Of a DNA stretch of 56,034 bases, positions 1 through 56,034 are shown one piece after another. The stretch is from Peptococcaceae bacterium. GTDB taxonomy: Bacteria; Bacillota; DSM-12270; Thermacetogeniales; Thermacetogeniaceae. The notes under the pieces are model-generated. The model was not told the origin of the DNA, searched no databases, and saw nothing but the letters and a program-made list of their open reading frames with translations. The first letter of the stretch is position 1, and every line of letters begins with the position of its first letter. The translations under genes were made by a program, and so were the position numbers. The stretch spans positions 72,618 through 128,651 of the forward strand of contig JAHFCR010000002.1 in assembly GCA_023249405.1 (NCBI GenBank), in the 5' to 3' direction.

Positions 1-65
1 TGGAAGGAAAAAAGGAGCAACAAATCTAATTTGTAAGTAATACTATCCGTAGGGGGGATTTGGGA

Positions 66-344
66 ATGCCTGAATACAAGTACAAGGTGATTGCCGAAGT
101 CATAGAAATCAGAGGCGAGGGAAAGTGCTCCTACGGCCACCAGGTAGGGGACAAGTTTGAATTTACGCACTTGCTGCCGGGCGGGCTCTGCCATTTTGCC
201 TACGCCTCACTGGAGATGGCGGTAACAGCCCTGCTGTTTGGGGGCAAATTCCCCTGGATCAGAGGGGATGATCCCAGCACCTGGTCCTGCCCCGACCCCG
301 ACCGGACGGTGATCTTCAAGCTGACCAGGGAACCTGCAGTATAG
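66..344 (+). CDS. TIGR04076 family protein
   Basis: Small protein of 92 residues whose pattern (V-I-x-G-x-C then GHKxGDxF-like, GGLCxxA, and a C-terminal WxCPDPxR segment) fits the TIGR04076 family of uncharacterised anaerobe proteins. Cysteines near residues 22, 42 and 75 could bind metal, but that is not established. An upstream in-frame TTG at 60 exists, but the ATG at 66 has the purine-rich site AGGGGGGAT (51-59) at a good distance, so I start there. It is followed after about 90 bases by phosphofructokinase on the same strand. No function is assigned. Confidence 0.75.
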   Translation: MPEYKYKVIAEVIEIRGEGKCSYGHQVGDKFEFTHLLPGGLCHFAYASLEMAVTALLFGGKFPWIRGDDPSTWSCPDPDRTVIFKLTREPAV

Positions 345-435
345 GCTGGCCGGTTTTACGCTCGCAGGAAATACTGCCACTGGACAAGATGGAGAGAAGC
401 ATAAAACAATAATTATCTAAGGGAGTGACAGCTAG

Positions 436-1515
436 ATGCGCATGGGGATTCTTACCGGCGGAGGAGACTGTCCGGGGCTGAACGCGGTGATCCGGGCAGC
501 CGCCAAGACCCTCCTGTCCCGGGGCATAGAGGTATACGGATTCAAAGACGGTTACCGCGGCGTGATCGAAAAGCAATGGGCGCCATTGGACCGGGCGGCG
601 GTCTCCGGCCTGCTGCACCGCGGCGGGACGATCCTGGGCAGCAACAACCGGGACAACCCTTTCAACTACCCGGCGCATACCGCTGACGGGGCGATCACAT
701 ACTGTGATGCCAGCGCCACCCTGCTGGAGAACCTGCGCAGCCTGGAACTGGAGTGCACGATCGCCATCGGCGGCGACGGCACCCTTTCCATTGCCCAAAA
801 CCTGTGCTCCCGGGGAGCACACCTGGTCGGCGTGCCCAAAACCATCGACAACGACCTGGCCGCCACCGACCAGACCTTCGGCTTTGTAACTGCCGTAGCT
901 ACTGCCACCGACGCCCTGGACAAGCTGCACACCACGGCCGAGTCCCACCACCGGGTGATGATCCTGGAGGTGATGGGGCGTTATGCCGGCTGGATCGCCC
1001 TCTGGAGCGGGATCGCCGGTGGGGCGGACGTGATCCTGATCCCGGAGATCCCCTGGAGCATAGCCAGGGTGGCAGAGAAGATCCACGCACGGCAGCAGGA
1101 GGGCAAGCTATTCAGTATCATCGTGGTGGCCGAGGGCGCTTCCGCCCCCGGAGGCGGCCAGGTAGTCCGGGAGCGAATTGCCGGCAGCGGCGACCCCCTG
1201 CGATTGGGCGGCATCGGCGAAGTGGTCCGCAGACTGGTGGAACAGGAGACAGGCATAGAGGCCCGGATAACAGTGCTGGGCCATGTTCAACGCGGCGGTA
1301 CTCCCCTGGTCACCGACCGCATCCTGGCCACCCGCTTCGGGGTGGCCGCCGCCGAACTGGCCCTGGAGGGCCGCTTCGGCCACATGGTGGCCCTGAGAGG
1401 CACCCAGGTGATCACCGTGCCCCTTACGGAGGCGACCAGCCGGCCATCCAAAGTCTCTGCGGATGGGCAACTGGTACACGCCGCCCGGGCCGTGGGAATC
1501 AGCTTCGGGGATTAG
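436..1515 (+). CDS. pfkA: 6-phosphofructokinase
   Basis: Phosphofructokinase of 359 residues that phosphorylates fructose 6-phosphate in glycolysis. The phosphate-donor loop is GGDGT at 112-116 and the catalytic loop is PKTIDND at 134-140; GILTGGGDCPGLNAVIR opens the protein. In family numbering this gives Gly at the position that is Asp in PPi enzymes, which points to ATP. It also gives Lys at the position that is Gly in the E. coli ATP enzyme and Lys in PPi enzymes, so donor use cannot be settled by eye. The ATG at 436 follows a GGGAGTGA site. Its last four bases overlap the convergent comEC stop, and I saw no terminator between them. Confidence 0.95.
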   Translation: MRMGILTGGGDCPGLNAVIRAAAKTLLSRGIEVYGFKDGYRGVIEKQWAPLDRAAVSGLLHRGGTILGSNNRDNPFNYPAHTADGAITYCDASATLLENLRSLELECTIAIGGDGTLSIAQNLCSRGAHLVGVPKTIDNDLAATDQTFGFVTAVATATDALDKLHTTAESHHRVMILEVMGRYAGWIALWSGIAGGADVILIPEIPWSIARVAEKIHARQQEGKLFSIIVVAEGASAPGGGQVVRERIAGSGDPLRLGGIGEVVRRLVEQETGIEARITVLGHVQRGGTPLVTDRILATRFGVAAAELALEGRFGHMVALRGTQVITVPLTEATSRPSKVSADGQLVHAARAVGISFGD

Positions 1516-4061
1516 TCCCCGGTTACCGCCGTCGCCCCCCGGTTTGAATGACGGCCGGCGGTTGTGAGTGTCAATCTTTGGCCGTCGGTCTCAAAGGTGA
1601 TATTGCCATCCTCGTCGGTGCGCAGCACCGCTACATTCCTCTTCCGCCAGAAGGCCAACGTGTCCGGGGCCGGGTGGCCAAATGAATTCTTGCCCACGCT
1701 GATCGCCACAAACCGCGGCCCCACCAGGCCGTTGAAATCGGGGTCGATGCCATTGGCGCTGCCATGATGGGGCGCCTTCAACACGTCCGCCCGCAGGCCG
1801 TCCACCGGCAGTGCCCCGGACCGCGCCACCGCAGCCAGGTGCGCCAACGCCTCCTGCTCGGCATCCCCGGTCAACAAAAAAGCGATCCGGCCATACCTGA
1901 GCTGTATAATCACCGAATTGTTGTCCAGGTCGCTGTGCGTCCCCTCAAAGCTCTGCAGCGGCGGGTTGAGCACAGTGATGCTCAACCGGTCATCGAGCTG
2001 CAGCCGGGCGCCTGCATGCACATGATACTCGGATATCCCCCTCGATTTCAGCAGTTGTTCAAACTGGTCGAGCAATGGCGGGGGATGGGCCACCGGAGGC
2101 ATGACCACGGCCCCCACGGGCAGCTTCGATACTACCGCCATCAAGCCTCCCAGGTGATCCTCATGGGGATGGGTGTTTACCACCAGGTCCAGGCTCCTGA
2201 TACCGGAACGGATCAGGAAGGGAACCACGATTTGGGCTCCGGGGTCGAAGGATGATTGGCCGTAGGCGGGCTTGCCGCCTCCGTCCACCAGCATCCGCTC
2301 CCCATCGGGCGCCTCCACCAGAATAGAGTCCCCCTGCCCCACGTTGATGAAGGTGACCCGGAGCGTCCCGGCCCTGGAAGCAAACACGCCTCCGGTTCCC
2401 CAGACCATGAAGAATGCGGCCAGGACCAGCCCGGCACAGGCCGGGCCTAACCAGCGTCTGGCAGGAGCCCGAAAGCGGAAGTGCGAAAATGGTGTTTGAA
2501 AACCCTGGAGAGCGCTCCAGCCGAGCAGCGTCAGCAGGAGATACCAGGCAGCGATCAGCCAGATGGGCGGGGCGGTTGTGGGTAGTGCCGCTGCCGGCAG
2601 CCCCCCGATCAGCCCGAGCAAACCCCGCAAGGGAACTGTCAGAGCCCCGGCAGCCAGGAAAAAGGGTGAGCCCAGGCTCTGATGCAGCAGGGTCATCAGC
2701 ATCCCCGCCAATCCCAGATTGACCGCCAGCCCGGCCAGAGGCACCACCAGGATATTGGCCGGCAGGCCGAGCACCGGGATCTGTTGAAAGTAGAGGGCAG
2801 TCAGCGGCAGCACTGATAGTTGGGCGGCCAGGGCAACCGCCGTCAACTGCTTTAAGCCCTGCCACCCCGGCAGGAATCTGGCCAGGGGCGCGGACAGATA
2901 GATAATCCCCCAGGATGCGGCCAGGGTGAACTGGAAACCGGGATCCTGAAGCAGCAGGGGGTTAGCCAGAATGATGGACAGGACAGCAATGGCCAGGGCG
3001 TTCAGTGGGCTGTGGCGGGTCTGGTTCCAGAGACTGCCCGCCAGGGCGATGGTACCCATCACCGCAGCCCGGATCACCGGCGTTGGCAGTCCGATCAGGG
3101 CGGCATAGGTCCAGATGGCCAGCCCTACCAGGGCAAAAGTGGCGCCCCGCCCGAGGCGCAGCAGCCGGGCCAGGATCAGAAAAAAGGCCAGCACGAAGCC
3201 CAGGTGCAGACCGGAAACCACGAACAGGTGCACCACTCCGGTGCGCTGGTAGAGGTCCTTATCCTCCGGCGTCATCCAGGTCCTGGCACCCAGCAGCATG
3301 GCAGAAAGAAAGGAGGCCTGGTCTATGGGCAGGGCTGCCCGCAGACTCTGTTCCAACCGGAGATGGAGAAAGGCGGCCAACCTCAGGGGATACCAGGTCA
3401 GCCCGGGAGCGCCCGCCTGGAACACCGGAGACTGATCGCACAGGAGCTCGGCAGTCACCCCATGCCGCAACAGATAGGCCCGATAGTCAAAATCTCCGGG
3501 ATTGGCAGCCACCGGAGGCAGGTCCAATTTGCCTTGGACCAGCAGACAATCTCCCGGCAGCGCTATCCGGACACCGGCAGCCGTCGGGCTTCCTCTGGCG
3601 CCGGCCCCTTGTTCGCCTGCGCTTTTGCCGGAGTCTTGATCAGCGGTTGCCACCGGGTTGTAGCAGACGGCCTGGATCCGGATCCCGTTCGCTTTGCCGC
3701 TCCAGACCTCATTACCCAGTTGCAGCACCGGATCCTTCAGGATGTAGACAGTACGGTTGCCATAAATTGACGGCTGCTGGGCCAGGGTCCCGCTCATGTT
3801 AACATAATGCCCCAATAATGGACCGAGGGCGGCAGGAAGGACTGGCCGGCTGCAGCCGGCCAGGAGCAGGCCCAGGCAGAAAAGACAGCCCAGCAGCAAC
3901 GCCGGGGTCTCCCGCCGTCCTCTAACGTAGGCCGCTATCGCGGCCAGTAAAAAAATGAGGCCCCCGATCAGGCCCCATAAAGGATCGATGATATTATTCA
4001 ATAACAAGGACAGAAGCACTCCCAGCCCGAAGTCGATCGCCGCCAGAACCAGCGGGGTCAA
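1512..4061 (-). CDS. comEC: ComEC/Rec2 family DNA internalization protein
   Basis: Multi-pass membrane protein of 849 residues forming the DNA uptake channel of competence. It has an N-terminal hydrophobic region and soluble DUF4131 segment, a central competence-domain helix bundle (about residues 230-500, including the GARTWMT and VSGLHLGF motifs), and a C-terminal metallo-beta-lactamase-like domain with NTHPHEDHLGG near residue 630. The start is TTG at 4061, only 12 bases after the htrA stop, and its ribosome site is weak, so the start is uncertain. It is likely co-transcribed with htrA. comEA, usually the adjacent gene, lies 7.8 kb away on the far side of the ech operon. Confidence 0.95.
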   Translation of the reverse strand: MTPLVLAAIDFGLGVLLSLLLNNIIDPLWGLIGGLIFLLAAIAAYVRGRRETPALLLGCLFCLGLLLAGCSRPVLPAALGPLLGHYVNMSGTLAQQPSIYGNRTVYILKDPVLQLGNEVWSGKANGIRIQAVCYNPVATADQDSGKSAGEQGAGARGSPTAAGVRIALPGDCLLVQGKLDLPPVAANPGDFDYRAYLLRHGVTAELLCDQSPVFQAGAPGLTWYPLRLAAFLHLRLEQSLRAALPIDQASFLSAMLLGARTWMTPEDKDLYQRTGVVHLFVVSGLHLGFVLAFFLILARLLRLGRGATFALVGLAIWTYAALIGLPTPVIRAAVMGTIALAGSLWNQTRHSPLNALAIAVLSIILANPLLLQDPGFQFTLAASWGIIYLSAPLARFLPGWQGLKQLTAVALAAQLSVLPLTALYFQQIPVLGLPANILVVPLAGLAVNLGLAGMLMTLLHQSLGSPFFLAAGALTVPLRGLLGLIGGLPAAALPTTAPPIWLIAAWYLLLTLLGWSALQGFQTPFSHFRFRAPARRWLGPACAGLVLAAFFMVWGTGGVFASRAGTLRVTFINVGQGDSILVEAPDGERMLVDGGGKPAYGQSSFDPGAQIVVPFLIRSGIRSLDLVVNTHPHEDHLGGLMAVVSKLPVGAVVMPPVAHPPPLLDQFEQLLKSRGISEYHVHAGARLQLDDRLSITVLNPPLQSFEGTHSDLDNNSVIIQLRYGRIAFLLTGDAEQEALAHLAAVARSGALPVDGLRADVLKAPHHGSANGIDPDFNGLVGPRFVAISVGKNSFGHPAPDTLAFWRKRNVAVLRTDEDGNITFETDGQRLTLTTAGRHSNRGATAVTGD

Positions 4062-4073
4062 CGGGCTACCATG

Positions 4074-5231
4074 CTAGGAAGCACGCTCTGCCAGCGTTAC
4101 CGTTGCCTTGGTCTGTTGCCGGTCGCGCCAGATCGTCAACTCGATCTTGGCGCCGACTCCCGCATCCTGGATCTTCTGCAGCAAGTCGTCAGTATTGGAC
4201 ACTGCGGCTCCGTTCCAGGCGGTGATGATGTCCCCCTCCTGGAGACCGGCGCTGGATGCGGGACCGCCGCCGACCACGGCTCTGACGACCACTCCATTGG
4301 TGTCATTGTAGCCATAGGCAGTGGCAATATCCGAGGTGACGTCCTGAATCTCCACGCCGAGCCAGGCCCGGCTGACCTTGCCATTATTCATCAACTGATT
4401 CAGCACATCCTTGACGGTATTGCTGGGAATGGCAAAACCGATCCCCTGGGCCTGGGCGCTGACCGCGGTGTTGATCCCGATCACCGCTCCGCTCAGGTCC
4501 AGCAGGGGGCCGCCGCTGTTGCCGGGATTGATGGAAGCATCCGTCTGGAGCAGGTTCCGGTAGCTGCGGTCCTCAACCTTGATCGGGCGTCCCTTGGCGC
4601 TGATCACCCCGACAGTGACCGTGTGATCCAGTCCATAGGGGTTGCCGATGGCGATCACCCAGTTGCCCACCCGGGTCTGATCGGAATTACCCAGTTGCAG
4701 GTAGGGCAGAGTGCCGCCGGTGTCCACCTTCAGCACGGCCAGGTCGAGATCCCGGTCGCTGCCTACTACCCTGGCGCTGACCGGCTTCGACTTGCCCATG
4801 ATCGTCACCTGGATCTTTTGGGCGCCTTCAATCACATGTTCATTCGTCAGCAGGTAGCCATCAGCGGAGATCAGGAAACCGGAACCCAGCGCCTCCTGCA
4901 CCTGTGTCTGGGGCTGGTCGTAATTCTGGCCAAAGAACTGCCGGAAAAAGGGGTCGCTCAAAAAGGGGTTGTCCACCTGAGTAGTCTGCGTGGTTACGAT
5001 CTTGACCACTGACGGACCGGTATTGGATACTATATCGGCAATGGTGTTCGGCCCCACCCCCGGCAGGAGACTCTTGGCGGTATCAGTCGCCTGTGGCGTA
5101 TTCAGGGCCGCCAGCACCGGGTTCAGCCAATTGTGGCCGGAGGCGAAGACTATGCCTCCCGCGAAAGCAATGCCGGCCAGAAAGGCCGCCAGGATTATCC
5201 CCACGATAATGCGGTTCCGTTTGCTATTCAT
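4074..5231 (-). CDS. htrA: HtrA/DegP-type serine protease with PDZ domain
   Basis: Membrane-anchored quality-control protease of 385 residues. One hydrophobic segment (about 8-31) serves as a signal anchor and places the rest outside the cytoplasm. The trypsin-like domain carries His132 (TNEHV), Asp163 (DLDLAV) and Ser239 (GNSGGP), so the catalytic triad is intact. A single PDZ domain covers about 285-380. The ATG at 5231 has a strong AGGAGGAG site. comEC follows after 12 bases in the same direction. No CtsR or CssR box was recognised upstream. Confidence 0.95.
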   Translation of the reverse strand: MNSKRNRIIVGIILAAFLAGIAFAGGIVFASGHNWLNPVLAALNTPQATDTAKSLLPGVGPNTIADIVSNTGPSVVKIVTTQTTQVDNPFLSDPFFRQFFGQNYDQPQTQVQEALGSGFLISADGYLLTNEHVIEGAQKIQVTIMGKSKPVSARVVGSDRDLDLAVLKVDTGGTLPYLQLGNSDQTRVGNWVIAIGNPYGLDHTVTVGVISAKGRPIKVEDRSYRNLLQTDASINPGNSGGPLLDLSGAVIGINTAVSAQAQGIGFAIPSNTVKDVLNQLMNNGKVSRAWLGVEIQDVTSDIATAYGYNDTNGVVVRAVVGGGPASSAGLQEGDIITAWNGAAVSNTDDLLQKIQDAGVGAKIELTIWRDRQQTKATVTLAERAS

Positions 5232-5284
5232 GTCGCTTTTCTCCTCCTCTGTAGATCACTTTACAAGCATATAAAGCGAAACTT

Positions 5285-5317
5285 GCATTCAGAGGGGTTT
5301 TGACCCCATTCTGATGC
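5285..5317. repeat. GGGGTT-type palindrome, copy C
   Basis: Imperfect inverted repeat in the htrA upstream region with arms GCATTCAGAGGGG and CCCCATTCTGATGC around TTTTGA. It shares the pattern TTCAG..GGGGTT..CCCCA with palindromes at 33161-33191 and 55888-55919. No coding content. Confidence 0.6.
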
Positions 5318-5336
5318 TTAGTTGAGCCGATCCAGG

Positions 5337-5403
5337 AGCTTAGCGCCCCTTATCCCACCGCTTTCAGAAGCGGGGGTATTAGGGGCGGTTAGCTATCGGA
5401 TAA
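5337..5403. repeat. large imperfect palindrome, copy 1 of a dispersed repeat
   Basis: Hairpin with outer AGCT arms at 5337-5340 and 5391-5394 and inner 19-base arms (GCGCCCCTTATCCC... / ...GGGTATTAGGGGCG) with three mismatches, loop TCAG. It starts just after the tatA stop. No T-run follows in the minus direction, so it is not a classical terminator. The flank TTATCCG-TAGCTAACC plus CTAATACCCCCGC recurs at 55711-55754. The shape recalls terminal palindromes of IS200/IS605-type elements, which is inference from memory; no transposase is present. Confidence 0.65.
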
Positions 5404-5404
5404 A

Positions 5405-5785
5405 CTATTGCTTATCACTCGCAACTGCATCCGTCAAAGATGTTGTCGCTTCCTTTTGTCCAGTTTCGACTCTCTCCTCAGTCTCTTTGGGGCCGCCTGC
5501 TTCTTCCTGAACATCCCTCTGCCCGTCTCCCTGATCCGGTCCTTCAGCAGCCATTGCCGCAGCCTCGGCAGCCTGTTGCGCCTCCAGTTGCTTGGCTCTT
5601 TCTCTGGCTTCCTGGAGTTCCATCTCTTTGCCGATCTCATCCCAGGTGCGCCTGGCGGTATAGGTCACTTTACTAAATTCCTTGGTCAGTTTGCCGAGCA
5701 CTCTGGCCACGTCTGGCAGTTTATCGGGGCCAAAAACGACCAGGACGATCACAAAGATCAGAAGCACTTCCTCGACTCCGAACAA
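5405..5785 (-). CDS. tatA: Sec-independent translocase TatA/TatB-like protein
   Basis: Protein of 126 residues with a short N-terminal membrane helix (about 3-17, IFVIVLVVFGPDKLP), the FGPDKLP hinge, an amphipathic helix, and an acidic, Ala/Glu/Gln-rich C-terminal tail. This is the TatA/TatB layout; the long tail resembles TatB, but Firmicutes usually use dual-function TatA. The start is TTG at 5785 behind a GGGGGTGAT site. tatC is not in the window. The extra tail residues are probably cytoplasmic and disordered. Confidence 0.9.
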   Translation of the reverse strand: MFGVEEVLLIFVIVLVVFGPDKLPDVARVLGKLTKEFSKVTYTARRTWDEIGKEMELQEARERAKQLEAQQAAEAAAMAAEGPDQGDGQRDVQEEAGGPKETEERVETGQKEATTSLTDAVASDKQ

Positions 5786-5802
5786 CTGATCACCCCCAAA
5801 TT

Positions 5803-5831
5803 ATTATAACCCGCTTCTTTTTAATGGACAA
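5803..5831 (-). promoter_or_regulatory. promoter of the tatA-like gene
   Basis: TTGTCC (5831-5826), 17-base spacer, TATAAT (5808-5803), placed just before the TTG start and SD at 5785. Good sigma-A match. Confidence 0.7.
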
Positions 5832-5964
5832 CTCTACGGTACATATTATTGACAGTTGCGGTCAAGCTGGCGTATTTCTGTTGTTTTCAGAAGGAAGTCC
5901 TGCCGCGAGTGCAGAAATATTTAGATAGACCGGAACAGATAATAACTGTCAAGGAGGGATTCCG

Positions 5965-6267
5965 ATGTCCGTACAGGTTGCCAAGCTGCAGGATATTCCA
6001 GCCGGCAAGCCAAAGAAGTTCGATCTGCAAGGCAGGGCGATACTGCTGATCAACAACGACAACAACATCTACGCCATCGAGGAGAAGTGTACGCACCGCG
6101 GGTGCTCGCTGGCGGCGGGAAAGCTAGTGGGCAACAGTATCGAGTGCCCCTGTCACCAGGCCCGCTTCAACATCATCTCCGGCAAGGTAACCCAGGGCCC
6201 TGCCACCAAGCCGGTTGCCGTCTACCAGGTGACAGTGGAAAATGGAATGATCTCCATCAATCTTTAG
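5965..6267 (+). CDS. Rieske [2Fe-2S] ferredoxin-like protein
   Basis: Single-domain Rieske protein of 100 residues. The cluster ligands are in CTHRGC (Cys42, His44) and CPCH (Cys62, His65), so the two-Cys, two-His set is complete. It resembles the small NirD/BphA3-type electron carriers rather than the membrane-bound bc1 subunit, as there is no membrane helix. The ATG follows AAGGAGGG. It is divergent from tatA and convergent with the ech operon; partner and reaction are unknown. A weak promoter (TTGACA at 5849-5854, poor -10) lies upstream. Confidence 0.9.
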   Translation: MSVQVAKLQDIPAGKPKKFDLQGRAILLINNDNNIYAIEEKCTHRGCSLAAGKLVGNSIECPCHQARFNIISGKVTQGPATKPVAVYQVTVENGMISINL

Positions 6268-6350
6268 CGCATAGCGGCGCCAAGAACAGCCCCGGCCCCA
6301 ACCAGAGTCTTGCGAAAAAAGCAGCCGAATCTCGAAACCGGGCGCACTAA

Positions 6351-6383
6351 TGAAAAAGTCCCCATCGCATGCGATGGGGACTT
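6351..6383 (-). terminator. terminator of the ech operon
   Basis: A perfect 28-base palindrome (6356-6383) with arms AAGTCCCCATCGCA/TGCGATGGGGACTT, followed in the minus direction by TTTTT. It lies 35 bases after the echF stop and may also stop the convergent Rieske transcript. Confidence 0.85.
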
Positions 6384-6418
6384 GAGCTTGTCATTGCGCT
6401 CTATTCCAAGCCTGTGGA

Positions 6419-6781
6419 CTATTCGCCTGTCTTTTCGCCCTTCTCTTTCACAGCCTTGGAGTGGTAAATGATGGCCTCTCTCTTATAGAACGGAGCCCGC
6501 CATTGCGGCGCTATAGTGATGGCGTCTTTGGGGCACACCTCAGCGCAGACCTCGCAGATAATGCAACGGTCCGGATGAAGGATCCATTCCTTCTTATCCT
6601 TGTCGAGATCGATGGCTATAGCCGGGCAGCGGCGTGCGCAGGTGCCGCACTGGTTGCAGAGGTCCTCGTTAAACTCTACGTGTCCACGCGCCCGGGCGAA
6701 GGGCTCTCTGGTCGTCACCGGATACATCCTGGTGGCCGGCCCCCCGAAAAGGTTGCGGACAACTGTTGGCAGCATGATCAT
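6419..6781 (-). CDS. echF: Energy-converting hydrogenase, ferredoxin-like subunit EchF
   Basis: Protein of 120 residues with two [4Fe-4S] motifs, Cys42/45/48/52 and Cys73/76/79/83 (CxxCxxCxxxCP twice). It relates to NuoI and passes electrons from ferredoxin towards the small subunit. It is the last gene of an operon in the exact order echA-B-C-D-E-F. The C-terminus is lysine- and glutamate-rich. A strong hairpin terminator follows. Confidence 0.9.
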   Translation of the reverse strand: MIMLPTVVRNLFGGPATRMYPVTTREPFARARGHVEFNEDLCNQCGTCARRCPAIAIDLDKDKKEWILHPDRCIICEVCAEVCPKDAITIAPQWRAPFYKREAIIYHSKAVKEKGEKTGE

Positions 6782-6815
6782 TTTCTACTCCACCTCCTTC
6801 TTTTAGTTTCCTGTG

Positions 6816-7898
6816 CTACCGTTCGGTGCAACTGATGCACGGGTCGATCGAAAGAACGATGATCGGCACATCAGCCAACTCGCACCCGGGTAGCATCACT
6901 AGCAGTGACGGAATGTTGGCGTAGGTCGGTGTCCGCACCCGGAGGCGTTCCAGGTTGCGGGTACCGTTGCCCTTGGCGTAGTAGAAAACCTCACCACGAG
7001 GCTGCTCCACCCTGCTGACGGCTTCATTGGCTGGCGGGTTGCCCTTTGGCTTGGCAGCAAGCTCGCCCTCCGGCAGCTTGCCGAAGGCTTCGAGTTGCAG
7101 GTCGATCGCCTGGTACAGTTCCCCGACGCGGACAGCAGCACGGGAGAAGGAGTCGCCACCGGTGGCTACGATCGGCTCGTAGGACAGGTCGCCGTAGGCC
7201 CAGTATCCCTGAGTGCGGCAGTCTTCCTTGACTCCGCTGGCCCGCAGGTGCGGCCCGCACAGGCCCAGGGCAATGGCCTGATCGTAGGAGAGCACGCCTT
7301 TGCCAACAGTTCTGGCCTTGACGGTGTAGTCGTTGACCAGCACATTGTTGAGAGCCTCGGCTTCTTTGCGCACATCTTTTAAAACCTCGATGCAGTGCTT
7401 CTTCTGGTCATCGTCTATATCCCGGCGTACACCGCCGACGATGGATACGGACTGGGTAACCCGGTGCCCGGTGGTGATCTCCAGGATGTCGAGCACCTTC
7501 TCACGGATGCGCCAGTACTGCATGAACATACTCTCAAACCCGAAGGCATCCGCCAGCAGTCCCAGCCAGAGCAAGTGGCTATGGGTTCTGGCCATCTCCG
7601 CCCAGATGGTGCGCAGGTAGCTCGCCCGCGGAGGGATCTCCAACGGCCACAGTTTTTCCACCACATCGCAGTAGGTCATGCCATGGATAGCGCTGCAGAT
7701 GCCGCAGATGCGCTCGCAGAGATAGATGTTCTTCGGATACTCGTTCAGTTCGCAAGCTTTTTCAATGCCCCGGTGTCCGTAACCGATAGCCGGTACGACA
7801 CCGACCACCCTCTCGTCCTCCAGCTCCAGTTTCAACTGGATAGGTTCCGGGAGTACCGGATGCTGCGGGCCAAATGGCGTTATTGTACGCGGTGCCAT
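6816..7898 (-). CDS. echE: Energy-converting [NiFe] hydrogenase large subunit EchE
   Basis: Catalytic subunit of 360 residues that reduces protons or oxidises H2 at a NiFe centre. The N-terminal motif is RICGICSAIH (Cys65, Cys68, His72), and the C-terminal motif DPCISCTER (Cys354, Cys357) ends the protein. All four Ni-binding cysteines are present, which separates it from the NuoD subunit of respiratory Complex I. Translation stops right after the second motif, so there is no C-terminal peptide to be removed by a maturation protease, as in several group 4 enzymes. The echD stop and this start abut. Accessory hyp genes are not in the window. Confidence 0.94.
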   Translation of the reverse strand: MAPRTITPFGPQHPVLPEPIQLKLELEDERVVGVVPAIGYGHRGIEKACELNEYPKNIYLCERICGICSAIHGMTYCDVVEKLWPLEIPPRASYLRTIWAEMARTHSHLLWLGLLADAFGFESMFMQYWRIREKVLDILEITTGHRVTQSVSIVGGVRRDIDDDQKKHCIEVLKDVRKEAEALNNVLVNDYTVKARTVGKGVLSYDQAIALGLCGPHLRASGVKEDCRTQGYWAYGDLSYEPIVATGGDSFSRAAVRVGELYQAIDLQLEAFGKLPEGELAAKPKGNPPANEAVSRVEQPRGEVFYYAKGNGTRNLERLRVRTPTYANIPSLLVMLPGCELADVPIIVLSIDPCISCTER

Positions 7899-8285
7899 TT
7901 AATTGCCCCCCTTCTTGCCGGCTGCCAGTTGTTCCTCGGTTTTCAGCATGGGCAGCACCGGGCTGTCCTGCGCCAGCATCATGTGACCGCCGAAGTCGAT
8001 AGCCAGATCCTTGACTTTCAAGCCAAACAGTTCCTTCATCTCGTTCTCGATCAGCACGGCAGTGAGGTAGATGCCGGTCATGCTCGGCACTTCCTCATCC
8101 TTGCCGACGGAGAATCGCAGGGCCGACAGGTCCATGCCGGGGCTGGCGTTGAAGAAGTAGGTAATTTCCAGCTTATCCCCCAGGTCGTTGGCGGATCCCG
8201 TTACGAACCGCGCCTTGGCGTCGGCATACTTCTTGACTTCTGCAAGCAGTTGGTCTTTGCTGATCTCTTTCAGCTTATCGATCAT
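7899..8285 (-). CDS. echD: Energy-converting hydrogenase subunit EchD (NuoC-like)
   Basis: Protein of 128 residues matching the 30-kDa/NuoC-like family, with the typical sequence around DLSALRFSVGKDEEVPSMTGIY and ELFGLKVK. It is a soluble connecting subunit beside the large subunit. It overlaps the echC stop by four bases, which suggests translational coupling. Assignment rests on both sequence character and position between echC and echE. Confidence 0.88.
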   Translation of the reverse strand: MIDKLKEISKDQLLAEVKKYADAKARFVTGSANDLGDKLEITYFFNASPGMDLSALRFSVGKDEEVPSMTGIYLTAVLIENEMKELFGLKVKDLAIDFGGHMMLAQDSPVLPMLKTEEQLAAGKKGGN

Positions 8286-8719
8286 AATGCCACCCCCTGC
8301 AGTTTGGCCAGCTTCTGCAGCGCTAGCACAACCCCGTCAATGATCGCTTCGGGGCGGGCTGCACAACCAGGCACGTAGACATCGACCGGGATCACCTTGT
8401 CCACACCGCCGAGCACGTTGTAGCAGTTGTGGAAGACACCGCCCGAAGTGCCGCAGGTACCGACCGCGATCACCATTTTGGGGCCGGGAATTTGCTCGTA
8501 GAGGTTCTTCAGCACCCTGGCAGTTCTCCTATTTACCGGTCCGGTAACAACCAGCACATCGGCATGCTTCGGGTTGCCCATGTTGACAATTCCGAAGCGC
8601 TCCACGTCGTAGAGGGGGGTTAAGCAGGCCAGCACCTCGATGTCGCAGCCATTGCAGGAACTGTTGTCAAAGTGCATGATCCACGGTGATTTTAGCCGCG
8701 AAGTTGCAATGATCCCCAT
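8282..8719 (-). CDS. echC: Energy-converting hydrogenase small subunit EchC (NuoB-like)
   Basis: Protein of 145 residues carrying the proximal [4Fe-4S] cluster. The ligands are Cys22 and Cys25 (CNGCD), Cys89 (GTC) and Cys119 (PGC). It receives electrons from EchF and hands them to the NiFe site of EchE. The echB stop (TAG) is directly followed by this ATG. It lacks the medial and distal cluster domains of uptake hydrogenases, as expected for group 4 enzymes. Confidence 0.93.
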   Translation of the reverse strand: MGIIATSRLKSPWIMHFDNSSCNGCDIEVLACLTPLYDVERFGIVNMGNPKHADVLVVTGPVNRRTARVLKNLYEQIPGPKMVIAVGTCGTSGGVFHNCYNVLGGVDKVIPVDVYVPGCAARPEAIIDGVVLALQKLAKLQGVAL

Positions 8720-9586
8720 CTAGGACACCCCCTTAATTGGCAGCAGCCAGAAGTAAATCAGGTTAAGGACACAGAGCACCAGACCTACGGACCAGACAAA
8801 CTTGACTGCCCAGCCCACGGTCATACGGGCGGTGATGTTGTCGATAAGCAGCTCCAGGATGTAGGCGACCGCTGCCACTATCAGGCCCGCCCACCAGGGG
8901 TTCGCCCAGAAGATGTAGACCAGCCCGAGCAGCAGGACGTATTCATACCACTCAGTCAACTGGATCAGGGCGTAATAGGGGCCTGAATACTCGGTCATGA
9001 TCCCCTTGATCAGTTCCTGGTGGCCGTGGTGCGAGGTTGCCAGGTCAAAGGGGGACTTGCGCAGCTTGATGGTCAGGATTAGCAGCACGGCGATGAAGAT
9101 CGGCCATAACCGCGCCAGGAGCGGCGTCGGGTTATTGAAGATCTCGCTGATCAGGAAGCTGCCGTTCACTGCGAAGACGCCCAGGGCAAACAGCAGCAGT
9201 ACCGGCTCGTAGGCCAGCATCTGCATCAGTTCGCGGTTGGCTCCGATGTGGCTGTAGGGCGACTTGGAGCTGAAACCGCCGAGGGCGAAGCTGACGCCGG
9301 CAAAGCCGATGACAAACACCAGTAACAGGAGATCCAGCTTCAGCACCAGGAACAGCAGGGCTGTAACCATGAACACCAGATAGCCGTAGATCCAGATAAG
9401 CTGCAACCGGCTGGACGCAATTTTAGCCTTGCCGAGCAGTTTGAAGAAGTCATAGAACGGCTGGAGAATCGGAGGGCCGAACCGGCCTTGCAGCCGCGCC
9501 GTGATCCTCCTATCGATCCCGGCCAGGAGGCCACCGATGAACGGAGCCACGATCACCGTAACGATGGCGATAATCCATGCATTCAT
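8720..9586 (-). CDS. echB: Energy-converting hydrogenase membrane subunit EchB (NuoH-like)
   Basis: Membrane protein of 288 residues with about eight hydrophobic helices, of the NuoH/HyfC family that couples the peripheral arm to the ion-pumping subunit. Recognisable segments are GRFGPPILQPFYDFFKLLGK near residue 35 and a conserved acidic loop containing EYSGPYYAL. It lies directly between echA and echC with one or two bases of spacing. Confidence 0.92.
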   Translation of the reverse strand: MNAWIIAIVTVIVAPFIGGLLAGIDRRITARLQGRFGPPILQPFYDFFKLLGKAKIASSRLQLIWIYGYLVFMVTALLFLVLKLDLLLLVFVIGFAGVSFALGGFSSKSPYSHIGANRELMQMLAYEPVLLLFALGVFAVNGSFLISEIFNNPTPLLARLWPIFIAVLLILTIKLRKSPFDLATSHHGHQELIKGIMTEYSGPYYALIQLTEWYEYVLLLGLVYIFWANPWWAGLIVAAVAYILELLIDNITARMTVGWAVKFVWSVGLVLCVLNLIYFWLLPIKGVS

Positions 9587-11575
9587 TTAGATAGCACCTC
9601 CAATCGCCAGGAACACGACCCCAAACAGGATCACTAACAGGGCAATGGACAGCGTATAGGTCCACGGATTCAGCGCCGCTTCACTCAGGGCGCCCTTGAA
9701 GTAGAAGCCTCCCAGTTGCACTTTCGTCTTGGCATCGGCGGTGGAGTACCACTCGTCGGCATCGGCGCCTTCAACCTGCTCGCCGCACAGATACACCGGA
9801 CGCAGTTCGCCCGGCTTAACTGCCACAAAGATGAACGGGATCAGGATGCCGACAGCAAATACCACGAACAGCGGCCAGACCGGATAGGAGCCTACTGCGA
9901 AGCTCGGGTTGGAGGAAACGGCGGTAACCCCGTTGACCACGATGCCCGTAGCGCTGGTAGTCAATGCCTGCCCCGAAGCAATCACGTTGGCAACAGCGTT
10001 CTTGACGAGCCCTTCGTAGACAGGGCCTACTCCGAGACCCAAACCGAAGATGCCCAGCACCAGCACCCACAGAGGCACCGTATAGCTGAGCGACAGGCTT
10101 TCAATCTTGGAGCCCAGTTTCGGCAGCACCTGCATTAGACGGCCAAGCCACTTCGCCCAGAAGACGATGGTGGCGGCACTGGCGATCACGAACAGGATTC
10201 CCGCCAACGGAATCGTAAAGGATGCTTCCAGGGCCAACCACTTGGCCAGCAACATACCGAAGGGCGGCAGGAACATGGACAGCACGCCGATGGTGGTGAT
10301 GGCTGTGGTCATTGGAGCCTTGGCAGCCAGGCCTTCCATATCCTCGATCTCCCGGCTCCAGACGATATGCTCGATGGTGCCGGCGCAGAGGAACATCAGG
10401 CCCTTGGAGACAGCATGGAAGATAATCAGCAATATTGCCGCCGAAATTGACAGCGGTGTGTTGATTCCCGCACAGGCGATAATCAGGCCCAGGTTGGCGA
10501 TGGTCGAGTAGGCGAGCACCCGCTTGCCGGTGGTCTGGCTGATCGCCAGCCCGGAGGCGGCCATGAAGGTAAACGCGCCCACGAGGGCGACCATGATCCC
10601 TAACTTGGTGCCGGCGAAGGCTGGCGCCAGACGGACCACCAGATAGACGCCGGCCTTGACCATGGTGCTGGAGTGGAGCAGGGCGGAGACCGGAGTCGGC
10701 GCCACCATGGCTCCCAGCAGCCAGGTCTGGAATGGCATCTGAGCCGCTTTGATCATGCCGGTGAAGCACAGCAGGGCTACAGGCAGCAGCAGCAATGCCG
10801 GAGCGATGCCACCGGAGATGATCTTGGCCACGGACAGCGAATCCGGACCGACCTTCACAAACAGATAGATCATAGCCAGGATCAGGCCGGTGCCGCCGAT
10901 GGAGTTCATCCACAGCGCCCGGGCTGCATTGTTGACTGCTTCCTTGTTCAGGTCATGGGCAATTAACTGGAAGCAGACCAGCGTCGTGACTTCCCAGAAG
11001 AAATATAGATAGATCAGGTTATTGGCAAAAACCAGTCCGTTCATAGCACCCAGGAACAATACCAGCCAGAAGAAGAAGCGGGGTTGCCGCGACTTCTCGA
11101 TATGGTTGTGATGTTCGTGGTCGTACATGTAGCGAATCGCCCAGATACAGATCAGCGAGCCGACGATGGAGATCACCAGGGTCATCACGATGGCCAGGTG
11201 GTCAACCACAAAGGTCGGGTTGATCGCTTCCAGCGCTGCCTTGCCGCCCATCCCGAATTCGAAATAGGCCAACGGCACGATCTGGGTCAGGGCAAAGATC
11301 AGGACCAGCCAGTTCTTGAGCGAAATGCCAGCGTAAATGTAAAATAACAGGATTAAATAATCTAGTACCGTGACCACCGTGTCCCAGAGTTGGGCATTGG
11401 CCGGTGTAAATGTCTGGCTGCCCTTCAGCAGGAACAGGATGGAGTTGATGATCAGAGCGATCGCGGTCACCACTACGATGATGCCGCGGACATGGTACTG
11501 CCGCAAGATGTAAACCAGAATGGCGGCCACTACCGGGAGTAAGATCGCTACTGCCATCATCCAGTTGTAATCCAT
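9587..11575 (-). CDS. echA: Energy-converting hydrogenase antiporter-like subunit EchA (NuoL-like)
   Basis: Membrane protein of 662 residues with about 16 helices, of the NuoL/MrpA-D antiporter family that moves H+ or Na+. The Proton_antipo_M core holds HSSTMVKAG (lysine on the broken helix) and an acidic residue in FFWEVTTLV. A C-terminal soluble segment (about 570-610, with CGEQVEGADADEWY) and a final helix follow. The ATG at 11575 has a GGGAGGGAAG site. It is the first gene of the operon; no convincing sigma-A promoter was found upstream. Confidence 0.92.
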   Translation of the reverse strand: MDYNWMMAVAILLPVVAAILVYILRQYHVRGIIVVVTAIALIINSILFLLKGSQTFTPANAQLWDTVVTVLDYLILLFYIYAGISLKNWLVLIFALTQIVPLAYFEFGMGGKAALEAINPTFVVDHLAIVMTLVISIVGSLICIWAIRYMYDHEHHNHIEKSRQPRFFFWLVLFLGAMNGLVFANNLIYLYFFWEVTTLVCFQLIAHDLNKEAVNNAARALWMNSIGGTGLILAMIYLFVKVGPDSLSVAKIISGGIAPALLLLPVALLCFTGMIKAAQMPFQTWLLGAMVAPTPVSALLHSSTMVKAGVYLVVRLAPAFAGTKLGIMVALVGAFTFMAASGLAISQTTGKRVLAYSTIANLGLIIACAGINTPLSISAAILLIIFHAVSKGLMFLCAGTIEHIVWSREIEDMEGLAAKAPMTTAITTIGVLSMFLPPFGMLLAKWLALEASFTIPLAGILFVIASAATIVFWAKWLGRLMQVLPKLGSKIESLSLSYTVPLWVLVLGIFGLGLGVGPVYEGLVKNAVANVIASGQALTTSATGIVVNGVTAVSSNPSFAVGSYPVWPLFVVFAVGILIPFIFVAVKPGELRPVYLCGEQVEGADADEWYSTADAKTKVQLGGFYFKGALSEAALNPWTYTLSIALLVILFGVVFLAIGGAI

Positions 11576-11866
11576 ATATTCTTCCCTCCCTTAAAACGTT
11601 AATCTTCTCTGCCCACTCACAAACCTACGCTCTCGTTCCTCCCTCCGGTAGCTTGTCTCCCTCTCCCGTCACCCCCCTGATAATCCTTGTCCACCCCACT
11701 ACGGCAGAAATGGTGTGTGCAGTATCAAGACCATCACGCACCTGGAGCAGAAAAAGAGACTCTCCTTGTTAGAATTCTATTTCTGTTTTTTTTGCAAAAT
11801 TCCTTCACAGACAACGAAAAAAATCTCCCGTTCACAAACCCGGGAACCCTTTGTACCAAAATATTA
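11576..11866. other. non-coding leader of the ech operon
   Basis: 291 bases between comEA and echA. It holds T-rich tracts (11781-11792) and pyrimidine-rich stretches near 11640-11690 on the + strand, which would be purine-rich in the ech mRNA. I see no clear promoter, riboswitch or small gene. Confidence 0.4.
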
Positions 11867-12508
11867 TCAGATTGTCACATACTCTTTGATCTGGTCGAAG
11901 CGGCGGGAGCCGATCCCGGAAACGCTGCGGAGGTCTTCGACAGTCTTGAACTGGCCATGGCTGGCGCGATAGTCGACGATCCGCTTGGCCAATGTTGGGC
12001 CGATCCCCGGGAGCCTGGCGTCTAGTTCCTCAGCGGTGGCAGTGTTGATGTTGAGCCTGTCTCCTTGCTGGCCGGTTACCCCTTCTGTCGCTCCCGCCGG
12101 TGCAGGAGTAACTTCCTGAGGGCCGTTGTTGGCGCCGGCCGGAACCTCGCCCTGGCGCAACACGTTGATCTTCTCCCCGTCAGCCAGCTGCCGGGCCAGG
12201 TTCAGGGAGCCGATCTCCGCCTCCGGAAGCAATCCGGCCATATTCAGCGCATCGTTCACCCGTGAACCGGAAGGCAGGGTATACACCCTGGGTTTGCTCA
12301 CCGCTCCGGCAACCTGCACTGTGATCTGCCCGGCAAGAGCCCCGGTTGCCAGACCTTCGCCCTGGCTTTCAGCGTTGACAACCACCGGCGCCCTGGCGTC
12401 CCGAGACCTGTTGATCAGCCACTGGCCGTATCGGGCACCCCCGGCAAAGACCAGGGCTGCCGCCAGCAGCAACATCAACAACTGCACTTTCCGGTCCCAG
12501 GGCCACAC
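11867..12508 (-). CDS. comEA: ComEA-type DNA-binding competence protein
   Basis: Protein of 213 residues with an N-terminal membrane anchor (about 8-30), an SLBB domain (about 60-118), a Pro/Ala-rich linker, and a C-terminal helix-hairpin-helix pair (LNINTATAEELDARLPGIGP and VEDLRSVSGIG). It binds incoming double-stranded DNA outside the membrane and delivers it to ComEC. The GTG start at 12508 lies behind GGGAGG. It is downstream of leuS in the same direction, but comEC is not adjacent here. Confidence 0.93.
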   Translation of the reverse strand: MWPWDRKVQLLMLLLAAALVFAGGARYGQWLINRSRDARAPVVVNAESQGEGLATGALAGQITVQVAGAVSKPRVYTLPSGSRVNDALNMAGLLPEAEIGSLNLARQLADGEKINVLRQGEVPAGANNGPQEVTPAPAGATEGVTGQQGDRLNINTATAEELDARLPGIGPTLAKRIVDYRASHGQFKTVEDLRSVSGIGSRRFDQIKEYVTI

Positions 12509-12806
12509 TCGCGCTCATCCTCCCGGCTTGCCGCTTTTGTACGCCAGCAGGCGCACCTTCCTCTCAGCGCCGCCACACCCATAGCTGCCTGGCTGCCAAG
12601 CACCACCCGGAGCAAGTGATGAACAAGAGCAGTAGGTTACCCGCCATAGCTTGACCAACTGTCCTAACTGCAATCTCCGGTTCGATGGCACACACTACCT
12701 GCTATACCTTTCGTTGCCATTTAGTAAAACCCTTCCGGCAACTGGCATAATTTCTATTTTCTTCAGAGATCCCCCCGAATAATGCCGGCAAGACAACCGC
12801 CAAAAT
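12509..12806. other. gap between leuS and comEA
   Basis: 298 bases with no ORF that has a ribosome site, no tRNA and no clear terminator. I see nothing assignable in it. Confidence 0.4.
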
Positions 12807-15293
12807 TTATTTGACGACCAGATTCACCAGCTTGCCCGGGACGCAGACCGCCCGGACCAGTGATTTGCCCTGCAGCATCTCCTGCACCCGCTGCTTGGCG
12901 AGAACCACCTGCTCCATCTCCGCCTGGCTGATTCCCGCCGGGACATTCAGGCGGTCACGCACCCGCCCGTTGATCTGTACCACGATCTCCACCTCATCCA
13001 CCACCAGGGCTGACGCGTCATGCTCCGGCCACCGCTGCTGGTGCACACTGCCGCTCTCGCCCAACAACTCCCACAATTCCTCGGCCAGGTGCGGCGTGAA
13101 CGGCGCCAGCAACAGCGCCAGGTCGACCAGGCTCTCCCGCAGCACTGCCCGGTGGCGCTGACCGGCCGGCACCTGTTCCGCATAGTGGTAGATGGCATTC
13201 ACCAGTTCCATGATGGCGCTGACCGCAGTATTGAAGTTAAAGCGGGTACTGATATCCTCGGTCACTTTCAGGATGGCGCGATGGGTCGCCAGACGCAACG
13301 CCCGCTCCTCGGGAGACAGATCTGCGGCACCAGGCCTGATCCGTCCGGCCCCGGCAACCTCGGAGGCGGCGCCCGCCACTAAACGCCAGACCCGGTTGAT
13401 AAACCGGTAGGCCCCCTCCACCCCCTGGTCGCTCCAGTCGAGGTCGCGCTCCGGAGGAGCGGCGAACAGGATGAACAGCCGGGCGGTGTCGGCGCCGTAA
13501 TGCTCGATGATCTCCTCGGGGCTGACCACGTTCCCCTTGGACTTGGACATCTTCGACCCTTCCTTGAGCACCATCCCCTGGGTCAATAAATTGGTGAAGG
13601 GCTCGTCTGCCGGGACCAGACCCAGGTCGTACAGCACCTTCATGAAAAAACGGGAATACAGCAGGTGCAGGATGGCGTGTTCCACCCCGCCGATGTACTG
13701 GTCCACCGGAGTCCAGAAGCCAACCTGATCGCCGGAAAAAGCGTGCTCCTCATCCCTGGGGCTGCAGTAGCGCAGGTAATACCAGGAGGAGCAGACAAAG
13801 GTGTCCATGGTATCGGTCTCCCGCCGGGCGGGGCCGCCGCAGCGGGGGCAGTTTGTGTTGAGAAAATCCTGCGATTTTAACAGGGGTGACTCTCCCGTAG
13901 GTTCGAAGGCCACGTCCAGGGGGAGCATCACCGGCAGATCGGCTTCCGGCACCGGTACGATACCGCAACGGTCGCAATAGACGATCGGAATAGGAGCGCC
14001 CCAATAGCGCTGCCGGGAGATCAGCCAGTCCCGCAGCCGGTAATTGACCTGTTCCTGCCCCTTGCCCTGCCTGGCCAGCAGCTCGATAATCCGCAGTTTG
14101 GCCACCTCGCAGTCCAGGCCGTCGAACTCCCCGGAATTGACCATCACTCCGGGATCAGCGCAGGCCTCGGTCATCACCCGGTCATCCAGGTTCCGCCCCA
14201 GCGGCTGGATCACCACCCGCACCGGCAACCGGTACTTGCGGGCAAAATCCAGGTCGCGCTGGTCGTGGGCCGGCACGCCCATCACGGCGCCCGTGCCATA
14301 CTCCAGCAGCACGTAGTTGGCCACCCAGATCGGGACTCGCTCCCCGGTCAGAGGATGAAGGGCATAGGCTCCGGTGAAGACTCCCTCCTTCTCGGTCTCG
14401 GTGGAAGTTCGATCGATCTCGCTCTGAACCTTCACCCGGTCAACAAACGCCCGCAGGGCGGCGTTCTCCGGCTGCCGCTCCAGCAATTGTTCCACGAAAG
14501 GATGCTCGGGCGCCAGCACCATGTAGGTGACCCCGTAGATAGTATCCGGACGGGTGGTGAACACCGGCAGCAGTGTCCCGTCCTCTGCCTGGAACCGCAC
14601 CTCCGCCCCGGTGCTCTTGCCGATCCAGTTCTCCTGCATGATACGCACCTTTTCCGGCCAGCCCTGAAGCTTATCGAGGTCTTGGAGCAGCCGGTCCGCA
14701 TAGGCGGTGATCCGGAAGAACCACTGGCTCAGGTTTTTCTTGGTGACCAACGTATCGCAGCGTTCGCAGCGGCCGCCCACCACCTGTTCGTTGGCCAGCA
14801 CCGTGGCACAGGAGGGGCACCAGTTCACCGCCGCCTGTTTCCGGTAGGCCAGGCCCCGGTGATAGAGCTGCAGGAACAGCCACTCGGTCCAGCGGTAGTA
14901 GCCGGGATGGCAGGTGGCCACCTCCCGTGACCAGTCATAGCTGACCCCCATGCTTTTCAACTGACGCCGCATGTTGTTGATGTTGTCACGGGTCCATCTG
15001 GAGGGATGGATGCCGTGCTTGATGGCGGCATTTTCCGCCGGGAGCCCGAACGCATCCCAGCCCATCGGGTGCAGTACCGCCAGGCCCTGCATCGTGTGGT
15101 AGCGCGCTACCACGTCTCCGATGGCGTAGTTGCGTACGTGACCCATGTGCAGATTGCCTGAGGGATAGGGAAACATCTCCAGACAATAGAACTTCTGCCG
15201 GGACGAGTCCTCCTTCACCTGGAAGGCATTGGCCTGCTCCCAGCGCTGTTGCCATTTCTTTTCGGCCTGTCGAAAATTGTACCTGCTGTCCAC
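12807..15293 (-). CDS. leuS: Leucyl-tRNA synthetase
   Basis: Class I synthetase of 828 residues that charges tRNA-Leu. It carries the HMGH signature at 49-52 and KMSKS at 581-585, a CP1 editing domain (about 225-415), zinc-type cysteine pairs (CPSC...CERC near 159-179; CPRC near 482) and the anticodon-binding C-terminal half. The GTG at 15293 has AGGGAGG seven bases upstream. An ATG at 15300 is in another frame. Expression should be governed by the T-box leader directly upstream, which carries a Leu specifier codon. Confidence 0.97.
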
Positions 15294-15386
15294 TGTTCAT
15301 CCTCCCTGTACATCAACGCGATGCGCCAAGTGCGTTTATTGTCCGTGCCCCGGAACAGCTTCATTTTCCAAATTCCGGGCATAACC

Positions 15387-15419
15387 AAAAGCTCCCGCCC
15401 TTGCATAGGGACGGGAGCT
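15387..15419 (-). terminator. T-box attenuator terminator of leuS
   Basis: Hairpin AGCTCCCG(T)CCCT / AGGG(C)GGGAGCT with loop ATGCA, followed by TTT-GG-TT. Its 5' arm overlaps the segment expected to pair in the antiterminator, as in standard T-box leaders. The T-run is short. Confidence 0.85.
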
Positions 15420-15457
15420 AAACTTTCCCGCGGTACCACCCGATTTGGCATATTAAT

Positions 15458-15532
15458 TGGTGGAGCTGGTGGGAGTCGAACCCACGACCTCTTCCATGCC
15501 AAGGAAGCGCGCTCCCACTGCGCCACAGCCCC
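15458..15532 (-). tRNA. tRNA-Ala (anticodon GGC), nested in the leuS T-box leader
   Basis: 75 bases including an encoded CCA. The cloverleaf is complete: 7-bp acceptor stem GGGGCTG/CAGCTCC with the G3-U70 wobble pair that marks alanine tRNAs, discriminator A, D-arm GCGC/GCGC with loop AGTGGGA, anticodon stem CTTCC/GGAAG with loop TTGGCAT (anticodon GGC), and T-arm GTGGG/CCCAC with loop TTCGACT. It lies between Stem I and the antiterminator of the leuS riboswitch, same strand. No separate promoter is visible, so it is probably cut out of the leader transcript by RNase P and 3' processing enzymes. Confidence 0.96.
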
Positions 15533-15737
15533 ACATATTTGCCCACTTCAGATCAGTTAACGCCTGCAACGGCACAAGCTCTTCACTTGCGCTGCTCCCG
15601 GGCGAGTTCAACCCCTCGGTGGCCCCGGCTCGCACCCCGTTACGCCGGTTCTCTGAAGGCCTCCCATGCAGGGTCTACTACTCCCGTTCCTTGCATTTAT
15701 CCAAAGTATTTAACTCTCTTCTGATAGGCCAAAGCTA

Positions 15738-15766
15738 ATTATATTGAATTCCACTGCCGCTGTCAA
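15738..15766 (-). promoter_or_regulatory. consensus sigma-A promoter of the leuS leader / tRNA-Ala
   Basis: TTGACA (15766-15761), exactly 17 bases, TATAAT (15743-15738): both hexamers are perfect. Start of transcription is expected near 15731, just before T-box Stem I. The strength fits the need to make a structural tRNA. Confidence 0.92.
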
Positions 15767-15849
15767 CATGATGTTATAAAGAGATTTGATCCGTCATCAT
15801 CCCGATTTCAATCTGCGCACATCGAAAAGTCGCCCGGTCTTTGCCTGAT

Positions 15850-16188
15850 TCAGAGGACTACCTTGGCGTCTCCCCAGAGGCGTTCGAGATCATAGAACTG
15901 CCGGGTTTCTACATTGAATATGTGCACTACCACATCACCGCAGTCCAGCAATACCCAGCCGGACTCCGGCACTCCCTGCCGGCGCAGGTAGGAACGCCCG
16001 GCCTGCTCCAGTTCATCCTGAACAGATCGGGTAATAGCGGTGATCTGAGGAATATTGCGGCCGCTGCAGATCACAAAAAAGTCCGCCGCCGGAAACACCC
16101 CGGTCATATCCAACACCCGTACATCAGCGGCATTTTTAGCTGTAGCCGCTTCCCCAGCCAGCAAGGCCAGTTCCCGGCCTTCGATCAA
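15850..16188 (-). CDS. rsfS: Ribosomal silencing factor RsfS
   Basis: RsfS/YbeB/Iojap protein of 112 residues that binds L14 and blocks subunit joining when nutrients are short. Family landmarks are VLDMTGVFPAADFFVICSGRN (about 25-45) and GWVLLDCGDVVVHIF (about 77-91). The start is TTG at 16188 with an AGAGGATGAG site. It follows yqeK by 22 bases, in the common nadD-yqeK-rsfS order. Confidence 0.95.
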   Translation of the reverse strand: MIEGRELALLAGEAATAKNAADVRVLDMTGVFPAADFFVICSGRNIPQITAITRSVQDELEQAGRSYLRRQGVPESGWVLLDCGDVVVHIFNVETRQFYDLERLWGDAKVVL

Positions 16189-16210
16189 AATTACTCATCC
16201 TCTCTGGAGT

Positions 16211-16780
16211 TCATCTCTTATCGAGAAAATAATTCCATGCCGCCACAGTCTGCGGGTGTATCAGCTTGCCTGTTTTTAATAGATAACGGATGGAAAAAGC
16301 CAGAGCTAAACGCAACGCCTGGTCGAGGTCATCCGGCGCCACCATCCGCAGCTTCTTGGCAATCGGGCAATTCCGGCCCTCGGCGATCAGATCGGCCAGG
16401 TAGATAATCTTGGCCAGTTGGTCCATGCCCGGGGCGGCCACAGTGTGCGTCTCGATCGCCCGCAGCACGCTCAGGCTCTCTACTCCCAACTCTGACCGGA
16501 CAAGGATGGCGCCCACGGGTCCATGCAACAGCACTGGAACCCGGCGCTCAAGCTCATAACGAATCAAGCCCCGGGACTCGGCGATCTGCAGCAACTCCTC
16601 CGCCGCCAGTTCGCGGGCGTAATCATGCAGCAATCCGGCCGTCTCCGCCTCCCGGCGGTCGCCGCCATGCAACTCCGCAAGTTCGGCGGCGCAGGCAGCC
16701 ACTGCCAGAACATGCTCATATCGTTCCGGTGTCATCCGCCTACTGGCGGCAACCGTATATGGTGAACCGATGGCGTTCAT
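16211..16780 (-). CDS. yqeK: HD-domain protein YqeK (Ap4A hydrolase type)
   Basis: HD-superfamily phosphohydrolase of 189 residues. The metal-site landmarks are a first His in YEHVLAVAACAAELAE, the HD pair in GLLHDYAR, and later His residues in VLLHGPVGA and ETHTVAAPGM. In Firmicutes the family hydrolyses diadenosine tetraphosphate. The start at 16780 is close to its GAGGG site, so a start some 15 codons later (ATG before TPERYEHV) is possible. It is co-directional with rsfS. Confidence 0.92.
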   Translation of the reverse strand: MNAIGSPYTVAASRRMTPERYEHVLAVAACAAELAELHGGDRREAETAGLLHDYARELAAEELLQIAESRGLIRYELERRVPVLLHGPVGAILVRSELGVESLSVLRAIETHTVAAPGMDQLAKIIYLADLIAEGRNCPIAKKLRMVAPDDLDQALRLALAFSIRYLLKTGKLIHPQTVAAWNYFLDKR

Positions 16781-16793
16781 CTTCCCTCGAAAG

Positions 16794-17042
16794 CTATTGG
16801 CGCGGTTTGGCTTCGTTGACTGTCAGGATGCGCCCCTGAAAATCGGCGCCGTTGAGGGCCTCGATGATCTTTTCGGCGTCCTCGTCGTTCACCTCAACAA
16901 AACCGAACCCCCTTGACCGGCCGGTGTCCCGGTCAACGATGATCCTGCTGTTGACCACACCGCCGTAGTTGCCGAAGAAGCTGTTGAGCTCATCAGCGTC
17001 CGTGCGCCACGGCAGATTGCCGACGTATAAGGTACGTGTCAA
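16794..17042 (-). CDS. RNA-binding protein with one RRM domain
   Basis: Protein of 82 residues that is almost entirely a single RRM. RNP2 is LYVGNLPW (residues 5-12) and RNP1 is RGFGFVEV (44-51), both with the expected aromatic residues. It resembles the small cold-responsive Rbp proteins of cyanobacteria and some Clostridia; the RNA target is unknown. The TTG start at 17042 lies behind GAGGTG. It sits 14 bases before yqeK, between nadD and yqeK, which are usually adjacent. Confidence 0.9.
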   Translation of the reverse strand: MTRTLYVGNLPWRTDADELNSFFGNYGGVVNSRIIVDRDTGRSRGFGFVEVNDEDAEKIIEALNGADFQGRILTVNEAKPRQ

Positions 17043-17229
17043 ATTCCCTTCACCTCTGTAATTTAATTCAAGTGTAGTATGCGGTGGTACAGATCCGAAT
17101 ATACTTCACCGCCTACACGTGAGGGCTGTTTGGCCGTTGGCCATAAGTCGTTTGGAAACCAAGTCATAGTTTGCCGGTCATTGGATCAATCAGCCTTTGG
17201 CCGATCAAGTTCCAGCCGCAAGCCCGCCG
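17043..17229. repeat. nadD-RRM gap with low-complexity TTGGCCGTTGG-type sequence
   Basis: 187 bases without a gene. Segment 17128-17210 is made of imperfect units such as GTTTGGCCGTTGGCC, GTCGTTTGG, CGGTCATTGG and CTTTGGCCGATC, like the degenerate tract in the rplU leader. Confidence 0.45.
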
Positions 17230-17841
17230 CTAACTACCATCTTGGTAGAGCCTGCTCTTTATTATATAAGCCTCGACGGCTTCTGGTAACAGGTACTTGA
17301 TGGAGGCGTTCCGCTTGATACGGCCCCGGATATCGCTGGATGAGATGCTGAGCACGGGAATCTCCAGCACGGAGACAGCCCCGGAGAAATACTCTCCCAG
17401 CAAGGCATGGAGTTGGCCCAAGTCATAACCGGGCCGGGTGGCGGCGATAAACCGGCACATGGCCAGCAACTCCTCAGGCTGCTTCCAACCGAATATTTCC
17501 AGGATGGCGTCTGCTCCAGTGATAAAAAACAACTCTGTTCCAGCTCCGTATAGATCGCGAAACGCCCGCACCGTATCCACCGTATAGGAACAGCCGCTTC
17601 TCTGGTATTCCAGGATCGATACCTCAAAAAACGGGTTGGTGGCGGTGGCCAATACAGCCATCAGATAGCGGTGCCAGAAATTGGATACGCCGCCCTGACG
17701 TTTGTGGGGAGGACGGCCGGATGGCACGAATACGACACTCTGCAGGCCAAACTGTTCCCTGGCCGCCTCCGCCGTCACCAGGTGCCCGTAGTGCACCGGG
17801 TCAAACGTTCCCCCCATGATCCCGACGCGCTGCCCGTTCAT
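17230..17841 (-). CDS. nadD: Nicotinate-nucleotide adenylyltransferase
   Basis: NaMN adenylyltransferase of 203 residues, a step of NAD synthesis. It begins RVGIMGGTFDPVHYGHL, with the GTFDP and HYGH nucleotide-binding motifs, and ends with the SSSDIRGRI motif (ISSTxIR-like). I start at the ATG at 17841 since the upstream eight residues have no support and GGAGTG lies before it. Neighbours downstream are the RRM gene, yqeK and rsfS. Confidence 0.95.
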   Translation of the reverse strand: MNGQRVGIMGGTFDPVHYGHLVTAEAAREQFGLQSVVFVPSGRPPHKRQGGVSNFWHRYLMAVLATATNPFFEVSILEYQRSGCSYTVDTVRAFRDLYGAGTELFFITGADAILEIFGWKQPEELLAMCRFIAATRPGYDLGQLHALLGEYFSGAVSVLEIPVLSISSSDIRGRIKRNASIKYLLPEAVEAYIIKSRLYQDGS

Positions 17842-18113
17842 CTGCCCAGCACTCCGCCTTGCCACGATGATTGTTTCGGCATGTTGTCTCCAAATGTTCC
17901 TCAGGATCCGGGTTCCACGACTACCGGCCGGATCGCCACCAGCCTGGCAGGGAACACCACCGCATCTTTAGCATATACAGGCACGGGCAAAAAATCCGCA
18001 AATCATACAGATTACTTCTGATCTGTTGTTAATTCTAACTAGTGATGAAAAATTCCTGCCATAATTAAGAAACTTGGGGGAAAAATAAAGAGAGAAAGGA
18101 CTGATACCAACCC

Positions 18114-19580
18114 ATGCAGATAAGCAAACGTATTTTTCGCACCAAACCAATCTCCGAACCGCTGGATGATGGCAAACACCAAGGGCTCAAACGGGTGCTT
18201 AACGGACGGGACTTGATCGCCATGGGTCTGGGCGCCATCATCGGAACCGGCATCTTCGTGCTGAGCGGGGTGGCCGCCGCCCGCTACGCCGGCCCCGGCG
18301 TGATCCTGTCCTTCGTGTTGAGCGGAATCACCGCCGCCCTGGCCGCCCTGGTCTATGCCGAGCTGACTGCCATGTTCCCGGCAGCGGGGAGTGCCTATAC
18401 CTACACCTACACCGCCCTCGGTGAGATCATCGCCTGGCTGATCGGTTGGAACTTGGTGTTGGAATACACGGTAGCTTCTGCCGCGGTCGCCCTGGGCTGG
18501 AGCGGCTATATGCTCGATCTGTTGAAGCCGCTGGGTGTCAAGCTTCCGGTCCTACTCACCGCCTCTCCCTTTAACGGAGGGGCGATCAACCTGCTGCCAT
18601 TGCTGATCATCGCCGTGATCACCTATGCTGTTACCGCCGGCACCAAGGAAAGCAACCAGGTGAACAAGATCGTGGTGATCATGAAACTGGCCGCCATCGG
18701 CCTGTTTCTGGCCCTGGGCTGCTCCCGCTTTAATATTGCCAACTGGCATCCTTTCCTGCCTTTTGGAGTGACCGGGATCTTCCGGGGCGCCAGCATCATC
18801 TTTTTTGCCTATATCGGCTTTGATGCCGTAGCCACCGCCGCCGAAGAGGTGCGCAATCCCAAACGCGATCTCCCGGTGGGCATCATCGGCGCCCTGTCGA
18901 TCTCCACTATCCTCTACCTGGCGGTAGCCGTAGTGTTGACCGGGATGGTACGATACAACCTCCTGGACACCTCCTCCCCGGTCACCACCGCCCTGATCCT
19001 GCGGGGGTTGCCCTGGGCCGCCGCCCTGGTCTCGGTGGGCGCCATGGCCGGTCTCACCAGCGTTTTACTGGTGAGTTTTTTTGCCCAGAGCCGTATCCTC
19101 TTCGCCATGTCCCGGGACGGACTGCTGCCGCCGATCTTCTCCCGGCTGCACCCACGCTGGCAGACACCGGTCTTCAGCGTGCTGGCGGTCAGCATCGTGT
19201 CCGCCCTCCTGAGCAGCCTGCTGCCCATCTACCTGATCGCCGAACTGGCCAACATCGGCACACTGTCGGCCTTTGCCATGGTCTCCATCGGGGTGGTCGT
19301 GCTGCGTCATGTACAGCCGGATCTACCAAGGCCGTTCAGAGTTCCCCTGGTGCCATACCTGCCGCTGCTCAGCTTCGCCGCCTCGGTCTATCTGATGATC
19401 AATCTGCCGGTGCTCACCTGGTACCGTTTCCTGGCCTGGCTGGTGTTAGGGCTGGTGATCTACTTCACCTACAGCATCAATCACAGCCGGGCAGCCCATA
19501 CCACCTTCTTCACCGTCGGCATGCGGACGACTCCCCAGCCCGCCTTCAAACGCCAACCAAATCCCCCTCGAAAAAACTGA
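18114..19580 (+). CDS. Amino acid permease (APC superfamily, CAT/YfnA type)
   Basis: Membrane transporter of 488 residues with about 12-13 helices. The first helix carries the APC motif GLGAIIGTGIFVLSG (about 38-53), and helix 6 has FFAYIGFDAVATAAEEVRNPKRDLP (about 224-248), typical of cationic amino-acid transporters. The substrate cannot be named from sequence alone. It is a lone + gene among minus operons. The ATG at 18114 is fairly far from the AAAGGA at 18096-18101, so the start is only probable. Confidence 0.9.
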   Translation: MQISKRIFRTKPISEPLDDGKHQGLKRVLNGRDLIAMGLGAIIGTGIFVLSGVAAARYAGPGVILSFVLSGITAALAALVYAELTAMFPAAGSAYTYTYTALGEIIAWLIGWNLVLEYTVASAAVALGWSGYMLDLLKPLGVKLPVLLTASPFNGGAINLLPLLIIAVITYAVTAGTKESNQVNKIVVIMKLAAIGLFLALGCSRFNIANWHPFLPFGVTGIFRGASIIFFAYIGFDAVATAAEEVRNPKRDLPVGIIGALSISTILYLAVAVVLTGMVRYNLLDTSSPVTTALILRGLPWAAALVSVGAMAGLTSVLLVSFFAQSRILFAMSRDGLLPPIFSRLHPRWQTPVFSVLAVSIVSALLSSLLPIYLIAELANIGTLSAFAMVSIGVVVLRHVQPDLPRPFRVPLVPYLPLLSFAASVYLMINLPVLTWYRFLAWLVLGLVIYFTYSINHSRAAHTTFFTVGMRTTPQPAFKRQPNPPRKN

Positions 19581-19607
19581 GGGTCCCGGATGAGCCGGGA
19601 CCCTCAG
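19570..19607 (-). terminator. terminator after the IMP dehydrogenase gene
   Basis: 13-bp perfect stem CTGAGGGTCCCGG/CCGGGACCCTCAG (19577-19607), followed in the minus direction by TTTTTT. It lies between two convergent genes. On the + strand there is no T-run, but the permease transcript may end here as well. Confidence 0.9.
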
Positions 19608-19635
19608 ACGAAGCATTAAAAACATTCAAACGAGA

Positions 19636-21141
19636 TCATTCGCGGATAATATTTTTATCCTTCAGGATCACGTCATGCGCCCCGCCTTCGATGATGCTGG
19701 TCGATGAGACCAGGGTCAATCTGGCATGGCTGTTAAGCTCGGCAAGGGATCTGGCGCCGCAGTTGCACATGGTCGACCTGATCTTTTCCATGGTGATCTC
19801 CAGGCTGTCTTTCAACAGGCCGGCATAAGGCACATAGGAGTCGACCCCCTCCTCGAACTCCAGCCCCTCACCGCCGCCAAAATCGTAGCGCTGCCAGTTG
19901 CGCGCCCGATTCGATCCCTCTCCCCAGTATTCCTTGACGAAGTTGTTGCCAATTCTCAATTTCAGGGTGGGGCTCTCGTCAAACCTGGCGAAATACCGGC
20001 CCATCATCACAAAGTTCGCTCCCATGGCCAGGGCCAGTGTGATGTGGTAATCATGCACAATACCTCCGTCCGAACAGATGGGGATATAGACTCCGGTCTT
20101 GGCAAAATACTCGTCCCTGGCAGCCGCTACTTCGATCAGGGCGGTGGCCTGACCCCTGCCGATCCCCTTCTGTTCCCTCGTGATACAGATCGAGCCTCCT
20201 CCGATACCCACCTTGATGAAGTCGGCCCCTGATTCCACGAGATACATGAAGCCTTCCCGGTCGACCACGTTCCCGGCGCCGATCTTGACCGTATCGCCGT
20301 AGCGCTCCCTGATCCAGGTAAGAGTCTGGCGCTGCCACTCAGTATAGCCATCGGAAGAATCGATGCAGAGGATATCCGCTCCGGCCGCCACCAGGGCGGG
20401 CACTCTCTCCTGATAGTCTCTGGAATTGATCCCGGCGCCGACCATCAGGCTCTTGTTTTTATCCAACAATTCATGGGGATTTTCTTTATGATAGTCATAA
20501 TCTTTCCGGAACACGAGATACAGGAGGTTCTGCTGGCCATCGACGATGGGCAGGCAGTTCAGCTTGTGCTCCCAGATGATGTCGTTGGCTTCGGCCAGAC
20601 TGACATCTTTGTGGCCATAGATCAGCGAGGAAAACGGAGTCATGGTATCCCTGACCTTCTGGTCCAAGGAGCATCTGCTCAGCCGGTAATCCCTGCTGGT
20701 GACAATGCCCAGCAGCCTGCCCGCGGGCGAACCGTCACCGGTCACGGCGATGGTGGAATGCCCGGTCTTGGCCTTGATGTCCAGGATGTCTCTCAGGGTA
20801 TCATCCGGCTTCAGGTTGGCGTCGCTGACCACAAAACCGGCCTTGTATTTTTTCACTTTGCGAACCATGCCGGCTTCCTGCTCAATCGGTTGTGAGGTGT
20901 AGATGAAAGAGATGCCTCCGCATCTGGCCAGCGCAATCGCCATATTATGATCAGAAACTGACTGCATGATCGCTGAGACTACCGGAATGTTGAGCTGAAG
21001 CTGCGGCTGCTCGTCCCTTTTAAATCTCACCAGGGGCGTTTTTAAGCAGACCTCTTCCGGCAGGCAATCCTGCCTGGTCAGGTTGGGGATGAGCAGATAT
21101 TCGCTGAAGGTTCTCGATGGTTCATTAAAGAAGTATGCCAT
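19636..21141 (-). CDS. guaB: IMP dehydrogenase
   Basis: Enzyme of 501 residues that oxidises IMP to XMP in guanine nucleotide synthesis. Two CBS repeats (about 108-215) sit inside a TIM barrel. The catalytic loop is [12 protein letters not shown] at 312-323 with Cys319, followed by a mobile flap with [16 protein letters not shown]. It is divergent from the usual bacterial form (ICITRE instead of ICTTR; longer C-terminus), and may be a second IMPDH type. It follows proA by 26 bases and ends at a strong terminator. Confidence 0.9.
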
Positions 21142-21167
21142 GGCAGATTACCCCCCTCATTGCCTAT

Positions 21168-22436
21168 TTAGCTGCGAATCTGGCCGTCCCCGTAGATGAT
21201 ATACTTGATCGTAGTCATCTCCTCCAGGCCCATGGGACCACGGGCATGCATCTTCTGGGTGCTGATGCCGATCTCCGCCCCGAACCCGAACTGATAGCCA
21301 TCAGTGAAGCGGGTCGAGGCGTTGACAAAGACCGCCGCCGCGTCCACCCGCTGCAGGAAAGCCCTGGCCTTGGCGTAGCTGCCGGTGATAATCGCCTCGG
21401 AGTGCTTGGTGCCATATGTATTGATGTGGTGGATCGCCTCTTCCAGGTCGTCCACCACCCGGACCGCCAGGATCAGGCCGAGGTACTCGGTCTTCCAGTC
21501 CTCCTCGGTAGCTGGGACCGCATCAGGCAGGATCTCCAGAGTCCGGGGACAGCCCCGCAACTCCACACCCCGCGCCTGCAGGGCCGCAGCTGCCCGCGGC
21601 AGGAAGACCGGCGCCACTCCGGCATGCACCAGCAAGGTCTCCATGGCGTTGCAGACGCCAGGGCGCTGGGTCTTGGCGTTGATCACGATCCGCTCCGCCA
21701 TCTCCAGGTCTGCGTCCTCTTCCACGTAAGTGTGGCAGTTGCCGATCCCAGTCTCCAGCACCGGCACCGTGGCATTCTGTACCACTGTTTGGATCAGCCC
21801 GGCGCCGCCCCGGGGGATCAGCACGTCGATGTATTCGTTCATCCTGAGCATGATGTTGACTGCTTCCCGATCGGTCGTGCTTACCAGCTGGATCGTCCCC
21901 GGTGGCAGTCCGGCGCCGGTGGCAGCGTTGCTGATTACCTGGGCAATCGCCTGGTTGGAGTTGAAGGCCTCGGAGCCGCCCCTCAGAATCACCGCGTTCC
22001 CGGCCTTCAGACAGAGACCGGCGGCATCGACCGTTACGTTCGGCCGGGCCTCGTAGATCATGCCGATCACCCCCAGGGGCACCCGCATTTTCCCGATCTG
22101 CAACCCGTTCGGGCGGGTCCACATCCGGACCACCTCGCCGACCGGATCCGGTAAGGCCACCAGAGCCCGCAACCCGGCCGCCATCTCCTCAATCCGGTCT
22201 TGGGTCAATAGCAGGCGGTCAAGCAACGCATTGCTCAGTCCCTTGTTCCGGGCCGCCTCCATATCTCTGACGTTGGCTTCCAGAATGATGGCAGACCGCT
22301 CCTCCAGACTTCTGGCCATGGCCTGCAGGGCACCGTTCTTATCGCTGGTCGACAGCACGGCCAGCTTTAAAGCTGCGTCCTTAGCCCTGGCGCCCATCTG
22401 CATCAGTTCTTCCGTAAGCATCCTTCCCACCCCCAT
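21168..22436 (-). CDS. proA: Gamma-glutamyl phosphate reductase
   Basis: Aldehyde-dehydrogenase-fold enzyme of 422 residues, second step of proline synthesis from glutamate. The active-site segment around QRPGVCNAMETLLVH (about 258-272) holds the catalytic cysteine. The ATG at 22436 has AGAGG upstream; an alternative ATG is at 22418. proB precedes it by 96 bases in the same direction. Confidence 0.96.
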   Translation of the reverse strand: MGVGRMLTEELMQMGARAKDAALKLAVLSTSDKNGALQAMARSLEERSAIILEANVRDMEAARNKGLSNALLDRLLLTQDRIEEMAAGLRALVALPDPVGEVVRMWTRPNGLQIGKMRVPLGVIGMIYEARPNVTVDAAGLCLKAGNAVILRGGSEAFNSNQAIAQVISNAATGAGLPPGTIQLVSTTDREAVNIMLRMNEYIDVLIPRGGAGLIQTVVQNATVPVLETGIGNCHTYVEEDADLEMAERIVINAKTQRPGVCNAMETLLVHAGVAPVFLPRAAAALQARGVELRGCPRTLEILPDAVPATEEDWKTEYLGLILAVRVVDDLEEAIHHINTYGTKHSEAIITGSYAKARAFLQRVDAAAVFVNASTRFTDGYQFGFGAEIGISTQKMHARGPMGLEEMTTIKYIIYGDGQIRS

Positions 22437-22532
22437 GATTGCCTCTCTGGATTGTTCATAACCGAATGCGCTGGCTGCATTAGCGCCGGTTCCTTCGCAA
22501 AAGATGTTCTGCTAAACCATAGATTCTCATGA

Positions 22533-23687
22533 TTATACCACTGACTCTCCGGTTACAATGGTCAAATTATCCCGGTGAATCACTTCATCATAGTCGTGGT
22601 AGCCGATTATTCCCCTGATCTCAGCGCTTTTATGCCCCTTGATCAGGTTTATCGCCCCGGATGAATAGTTGCTGATCCCCCGTCCCAGCTCACGCCCGGA
22701 CTGATCGGCCACACCGACCACGGTTCCGGCCGCAAACTCCCCATCCACCCGAAGAATGCCGCTGGGCAGCAGGCTCTTGCCCTTGTCCAGGAGGGCGCCG
22801 ACAGCACCCTGATCTACGTAAATCCACCCCTGGACCGGGGAACTGAAAGCGATCCAGTGCTTGCGAGACTGCATGCGGCCAGTGCCCGGCGTGAACAGGG
22901 TACCGGCCATCTCCCCGCCCAGTACTCGCTGAATATTGCCTGCCTTCAAACCGCTGGCAATCACCAGGGGAATTCCCGCAGTCATTGCTATTCGGGCCGC
23001 CTTGAGCTTGGTCTCCATGCCGCCGGTGGCCAGGGCCGAACCCCGACCTCCGGCCAGAGCCTCAATCTCCGGCGTGATCTCGACGATCTCCGGTAGCAAT
23101 TCTCCACCCTTGCCCTGACTAGGATCCATAGTGTAAAAACCGTCCAGGTCGGTGAGCAGGATCACCAGGTCAGCATCTACCAGACAGGCCACGTGAGCAG
23201 CCAGTGTATCGTTGTCTCCGAACCGGATCTCCTCTACGGCTACGGTGTCGTTCTCGTTGACTACCGGTACGACACCCTGGTTGAGCAGCGCCTCAAAGGT
23301 GTAGTGGGCATTCAGATAGCGCTCCCGGTCCATAATATCCTGGCGCGTCAATAGGACCTGGGCAATGGTGATCCCTAGCGGCCGGAAAAAAGCTTCGTAC
23401 TGTTGCATCAGGACACACTGGCCAACGGCTGCGGCAGCCTGCTTCTCCGGGATGGTGCGGGGCCTTCGGGCCAGTCCCAGGCGACCGACGCCAGCTCCGA
23501 TCGCTCCGGAACTCACCACTACCAGTTGCCGCTCCTGGCGCAACCAGGCCAGATCCCCGACCAGACTCTCCATTCGGCCAAGATTGAACTGCCCCTTGAC
23601 ACCACACAAGAGTCTCGTTCCCAGCTTCACCACGACCCGGCGTGCCTGGGGCAGGCCATTGCGACCGCTGATCGGTGACTGTTTCAT
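22533..23687 (-). CDS. proB: Glutamate 5-kinase with PUA domain
   Basis: Enzyme of 384 residues that phosphorylates glutamate, first and feedback-inhibited step of proline synthesis. The amino-acid-kinase domain runs to about residue 270 (VVVKLGTRLLC, VSSGAIGAGVGRLG, NENDTVAV, ATGGMETKLKAA), then a PUA domain follows (about 288-370). It begins 25 bases after the obgE stop, so it is likely read from the same transcript. Confidence 0.96.
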   Translation of the reverse strand: MKQSPISGRNGLPQARRVVVKLGTRLLCGVKGQFNLGRMESLVGDLAWLRQERQLVVVSSGAIGAGVGRLGLARRPRTIPEKQAAAAVGQCVLMQQYEAFFRPLGITIAQVLLTRQDIMDRERYLNAHYTFEALLNQGVVPVVNENDTVAVEEIRFGDNDTLAAHVACLVDADLVILLTDLDGFYTMDPSQGKGGELLPEIVEITPEIEALAGGRGSALATGGMETKLKAARIAMTAGIPLVIASGLKAGNIQRVLGGEMAGTLFTPGTGRMQSRKHWIAFSSPVQGWIYVDQGAVGALLDKGKSLLPSGILRVDGEFAAGTVVGVADQSGRELGRGISNYSSGAINLIKGHKSAEIRGIIGYHDYDEVIHRDNLTIVTGESVV

Positions 23688-23712
23688 TATGTCCTCCGTG
23701 TTCAGGTTTGCT

Positions 23713-24996
<1,284 letters not shown>

Positions 24997-25066
24997 TCAA
25001 CCTCACAATCATAGACCAATATATTCCCGCACATTTTGCTGATCACATTATTGCTTATTGCTGCCA

Positions 25067-25103
25067 TAAAAACAACTTCCCCAGAGTGTAGCTGAGGAAG
25101 TTG
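25067..25103 (-). terminator. terminator between rpmA and obgE
   Basis: Hairpin CAACTTCCTCAG/CTGGGGAAGTTG (25073-25103) with one mismatch, followed in the minus direction by TTTTT. It ends or attenuates the rplU-rpmA transcript. Confidence 0.85.
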
Positions 25104-25125
25104 ACTTTTCCATACCTATTTGGAC

Positions 25126-25392
25126 TCAGGCCTGGGCCGCCTCCGGGTTGATGCTAACCTCTTTGCGGTCTCTGCCCTTAGTCTGGAACTTTACATAGCC
25201 ATCAGCCAGCGCAAACAGGGTATCGTCCCGCCCCTTACCGACGTTCCAGCCCGGATGAATGCGGGTACCCCGCTGGCGGACGATAATGTTGCCGGCGCTC
25301 ACAAATTGCCCGGCATGCTTCTTGACGCCTAGCCGCTTACCTTCACTGTCACGGCCGTTCCGGGAACTGCCGACTCCTTTTTTATGAGCCAT
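25126..25392 (-). CDS. rpmA: 50S ribosomal protein L27
   Basis: L27 of 88 residues, starting directly [20 protein letters not shown]. Its N-terminus reaches the peptidyl-transferase centre. In many Firmicutes L27 is made with an extra N-terminal segment of about nine residues that Prp protease removes; here AGGAGGTGG lies eight bases before the ATG, so the gene encodes the mature form. The prp (ysxB) gene usually placed between rplU and rpmA is absent from the 89-base gap. Confidence 0.97.
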
Positions 25393-25481
25393 GACGCCAC
25401 CTCCTAACCTAAAATAACTAAGTCTGATCCGCCCATCACTGCAGTCTGTAACTCCAACCTATCCAAGCACCGGTTTTGCTG

Positions 25482-25856
25482 TTATTCAGCCCCGGCAACC
25501 GCCGCTTCTCCGGTGTCGGCAACCGCCTGCCCGCTGCTAAAGCCGGGACAGACGATCTCTTTGACTAGAATCTCCGTAAACAATTGGCGGTGTCCGTTCT
25601 TACGCCGGTAGTTCTTCTTGGCCTTATACTTAAAGACGATGATCTTATGGGCCTTACCCTGCTGGAGCACCAGCCCCACTACTTTGGCCCCTTCGATCAG
25701 AGGAGTGCCGACAATCGTGTTGGTTTCATCGCCAACAGCCAAAACATGATCAAGAGTGACCTGTTCGCCCTGGGCAACGTCCAGTTTTTCCACCCTTAAA
25801 ACCTTACCTGGTTCAATTTTGTGTTGTTTTCCGCCTGTCTCCAAAACTGCGAACAA
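25482..25856 (-). CDS. rplU: 50S ribosomal protein L21
   Basis: L21 of 124 residues. Family landmarks are LFAVLETGGKQHKIEPGK at the start and FKYKAKKNYRRKNGHRQ near 80-97. I choose the TTG start at 25856 because AAGGAGG lies six bases upstream and the protein then opens like other L21 proteins. The last 25 residues form an Ala/Glu/Gly-rich tail beyond the usual L21 length. First gene of the rplU-rpmA unit. Confidence 0.95.
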   Translation of the reverse strand: MFAVLETGGKQHKIEPGKVLRVEKLDVAQGEQVTLDHVLAVGDETNTIVGTPLIEGAKVVGLVLQQGKAHKIIVFKYKAKKNYRRKNGHRQLFTEILVKEIVCPGFSSGQAVADTGEAAVAGAE

Positions 25857-25889
25857 ACTTTTTCCTCCTTCCGCTAGAGCTTCGGGTGG

Positions 25890-26000
25890 CACAATTTAGT
25901 CGTTGGCTGCCGGTCGTTGGCCGTTGGATTTTGCATGATGGTCTGCTTTGCAGTACTATGCTTTTCCCAACGGCTAACCACTAACAACTGACCACTACTT
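25890..26000. repeat. degenerate GTTGGC/AGTGGTTAG inverted tract in the rplU leader
   Basis: The + strand has GTCGTTGGCTGCCGGTCGTTGG... and, 40 bases on, CCCAACGGCTAACCACTAACAAC. The two halves are roughly complementary, so the rplU mRNA leader could fold a long imperfect hairpin. Low-complexity origin is likely. Confidence 0.5.
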
Positions 26001-26056
26001 TATGCGCTTGAATACCCGCCCCACGCGTATCTTGGCCTAAACTAAGGCCACATGCA

Positions 26057-26086
26057 ATTTTAGCACCTGCACACAAGCGCTGTCAA
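26057..26086 (-). promoter_or_regulatory. promoter of the rplU operon
   Basis: TTGACA (26086-26081), 18-base spacer, TAAAAT (26062-26057). It gives a leader of about 190 bases before rplU, beginning with a small GGCCT/AGGCC hairpin, which may serve L21-type autoregulation (inference). Confidence 0.75.
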
Positions 26087-26183
26087 GGCAATCCTACCCA
26101 TCACTGTTGATCATATCAAGCTCGAAGCGACGCATCGATAATAGATTGCGCCGCTCTCTTTGCCTGGTCAAAACCAGTAATTG

Positions 26184-27878
26184 TTATTCATCACAGGATG
26201 GATCGCGGGTACCGGGGATGTTGAGGATACGGGCCTTGGCATAGGTGCGAAAAACCTTAAGGATTTCCACGTAGACCGACTTGCCTACCTGGGCGCCGCC
26301 TTCATCCACGTCGATGACGAATCCCTGAACCCGGGCGATTCCATTAGACGGGTGCGAACTATGGGCCTCCTCGATCTTCAAATTGAGGACCTGTGTCGGG
26401 CGCACGGGCGCCGCCAGGGTGGCGATCTCCTCCTGGCTGTGTAATGGCCGCATCTGCACGTCTTCCAGATGCGATGCCTCGCTTCCCTTGACAATGATCT
26501 GCTTCCCAATCTCCTGCTCCAGAGCCCGCAGATGGCTACCTCCGCCACCGATCAGAAAGGCGGCCACGCCAGGGTTGACCTCCACCAGGACTGCGGGAGC
26601 AATGCTGGTTTTGGAGAACTCCCGGAGATCCTGGCAGGTTTTCAGCCCCACAGTCTCTTCGGAAAGCACCCGGCCTTTGCCTTCGCAGTATGGACAGAGC
26701 CGTTCCAATAGGCTGCTGAGGCTCGGCCTGACCTTCTTTCTGGTCATCTCCACCAGCCCGAGGTGCGTCAGGCCTAGGACATAGGTTCTAGTCTTATCCC
26801 GCTTCAGTTCATCCTCTAAACGCCTGAGAATTTCTGCCCGGTGCTCTGCGACCTCCATATCGATAAAATCTACGACAATAATGCCGCCCAGATTCCGGAG
26901 CCGCACCTGGCGCACTATCTCCGGAATTGCTTCCAGGTTCGTACGAAACACGGTGTCGGCAAAATTCTTGCTCCCGGTATACTTTCCGGTATTAACATCG
27001 ATCACTGTCAGGGCCTCGGTTTCATCGATCACCAGGTAGCCTCCGCTGCGCAGCCATACTTTCGGGCGCAGCGCCCGGGTCACCTCCTGATCGATGCCGT
27101 ACTCTTCCCAGAGATCGGATTCCATCAACTGCACCTTGCGGCGGAAGCTCTGAGCATCAGAGCCCAATAACTCCAAGATCCGGTCATAGGTCTCGGAGCT
27201 ATTGACAACTAGGCGGTCGATCTCCTCTCCCACCAGGTCCCGCAGCACCCAGGAAACCAGTTCCAGGTCCTGATACAACAGAGCCGGAGCCGAATAGCGG
27301 GCGGTCTTCTCCTTGGTCCGCTTCCAAAGATCATGGAGAGCGGCCACATCTTCCGCCAGTTCATCACGGCTGACTCCCTCGGCTACAGTGCGTACAATCA
27401 AACCGCTGCCAGGGATGCGCACTTCATCGGCCAGGCCTTTCAAACGATCCCGCTCCCGCTCGGAGGTGATACGGCGGGAGATCCCGATACAGACCAGATC
27501 CGGAAGCAGCACCACGTAACGGCCAGGCAAGGTTAGCTGGGTGGTCACCCGCGCCCCTTTAGTCCCGAAGGGTTCCTTGACCACCTGCACCAGAATTTCC
27601 TCACCTTCCCGAAGCAGGTTCTGGATGGGCAGGCTCTCATGCTTGCCGGGTACTGTGTGCACATCCTCCACATATAGGAAGGCGTTGCGCTCCAGACCTA
27701 TATTGACAAAGGCCGCCTGCATGCCCGGCAAAACGTTTTCGATTCTTCCTTTATAGATGTTTCCGGCCAGGCGCATCTGAAATGAGCGCTCCAGGTAGAC
27801 CTCTACCAGGCGCCGCTTTTCCAGCACCGCCACCTTGGTTTCTTCTTTGGTCACCTGAATCAATATCTCTTTTAGCAT
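26184..27878 (-). CDS. rng: Ribonuclease E/G
   Basis: Endoribonuclease of 564 residues acting in rRNA and mRNA processing. It has an S1 domain (about 35-125, with GNIYKGRIENVLPGMQAAFVNIG), the RNase E/G catalytic core with acidic residues in VIDVNTGKYTG and VVDFIDM, and the zinc-link CPYC motif (about 415). The tail beyond the core is about 140 residues. The start is the ATG at 27878 (MLKEILIQV), preceded by AAGGAAAGAAG. Confidence 0.95.
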   Translation of the reverse strand: MLKEILIQVTKEETKVAVLEKRRLVEVYLERSFQMRLAGNIYKGRIENVLPGMQAAFVNIGLERNAFLYVEDVHTVPGKHESLPIQNLLREGEEILVQVVKEPFGTKGARVTTQLTLPGRYVVLLPDLVCIGISRRITSERERDRLKGLADEVRIPGSGLIVRTVAEGVSRDELAEDVAALHDLWKRTKEKTARYSAPALLYQDLELVSWVLRDLVGEEIDRLVVNSSETYDRILELLGSDAQSFRRKVQLMESDLWEEYGIDQEVTRALRPKVWLRSGGYLVIDETEALTVIDVNTGKYTGSKNFADTVFRTNLEAIPEIVRQVRLRNLGGIIVVDFIDMEVAEHRAEILRRLEDELKRDKTRTYVLGLTHLGLVEMTRKKVRPSLSSLLERLCPYCEGKGRVLSEETVGLKTCQDLREFSKTSIAPAVLVEVNPGVAAFLIGGGGSHLRALEQEIGKQIIVKGSEASHLEDVQMRPLHSQEEIATLAAPVRPTQVLNLKIEEAHSSHPSNGIARVQGFVIDVDEGGAQVGKSVYVEILKVFRTYAKARILNIPGTRDPSCDE

Positions 27879-27911
27879 GGTCTTCTTTCCTTCGCTTTTT
27901 ATAGAAAACTT

Positions 27912-27968
27912 GGCTTTCGCTAAGCGCACCGGGGTGCCCACCCAGAGGGTGCCCGGCAGGCGAAAGCC
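27912..27968. repeat. 57-base palindrome upstream of rng
   Basis: Perfect 9-base arms GGCTTTCGC (27912-27920) and GCGAAAGCC (27960-27968) enclose a GC-rich core with GGGGTGCCC and GGGTGCCCGG. The core resembles GGGTGCCCGACC at 33119-33130. Confidence 0.65.
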
Positions 27969-28028
27969 TTAGTCACGCTTATATTTGTTTCCTTAAATAA
28001 TGTTTATCAAGCAAGTATTTATAAGAAA

Positions 28029-28730
28029 TCAGGCCTCCCAGAGCTGTTTCCGCTCGCCGATGGGATTGACGAAGCCGCCGTTATGGCGCAATAACGCCAT
28101 CCTGGTAACCCGGGCGGGTTCGAAGCACCCAGCTGTGGCCGCCAGCGAAAACAGCGTTTCCACCAAACCTCGTAGCGACACAGCCCCACCACCGAGTTCC
28201 ACCAGCAGATCCAGGATCAGACCATCCTCTGCTGCAGCCAGGCGGCAAGCCGCCAAGGCAGACCTGGCATCGAACAGCTTGCCATCCTTGGGACGCTGGT
28301 AGTAAATTGGCAGATCGTCACCCACCAACCGGTCTACAGTCTGCTGCCAGGCGTCAACGTTCTGTCCTGCCGGCAGGGCCAGGCGGTACCAGGCGCAGTT
28401 GACCATCTTACCAAGACCGGGCGCTGATGGTGGCAGTTCCAGCAGGCACCTGATCTCGATACCCGGGGGAAACTGCTGCGCAATCGCCGACAGACACTCT
28501 GCGAGCGGCAGGCCGGTGACCAGGTCCATATCCAGATACTCCCGCATACCCGCCACCCCAACACCCAGGGATGGGCCATAGGAGAGTTTGGGATGGGGGT
28601 TGAAGCCCTGGCTAAAGACCAGCGGCAGCCCGGAACGTCGCAGCGCACGAATAAAGGTGCGAATCAGTTCCAGGTGCGACAGCCACCTGGCGCTATTCTT
28701 TTTAGAGTATTCAATCCTGTATTCTGGCAT
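28029..28730 (-). CDS. TIGR03936 family protein (radical-SAM-linked)
   Basis: Protein of 233 residues of the TIGR03936/DUF2344 family, with the landmark YSKKNSARWLSHLELIRTFIRALRRSGLPLVFSQGFNPHPKLSYGPSL near the N-terminus. The family nearly always follows a TIGR03960 radical SAM gene, as here. Its function is not established; rRNA or tRNA modification is often supposed. I use the ATG at 28730 since the longer reading overlaps the upstream gene. Confidence 0.85.
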   Translation of the reverse strand: MPEYRIEYSKKNSARWLSHLELIRTFIRALRRSGLPLVFSQGFNPHPKLSYGPSLGVGVAGMREYLDMDLVTGLPLAECLSAIAQQFPPGIEIRCLLELPPSAPGLGKMVNCAWYRLALPAGQNVDAWQQTVDRLVGDDLPIYYQRPKDGKLFDARSALAACRLAAAEDGLILDLLVELGGGAVSLRGLVETLFSLAATAGCFEPARVTRMALLRHNGGFVNPIGERKQLWEA

Positions 28731-28783
28731 CGATCTCGCCCTCTGCCGATAAATTCTTAAATATTCGGCGGGAGTTAAGTTAG

Positions 28784-30667
28784 TTATGTCAACTTGCCAG
28801 ACAAATTCGATGGCGCCTTTTTGACAAGTTGCGGCTCTACTTCTAGGGCAGGGCAAACCCCACAGCCCTCGCAGGAGGCCCGGCGACAATCGGGGGTGGC
28901 CACTCCGGCCAGTGCCCGCCGGTGCTCCCGAATCAGGAATTCCCTGTCGATGCCCGCATCGATCAGGTTCCAGGGCAGCACCTCCTCGTAAGCCAGCTTA
29001 CGTGCGGCATAGAACTCCGGGTCCAAATCCACCGCCCGGAAACTCTCCTGCCACCGGTCAAAATGAAAGTGTTCCGTCCAGCCATCAAACCGGCAGCCCC
29101 GGCGCCAGGCTTCCACCAAAACACCTGCCAGCCTGCGGTCGCCCCTGGCCAGCACCGCCTCTAGAAAACTCGTGCCGATGTCATGCCAGTGGTAATCGGC
29201 GCCGCTGTTTCGCACCAGGTCCCGCAGGAAGGCATGACGCTCCGCCAGCAACGGCCGGGGCAGTTGCCCCTCCCATTGAAAGGGTGTATGGGCCTTGGGA
29301 ACGAAGGATGAGGCGCTGACCGAGATGCGCAGCTTGTGTTTACCCCTGGCGGCACTGCGCCCGGTCTGGCGCACTTTGCGCACCAGGTCGCCGATCCCCT
29401 CCAGGTCGGCCTGTTCCTCGGTGGGCAGCCCCACCATAAAATAGAGCTTGATCGCTGACCAACCTGCCGCTGTAGCAGCCGCCACCGCATCCAGGAGATC
29501 GGCCTCGGTAACCCCCTTGTTGATCACGTCCCGCAGACGCTGAGTGCCCGCCTCCGGCGCCAGGGTCAAACTCGTCCGCCGGCCCCCGGGCAACTGCCGG
29601 GCAACATCCACGCTGAAGGAATCGACCCGCAGGGACGGCAGGGAGATTCCCGTCCGGGACCGGGCACACCGGTCCCGCAAGGGTTGCAACAAACCGTCCA
29701 GATCGCTGTAATCCAAACTGCTCAAAGAAACCAGCGAAAGCTCTTCGTAGCCGGTGTTGTCGATGATCTCCCCGGCCTGCCGATGCAGGTTTCCGGTATG
29801 GCGCTCCCGCACCGGGCGGTAAATCATCCCCGCCTGGCAGAACCGGCAACCCCGGGTACAGCCCCGGAAAAGCTCCAGCATTCCCCGCTCGTGCACCGCC
29901 TCCACCAGGGGCACCACGGGCGCCGTGGGATAGTAAACAGTATCCAGATCCGGCACCAGTCTACGCCGCACCTGGCTTGGCGTATCAGGGCACAGGCCGG
30001 TGAAGCCCTGCACCCTTCCCTCCCTATTATATTCTACGCTGTAGCAGGAGGGGATGTAGACACCGGGAATCCCAGCCAGTTTCTTTAAGATATCGCCGCG
30101 CTCCCACCGGGTGTTATCCAGCTTGATCTGCCTGATCGCTGCCAGTATCTCCGGCAGCGCCTCCTCTCCCTCCCCGATCACGAAGGCGTCGATAAAGGGC
30201 GCCAGGGGCTCCGGGTTGGCAGCCACGGGGCCGCCGGCGATCACCAGGGGGTCAAAAGCTGAGCGCTCACTAGCCAACAGGCTGATACCAGCTAGGTCGA
30301 TCATATTCAGGATATTGGTAAAGGTCAATTCATACTGCAGGGTGAAGCCCAGGATATCAAAATCCCTCAGTGGACGGTGCGACTCCAGACTGAACAGGGG
30401 CAGGCCACGCCTCCGCAGTTCGGCCTCGAGATCCGGGGCTGGAGCAAAGACCCTCTCCATCAGGTAGTCTGGGTAGGTATTGACCAAGCCGTAGAGGATC
30501 TGCAGGCCGAGGTGAGACATCCCTACTTCGTACAGATCGGGAAAGGCAAAAGCCATTCTCACAGACGCCCCATCCCAATCTTTGTGAACCGTATTCCACT
30601 CGCTGCCCAGATAGCGGGCCGGTTTTTCCAGGTGCGACAGGATGTCGTCGAGCACGAACTGTTCCAT
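28784..30667 (-). CDS. TIGR03960 family radical SAM protein
   Basis: Protein of 627 residues with an N-terminal B12-binding-like domain (about 35-190) and a radical SAM domain whose cluster motif is Cys270, Cys274, Cys277 (CTRGCRFC). The C-terminal end has a further cysteine cluster (CRRASCEGCGVC, about 602-613). Its reaction is unknown. It forms a pair with the TIGR03936 gene 53 bases downstream and lies next to rng, the standard neighbourhood in Clostridia. The ATG at 30667 follows GGGGAG. Confidence 0.93.
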   Translation of the reverse strand: MEQFVLDDILSHLEKPARYLGSEWNTVHKDWDGASVRMAFAFPDLYEVGMSHLGLQILYGLVNTYPDYLMERVFAPAPDLEAELRRRGLPLFSLESHRPLRDFDILGFTLQYELTFTNILNMIDLAGISLLASERSAFDPLVIAGGPVAANPEPLAPFIDAFVIGEGEEALPEILAAIRQIKLDNTRWERGDILKKLAGIPGVYIPSCYSVEYNREGRVQGFTGLCPDTPSQVRRRLVPDLDTVYYPTAPVVPLVEAVHERGMLELFRGCTRGCRFCQAGMIYRPVRERHTGNLHRQAGEIIDNTGYEELSLVSLSSLDYSDLDGLLQPLRDRCARSRTGISLPSLRVDSFSVDVARQLPGGRRTSLTLAPEAGTQRLRDVINKGVTEADLLDAVAAATAAGWSAIKLYFMVGLPTEEQADLEGIGDLVRKVRQTGRSAARGKHKLRISVSASSFVPKAHTPFQWEGQLPRPLLAERHAFLRDLVRNSGADYHWHDIGTSFLEAVLARGDRRLAGVLVEAWRRGCRFDGWTEHFHFDRWQESFRAVDLDPEFYAARKLAYEEVLPWNLIDAGIDREFLIREHRRALAGVATPDCRRASCEGCGVCPALEVEPQLVKKAPSNLSGKLT

Positions 30668-30822
30668 GGTCTTGTCTCCCCATTTTTTGTATACCCACCA
30701 CCCTATTTTACCATTCTTGGAGAAAACAAATCACTCGAACAGCAAAAAACGGCCGCGACCGTCAGCGCTAACTACTGCTACGGCTCAAGCCGCGCTTTTT
30801 ACTGCCATTCCGTGGCTTCGGG

Positions 30823-31506
30823 TCAGGTCTGCTTCTGTTGCAGACGTTGCACCGGATCCACCAGTTGATCGCCGTCCTTCATTTCAAAGTGCAGGAATGT
30901 TGACTCCGTTGCGCCAAGCACCTGTCCCTGCGCTACTTGTTGACCGGACTGCACCCCTACTGCGCCCATCCGGCCATATAAGCTGGACAACTGGTCGCTA
31001 TGATCGACCACCACCACCGTTCCCAGATTCGAGTCCTTGACCACCCGGTTCACCTTTCCGGGCAGCACCACCCGCACCTCAGAACCTTTGGCCACCACAA
31101 GTTCCACCCCTGTCGAGAACCGCGGCCAGCCATCGCTTCCCTTCTGCCAGCCAAAACCTCTGGCAAGTTGACCGGCGGCCGGGAGCCCCGGCCGCTGAAC
31201 CGCATCTCCCCCCTGAGGGATCGGGGTTCCCACCTGAACGTCCAATCCCCTCTTGAGGCCGAGCCAGCCGCTCACCTGATCGACAACCGGGGACCAGTTG
31301 AGGCGACTCAGTTCGTAATTGGTGTCCAGCACATAGGCTACCCCGTTGCGCGCCAACTGCCCCACTGTTCCCCCGGTCAACACCAGTACCCAGGCCAGGA
31401 CGAAGATAGCCAGAGCTGTCAGCAACCGGTAGATCAGATCCTTGCCCCTGCGCAACGCGTAGAGATAGCGCCTTGCCAATGCTTCTCCCCGTATCATGGC
31501 GACCAC
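30823..31506 (-). CDS. Degenerate M23/LytM-domain membrane protein, SpoIVFA-like
   Basis: Protein of 227 residues with one membrane helix (about 28-48) and a C-terminal LytM/M23 domain (about 120-222). The metal ligands of active M23 peptidases are mostly lost: RFSTGVEL replaces RFHxGxD and FLHFE replaces HLHFE. It is thus probably a non-catalytic partner. Position between rodA and the TIGR03960 gene, in the min-rplU neighbourhood, matches SpoIVFA, the regulator of the SpoIVFB protease. spoIVFB is not beside it. The exact name is inference. Confidence 0.75.
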   Translation of the reverse strand: MVAMIRGEALARRYLYALRRGKDLIYRLLTALAIFVLAWVLVLTGGTVGQLARNGVAYVLDTNYELSRLNWSPVVDQVSGWLGLKRGLDVQVGTPIPQGGDAVQRPGLPAAGQLARGFGWQKGSDGWPRFSTGVELVVAKGSEVRVVLPGKVNRVVKDSNLGTVVVVDHSDQLSSLYGRMGAVGVQSGQQVAQGQVLGATESTFLHFEMKDGDQLVDPVQRLQQKQT

Positions 31507-31604
31507 TCCCCAGTTTTTCTTAATTCTTATATATGGCCGCAGATGGATAAATATGAGGAAAATATTTCCCTTTTAGTACATTGTTCACAGGTTTCCGGTT
31601 ATCA

Positions 31605-31643
31605 GAAAAAATGCAGGGGATGGACCAGGATTGGCCACCCCCT
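31605..31643 (-). terminator. terminator after rodA
   Basis: Hairpin AGGGGGTGGCC/GGTCCATCCCCT (31643-31615), then GC and TTTTTT in the minus direction, 40 bases after the rodA stop. Confidence 0.75.
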
Positions 31644-31683
31644 CTTTAATTAATTAAATATAATCCGTTGGCCGGTGCAGAAG

Positions 31684-32820
31684 TCAGAACAGCATCAGCT
31701 CATGCCGCAGATAGACGTTCAGGACCAGCCCCACGGCGATCATATTGGTCAGCATGAAGCTGCCCCCATAACTCATGAAGGGCAACGGTATGCCGGTGAT
31801 CGGCATGATCCCGACGGTCATGCCGATATTCTCCAAGATGTGGAACAGCCACATACAGATGATGCCGCCAATTATCAGTCTTCCAAAGCTATCCCGGGAT
31901 TTAAAAGCCATGGACAGCGTCCTGGTGATCAGGTTGTAATAGAGGATCAACAGGATGCCCGCTCCCAGGAAGCCGAGCTCCTCGCCGATTACGGAGAAGA
32001 TGAAGTCGGTGTGGGGTTCGGGCAGGAAGTTCAATTGCACCTGGGTCCCGCGGTACAGGCCCTTGCCCCACAACCCACCGGAACCGATGGCCACCAGGGA
32101 CTGGATGATGTGATAGCCATCCCTCGTGGGATCGGAGTAAGGGTCGAGAAACACCGTCAGGCGGGATATCTGGTAATCCTTCAGAGGTAGGGGCATGTGC
32201 AGCGGGGAGAAATGCAGGGCCAAAGCCAGGGCAATCACCCCCAGGCATCCTCCGATGATCTTTAATAATAGAGACGGGCGCGCTCCCGCCAGGTACAGCA
32301 TTCCGAAGAAGATGACGATGAAGACAAGGGATGTACCCAGATCCGGCTGTTTAAAGATCAACCCGAATGGCACTGCAAAGTACAGAAAACAGGGGACCAG
32401 ATCCTTTAAATGCTGCACCTCTCCCTGCCGCCTGGACAGGTAGGAGGCAAAGCAGATAATGATCATGATCTTGGCTAGTTCTGATGGCTGCAACACAAAG
32501 GCCCCGAAATCTATGGAGCGCTGCGCCCCTTTGGCCATATGACCTATAACCGGTATCAGCACCGCTACCAGCATGACCACCATGGTCCCATAGATAGCGT
32601 GGTGCCACTGGTGCAGCTTGGAGTAATCGAAAGAAAAGGTGATAAAACCAGCCGCGATCAGGCCCAGCACGATCCAGAGCGCCTGCCTCTTGACATAATA
32701 GAGCGCCCCTTCATGTGTGGCAGCGGCGGCGCTGCTCAGAACCAGCAAGTTCATTACTAGAATTAATCCGATCACCAGCAAAAAGTTGTAATCAAGATTT
32801 TTTAGCCGACGGCTGAACAT
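31684..32820 (-). CDS. rodA: RodA-type peptidoglycan glycosyltransferase (SEDS family)
   Basis: SEDS membrane protein of 378 residues with about ten helices that polymerises lipid II in side-wall growth together with PBP2. Landmarks are FGAFVLQPSELAKI, the PDLGTSLV segment and the C-terminal MPITGIPLPFMSYGGSFMLTNM. I start at the ATG at 32820 (MFSRRLKNLDYN), preceded by GAGAGGAAA. A TATAAT (32859-32854) about 35 bases upstream may be the -10. The partner mrdA is nearby. Confidence 0.94.
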   Translation of the reverse strand: MFSRRLKNLDYNFLLVIGLILVMNLLVLSSAAAATHEGALYYVKRQALWIVLGLIAAGFITFSFDYSKLHQWHHAIYGTMVVMLVAVLIPVIGHMAKGAQRSIDFGAFVLQPSELAKIMIIICFASYLSRRQGEVQHLKDLVPCFLYFAVPFGLIFKQPDLGTSLVFIVIFFGMLYLAGARPSLLLKIIGGCLGVIALALALHFSPLHMPLPLKDYQISRLTVFLDPYSDPTRDGYHIIQSLVAIGSGGLWGKGLYRGTQVQLNFLPEPHTDFIFSVIGEELGFLGAGILLILYYNLITRTLSMAFKSRDSFGRLIIGGIICMWLFHILENIGMTVGIMPITGIPLPFMSYGGSFMLTNMIAVGLVLNVYLRHELMLF

Positions 32821-33241
32821 GGACCAGTTTCCTCTCACTAAACACCTGGTCTCATTATAAAGCAACATTCTCGCTCAGTCTATCGTCGATCACTCACAGA
32901 TTATCCCCGCCGCGTTGCAGTTTATCCAATGGCTAACCGCCACTAAAGCTCCTGCCTCTTAGTCGAGAGCACCCGTATCCAAGCTAACACCGGCCTGCGT
33001 CCAGGCCGGCCGCGCCCACCCTTGGCGGACACCCGCACCTCTAGTGGGCGCCCCAGCGGGCACCCCGCTTCGCTCAGGCTGCAGGCCGAAAAACGGCACA
33101 GATAAGCAGCACTAAGCCGGGTGCCCGACCAAAGGGTACCTGGCGCGATAAATCAACTCAACTTCAGTTGGGGTTAAACCCCACTTGAAGTAAGTTTCCT
33201 TTATGGCAGACAACAGCCCCACGGCCATGCCTGTCCGGCGC
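32821..33241. other. rodA-minE gap with palindromes
   Basis: About 420 bases without a gene. It holds a probable rodA -10 (TATAAT, 32859-32854), GC-rich imperfect hairpins at 33035-33075 and 33117-33140, and the GGGGTT palindrome at 33161-33191. No ORF has ribosome-site support. Confidence 0.5.
33161..33191. repeat. GGGGTT-type palindrome, copy B
   Basis: Arms ACTTCAGTTGGGG and CCCCACTTGAAGT around TTAAA, two mismatches. Same family as 5285-5317 and 55888-55919. Confidence 0.65.
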
Positions 33242-33523
33242 TCAACCTGCGCTGGCAGGCAGGCGCTTCATCTTGACAACCGGAATGTTGGCCACCAGCG
33301 CAATGCTGTTATTTGACCGCTGCAAAGCTATCTCCATGCCTGATTCGTCTATCTCCAAATAGTCGGCGATCACCTTCAGGATATCGCTGCGCAATGAGTC
33401 CATCATCTGCGGAGTGAGATCTAGGCGGTCGTGCATCAGAACGAGGCGCAGCCTCTCTGCGGCGATGTTCTTGCTGGCGCGGTTTGCTTCCTTACCTAAT
33501 ATGCGCTGCAATAGCTCTAGCAT
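33242..33523 (-). CDS. minE: Cell division topological specificity factor MinE
   Basis: MinE of 93 residues, beginning MLELLQRILGKEANRASKNIAAERLRLVLMHDR: a membrane-targeting helix, then the MinD-binding segment, then a dimerisation domain with DILKVIADYLEI. It drives Min oscillation to place the septum at mid-cell. The ATG at 33523 has GGTGAGG just upstream, 14 bases after the minD stop. Confidence 0.95.
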   Translation of the reverse strand: MLELLQRILGKEANRASKNIAAERLRLVLMHDRLDLTPQMMDSLRSDILKVIADYLEIDESGMEIALQRSNNSIALVANIPVVKMKRLPASAG

Positions 33524-33536
33524 CTCCTCACCCCGC

Positions 33537-34340
33537 TCAACCGGTGCGCATTCCCAATAAGCGCCTGATACGGCCCATGAAGGTGCCGTTACTTTCGATG
33601 TCCATAAAAGGCACCTCCTCACCCATAAGTCGCCGGGAGATGTTGCGGTATGCCTCTCCGGCCCTGGAGTTGACGTTGAGCACAGCTGGCTCCCCTCTGT
33701 TGGTGGAGACGATGACCGATTCATCTTCAGGAACAATGCCCAACAGTTCAATGGCCAGATGTTCGTTCACGTCGTCCACATCCAACATGTCCCCTCGCCG
33801 TACCATCTGCGGGCGGAAACGGTTGATGATCAGCAGCGGGTGATGCATCTCCGTGTCTGCTTGCAGCAGGCCGATGATCCTGTCGGCATCCCGGACTGCG
33901 GAGACCTCGGGTGTCGTTACCACCAGGGCCTTGTCAGCACCGGCCACAGCGTTCTTGAATCCCTGCTCGATCCCTGCCGGGCAGTCCACCAGGACATAAT
34001 CAGACTCCTGTTTCAGCTCGTCGCACAGCGCCTTCATCTGCTCCGGATTGACAGCGGTTTTATCTTTGGTCTGAGCGGCAGGTAAAAGCAGCAGGCTCTC
34101 GAAGCGACGGTCCCGGATCAGGGCCTGTTTCAAGCGGCACCGGCCGTTGGTGACATCTACCAGGTCGTAAACGATCCGGTTTTCCAAACCCATCACCACA
34201 TCCAAGTTTCGCAGTCCGATATCCGCGTCCAGCAACACGACCCGGTATCCCATCATCGCCAGGGCTGTGCCGATATTAGCAGTTGTCGTGGTCTTACCCA
34301 CGCCACCCTTTCCGGAAGTAACCACCAACACTTCTCCCAT
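33537..34340 (-). CDS. minD: Septum site-determining protein MinD
   Basis: ParA/MinD ATPase of 267 residues. The deviant Walker A is KGGVGKTT (about 11-18), and the ADIGLRNLDVVMGLE and DCPAGIEQGF segments are typical. The C-terminal amphipathic helix (GRIRRLLGM) anchors it to the membrane. It is preceded by minC and followed by minE in one operon. Confidence 0.97.
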   Translation of the reverse strand: MGEVLVVTSGKGGVGKTTTTANIGTALAMMGYRVVLLDADIGLRNLDVVMGLENRIVYDLVDVTNGRCRLKQALIRDRRFESLLLLPAAQTKDKTAVNPEQMKALCDELKQESDYVLVDCPAGIEQGFKNAVAGADKALVVTTPEVSAVRDADRIIGLLQADTEMHHPLLIINRFRPQMVRRGDMLDVDDVNEHLAIELLGIVPEDESVIVSTNRGEPAVLNVNSRAGEAYRNISRRLMGEEVPFMDIESNGTFMGRIRRLLGMRTG

Positions 34341-34367
34341 ACAAGTTCCCCCTTTGCCTTGTGCCTG

Positions 34368-35231
34368 TTAGTTCCGGTCGAAACCGGGCTGGTACTGCTC
34401 GATGATTACAACGCCGTCCTGCACCCTGGCGATCTCGGGCTGCCTCAGCGTTGAAAAATCACCCTCCGGGGCCCTGGTGATATATCCGGCAATACGCAAT
34501 TGCGAGGGCTCCAGTCTCAATGCCGCTACTATCGCCTTCTTGTCGCCCATCGCCCCGGCGTGAGCCACTCCCCGGAAAGCGCCCATCACGATAATATTGC
34601 CGCCAGCCACGATCTCGCCACCCGGGTTGACATCGCCAAGCACTACCACGTTGCCGGGGTAGAATACCCGCTGACCCGAACGGATGGTGCGCTGGACCAT
34701 AATTGTTTGCTCCTCGGAGACCACATCCGCCCGTGGCGCCCCGGCTGCCAGGCTGTATCTGATCACCGGAATATCATCCTTTTCTTGGCGCCTGCTATCC
34801 TGAACATCTGTTTCCGCGGCACCTGCCGCCTCCATGGTAGCCGAGGCTTCTGCCGCAGCCATCTCGCCGGAGGTGTGGCCCCGCTTGCGCCTTCTCTTTT
34901 TATGGTTGGCCAGCCTGACCTGGGCTGTTTCCTGTCCCATTATCTTCACCCCCTGTTTATTATCTGTCAATGTTCCACGCAACCTTGGACCTGCAATAAT
35001 CCGGCGCAACACCATGTTATGCCCAGCCAAAATCCCTCTCAAGGAGGCTAATTGCCCTGGTTGAAGATCTCTCGGGCCGATATCAATGCTTACTGCCGAT
35101 CCGACCAGGAATCCGTTGGATTCTGCAATTCTTTCCTCCAGCCGCTGTAGCAAGGCTTGGAAACCTGCCGATTCATCCAGCAGCACTGTCAATCCTTCAC
35201 TGGTCCCTTTGATTTTTACAATCTCATCCAT
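34368..35231 (-). CDS. minC: Septum site-determining protein MinC
   Basis: MinC of 287 residues, inhibitor of FtsZ assembly. The N-terminal domain covers about 1-95, then a basic, Ala/Glu-rich linker (about 105-150) that is longer than usual, and a C-terminal beta-helix domain (about 175-275) with NVVVLGDVNPGGEIVAGGNIIVMG, which binds MinD. The upstream gap to mrdA (35232-35424) has a possible promoter TTGAAA-N17-TAAAAG. Confidence 0.95.
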   Translation of the reverse strand: MDEIVKIKGTSEGLTVLLDESAGFQALLQRLEERIAESNGFLVGSAVSIDIGPRDLQPGQLASLRGILAGHNMVLRRIIAGPRLRGTLTDNKQGVKIMGQETAQVRLANHKKRRRKRGHTSGEMAAAEASATMEAAGAAETDVQDSRRQEKDDIPVIRYSLAAGAPRADVVSEEQTIMVQRTIRSGQRVFYPGNVVVLGDVNPGGEIVAGGNIIVMGAFRGVAHAGAMGDKKAIVAALRLEPSQLRIAGYITRAPEGDFSTLRQPEIARVQDGVVIIEQYQPGFDRN

Positions 35232-35424
35232 GCCCGGATAAATGATCCCTCCAGTGTCATTATGCAGTATTTCTTGAAAGATATTTCTATGTTTTTCCTT
35301 ATTATCCTGCCTAGAAAATAAAAAACGAGGTAAAAAATTCCTTGTATTTCCAGCCTTTTATCCTCATCTTAGACATATTTCAACGCTTTCAGAAGATCAT
35401 AGCGATCTCTTCATGACCGGCGCC

Positions 35425-37719
35425 CTAGATCGTCCCGCCAGCGCTTTTGCCTGCCTCTTCAGGCCGAGTCTGAGGTGTCGTCTGTGACTGAGACTGGGAT
35501 TGAGGCACCGTTGTTGCCGGAGACTGTGGCTGAGGTGGCTCCTGAGGCTGAGGCACCGTTGTTGCCGGAGGCTGTGGCTGAGGTGTTGCCGGTACTGGCG
35601 TCACCTCAGCCGGTTGCGTTTGCCGCGGAGGCTGCGTTTGCGTGTTTGGCTTTTGAGGAATAGACTGCGGTTGAACCGGCTGACGCTGTGCCGGAGCAGG
35701 AGACTCGCTCGCCCGGACGTCTCCGACTCTCTGCTGAACGGCTGCCGGCTTGTTCAGGCCGAAGTACTGGTCGAAAACAGCCTTACCAACCAGACCGGCA
35801 GAGTCCGAGCCATGATGAGCAGTTTCGATCACGCCGGCAAAGGCTATAGTAGGATTATCCACCGGGGCATAAGCCACAAAAAGACCGTTGGTCAGGTCCA
35901 ACATCCCTCCGGTTTCCGCTGTCCCGGTCTTGGCAGCTACCTTAATAGGGTAATTGTAGAAAAGCGCACCGCTGGTGCCCTCCGGATCGGTCGAGCCCGC
36001 CAGCGCCTGGCGGACAGTGGCCATGATCTGGCTGTCCACCTGCGCCGTATGCGCTACCTGGGGTCCGAACCGGGCCACCACCTTGCCGTCGCGATCCTCG
36101 ATCCGCTGCACCAGGTAAGGTTGCAGCCTCTGCCCATTATTGGCCAGGGCTGCCACGTAGTTGACCAACTCGATCGGAGTGAAGGCGTTGGCCCCTTGTC
36201 CGATGGCCATGTTAAAGGTCTCGTAGAGTTGCCAATTGGGATTGGAATTGTATTTTATCCTGTATTCCTCATTCAGGCTGCGTTGGGCAGATTTCTGCTG
36301 GGCCAGCAGGTCTGTCTTTTGCTGCGCGGTAGTAGCGGCAGCCAGCAAAGCATTGTACTTCTGGTCGAGCGCTGCCCGATGGTCCTGATACCAAATCTTC
36401 TGCTTGGCCGGACTCGACAGTTCACCTGTGATCTCACCCGGCAGGTCGATCCCGGTCGGCTGATCCAGGCCGAATTCCTGGGCGACCTGGGCGATCAGAG
36501 CGGCGCCAGCCCTCCGCCCGGCCTCGTAAAAGTAGGTATCGCAGGATACAGCCATGGCCTTGAAGAAATCGGTTATGCCGTGCACCTGCCAGCAGGCGGG
36601 ATAGGGAGGAAGCCAGTACCGGCCCGTACAGTCCACCGTATCTTTGACAGTTACATTACCGGAGGTGAGAGCAGCCATGCCAGTGATTGGCTTGAAGGTA
36701 GAGCCGGGCGCATAGCGGCTGCCGATCACCCGGTTGATCATCGGGGGCTCCGTCCCGGCAGGAGGATTGAGGTACTTCCTGACGGTGGCGTTGTCCACCG
36801 GGGGCACGAGGTTGTTAGAGTCGAAGTTCGGGCGGCTGGTCATTGCCAGTACTGCGCCGGTCTTCACGTCCAGGGCCACCGCGGCGCCAGCCCTGGCATC
36901 ATATCCCTGGCTCCGCAACTGGGCAAGAGTGCTGTCCATGCTGGTTTCCATTACTTTTTGCAGGTCGTTGTCGATGGTCAGCACCAGCCGGTCGCCCTGC
37001 TGAGGAGGCTTGGGAGCCAGGTTGGCGTGGGGCACCGGTCTCCCGGAAACGTCCACTTCCACCACCTGAAAGCCGTCGCGCCCGCGCAGGTAGTTCTCAT
37101 ACCGGGCTTCCAGCCCGAATTTGCCGATCAGGTCGCCCGCCTGATAGTTGTTGCTATCCTTATCCCGTTCCAGATCACTGCTGCTGACCTCGCCGATATA
37201 CCCCAGGAGGTGGCTGGCCACCGAGCCCTCCGGATAGGAGCGGACAATCTCCTTGCCGATCTGCACTCCGGGCAGTTCCTGCCGATGCTCCTCGAGACGC
37301 GCCACCACATCCATCGGCACATCCCGCTTGATCACCACCGGCTGGTAGGATTGATCGGTCTGGTTAGCTAATAGATTTTGAATAAATGGAACATCGATCT
37401 CCGGATACACGTCTCGAAGCAGTGTAGCCAGATTGTTGACGCTCAGGGCCAGTTGTTTCGGGTCAGTCTGCTGGGGCACAATTGAGATGGTGTTGACAAT
37501 CTTGTTGGCCGCCAGCACGGTGCCCTTGGAGTCAACAATATCACCGCGGGGAGCGCGGATCGGCAGAAACCGGAGTTGGTTGAGGTTAGCCCTGGTACGG
37601 TACATGGGCGCCTCCCAGATCTGGAGGGTGATCAACCGGATGGCGATCACTCCGAAGACAGCAATGGTCAGCCATATGAAAAATTTTTGTTTGGACTCCA
37701 GTCCGCGATCGACCATCAT
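35425..37719 (-). CDS. mrdA: Penicillin-binding protein 2 (elongation transpeptidase)
   Basis: Class B PBP of 764 residues, partner of RodA. One membrane helix (about 13-33), dimerisation domain, then transpeptidase with S340TFK343, S392CD394 and K597TG599, all intact. Two oddities: about 45 extra helical, Gln/Ala-rich residues (about 445-492) between the second and third active-site motifs, and a Pro/Gln-rich tail of some 100 residues containing a repeated PATTVPQ unit. The ATG at 37719 has AGGTGATC upstream and lies 8 bases after mreD. Confidence 0.96.
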   Translation of the reverse strand: MMVDRGLESKQKFFIWLTIAVFGVIAIRLITLQIWEAPMYRTRANLNQLRFLPIRAPRGDIVDSKGTVLAANKIVNTISIVPQQTDPKQLALSVNNLATLLRDVYPEIDVPFIQNLLANQTDQSYQPVVIKRDVPMDVVARLEEHRQELPGVQIGKEIVRSYPEGSVASHLLGYIGEVSSSDLERDKDSNNYQAGDLIGKFGLEARYENYLRGRDGFQVVEVDVSGRPVPHANLAPKPPQQGDRLVLTIDNDLQKVMETSMDSTLAQLRSQGYDARAGAAVALDVKTGAVLAMTSRPNFDSNNLVPPVDNATVRKYLNPPAGTEPPMINRVIGSRYAPGSTFKPITGMAALTSGNVTVKDTVDCTGRYWLPPYPACWQVHGITDFFKAMAVSCDTYFYEAGRRAGAALIAQVAQEFGLDQPTGIDLPGEITGELSSPAKQKIWYQDHRAALDQKYNALLAAATTAQQKTDLLAQQKSAQRSLNEEYRIKYNSNPNWQLYETFNMAIGQGANAFTPIELVNYVAALANNGQRLQPYLVQRIEDRDGKVVARFGPQVAHTAQVDSQIMATVRQALAGSTDPEGTSGALFYNYPIKVAAKTGTAETGGMLDLTNGLFVAYAPVDNPTIAFAGVIETAHHGSDSAGLVGKAVFDQYFGLNKPAAVQQRVGDVRASESPAPAQRQPVQPQSIPQKPNTQTQPPRQTQPAEVTPVPATPQPQPPATTVPQPQEPPQPQSPATTVPQSQSQSQTTPQTRPEEAGKSAGGTI

Positions 37720-37726
37720 ATCGTGA

Positions 37727-38254
37727 TCACCTGTAGATCATTTTGCCGGGCTGCACAATCTCCACCCGGGACTGAACGGATCCGCCAAACAATCTGGTCA
37801 ATGGATTAAATAACAGGACGGCCAAGCAGGCGTTATAGAGAGCGCCGATAGCCGCCACCCGCCAGAATAGGCGTATATTCAGGGAAGCCACGTCGAGCAG
37901 TCCTTGTCCCAGCAGATAGACAGCGCTGGCCAAGAAACTGCCTACCAGCACTAAAAAAAAGATCGCTAGGAGGTGATCCTTATTGACCCGGCGCCCCAGA
38001 TGGCCCATCAAGTAGCCGGCAAGAAAAATACTCAGGACTCCGAGTCCGAGATCCGGACCACCGATCAGGTCCTGCGTCAGGCCCACCACAAAACCGACTA
38101 CACCGCCGGCAAGAGAGCCGTAAAAAAGAGCCGTAAAGATCACTAACACCAGCAGCAGGTCGGGCATAACACCGCCGATGCGCAAGAAAGGCAGAATAGT
38201 GGTCTGCAGAATTAGAGCCACAATAAAGGCCAGTGCAATAAACAAACGACGCAT
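37727..38254 (-). CDS. mreD: Rod shape-determining protein MreD
   Basis: Small membrane protein of 175 residues with about five helices, matching MreD (FLRIGGVMPDLLLVLVIFTALFYGS near the N-terminus; GVVGFVVGLTQDLIGGPDLGLG). Part of the elongasome with MreB and MreC. Position between mreC and mrdA supports the call. Confidence 0.93.
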   Translation of the reverse strand: MRRLFIALAFIVALILQTTILPFLRIGGVMPDLLLVLVIFTALFYGSLAGGVVGFVVGLTQDLIGGPDLGLGVLSIFLAGYLMGHLGRRVNKDHLLAIFFLVLVGSFLASAVYLLGQGLLDVASLNIRLFWRVAAIGALYNACLAVLLFNPLTRLFGGSVQSRVEIVQPGKMIYR

Positions 38255-38294
38255 GACGGGTCTCCTCTCCTGGCGAAGTCGGCTGTAGGCGGTG

Positions 38295-39185
38295 TTATTG
38301 CGCCACCTGCGGCAACGGCGCCGTTAAAGACCGGCTGCTGCCCGGGCTGGCGCCAGATTGCAGCACTTCCCGGGTCTCAGTGATGATGAATACATCTTGG
38401 ATGCGGTTAAAATCTACATATGGCTGCACCAGAGCATACATGTCCAGATCACTGCCACCTTTGTTAAACTGCAATACCTGCCCGATTGGCACATCCTTGG
38501 GGAAAATACCCCCCAAACCGGAGGTTACCACCGTCTGACCAGGTGTCAGGTTGGCATCATAGGGCAGGTCGATCATCCGGAGCACGCCAGGGTCCTCCTT
38601 GTTGCCCTCAATAACTCCCTGCGTGCCGCTCTCGCTAACCATCGACCCCACTGCGCCCTCCCCATCCAGGACCAGCAGGACCTCGGCCGTGTGCGGCCCT
38701 ACTGCGTTCACCCGGCCTACCAAACCAGCGTCGGAAACCACTACCATATCCTTTTTGACCCCGTCGTCGGAACCCCGGTCGATCACCATGGTGCTATACC
38801 AGTTGCTTGAGGAACGGCTGATCACCCGGGCCCCCAACAGCACGAAGCGGAGTTCATTGCGCTGCTTGAAGTCCAGAAGCTTCTGCAGTTGTTGATTTTC
38901 ATAGACATACTCGCGCAAGCTGTTATTCTCCCAGGTCTGGTCCCTGAGCTGTTGCTTGAGTTGGTTGTTCTCATCTTGAAGACGGTGTACGCTGGCAAAG
39001 TAGCCTAGAAAAGAACTGCCGCTACGCCAGGCCAGCATCATCTTATCCTGGGCCGGGGCGAGCGCTTCACGCGCCCCCCTGGCCACCACACTGCCAGCGA
39101 AATTGGGGACAAAGTGAGCCACGCCCAAACAGAGCACGGCTACTGCAGCCAGAATAACCAGGGTTCTCTTAAAGAGAGACAACAA
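38295..39185 (-). CDS. mreC: Rod shape-determining protein MreC
   Basis: Protein of 296 residues with an N-terminal membrane helix (about 8-28), a coiled coil (about 65-105, QDENNQLKQQLRDQ), and the beta-barrel MreC domain (about 118-270, with GARVISRSSSNWYSTMVIDRGSDDGV). It scaffolds PBP2 outside the membrane. A TTG start at 39185 follows AGGGTGG, eight bases after the mreB stop. Confidence 0.95.
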   Translation of the reverse strand: MLSLFKRTLVILAAVAVLCLGVAHFVPNFAGSVVARGAREALAPAQDKMMLAWRSGSSFLGYFASVHRLQDENNQLKQQLRDQTWENNSLREYVYENQQLQKLLDFKQRNELRFVLLGARVISRSSSNWYSTMVIDRGSDDGVKKDMVVVSDAGLVGRVNAVGPHTAEVLLVLDGEGAVGSMVSESGTQGVIEGNKEDPGVLRMIDLPYDANLTPGQTVVTSGLGGIFPKDVPIGQVLQFNKGGSDLDMYALVQPYVDFNRIQDVFIITETREVLQSGASPGSSRSLTAPLPQVAQ

Positions 39186-39193
39186 GCACCACC

Positions 39194-40216
39194 CTATCTC
39201 ATTCTCTTAGAAGGCAACGGTACCCGCCGCAGAATTTCGATGTTTTCCAAAGCCTTGCCGGTGCCTAGAGCCACCGCATACAGCGGTTTCTCCGACAGAA
39301 CCACTGGAATGCCAGTCTCTTGGCTGATCAACCGGTCCAGGTCCCGCAGCATGGAACCGCCTCCGGCCAGTACAATCCCCCGGTCCATGATGTCCGCCGA
39401 TAGCTCCGGCGGCGTTTTCTCCAAGCAGACTCTGACTGCCTCCACGATCTTGGTCAGAGTCTCCGCCAGGGCCTTCTGTATCTCTTCAGCGGTGACGGTG
39501 ACAGTCTTGGGCAACCCGGAAAGCAGGTCGCGGCCCCGAACATCGTAAGTCTCCAGCTCCCCGTTCCAGATAGCAGAGCCAATCTTGATTTTGATCTCCT
39601 CCGCACTACGTTCACCGATTAATAAGTTGTATGTCCGCTTAACATGCTGAATTACCGCATCATCCATCTCGTCCCCGGCCACTCGGATCGACCGGCTGGT
39701 GACAATACCGCCCAGGGAGATAACAGCCACCTCGGTGGTGCCGCCACCAATGTCTACTACCATATTGCCGGTAGGTTCTCCCACCGGAAGTCCGGCACCG
39801 ATGGCGGCCGCCATCGGTTCCTCGATCAGGTAGGCCTCCCGCGCCCCGGCCTGCAGCGCCGCTTCTTTGACCGCCCGTTCTTCTACCGGGGTGACGCCAG
39901 TCGGAATACAGATCACTACCCGCGGGCGTACGAACATACTGCTTTTTTGCAGGGCACGCCTGATCAGATAGCGCAACATGCTCTGAGTCACTTCAAAATC
40001 GGCGATCACTCCGTTCTTCATCGGCCTGATGGCAATGATATTGCCAGGAGTGCGCCCGATCATCTGCTTGGCCTCATCTCCAACAGCCAGCACCTCTCCG
40101 GTATCCCGTTGTATAGCTACGACTGATGGCTCCATGAGGATAATACCCTTGCCCTTGACATGCACCAGGGTGTTGGCTGTCCCCAGATCAATCCCCACAT
40201 CTTTTGTAAAGAACAC
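39194..40216 (-). CDS. mreB: Rod shape-determining protein MreB
   Basis: Actin-like ATPase of 340 residues that positions cell-wall synthesis. Landmarks are [36 protein letters not shown] and [15 protein letters not shown] (phosphate and adenosine motifs). The GTG start at 40216 has GGAAGGAG nine bases upstream. First gene of mreBCD-mrdA-min; its mRNA leader carries the folded element at 40242-40295. Confidence 0.97.
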
Positions 40217-40241
40217 TTTTGTTTACTCCTTCCTTGAAATG

Positions 40242-40295
40242 CAGGCGACCCACCTTCAGTGGGTACTCCGCCACCTTCGGTGGATATCACGCCTG
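40242..40295 (-). repeat. three-way-junction palindrome in the mreB leader
   Basis: Outer arms CAGGCG/CGCCTG (40242-40247, 40290-40295) enclose two hairpins, ACCCAC-CTTCA-GTGGGT and CCACC-TTC-GGTGG. It could fold as a three-way junction in RNA or be a palindromic repeat unit. Function unknown. Confidence 0.6.
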
Positions 40296-40333
40296 AAACA
40301 GAGCTCCAGAGCCTGCCTCACAGAGATTGGCAA

Positions 40334-41029
40334 TCAGATCACTGCTCTTTCCTTGAGGCTGGTAAAAACATGGTCCCCAATAATAATATGGTCGAGAACT
40401 TCGATACCTATTAGCTTTCCTGCCTCGGCAAGGCGGCGTGTTATTTCCAGATCCTCCCTGCTGGGAGTGGCATCGCCGCTGGGGTGATTGTGGAGCAGGA
40501 TCACTGCGGCCGCGCTCTTCAGCACTGCCGGTTTGAATACTTCCCTGGGATGTACCAGGGAGGAGTTCAGGCTACCCACTGATATGGTCTCTATTGCCAG
40601 TACCTGGTTCTTGGTGTTTAGAATGACCACCCGGAAATGTTCCCGGTCCAGGTAGCACATCTCCTCCATCACGAAGCTGCAAACATCCTGCGGGCTGCGC
40701 ACCGTTGGCCGGAGCCCCTGCTCCATGCAGGCCAACCGTTTGCCCAGTTCCACCGCCGCCAGCACCTGGGCCGCTTTAGCGGGCCCGATACCCTTCACAC
40801 CGCACAGTTCCTCGAAGGAAGCCTCCGCCAGGAAACGCAAGCCACGCGAGCCTTGCAATAGGCGATGGGCCAGGTCCAGGGCCGATTCCTCCATGGACCC
40901 GCTACCCAGAATTATGGCCAACAACTCGGCGGAAGAGAGAGCGCCAGACCCCATCTCCCGCATGCGCTCCCGGGGCCGAACCTCCTCGGGCAGGCTCTTG
41001 ATGGTCAGGTGATACTCTGCCCCGGACAC
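40334..41029 (-). CDS. radC: RadC/JAMM-domain DNA repair-like protein
   Basis: RadC family protein of 231 residues. A helix-hairpin-helix segment (about 68-90, ELCGVKGIGPAKAAQVLAA) precedes a JAMM/MPN+ domain with HNHPSGDATPSRED (about 180-193), the zinc-binding signature. The cellular role of RadC is unsettled. The GTG start at 41029 overlaps the end of maf by 25 bases. Order maf-radC-mreB is common in Firmicutes. Confidence 0.94.
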   Translation of the reverse strand: MSGAEYHLTIKSLPEEVRPRERMREMGSGALSSAELLAIILGSGSMEESALDLAHRLLQGSRGLRFLAEASFEELCGVKGIGPAKAAQVLAAVELGKRLACMEQGLRPTVRSPQDVCSFVMEEMCYLDREHFRVVILNTKNQVLAIETISVGSLNSSLVHPREVFKPAVLKSAAAVILLHNHPSGDATPSREDLEITRRLAEAGKLIGIEVLDHIIIGDHVFTSLKERAVI

Positions 41030-41601
41030 ATCAGATCAACTCCACACGACTGCAGCATTTCCCCCAGCCTGGCCAGAGGCAGTCCCACCACATTGTAGAA
41101 GCAACCCTCTATCTCCGCTACCAACAGTGCCCCATAACCCTGAATACCATAACCGCCGGCCTTTCCCAGGGGTTCCCCGGTAGCCAGGTAATTCTCGATC
41201 TCCTGTACCCGGAGGCTGCGAAACCGGACCCGCGTGACCACCACGTCATGCTGGCATAAACCCGAAGCATCAAGACGCAGGGCTACCCCGGTAGCTACCA
41301 GGTGCTCTCGCCCTGACAGAAACTCTAACATCTCCCGGGCCTCCGGAATGGCCTTTGGCTTATCCAAGACCCGGCCATCACACCAGACCACCGTATCGGC
41401 TGCCAATACCAAATCCAGAGGATACTGTACGGCAACCGCTTCGGCCTTGCTGACTGCCCGCTTCAGGGCAAGCTGCCGGGGGCCGGCGCCATCCTCGGGT
41501 GGCTCCTCCACCAGGCTGGGTATGGTTTTAAAATTAACGCCCAGGCGGTTCAACAACTCTGCCCGTCGTGGTGAAGCCGAAGCCAAGATCATCTGGCGCA
41601 T
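41005..41601 (-). CDS. maf: Maf-type nucleotide pyrophosphatase
   Basis: Maf/YhdE family protein of 198 residues that hydrolyses non-canonical nucleoside triphosphates (dTTP/UTP type). It starts MRQMILASASPRRAELL, with the SxSPRR motif, and has LAADTVVWCDGRVLDKPK in the middle. The ATG at 41601 has AAGGAA upstream; a longer in-frame reading to 41844 runs into the next gene and lacks support. Confidence 0.94.
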   Translation of the reverse strand: MRQMILASASPRRAELLNRLGVNFKTIPSLVEEPPEDGAGPRQLALKRAVSKAEAVAVQYPLDLVLAADTVVWCDGRVLDKPKAIPEAREMLEFLSGREHLVATGVALRLDASGLCQHDVVVTRVRFRSLRVQEIENYLATGEPLGKAGGYGIQGYGALLVAEIEGCFYNVVGLPLARLGEMLQSCGVDLMCPGQSIT

Positions 41602-41612
41602 ACCATCGTTCC

Positions 41613-41876
41613 TTACAGGCGTTCGTAAACAATAAGGGCAACGATAAATCCGAGCAGGCCAATCCAATTTACCTTGAAAACAAACCCGAAGGTCAGGGCA
41701 AGAATATCCAGGTTCAGTTTCGTGTCCGGGAGCCCGAGATAGATCCCCTGATTGAGAAAAGCAAGATGCTGGACGTTGCCTAGGGCCTGCCCGATGAAAC
41801 TGCCGACAATTCCACCCAAGATCAGCAAGAGCACGAGCAACCAAGGGTTCCGGTAGTGTTGTCCGTATCCTTTCAT
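41613..41876 (-). CDS. DUF4321 family membrane protein
   Basis: Protein of 87 residues with two to three hydrophobic helices and the pattern GGIVGSFIGQALG...FLNQGIYLGL...LDLxVLxLTFGFxFKxN, matching DUF4321. It is regularly found beside maf and radC in Clostridia; function unknown. Start at ATG 41876 with AAGGAGCAGG. Confidence 0.85.
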   Translation of the reverse strand: MKGYGQHYRNPWLLVLLLILGGIVGSFIGQALGNVQHLAFLNQGIYLGLPDTKLNLDILALTFGFVFKVNWIGLLGFIVALIVYERL

Positions 41877-42171
41877 ATAACCTGCTCCTTCGCGCTTATT
41901 TGATTTTAAGTCTAACATTTCGCTATATGTCTGACAAGGACTCCTGCCACATGCAATATGTACAAGTCCTATCAGATACTGTCATTTACCAGCTGCGAGA
42001 AGCTTTTCTGAAAGGCAAATAATAGCTGGGGATTACTTTTATGTAAAGTCTGGCTATCATTTCTTTTTACATTATACCAGATGATACGTTAGGAATTTTA
42101 CTGCGGGCGCGCACTGGCGCAAACCAGCGCCTCCAACGCACAAGCGCCGTGCAAGATGCAACGGACAGGCA
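41877..42171. other. divergent gap between the DUF4321 gene and the riboswitch
   Basis: About 295 bases. The segment nearest the DUF4321 gene should hold its promoter, but I cannot point to one with confidence. No ORF or structured RNA is visible. Confidence 0.35.
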
Positions 42172-42200
42172 TTGACAAGCTCTCGTCACATAAATATACT
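42172..42200 (+). promoter_or_regulatory. promoter of the riboswitch-exchanger transcript
   Basis: TTGACA (42172-42177), 17 bases, TATACT (42195-42200). Transcription should begin near 42208, just at the riboswitch. Confidence 0.85.
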
Positions 42201-42209
42201 AATATTCAG

Positions 42210-42331
42210 TTGAAGGGGAGTAGCTAATTAAGGTGAGATCAACATACCGGCACAGCCTGGTTTCACCGTTGGTAAACGCCAATAAGCGAGACCTTTAGCA
42301 CTGCAATTATGCGTGTTAAAGGTCTTTTTTT
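42210..42331 (+). promoter_or_regulatory. yybP-ykoY (Mn2+-sensing) riboswitch with expression platform
   Basis: The conserved blocks are in order: GAAGGGGAGTAGCTA (42212-42226), ATCAACATACCGG (42238-42250) and GCGAGACCTT (42286-42295). These are the signature metal-binding loops of the yybP-ykoY class. The last block is also the 5' arm of a terminator: AGACCTTTAGCAC/GTGTTAAAGGTCT (42289-42324), then seven Ts. Metal binding would hold that arm and allow read-through, an on-switch. Confidence 0.9.
42289..42331 (+). terminator. riboswitch-controlled terminator
   Basis: 13-bp stem with one G-U pair (42289-42301 with 42312-42324), followed by TTTTTTT at 42325-42331. Confidence 0.9.
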
Positions 42332-42416
42332 AATAACGGTTTTTTTGAAAAATGGGGAGGATAGAAAAAGCAGCCAGCCTGGACAGAAATCTATTACAAA
42401 AAAGGAGGAGCCTGGA

Positions 42417-43418
42417 TTGCTGTTCGATATTATCCTGACTATCCTGAGCCTGGCTTTCATCCTGGCTGCCTGCGCCATATTCACTAACGGCATCGAATGG
42501 CTCGGCATGAAGCTCCAGCTAAATCAGGGAGTTGTCGGCAGCATCTTTGCCGCCGTCGGCACTGCCCTGCCTGAAACGATCATACCGATCGTCGCCATCC
42601 TGTTCAGCAGCGGCTCCCAGGCCCATGATATCGGGATCGGGGCGATCGCCGGGGCACCCTTCATGCTGGGGACGCTAGCCTTCTTTATTACGGGGCTGTC
42701 GGTGATCATCTATGCGCTGAGCGGCAGGAGATCCCTAATGATGAACGTGGACGCGGGCATCTTCTCCAAGGACCTCACCTTCTTCATCATCATTTACGGC
42801 ATCGCTGTCTCCACCACGTTTGTACATGTCATGGCGATCAGGACAATCATCTCCGTAGCCCTGCTGCTCTCTTACGGGCTGTACGTCAGGTTACTCATCT
42901 ACGAGGACTGTGACAAGTGCAGCATTCAAGAGCCTCTCTTTCTGTCGCGGTTTTTTAATGTCAGGGCCCGGCTCACGTGGATATCGGTGCAACTCATACT
43001 GGGCATGGCCGGCATAGTTTATGGCGCCCATCTCTTTGTGAACTACACCGAGAGGCTCTCCCAGATACTCGGAGTCGCCCCGCTGATCCTCTCCATGCTG
43101 ATCACGCCGATCGCCACCGAACTCCCCGAAAAGCTGAATTCCGTCATCTGGACGGGAAAGGGCAAGGATACGCTGGCTATCGGCAATATTACCGGGTCCA
43201 TGGTCTTTCAGAGCTGTTTCCCGGTGGTCTTCGGCATCCTGTTCACGCCCTGGGACCTGAGAGGAATCACCATGTTCTCTGCAGTACTCGCCCTCTCATC
43301 GGCAGCGTTGAACCTGGTATTAGTGAGGATCACCAGAAAAGTCAACCCGTTCGCCCTGCTCTTCAGCGGTGTCCTGTACGTCATCTTTATCGTCTATGTT
43401 CTGTTTATACCGAAATAG
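42417..43418 (+). CDS. Sodium/calcium exchanger (CaCA) family cation antiporter
   Basis: Membrane protein of 333 residues with the two alpha repeats of the CaCA superfamily: GVVGSIFAAVGTALPETIIPIVAI near the start and LILSMLITPIATELPEKLNSVIW in the second half, each with the G-T-A/P-E residues that line the ion site. I start at TTG 42417, since AAAGGAGGAG lies six bases before it and the first helix follows at once; a longer ATG form from 42309 would begin inside the riboswitch terminator. Riboswitch control suggests export of Mn2+ or Ca2+ (inference). Confidence 0.88.
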   Translation: MLFDIILTILSLAFILAACAIFTNGIEWLGMKLQLNQGVVGSIFAAVGTALPETIIPIVAILFSSGSQAHDIGIGAIAGAPFMLGTLAFFITGLSVIIYALSGRRSLMMNVDAGIFSKDLTFFIIIYGIAVSTTFVHVMAIRTIISVALLLSYGLYVRLLIYEDCDKCSIQEPLFLSRFFNVRARLTWISVQLILGMAGIVYGAHLFVNYTERLSQILGVAPLILSMLITPIATELPEKLNSVIWTGKGKDTLAIGNITGSMVFQSCFPVVFGILFTPWDLRGITMFSAVLALSSAALNLVLVRITRKVNPFALLFSGVLYVIFIVYVLFIPK

Positions 43419-43479
43419 AAGCGGGATCTCCCCCCGGCGCCTTAATGTGCGGCTCCGGCATTGAAAATTTTGCCCCTGG

Positions 43480-45045
43480 CTAGCCCATTTCCAGCGACTC
43501 GAACAGCCCCCTGGTTATAAGAACCATGATCGTACAGACCAGGAGATTGTACACGATCAGGGCCAGGTAGGAGATATAATTTGCGAAGCCGTAGCCGTGA
43601 AGGATGATACCCGAAACCACCGATGCTATTATCCCGGGCGCGATGATGAACAACAGCAGGAACATTTTCGTGAACATCGCCAGGTTTCTGCTGTGGGACT
43701 GACCGAAGCATTTTCGGGCCAGGACGTCCCCGTACGTGTACATGGCCCCGAACGTCATATACGCTATAGCGCACAGTACTATGGTGGCGACATCCGATCT
43801 GAACATGAAACCCGCCGCTACAAACAGCAACAATCCATCAACGCCATTTTTCAATATTTCCGCCAGCGTCGCATAAAAAACCTTGGCTGCCGAGCCGGCA
43901 GGAATCAGGTAGATAAAAGGCTTTCCCAGTTCCTGCATCCATTTCCCCTGCATCGAGCAGAAAAAAAGGAAGTAGATGCTAACATAGAGGACGGTTTTCA
44001 TGCTTGAGAACGGAAAAAAGTATTTTGAGGCAACCCCTATCGCGATGATGAACAGAGAATTTTTATCCGCAAAAAACCATCCGCTCTTTCGATATTCGAG
44101 CACCTGCCTCTGCAATACTGCCATGGCGCCGGTGGCGGTGCATTCGTACGTCACCTTCCTCACCCTGGTGTTCATGAGATTCCAGCCCGCCTTCCCCTCT
44201 TTTTTGGCCCTGAGCAACTGCTCCCGGTACTCCGTGGCCACCAGCACGTCCTCGTAATAATCGGTTTTCAGAACGTACAGGACAAATATCGCCAGAGCGA
44301 TGGACGCCAGCACCAGTGCCAGGTTGATGAAGAAAGCAGGGCCTATCCCGGTAACAGCCGCCACCAGCAGCATCTTGAACCAACCGATCAGGGGCAGGCA
44401 ATCAAAGACAGGGTTATTCAGATAAACCGCAGCTGCTATTATCAAATCCTTTTTCTCCAGCAGCGCTACCATAAACCCGGCCAGGAAAAGGCCGACGAGG
44501 ATATTGAGCGCTTTTTCCAAGCCGGACCTCATCCTCGCCGATCGAGATGAAAGGGAATATACGAGCATCCCGATCAGTTGCATCGAGAAAAGCAGGAGGA
44601 CGACACCCACGACCAGCACCACTATGCCTGCCAGGCTAATTGCAAAGCTGTTCCTCAGGTTGGGAATCTGGAATAACAGAAACAGAACCGCTATCAGGGT
44701 TAGCAGAAGCTGCTGGATGAACCCGTACACCAGCACCTGCTGCGGTGAGATTGGAGCAGTGAACGCCAGGTTCACGTCAGCCTGCCGGAAGAAGCTGCTC
44801 CCGCCGGCGATTCCCCGCTTGATCCCGAAATAGATAAACACCGCGACTGCCATCGATACCAGGACGCCAAATGTCTCGCCGGAACCGGCCTGCAGACGAT
44901 GCGATGGCATGAAGATGCTGATGACCAGAATAAAGATGAAAGATAAGGCCATGAGTATGTAGGCAATGAGCGCCAATGGTTTTCTGGCCAGTTCCCTGAT
45001 GGAGTTTTTGAGGCTTTTTCTCAAGATGTACAGCAGGGGCCCCAT
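43480..45045 (-). CDS. ABC exporter permease (putative ABC exporter family)
   Basis: Membrane protein of 521 residues with about 12 helices grouped in two halves (about 22-235 and 310-515), fitting the Firmicutes putative ABC exporter permease family. A charged loop (ATEYREQLLRAKKEGKAGWNLMNTRVRKV) lies in the middle. The substrate is unknown. Its start is two bases after the ATPase stop, so the two are coupled. Confidence 0.85.
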   Translation of the reverse strand: MGPLLYILRKSLKNSIRELARKPLALIAYILMALSFIFILVISIFMPSHRLQAGSGETFGVLVSMAVAVFIYFGIKRGIAGGSSFFRQADVNLAFTAPISPQQVLVYGFIQQLLLTLIAVLFLLFQIPNLRNSFAISLAGIVVLVVGVVLLLFSMQLIGMLVYSLSSRSARMRSGLEKALNILVGLFLAGFMVALLEKKDLIIAAAVYLNNPVFDCLPLIGWFKMLLVAAVTGIGPAFFINLALVLASIALAIFVLYVLKTDYYEDVLVATEYREQLLRAKKEGKAGWNLMNTRVRKVTYECTATGAMAVLQRQVLEYRKSGWFFADKNSLFIIAIGVASKYFFPFSSMKTVLYVSIYFLFFCSMQGKWMQELGKPFIYLIPAGSAAKVFYATLAEILKNGVDGLLLFVAAGFMFRSDVATIVLCAIAYMTFGAMYTYGDVLARKCFGQSHSRNLAMFTKMFLLLFIIAPGIIASVVSGIILHGYGFANYISYLALIVYNLLVCTIMVLITRGLFESLEMG

Positions 45046-45047
45046 CT

Positions 45048-45743
45048 CTATCCCTCCGTGGCCTGGAAATACAGTTGTTCGAGAGACTCAGGGCCCGACT
45101 CCAGCTCCCGGCGCGTCCTGCTCAGGGCCACCCGGCCGTTTTGCATGATCAGGACCTTATCCCACACTTCAACAATGCTGTCGATGATGTGGGTGCTGAT
45201 CAGGACGCTGGCCCCCCGCTCTTTCAATTCGAGGAACACGCTCTTCAATTCTTTGATGGCCTTGGGATCGAGCCCGATCATCGGCTCGTCGAACAGCACT
45301 ACCCGCGGCTCGATGAGCAAGGCGCAACAGATGCTCACCTTCTGCTGCATACCCTTGGACAGCTCCTTGCCGAGTTTGTCCTGTTTGTCAGCCAGGTCGA
45401 ACCTTTCCAGGAGCTCCTCTTTCCTTTGCCGGCAGTCCCCCAGATTGTAGGCGCGGGCTATGAATTCCAGGTGCTCCTGCACGGTAAGCAATTCATACAG
45501 GGCAGTCGTTTCCGGAACATAGCCGAACAGCCTCTTGGCCTCGATGCTCTTGTTCGCCCGGCCGCAGATCTCGATGCTGCCATCATACCGCAACAGCCCG
45601 GTGATGCATTTGATGGTCGTGCTCTTGCCCGCCCCGTTCGGCCCCAGCAACACGGCGATCTCGCCGTCGTCGATAGCAAAGCTGATATCGTTCACAGCCA
45701 CTGCCATGTCGTATCTCTTGGTCAGGTTTCTTACCGCAAGCAT
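45048..45743 (-). CDS. ABC transporter ATP-binding protein
   Basis: ATPase of 231 residues with Walker A GPNGAGKST (about 35-43), signature LSKGMQQK (about 129; a variant of LSGGQ) and Walker B VVLFDEP (about 149). It powers the adjoining permease. The ATG at 45743 follows GAGAGGAGGG. A 6-bp inverted repeat CTCAAT-ACAA-ATTGAG (45758-45773) lies right upstream and might be an operator. Divergent from vapBC. Confidence 0.92.
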   Translation of the reverse strand: MLAVRNLTKRYDMAVAVNDISFAIDDGEIAVLLGPNGAGKSTTIKCITGLLRYDGSIEICGRANKSIEAKRLFGYVPETTALYELLTVQEHLEFIARAYNLGDCRQRKEELLERFDLADKQDKLGKELSKGMQQKVSICCALLIEPRVVLFDEPMIGLDPKAIKELKSVFLELKERGASVLISTHIIDSIVEVWDKVLIMQNGRVALSRTRRELESGPESLEQLYFQATEG

Positions 45744-45782
45744 CCAGGGGCCCTCCTCTCAATACAAATTGAGTAAGCTATT

Positions 45783-45824
45783 TTGACATTTTTTACCCCT
45801 TGATATATACTATGATATATATCA
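45783..45824 (+). promoter_or_regulatory. vapBC promoter with palindromic operator
   Basis: TTGACA (45783-45788), 17 bases, TATACT (45806-45811). A perfect 9-bp inverted repeat TGATATATA / TATATATCA (45801-45809 and 45816-45824) covers the -10, as expected for repression by the VapBC complex. Confidence 0.8.
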
Positions 45825-45847
45825 CCTTTTGTTAGGAGGAATTATTC

Positions 45848-46075
45848 ATGGATGTAGCCAAAATATTTGAGAATGGCCGCAGTCAGGCTGTCCGCTTGCC
45901 AAAAGAATATCGTTTCAAGGACTCCGAAGTGTTCGTGAAAAGAATCAACGACATTGTCCTGCTAATACCAAAAGATACTATATGGAAAACCTTTGAGTCC
46001 AGCCTGGACTATTTTTCGGAAGACTTTCTTTCAACTAGAAACCAAGTAAAACCAGACAAACGGGATGAACTTTAG
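45848..46075 (+). CDS. vapB: VapB-type antitoxin
   Basis: Protein of 75 residues opening MDVAKIFENGRSQAVRLPKEYRF, the SpoVT/AbrB-like DNA-binding fold of VapB/VagC antitoxins. The C-terminal part should wrap the toxin. AGGAGG lies eight bases before the ATG. Its TAG stop is followed at once by the vapC ATG. Confidence 0.92.
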   Translation: MDVAKIFENGRSQAVRLPKEYRFKDSEVFVKRINDIVLLIPKDTIWKTFESSLDYFSEDFLSTRNQVKPDKRDEL

Positions 46076-46477
46076 ATGATCTATATGCTTGATACAAATA
46101 TATGCATCTATATAATCAAGAAGAAACCCCTCATTGTCTTGGAAACTCTGAGAAAACTGGATATCGGAGATGTATGCATTTCCGCAATCACGCTGGCCGA
46201 ACTTGAATACGGGGTCAAAAAGAGCCAACAGAGAGAAAGAAATCAGGTTGCTCTAACCGCTTTCTTATCTCCCGTAGAAATCCTGCCTTTCTCCGATAGC
46301 GCCGCCATTATATCTGGAGACATTCGCGCATCACTCGAACAAAAAGGACAGATCATCGGCGCCTATGACTTATTGATAGCTGCGCATGCCCTCTCCGAGC
46401 ATCTAATTCTGGTAACGAATAATACTGACGAATTTAAAAGAATCCCCGGTCTATCTCTGGAAAATTGGGCTGGTTAA
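46076..46477 (+). CDS. vapC: VapC-type PIN-domain ribonuclease toxin
   Basis: PIN-domain protein of 133 residues. The acidic metal-binding residues are all visible: Asp6 (LDTN), Glu42 (LAELEYG), Asp98 (GAYDLLIAAHA) and Asp118 (TNNTDEF). VapC toxins cut tRNA or rRNA; this family (with NTDEFxRIPGL) often targets initiator tRNA, but that is unproven here. Confidence 0.94.
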   Translation: MIYMLDTNICIYIIKKKPLIVLETLRKLDIGDVCISAITLAELEYGVKKSQQRERNQVALTAFLSPVEILPFSDSAAIISGDIRASLEQKGQIIGAYDLLIAAHALSEHLILVTNNTDEFKRIPGLSLENWAG

Positions 46478-46611
46478 ATTTGTGCCCGTGCAGTCCTTGC
46501 ATAAAAAATGCGGCAACGGACCAAAACCGCCACTGCATCACCGGTACCTCGTATGAAGTGTCTGTAGACTGTTGGTTGGATCACTAGCGCTATTTGTGGC
46601 AGTCTCGGGCC

Positions 46612-47946
46612 CTAGAAAGTCTTGCTGGTGATGTCCAGTTTGTGGCGCAGGTAGGCTCGCGCCTCAGCCACCATATAGAATGAGCCGGTGACGCAGATCA
46701 GGTCATCGGGACCGGCCTCATTCAGGGCGACATCTACCGCCGCCGTGATCTCCTCAATCTGATGGACATGCTCAGTATAGCGGCGGGCCTCGGTCGCCAG
46801 CAACTCCCAGTCCCCGGCCCGGGGACTGTTTGGTCTGGTGATCACGACTACCGCCGCCAGCGGCGCCAGTTCGGCCACCACCTTCTCCCGCTCCTTGTCC
46901 CCCAGCATACCCAATACCAGGATTAAGCGCCGGTAATGGTAGACCTCCTGCAGAGCCGCCCGCAACTTGCGCGACCCGTCGTGGTTGTGGGTGACATCCA
47001 CCAACACCGCCGGTCTCTCGGACAACAGTTCCAGCCTGGCCGGCCATCTGGTAGCATCTAGGCCGGCCCTAATCTGCCCGTCGCTGATCGCCACGCCGTG
47101 ATACCGCCGCAACGTCTCGATCGCCCCGAGGGCGGTAGCAGCGTTGATCGCCTGGTACTGCCCGGCCAGGGGTACCCGCAGGCTGGTATAATCACCCCAT
47201 GGGCTACGCAGGTTGAAGCTTGTCCCGGAGGGCACGGACTCGATCAATTCGTAGTTGAGATCGACACCACTCCGCAGCAGCGTGGCGCCCATCTCCCGGC
47301 AGCGCTCCTCGATCACGGCGATCGCCTCGGGGTCGGAGGCGGCAGTGACGGCATGCCCGCCCTGCTTGATGATCCCCGCCTTGACGGTGGCAATCTCCCG
47401 GATGGTGTTGCCCAGGTAGTCCATATGGTCGAAGGCAACATTGGTGATCACCGCCACCAGGGGGGTGGGAATGATGTTGGTGGAGTCGATGGCACCGCCC
47501 AGGCCGACCTCCAGCACCAGGTAATCGATCTGCTCCTCGTAAAAATACAGAAAAGCGATGGCGGTGCAGGCCTCGAACTCGGTAGGATGTTCGTGCCCGT
47601 CCCGCACCATCTGCTCCAATAGCGGTCTCACCCTGAAGATCAACTCCGCCAGCCTCTGCTCGCCGATGGGAACGCGGTTGATCAGGTAGCGCTCGGTGTA
47701 GCTGTCGAGATGGGGTGAGGTAAACAGTCCCACCCGGTATCCGGCAGATTCCAGCACCGAAGCCGTCATCATGGCTGTAGAACCCTTGCCATTGGTACCG
47801 CCGATATGAATGACCCGCAGCTGGCGGTGCGGGTCTCCCAGGAGTTGCAATAGGTATTCGATCCGCTGCAGTCCAAAATTGAAGCCGAACTTGGTCAGGC
47901 CGACCAGAAAGTCCAGCGCCTCGTCATAGGAGATGGATGATGGCAT
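46612..47946 (-). CDS. folC: Folylpolyglutamate synthase / dihydrofolate synthase
   Basis: Mur-ligase-family enzyme of 444 residues that adds glutamate to folates. The ATP loop is HIGGTNGKGSTA (about 47-58); the folate-binding SPHLDSYTERYLIN follows; the C-terminal domain has VTHNHDGSRKL. The ATG at 47946 has AAGGTG upstream. It is often next to valS in Clostridia; here the pho genes lie between. Confidence 0.95.
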   Translation of the reverse strand: MPSSISYDEALDFLVGLTKFGFNFGLQRIEYLLQLLGDPHRQLRVIHIGGTNGKGSTAMMTASVLESAGYRVGLFTSPHLDSYTERYLINRVPIGEQRLAELIFRVRPLLEQMVRDGHEHPTEFEACTAIAFLYFYEEQIDYLVLEVGLGGAIDSTNIIPTPLVAVITNVAFDHMDYLGNTIREIATVKAGIIKQGGHAVTAASDPEAIAVIEERCREMGATLLRSGVDLNYELIESVPSGTSFNLRSPWGDYTSLRVPLAGQYQAINAATALGAIETLRRYHGVAISDGQIRAGLDATRWPARLELLSERPAVLVDVTHNHDGSRKLRAALQEVYHYRRLILVLGMLGDKEREKVVAELAPLAAVVVITRPNSPRAGDWELLATEARRYTEHVHQIEEITAAVDVALNEAGPDDLICVTGSFYMVAEARAYLRHKLDITSKTF

Positions 47947-47983
47947 GATCGCACCTTGCTTTCCAGATGTGTGCAACTGGTTT

Positions 47984-48679
47984 TTAGATGTTGAGATCCT
48001 TGCGCTCCCCGGTGATCATAAAGTATACCGCCTCGCCGAGGTTGGTGCAGTAATCCGCCATGCGTTCCAGGTGCCGGGCTACGAACAGCAGGCTGGTGGC
48101 CTGCTGGATCGTCCGGTGATCCTGCATCATGAAGGTCAGCAGTTCCCGGAAGATCTGGTTTTGCAGGCTATCCACCTCGTGGTCGCAGTCGATCAGCTGC
48201 TCCACTTCGGTGACATCCCGGCGAATAAAAGCATCCAGGCTCACCCGCAACATCTTCTGGGTGATCTCGGCCATCCGGGGAATGTCAATCAGCGGCTTGA
48301 TCAGCGGCTGTCCGGAGAGGCGTATGGTCACCTTGGCGATATCCGATGCATGGTCGGCGATGCGCTCCAGGTCGTTGTTGATCTTCGTGACAGCGCTGAT
48401 CACCCGCAGGTCGCTGGCCATCGGCTGCTGCAACGCCAGCAGCTTGACACAGCTATCTTCTATTCTGATCATAAATTCATCGATGGCGTCATCACTGTCG
48501 ATAACCTGCTGAGCCAGGCTCTCGTCGCGCGCTTTGAGCGACTTCACCGAGTTATAGATCGCCTGTTCCACCATGGTCCCCATTTTTAAAATGTCCTGCT
48601 GCAGTTCCTCCAGTTGTTCATGAAAAGATTTACGCGCTACCAAGCCTCTTCCCCCTTGGTATTCCATTTTTTCATCCAA
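47984..48679 (-). CDS. phoU: Phosphate signalling protein PhoU
   Basis: All-helical protein of up to 231 residues made of two PhoU repeats, each with the E/D-x-x-x-D metal pattern ([15 protein letters not shown]). It links the Pst transporter to PhoR. The ATG at 48679 overlaps the pstB stop by eight bases, but a TTG at 48643 behind AAGGGGGAAG would give a start closer to other PhoU proteins. Confidence 0.92.
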
Positions 48680-49487
48680 ACCTGCCGGTAATATAATCCT
48701 CTGTCTCCTTATGTTCCGGATTGGTGAAGAGTCTGTCGGTCTTGCCGAACTCGATCAGCCTGCCGCTCAGAAGAAAGGCCGTGAACTGGGAGACCCGGGC
48801 GGCCTGCTGCATATTGTGAGTGACGATGACAATAGTATACTCCTGCTTCAATTCGTCGATCAGGTCCTCGATCTTGGAGGTGGAGATCGGGTCCAGAGCA
48901 GAACAGGGCTCGTCCATCAGCAGCACCTCCGGCTCTACGGCCAGGGCCCTGGCGATGCACAGACGCTGCTGCTGGCCACCGGAGAGTTGCAGGGCCGATT
49001 TGAAGAGGTGTTCCCTGACCTCATCCCAGAGGGCGGCCTTTTTCAGACTCATCTCCACGATCTCCGCCAGCCGTTGCCGGTCTCTGAGACCGTGCCGCCG
49101 GGGGCCGTAAGCCACGTTTTCAAAAATGGACATGGGAAACGGGTTTGGTCTCTGAAAGACCATCCCGACCCGTTTGCGCAAGTTTACCACATCGACGCTG
49201 GCATTGTAAATGTCCTGTCCATCCAGCAGCACCTGGCCTCCGATGGTTACGCCCGGTATCAGATCGTTCATCCTGTTGAGGGTGCGCAGCAGGGTTGACT
49301 TGCCGCAGCCCGAGGGGCCAATCAGGGCGGATACCTGGTGTTCGGCCAATTCCAACCCGATGTTGTGCAATACGTGATTAGACCCGTAAGACAGTTCCAG
49401 GGCGCGGACCTCAAACTTGCACCTGGATTCAATAACCGGTGCGCCAGCCTTTACCTGATAAAACTCCTTGGTCAGCAGAGTCACCAT
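48672..49487 (-). CDS. pstB: Phosphate ABC transporter ATP-binding protein PstB
   Basis: ATPase of about 271 residues with Walker [10 protein letters not shown], signature LSGGQQQR and Walker [14 protein letters not shown], and the PstB-specific [11 protein letters not shown] segment. It should power phosphate import, but pstS, pstC and pstA are absent here. The start is uncertain among GTG 49499 and ATG 49487. It follows phoR by about 50 bases. Confidence 0.92.
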
Positions 49488-49546
49488 CCTCCATGACACT
49501 CCCCTTTATATTATCACTTATCTGGCAAGCTTCGAACGAAGACCAA

Positions 49547-50953
49547 TTAATCGGCGGCAGGCCCGTTCCGCGGCAGAGTAAAATAAAACGTGGAGCCCCG
49601 GCCCAGTTTGCTCTCCACCCAGACCTGGCCGCCATGAGCATCCACGATATGCTTGACGATCGCCAGTCCGAGACCAGTGCCGCCTAGCCTGCGGCTGCGG
49701 GCCCGGTCTACCCGGTAAAAGCGCTCGAAGATCCGGGGCAGGTCATCCGGCGGAATGCCGATCCCGGTATCCTGGACGCTGATCACCGCCACACTGTCCT
49801 GCTCCTGCACACTCACATCCACACGTCCATCGGAGGGGGTGTACATCAGGCTGTTCTCCAGCAGGTTCGACAACACCTGCTCCAACCGGTCGCGGTCGGC
49901 CCGCACCATTACCGTATGGGCAGGCACCACCACGCCCAGGCCAAGTTCTTTCTTCTGAAAACGAGGCTTGATCCGGTCCACGATCCGCTTGATCTCCGAC
50001 CCCAACTCCAACGACTCCACCCGCATGACCAACTCCCGGGATTCGATCCGGGAGAGGCTCAGCAGATCGTTGATAAGGCGGTTCAGGCGCTCCGCCTCCT
50101 CACCGATAATACCCACGAACTCCTCGCAGGCCCGCGAGTTATAGAGCGCCCCCTCCAGCAGGGTCTCCGCAAACCCCTTGATAGCCGTGACCGGAGTTTT
50201 CAACTCATGAGAGACATTGGCGACAAACTCTGCCCGGACCCGCTCCAGGCGCCTGATCTCGCTGATGTCGTGCAGCACCAGGACCACTCCCCGGGGCTCC
50301 TGCCCCTCACCGAAAACCGGGGCGGCGTGGGCGTCGAGGATACGCTCGGCCGGGAAGATCAGCGAGATCTCGCCTCCCTGCGGCTTGCTGGAGGCGAGCA
50401 CCTCGTCGATCATCTGGCTCAAGGGGTAGTTTTTAAGCGTCTCCACGTAGGTTCTGCCGGTATTCCCAGTCTTGCTGATGCCCAGGATACGTTCGGCAGC
50501 AGGATTGATCAGGTTGATGCGACCATTATGGTCAAAGAGCATCACGCCATTCTGCATGTTGGCCAGAACCGCCTCCAGGCTGCCCCTGCTCTCTGCCAAC
50601 TGGCGCGCCTTCTCCCTGACAGTACGGGAGATCTCATTGAGGGTAGCCGCCAGTTCACCGATCTCGTCATCGGCGTATTGATACATCTCGGCTTCCCAGT
50701 CTCCGGCCGCCAAACGGCGGGCAACAGCGCCAATCTCCGCCAACGGCCTATGCACACCGTCTGCCAGACGGACACCGAGCAGCACCCCGCTCAAGAGGAT
50801 CAGGCCAAACAGACCCCCCAGGTACTGCCAGACTTGGGTCAGAAATTCGTGACGGCTCCATAGAAAATATGAAAGCAGCCCGCCCAGGACCGCCAAAGAG
50901 GCGCACATGTAGATTACATAGCCCGTTGTGAACCGCCAGCTAATCCGCCGCAT
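49547..50953 (-). CDS. phoR: Phosphate-regulon sensor histidine kinase PhoR
   Basis: Kinase of 468 residues with two N-terminal membrane helices close together (about 10-62), a HAMP segment (about 62-115), a PAS domain (about 120-230), HisKA with phospho-acceptor His in NVSHELKTPVTAIKGF, and a HATPase_c domain with NLLENSLMYTP, DTGIGI and GGTGLGLAIVKH. There is almost no external sensor domain, in line with sensing through PstB/PhoU. Its ATG overlaps the phoP stop. Confidence 0.95.
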   Translation of the reverse strand: MRRISWRFTTGYVIYMCASLAVLGGLLSYFLWSRHEFLTQVWQYLGGLFGLILLSGVLLGVRLADGVHRPLAEIGAVARRLAAGDWEAEMYQYADDEIGELAATLNEISRTVREKARQLAESRGSLEAVLANMQNGVMLFDHNGRINLINPAAERILGISKTGNTGRTYVETLKNYPLSQMIDEVLASSKPQGGEISLIFPAERILDAHAAPVFGEGQEPRGVVLVLHDISEIRRLERVRAEFVANVSHELKTPVTAIKGFAETLLEGALYNSRACEEFVGIIGEEAERLNRLINDLLSLSRIESRELVMRVESLELGSEIKRIVDRIKPRFQKKELGLGVVVPAHTVMVRADRDRLEQVLSNLLENSLMYTPSDGRVDVSVQEQDSVAVISVQDTGIGIPPDDLPRIFERFYRVDRARSRRLGGTGLGLAIVKHIVDAHGGQVWVESKLGRGSTFYFTLPRNGPAAD

Positions 50954-51663
50954 CAGGCCCCCCTGCTCCCCTGCGAGACAGCATGGAATTTATAGCCCAC
51001 TCCTCTTACTGTCATAATGTACCGGGGGCGCGCCGGGTCCTGCTCCAGCTTCTCCCTCAGGTGGCTGATGTGCACGTCCACCACCCGGGTATCGCCATAG
51101 AAATCATAACCCCACAACTTCTGGAGGATATACTCGCGGCTGAGTACCAGGCCAGCGCTACGGCATAACAGAAGCAACAGTTCGAACTCCTTGGGGGTGA
51201 GGACCAGTTGTTCGCCATGTAGATTGACCTCATAGCGCCCGGGAAAGACCACCAGTTCACCAAACTCCAACCGCTCGCCCTGGTCCTGCTCCTTATCTCC
51301 GGTGCGGCGCAGGATTGCCCGCACCCGGGCTATAAGTTCTCGGGGGCTGAAGGGTTTGGTCAGGTAGTCATCCGCCCCGATCTCCAGGCCCAGCACCTTG
51401 TCTATCTCCTCATCCTTGGCGGTAAGCATCAGGATTGGTATGGCCGAGCCCTCCTGGCGCAGCAGACGGCACAGTGAGAAACCATCCATCTCCGGCAGCA
51501 TCACGTCCAGTACAACTAGGTCGGGCCGGTCCCGCTGGATGACGTCCCAGGCCTCGTTGCCGTCTCCGGCAGCAATGGTCTGAAATCCTTCCTTATTTAA
51601 ATTGAAGGAAACGAGCTTGACAATCGACTCCTCGTCGTCTACTACCAGGATCTTTGTACTCAT
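50953..51663 (-). CDS. phoP: Phosphate-regulon response regulator PhoP
   Basis: OmpR-type regulator of 236 residues: receiver domain (acidic pair DDEE, phospho-Asp in LVVLDVMLPEMDG, Lys in YLTKPFSPREL) and winged-helix DNA-binding domain (about 130-228). The start is ATG 51663 with GGAGGTGG, as the longer reading adds unsupported residues. A possible PHO box lies 50 bases upstream. Confidence 0.95.
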   Translation of the reverse strand: MSTKILVVDDEESIVKLVSFNLNKEGFQTIAAGDGNEAWDVIQRDRPDLVVLDVMLPEMDGFSLCRLLRQEGSAIPILMLTAKDEEIDKVLGLEIGADDYLTKPFSPRELIARVRAILRRTGDKEQDQGERLEFGELVVFPGRYEVNLHGEQLVLTPKEFELLLLLCRSAGLVLSREYILQKLWGYDFYGDTRVVDVHISHLREKLEQDPARPRYIMTVRGVGYKFHAVSQGSRGA

Positions 51664-51709
51664 AGGCCACCTCCATCGAACATATTCGACACCAGCGGTG
51701 GTCATCCTC

Positions 51710-51726
51710 TATTAAGATTTTGTTAA
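51710..51726 (-). promoter_or_regulatory. PHO-box-like direct repeat upstream of phoP
   Basis: TTAACA (51726-51721), five bases, TTAATA (51715-51710). The 11-base period fits PhoP binding sites of Gram-positive bacteria (TTxACA repeats), so phoPR may regulate itself. Only two repeats are clear. Confidence 0.5.
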
Positions 51727-51799
51727 GAAGCCCGATATGACTAGCTTTGCCAGCCACTTTCCCTCTGATACCGTCCGCCGCGGCAAGAGCCTCTTCCTG

Positions 51800-54490
51800 C
51801 TAGTCCCTGAGAGTCGCCAAACGACGGCCAATAGTGGACAGCCTCTGGTCAAGCTCATCCTCCTTGCCCCGCTCCTTCTCGATCACCTCAGGCGGCGCCT
51901 TGGCCAGGAAGCTCTCGTTGGTCAGCTTGCCCCGCACACGATCCAACTCTTTGGTTGCTGCTGCCGCATCCTTCTCTAGCCTGGCGATCTCCTTGTCCAG
52001 GTCGATCAGGCCGACCAGGGGAATGTAGATCTCCGTCCCGCGCACGACTGCACTTGAAGCCTGCTTTGGTTTTGGGCAACCGGGGTCTCCCAGATCCAGC
52101 GGTTCGGCCGCGGCCAGTTGGGTAATATAAGCGGTATAGCGCTTCAGGAGCAGGCGAGTGGCGGCATCGCCGGTGATCACTATACACCGCGCAGCCTTGC
52201 CCGGAGGCAGGTTCAACTCGCTGCGCAGGTTGCGGATGCTGCGGATCACGTCCATGATCATGCCCATCTCCGCCTCGCTGTCCGGGGACTCCAACTCCGG
52301 GCGGCGCTCCGGCCAGGGGGCAACCATGACACTGGCGCCGTGATGGGGCAGATGCTGCCAGATCTCCTCGGTCAGGAAGGGCATGAAGGGATGCAGCAGT
52401 TCCAGGGTATGCTGCAGCACATACCACAGAACGTGTTGGGCAACACTGCGGCTCTCCGGGGTTTCCCGGCCATACAGCCGTGGTTTGGCAAGTTCGATAT
52501 ACCAGTCGCAGAACTCATCCCAAATAAATTCATATACTACCCGCGCTGCCTCACCCAATTCATAGGCCTCCAGATTGCGGTTAACCTCCCCGGCGGTACG
52601 GCTGAACCGGCTCAGGATCCAGCGGTCGGCCAGAGTCAGGATCTCCTGATCAAACTGGTCGCCGGCCGGCCCCGGTTCGAAGTCCCCCAGGTTCATCAGG
52701 GCGAAGCGTGAGGCGTTCCAGACCTTGTTGGCGAAGTTCCTGGTACCCTCTATCCGCTCCTGCTGAAAGCGCAGGTCGTTGCCCGGGGTATTGCCGGTCA
52801 CCAGAGTGAAACGCAGGGTATCCGCCCCGTAGTTGTCGATCACTTCCAGGGGGTCCTGGATATTTCCGAGGGACTTGCTCATCTTGCGCCCCAAGTGGTC
52901 GAGCACCAGTCCATGGATCAGCACATCTTTGAAGGGCGCCTCCTGCATAAACTCGCAGGACATGAAGATCATCCGGGCAACCCAAAAGAAGATAATGTCC
53001 CGCCCAGTGACCAGCACGGATGTGGGGAAGTAGTAGTCCAGTTCCGGAGTCTTGTCGGGCCAGCCCAGGGTGGAGAAAGGCCACAGTGCGGAACTGAACC
53101 AGGTGTCCAGCACATCCGGGTCCTGTTCCAGGTGCGCGCTGCCGCACTTCGGGCAGCTTGCCGGTTCCTCTTCCGGACAGATAACCTCACCGCAGTCCCG
53201 GCAATACCAGACCGGTATCCGGTGGCCCCACCAGAGCTGCCGGGAGATGCACCAGTCCCGGATGTTCTCCAGCCAGCCGAGATAGACCTTGGTGAAACGC
53301 TCCGGCACAAACCGGGTGCGGCCCTGGCGTACCGCCTCCATGGCGGGTTCGGCCAGCGGCTTCATGCGAACGAACCACTGCTCGGAGACCAGGGGCTCGA
53401 TGACCGTATTGCAGCGATAGCAATGCCCCACGGAGTGAGAGTAGTCCTCGATCTTGACGATCAGCCCCTGTTTCTCCAGTTCCGCTACCACTCTTTTACG
53501 GGCCTCGCTCGCGGTCAGCCCGGCGTATGCGCCTGCTTCCGGTGTCATGATGCCATCCTTGCCTACCACCGTGATCTCCTGTAAGTGGTGGCGGCGGCCC
53601 ATCTCGAAGTCCGTCGGGTCGTGGGCCGGAGTCACCTTCACCGCTCCGGTTCCGAAGCCCGGGTCCACAGCCGCGTCAGCGATCACCGGAATGGGACGGT
53701 TCATGATCGGCAGCAGCACTTGCCTGCCAATCAGCGCCCGGTAGCGCTCATCCTCCGGATGCACGGCCACGGCGGTGTCGCCCAGCATCGTCTCCGGCCG
53801 GGTAGTGGCCACCACGATCGCGTCCGCTCCGTCCAACCCGGGATAGCGAATATAGGTCAGGGTTCCCTGCTCCTCTGAGTGCTCCACCTCGATGTCGGAG
53901 ATGGTGGTCCGGCAGTGCGGACACCAGTTGATGATATAGCTGCCCCGATAGATCAGCCCCTTGTGGTACAGCCGCCGGAAGACCTCCCGCACCGCCCGCG
54001 AGCAGCCCTCGTCCATGGTAAAGCGCTCCCGCTGCCAGTCGCAAGAGGCGCCCAGGCGCTTGAGCTGCCGGATGATCGTTCCGCCGTACTGCTCCTTCCA
54101 GGCCCACACCCGCTCCAGGAACTGCTCCCGGCCGAGGCTATCCTTGGACAACCCCTCTTCAGCCAGCTGCCGCTCTACCCGGGCCTGGGTGGCAATGCCG
54201 GCATGATCCGTGCCCGGCATCCACAAGGTGTTGTCCCCGCGCATCCGGCGCCAGCGCACCAGCACATCCTGGATGGTGTTGTTCAGGGCATGTCCGATGT
54301 GCAGGATGCCAGTCACGTTGGGGGGCGGGATGACAATGCAAAATGGTTTCCTGTCACCGCCCGGCTCGGCGTGAAATAAACCTTCATCCAGCCAGTATTG
54401 ATACCACCGGTCCTCCACGTTATGGGGATCATAGGTGGTGGCAATGCCCTGGGCCTGATCCTGCTGAATTCCATCCTGTTCTTCCGCCAC
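51800..54490 (-). CDS. valS: Valyl-tRNA synthetase
   Basis: Class I synthetase of 896 residues that charges tRNA-Val. HIGH is at 64-67 and KMSKS at 536-540; the editing domain covers about 190-350; zinc-type CRDCGE...CPKCG is near 430-450; a C-terminal coiled coil (LDKEIARLEKDAAAATKELDRV, about 838-895) is typical of ValRS. The GTG at 54490 follows GAGGTGAGG. No T-box was found in its leader, unlike leuS. Confidence 0.97.
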   Translation of the reverse strand: MAEEQDGIQQDQAQGIATTYDPHNVEDRWYQYWLDEGLFHAEPGGDRKPFCIVIPPPNVTGILHIGHALNNTIQDVLVRWRRMRGDNTLWMPGTDHAGIATQARVERQLAEEGLSKDSLGREQFLERVWAWKEQYGGTIIRQLKRLGASCDWQRERFTMDEGCSRAVREVFRRLYHKGLIYRGSYIINWCPHCRTTISDIEVEHSEEQGTLTYIRYPGLDGADAIVVATTRPETMLGDTAVAVHPEDERYRALIGRQVLLPIMNRPIPVIADAAVDPGFGTGAVKVTPAHDPTDFEMGRRHHLQEITVVGKDGIMTPEAGAYAGLTASEARKRVVAELEKQGLIVKIEDYSHSVGHCYRCNTVIEPLVSEQWFVRMKPLAEPAMEAVRQGRTRFVPERFTKVYLGWLENIRDWCISRQLWWGHRIPVWYCRDCGEVICPEEEPASCPKCGSAHLEQDPDVLDTWFSSALWPFSTLGWPDKTPELDYYFPTSVLVTGRDIIFFWVARMIFMSCEFMQEAPFKDVLIHGLVLDHLGRKMSKSLGNIQDPLEVIDNYGADTLRFTLVTGNTPGNDLRFQQERIEGTRNFANKVWNASRFALMNLGDFEPGPAGDQFDQEILTLADRWILSRFSRTAGEVNRNLEAYELGEAARVVYEFIWDEFCDWYIELAKPRLYGRETPESRSVAQHVLWYVLQHTLELLHPFMPFLTEEIWQHLPHHGASVMVAPWPERRPELESPDSEAEMGMIMDVIRSIRNLRSELNLPPGKAARCIVITGDAATRLLLKRYTAYITQLAAAEPLDLGDPGCPKPKQASSAVVRGTEIYIPLVGLIDLDKEIARLEKDAAAATKELDRVRGKLTNESFLAKAPPEVIEKERGKEDELDQRLSTIGRRLATLRD

Positions 54491-54588
54491 TTCTGCCTCA
54501 CCTCAAGACCTGTTTTCATTCTTTCATATAAAATTCCTTTCGCCCCCGCATGGGACAAAAGGACCCGGAAAACCACCGGACTATTTCC

Positions 54589-54618
54589 ATTTTACGGCCA
54601 TTTTTAAATGCTTGTCAA
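54589..54618 (-). promoter_or_regulatory. promoter of valS
   Basis: TTGACA (54618-54613), 18 bases, TAAAAT (54594-54589). It leaves a leader of about 90 bases with no T-box motif. Confidence 0.75.
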
Positions 54619-54713
54619 TTTTTGCAGCTTTTTCATTGCCGGATGAGATCAGGAGCATCTGTACATTCATTAGCCCTGGTTTATCTTTGCAGACAGCATC
54701 TTCCCCAGTCTCA

Positions 54714-54751
54714 AACACAATAAGGACGCACCCTTTGCCGCAGATGCGTCC
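54714..54751 (-). terminator. probable terminator of the copper-amine-oxidase-N-like gene
   Basis: Stem GGACGCA/TGCGTCC (54751-54745 with 54730-54724) followed by TTATTGTGTTT. The loop is long and the T-run broken. Confidence 0.5.
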
Positions 54752-54791
54752 GATCAGCGTTTTCTATACAGATTTAACTTAGCGGCACACG

Positions 54792-55577
54792 CTATTGGAT
54801 GGTGATCGTCTTGGCAGCATTGTCCCAGGCGACGTTATGCCCGAGGTTCTCCGTGACAAACCGCAACGGCAGCATGGTCCTGCCTGTGGCAGAGATGAAC
54901 GGGGCATCATCGAGCGCTTTTGCCGCTCCGTTGACAGTGCCGCTCTTGTTGCCGATATTGAGCACAATCGGCGTATTATTCAAGGTGATGGTTATTTTTT
55001 GGTCAGAGGCGCTCCAGTCAACTTTTCCTCCCAGGCTTTCAATGATCGCCCTGATTGGTACAAAGGTTCTGCCGTTGATAATGACCGGGCTTGTTTGATA
55101 ACCAGGGTCGATATCCTGCGCTATGCCCTTCACAGACATGCTAGCACTGCCTATTTTTAAAACGATACCGTTAGTAGAGCCGGATTGGCCTCGGTCCTGG
55201 CTATTTGCGCCCGGCTGATCCGGCATCTGGCCGCTGACCAGCCGCTCCGCCATCTGCGTGGCTCTCTGTTGAATATCACCGGTCATTGCCTGCTGAATGG
55301 CAGTGGCCAGAGCGCTCTGATCAAGACCCTGGGCAAGCTGCGACAGAGTCTTACCGTCACTCAACTGTTGCTGTATCTGGTCAGCAGTCTGCCCGGTCAC
55401 GCTGGCCAGGGCCGCTATCAACTCGCTGTTCATCTGGTTTTGAAACTGGCCGGTACGGCCATTGCCTGGAGCATTGCTCTGACCGGAGGTATCCGCAAAA
55501 CCCACGGCAGACACTGACAGAGTTATTGCTAGAGCCAGGGCCAGGGCCGCAACTGTTACCATTGAATTCCTTTGCAT
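54792..55577 (-). CDS. Secreted protein with copper amine oxidase N-terminal-like (stalk) domain
   Basis: Protein of 261 residues with a signal peptide (about 1-28, cleavage near VGFA-DT). A Gln/Ser-rich helical middle (about 48-120, TGQTADQIQQQLSDGKTLSQLAQ) precedes two tandem beta repeats typical of Cu_amine_oxidN1 (INGRTFVPIRAIIESLGGKVDW and GRTMLPLRFVTENLGHNVAWDN). This domain is a cell-surface module without enzymatic activity of its own. Function unknown. Confidence 0.88.
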   Translation of the reverse strand: MQRNSMVTVAALALALAITLSVSAVGFADTSGQSNAPGNGRTGQFQNQMNSELIAALASVTGQTADQIQQQLSDGKTLSQLAQGLDQSALATAIQQAMTGDIQQRATQMAERLVSGQMPDQPGANSQDRGQSGSTNGIVLKIGSASMSVKGIAQDIDPGYQTSPVIINGRTFVPIRAIIESLGGKVDWSASDQKITITLNNTPIVLNIGNKSGTVNGAAKALDDAPFISATGRTMLPLRFVTENLGHNVAWDNAAKTITIQ

Positions 55578-55710
55578 TCCAGATCATTTCCTCTCATTCT
55601 TTTTAAGTATTCAATTTAAATATTCATTGAAATACAGCCAACCGCGCCATTCACAGACGTCCGCTTGCTTTTTCCTGTTTTCCACGCTCCTTCTACCTGA
55701 GGTTCTCATT

Positions 55711-55762
55711 ATTATCCGGTAGCTAACCACCCCCCCTAATACCCCCGCGTCTGTAAAGAAGG
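55711..55762. repeat. partial second copy of the palindrome at 5337-5403
   Basis: Shares TTATCCG-TAGCTAACC, then CCCCCTAATACCCCCGC-TCTG, with the complement of 5403-5362, in opposite orientation. The second palindrome arm has decayed (CTGTAAAGAAGGC). Confidence 0.65.
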
Positions 55763-55887
55763 CTTGGCTTGTGACTACGATCACAAACCTTAGTCGCACC
55801 TTATGAGTCTATATCCATTACCTTAAATTACGCTTAAAACAAGATAAGAAATTAATGAAGTTTTGGTTCGTCCATAAACAAATTCTT

Positions 55888-55919
55888 GATTCAGATGGGG
55901 TTAAAACCCCATTTGAATC
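55888..55919. repeat. GGGGTT-type palindrome, copy A
   Basis: Arms GATTCAGATGGGG and CCCCATTTGAATC around TTAAAA with one mismatch. The best-preserved of three copies in this window. Confidence 0.7.
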
Positions 55920-56034
55920 TGCCATGAAAACCATTGTTCGACAAAAGACAAACTTTAACTATAACCTACACAAATAAGGCTTGACAGTGGGACTCTTTAA
56001 AACGAATTGCTAACGAAACTGCTTATGCAGCTTC

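Follow-up and report, generated by a model that had tools for sequence, protein, structure and literature searches.

In the window, by which we mean the whole stretch of 56,034 nucleotides analysed here, the gene for leucine--tRNA ligase (leuS, minus strand, 12807-15293) starts with GTG at position 15293 and matches TIGR00396 with 1124.5 bits (cut-off 548.4), and rsfS is the gene upstream at this locus. The promoter of the leuS leader (minus strand, 15766-15738) consists of a -35 hexamer TTGACA (15766-15761), a spacer of 17 nt and a -10 hexamer TATAAT (15743-15738), and reading of the sequence gives 12 of 12 consensus positions, as the first-pass annotation had maintained in calling this promoter perfect. 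The Rfam covariance model RF00230 identified a T-box leader at 15404-15700 (minus strand) with a score of 99.7 bits (gathering score 93) over model positions 1-219 of 219, comprising Stem I, Stem II, the IIA/B region, Stem III with a tRNA insert, and the antiterminator. Stem I with a leucine specifier as well as Stem II had been predicted before, and both are covered by this full-length match; the specifier triplet CUC, located in the specifier loop by sequence and model alignment (15606-15604, minus strand), stands for the same amino acid as the downstream gene leuS.

ARAGORN called a tRNA-Ala(GGC) at 15532-15458 (minus strand; anticodon 15500-15498), the only tRNA in the window, with A73, an encoded CCA and the G3-U70 pair, whose U70 was read from the sequence, so that the tRNA is as complete as first described. 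In the RF00230 alignment it appears as a single long insert within the loop of Stem III. The first-pass annotation had placed the tRNA between Stem II and the antiterminator; this order holds, while the exact place is now refined to the inside of the Stem III loop, with model positions 1-219 spanning the insert and aligning on both of its sides, as nesting would have it. On the minus strand, the sequence AAGUG (15548-15544), which fits the RRRxG purine motif, and the Stem III 5' arm GGCAAAU (15543-15537) precede the tRNA, and the Stem III 3' arm AUUAAUAUGCC (15457-15447) and the dinucleotide AA (15446-15445) follow it. The window therefore has the RRRxG-Stem III-AA motif, which according to reviews is part of the aminoacylation sensor (accessible text of PMC7583486). 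The T-box sequence GGGUGGUACCGCGGG starts at 15441 within an antiterminator (GGG / UGGUACC T-box bulge / GCGGGA ... UCCCGU / CCC; 15441-15408, minus strand) delimited by Rfam alignment and fold, and an intrinsic terminator (GCUCCCGUCCC / GGGCGGGAGC + UUUU; 15418-15387, minus strand) was recognized from sequence and fold, its arms lying at 15418-15408 and 15400-15391. The strand 15418-15408 is common to the antiterminator, as 3' strand, and to the terminator, as 5' arm, so that the two structures compete for it, and the UGGU bulge is present; this predicted reuse of one strand is a requirement of a transcriptional T-box. The Rfam alignment, the fold and TIGR00396 agree with the earlier order of antiterminator, terminator and leuS.

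By every feature examined, the window leader is a T-box, and what it encloses is an ordinary tRNA gene; it is their combination that is the new part of this locus. Like other leuS-type transcriptional T-boxes (RF00230, CUC), the leader has Stem I with the specifier, Stem II, RRRxG-Stem III-AA, the UGGN bulge, the antiterminator/terminator switch and leuS downstream. However, Stem III is a short hairpin in usual T-boxes, whereas in the nested element it carries a complete structural tRNA gene for a different amino acid.

A single-strand energy model of the window leader predicted the acceptor stem and Stem III, and did not predict the textbook cloverleaf. In Rfam scans, the nested tRNA (15458-15532 in the window, and its counterparts in relatives) often appears as a sub-threshold tmRNA match because of clan competition, and the T-box call spans the tRNA. 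The nested tRNA is an annotation blind spot in such scans, and tRNA callers and T-box databases handle the two features separately.

The helix enclosing the tRNA

The two arms that flank the tRNA pair in the predicted fold to form the Stem III helix. Covariation was studied with 107 distinct arm pairs, for which the AGYGG motif and AA served as anchors and no fitting was applied. For pairs 1-7 of the helix, 86% of the combinations were standard, compared with a mean of 69% (highest of 500: 72.5%) when arms were permuted between loci, a control that keeps sequence kinship, and with 42-49% when the arms were slid against each other, which removes it. Pair 2 occurred as G-C (55), A-U (36), U-A (2) or C-G (1), and U-A, C-G and G-C variants were found at pair 3. 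In related genomes, Stem I, tRNA and antiterminator stay one unit, the point on which the first-pass annotation could have failed. Because the helix around the tRNA covaries, T-box and tRNA are parts of one RNA.

Nesting might merely be mimicked by two independent neighbours, for example an aborted T-box followed by a tRNA gene and by a second T-box or a terminator, and tRNA genes beside riboswitches are indeed unremarkable. Yet a single full-length T-box model spans the tRNA and no part of it is duplicated, the helix flanking the tRNA covaries, and the same arrangement is encountered in 27 families of the phylum, so that we give this explanation hardly any credence.

In the families f8 (L348-L349), f26 (L353-L355) and f64 (L356), the T-box sequence follows the CCA after a very short linker, and hardly any or no Stem III helix is left besides the tRNA. 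As so short a linker leaves little room, the acceptor stem of the tRNA itself may substitute for Stem III in these cases.

Distribution of the nested element

A search of 40 relatives detected the nested element in most of the window's own family and in distant families. A stringent pattern combining a tRNA end with a T-box was present in 52 of 398 genomes of the window's phylum, and the reversed control gave 0; this conservation excludes chance. When the T-arm of any tRNA was accepted ahead of a T-box, 85 of the 398 genomes matched, about 81 of which, from 27 families, were counted as real by the criterion of a tRNA-like 3' end, and ARAGORN found tRNA-Ala(GGC) in all 47 of these genomes that were run through it. 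Among Chloroflexota, 30 of 301 genomes matched and 27 were confirmed by ARAGORN, all with Ala(GGC), 2 of the 27 having been seeds of the survey. Genomes with names contributed at least 120 loci, including those of Syntrophomonas, Thermosyntropha lipolytica, Carboxydothermus islandicus, Pelotomaculum, Desulfotruncus, Desulfoscipio geothermicus, Symbiobacterium, Orenia, Sphaerobacter and an Armatimonadetes MAG. Nesting thus recurs in dozens of bacterial families from at least two phyla, and altogether 160 distinct nested elements were collected.

Relatives from many families match RF00230 over its full length, often above the gathering cut-off. A leucine specifier could be parsed in 138 nested elements, and it is CUC in 136 of them. 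The promoter is a perfect 12/12 in 66 of 151 elements and in none of 151 shuffled ones. A special promoter resembling that of tRNA genes was considered as a mark of nesting and discarded, the leuS T-boxes without tRNA L193, L323 and L327 having equally perfect promoters. Provided that the contig is long enough, leuS is almost always found downstream, mostly directly and sometimes with one gene between. This gene is acyl-CoA synthetase-like in L049, L068, L076, L117, L118, L125, L131 and others, from Desulfotomaculum-type genomes, and ilvE-like, for an aminotransferase, in L070 of the Armatimonadetes MAG.

No other type of tRNA was found nested in a T-box in the surveys of 398 genomes of the phylum and 301 genomes of Chloroflexota, none of the other ten T-box matches of the window's genome contains a nested tRNA, and matches in the plasmid collection were unrelated tRNA genes only. 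Pattern matches without a tRNA (L035, L089, L099, L263, L266, L279 and L303) were set aside as chance. On a LeuS tree, the label 'nested' needs about 10 changes, compared with 27.5 for shuffled labels; this strong clustering fits, on the tree, either one ancient origin with losses or transfer.

In the window leader, the specifier CUC is followed by GCC, an alanine codon read by GGC, and an overlapping second specifier for alanine was therefore considered. Across the elements the next triplet is GCC (102), GTC (25), ACC (6) or ATC (4), and the idea was rejected because such a spread is expected from the Stem I helix alone.

Copy number of the tRNA and decay of the T-box

All 160 distinct nested elements contain tRNA-Ala(GGC), all 160 have G3, and CCA is encoded in 150. 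The nested tRNA is canonical throughout this set and shows no change specific to nesting. Like ordinary bacterial tRNA-Ala(GGC) genes, it has the same canonical cloverleaf with G3-U70 and A73, a CCA that is mostly encoded, and a single copy; it differs in being transcribed within a regulatory leader that runs into an mRNA, whereas the gene is free-standing in non-nested relatives. In loci L023/L206 (G027) and in the Chloroflexota loci L280, L281 and L283-L285, no complete CCA end is encoded for the nested tRNA-Ala, and a CCA-adding enzyme would therefore be needed there.

Two relatives assembled as single contigs, for which full tRNA lists were compiled, have one tRNA-Ala(GGC) each, among 43 tRNAs in G034 and among 45 in G117. 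In both genomes it is the nested one and tRNA-Leu(GAG) is present. The window's own genome is a draft in which 38 tRNAs were called, with no tRNA-Ala(GGC) besides the nested one, although a second one in an assembly gap is possible; tRNA-Leu(GAG), the expected ligand of the T-box, is absent from these 38. BLAST detected no second tRNA-Ala(GGC) in G005, G027, G040 and G066. Since no other copy exists in the fully listed G034 and G117, the nested tRNA-Ala(GGC) is, on these gene lists, needed by the cell.

Relatives in other states were also found. Where leuS T-boxes occur without a tRNA (for example in G023, G024, G028 and G037), a short hairpin takes the position of Stem III, and in several non-nested genomes, such as G020, G031, G032 and G039, tRNA-Ala(GGC) is free-standing. 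In G001, of the window's genus, a clean deletion has removed Stems I and II, and promoter, tRNA and the antiterminator/terminator region remain; G012 has lost the T-box sequence and retains tRNA and terminator; only promoter, tRNA-Ala, terminator and leuS are left in G057; and in G430 (Chloroflexota) the tRNA-Ala lies immediately upstream of leuS without a T-box. Because these four genomes keep the tRNA and not an intact T-box, the T-box can vanish around the tRNA, which would be expected if the tRNA is essential and the regulation dispensable.

The same four genomes, which are in that state or on the way to it, invite the view that the T-box has become a non-functional relic and that the locus amounts to a tRNA gene and a terminator before leuS. 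As a general account this seems very improbable to us, as most lineages keep the specifier, the T-box sequence, RRRxG-Stem III-AA and the competition between antiterminator and terminator, full-length Rfam scores often exceed the gathering cut-off, Stem III covaries, and true loss of the T-box shows as visible erosion.

The leuS leader of G035 (L201) is a T-box in which no tRNA was called. Its Stem III is unusually long and includes TGATGGCATGG, a sequence similar to a tRNA-Ala anticodon arm, and might be a decayed nested tRNA.

Predicted working of the leader and comparison with known systems

The anatomy, its conservation, the covariation of the enclosing helix, the single-copy status of the tRNA and its persistence where parts of the T-box have been lost are established. 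We interpret them, with a probability of roughly 0.8, as a leuS leucine T-box in which the apical domain of Stem III is a genuine tRNA-Ala(GGC) gene, present in single copy, and whose transcript would be bifunctional, probably giving rise to a working tRNA and to a regulated mRNA. The dual function suggested by the first-pass annotation is still the best-supported reading of the sequence, the nested copy being the sole tRNA-Ala(GGC) of G034 and G117 and the leucine-sensing parts being conserved. Switching of the T-box, maturation of the tRNA from the leader transcript and the order of events are all three inferred, and may be pictured as follows. The leader would be made from one strong promoter, and in the nascent RNA Stems I and II would form first, followed by Stem III topped by the cloverleaf and then by either antiterminator or terminator. 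The CUC specifier of Stem I would read tRNA-Leu(GAG) which, when uncharged, would also contact the UGGU bulge, stabilise the antiterminator and so allow leuS to be read; otherwise, transcription would stop at the terminator. Transcription passes the tRNA before it reaches the terminator, so that every transcript, terminated or read-through, should contain it, and RNase P together with 3' trimming would release the cell's tRNA-Ala(GGC) from the leader. As both ends of a tRNA come together at its acceptor stem, Stem III could accommodate the insert. An early cut by RNase P would part Stem I from the antiterminator, the two then being joined through Stem III only, and therefore either the decision must be faster or Stem III must hold the pieces together. 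How such a switch finishes before RNase P halves the leader is the kinetic question that this arrangement raises.

That cleavage by RNase P necessarily splits the leader in two could also speak for an active part of the tRNA domain in the switch, as a timer or a processing-controlled element, in which excision, modification or charging alters readthrough or the stability of the leuS mRNA and links maturation of tRNA-Ala to leucyl-tRNA synthetase. The strikingly specific pairing points in the same direction, since in some 700 genomes it is always tRNA-Ala(GGC) with a leuS T-box, where the downstream gene is visible, and never another tRNA. However, the nested tRNA is canonical and free of nesting-specific changes, leuS leaders with a T-box only manage without a tRNA, the tRNA outlasts loss of the T-box as a tRNA gene alone would, and the specificity is explained by one origin and by the fact that a tRNA present in single copy is hard to lose; we therefore regard an active role as unlikely. 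Similarly doubtful is the more far-reaching proposal that control of leuS has included the excision or maturation of tRNA-Ala(GGC) from the leader as a fixed step ever since some deep ancestor of these phyla, in a processing-coupled riboswitch with Stem III as clamp or with a delay setting the decision window. If it were true, the supply of one tRNA would be tied to the control of the synthetase for another amino acid.

Mimicry of an uncharged tRNA in cis, by pairing of the CCA end with the UGGU bulge, was considered as well. The ACCA could pair, no support for such pairing was found, and the idea was rejected because the Stem III helix intervenes and because any tRNA would do likewise.

Transcripts in which a tRNA precedes an mRNA, and which give both, are known. 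The nested tRNA differs from these in that a ligand-sensing switch encloses it topologically and a conditional terminator lies downstream of it. T-boxes have been described as having 'curious insertions in every domain' whose role is unknown (accessible text of the review PMC7583486). The nested tRNA is likewise an extra domain, here in Stem III, but it is recognised as a gene that looks functional, and its phylogenetic distribution and covariation are described, and no tRNA insertion is named in the accessible text of that review. The earlier statement that no described precedent was known agrees with the searchable literature, in which, including the accessible text of PMC7778990, PMC2494555, PMC7583486 and PMC4919913, no tRNA inside a T-box leader was found; key older T-box surveys (RNA, 2008; MMBR, 2009) lie outside that scope and priority is thus unproven.

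If the transcript is indeed bifunctional, a tRNA-sensing riboswitch contains a tRNA gene and has been conserved in this form across phyla, a helix of a riboswitch can host an essential gene, and terminated leader RNA, which would otherwise be waste, gains a use. The arrangement is of interest because of the breadth and uniformity with which nesting is conserved. Cultured hosts are known (Syntrophomonas, Thermosyntropha, Carboxydothermus, Desulfotruncus and Desulfoscipio), which makes nesting amenable to experiment.

Two further loci have unusual surroundings. In the complete genome G005 (L010, on contig C1), pieces of group II introns with at least two copies of domains D1-D4 (1-1412) sit directly after the nested T-box leader, at the position expected for leuS, and a c-di-GMP-I riboswitch is located at 2062-2149. 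Elsewhere in the window's genome (G000:C47, 17735-17792 and 17874-18185; L191 and L189), a T-box is followed about 80 nt downstream by a partial T-box match (model positions 161-216), and the pair is possibly a partial tandem T-box.
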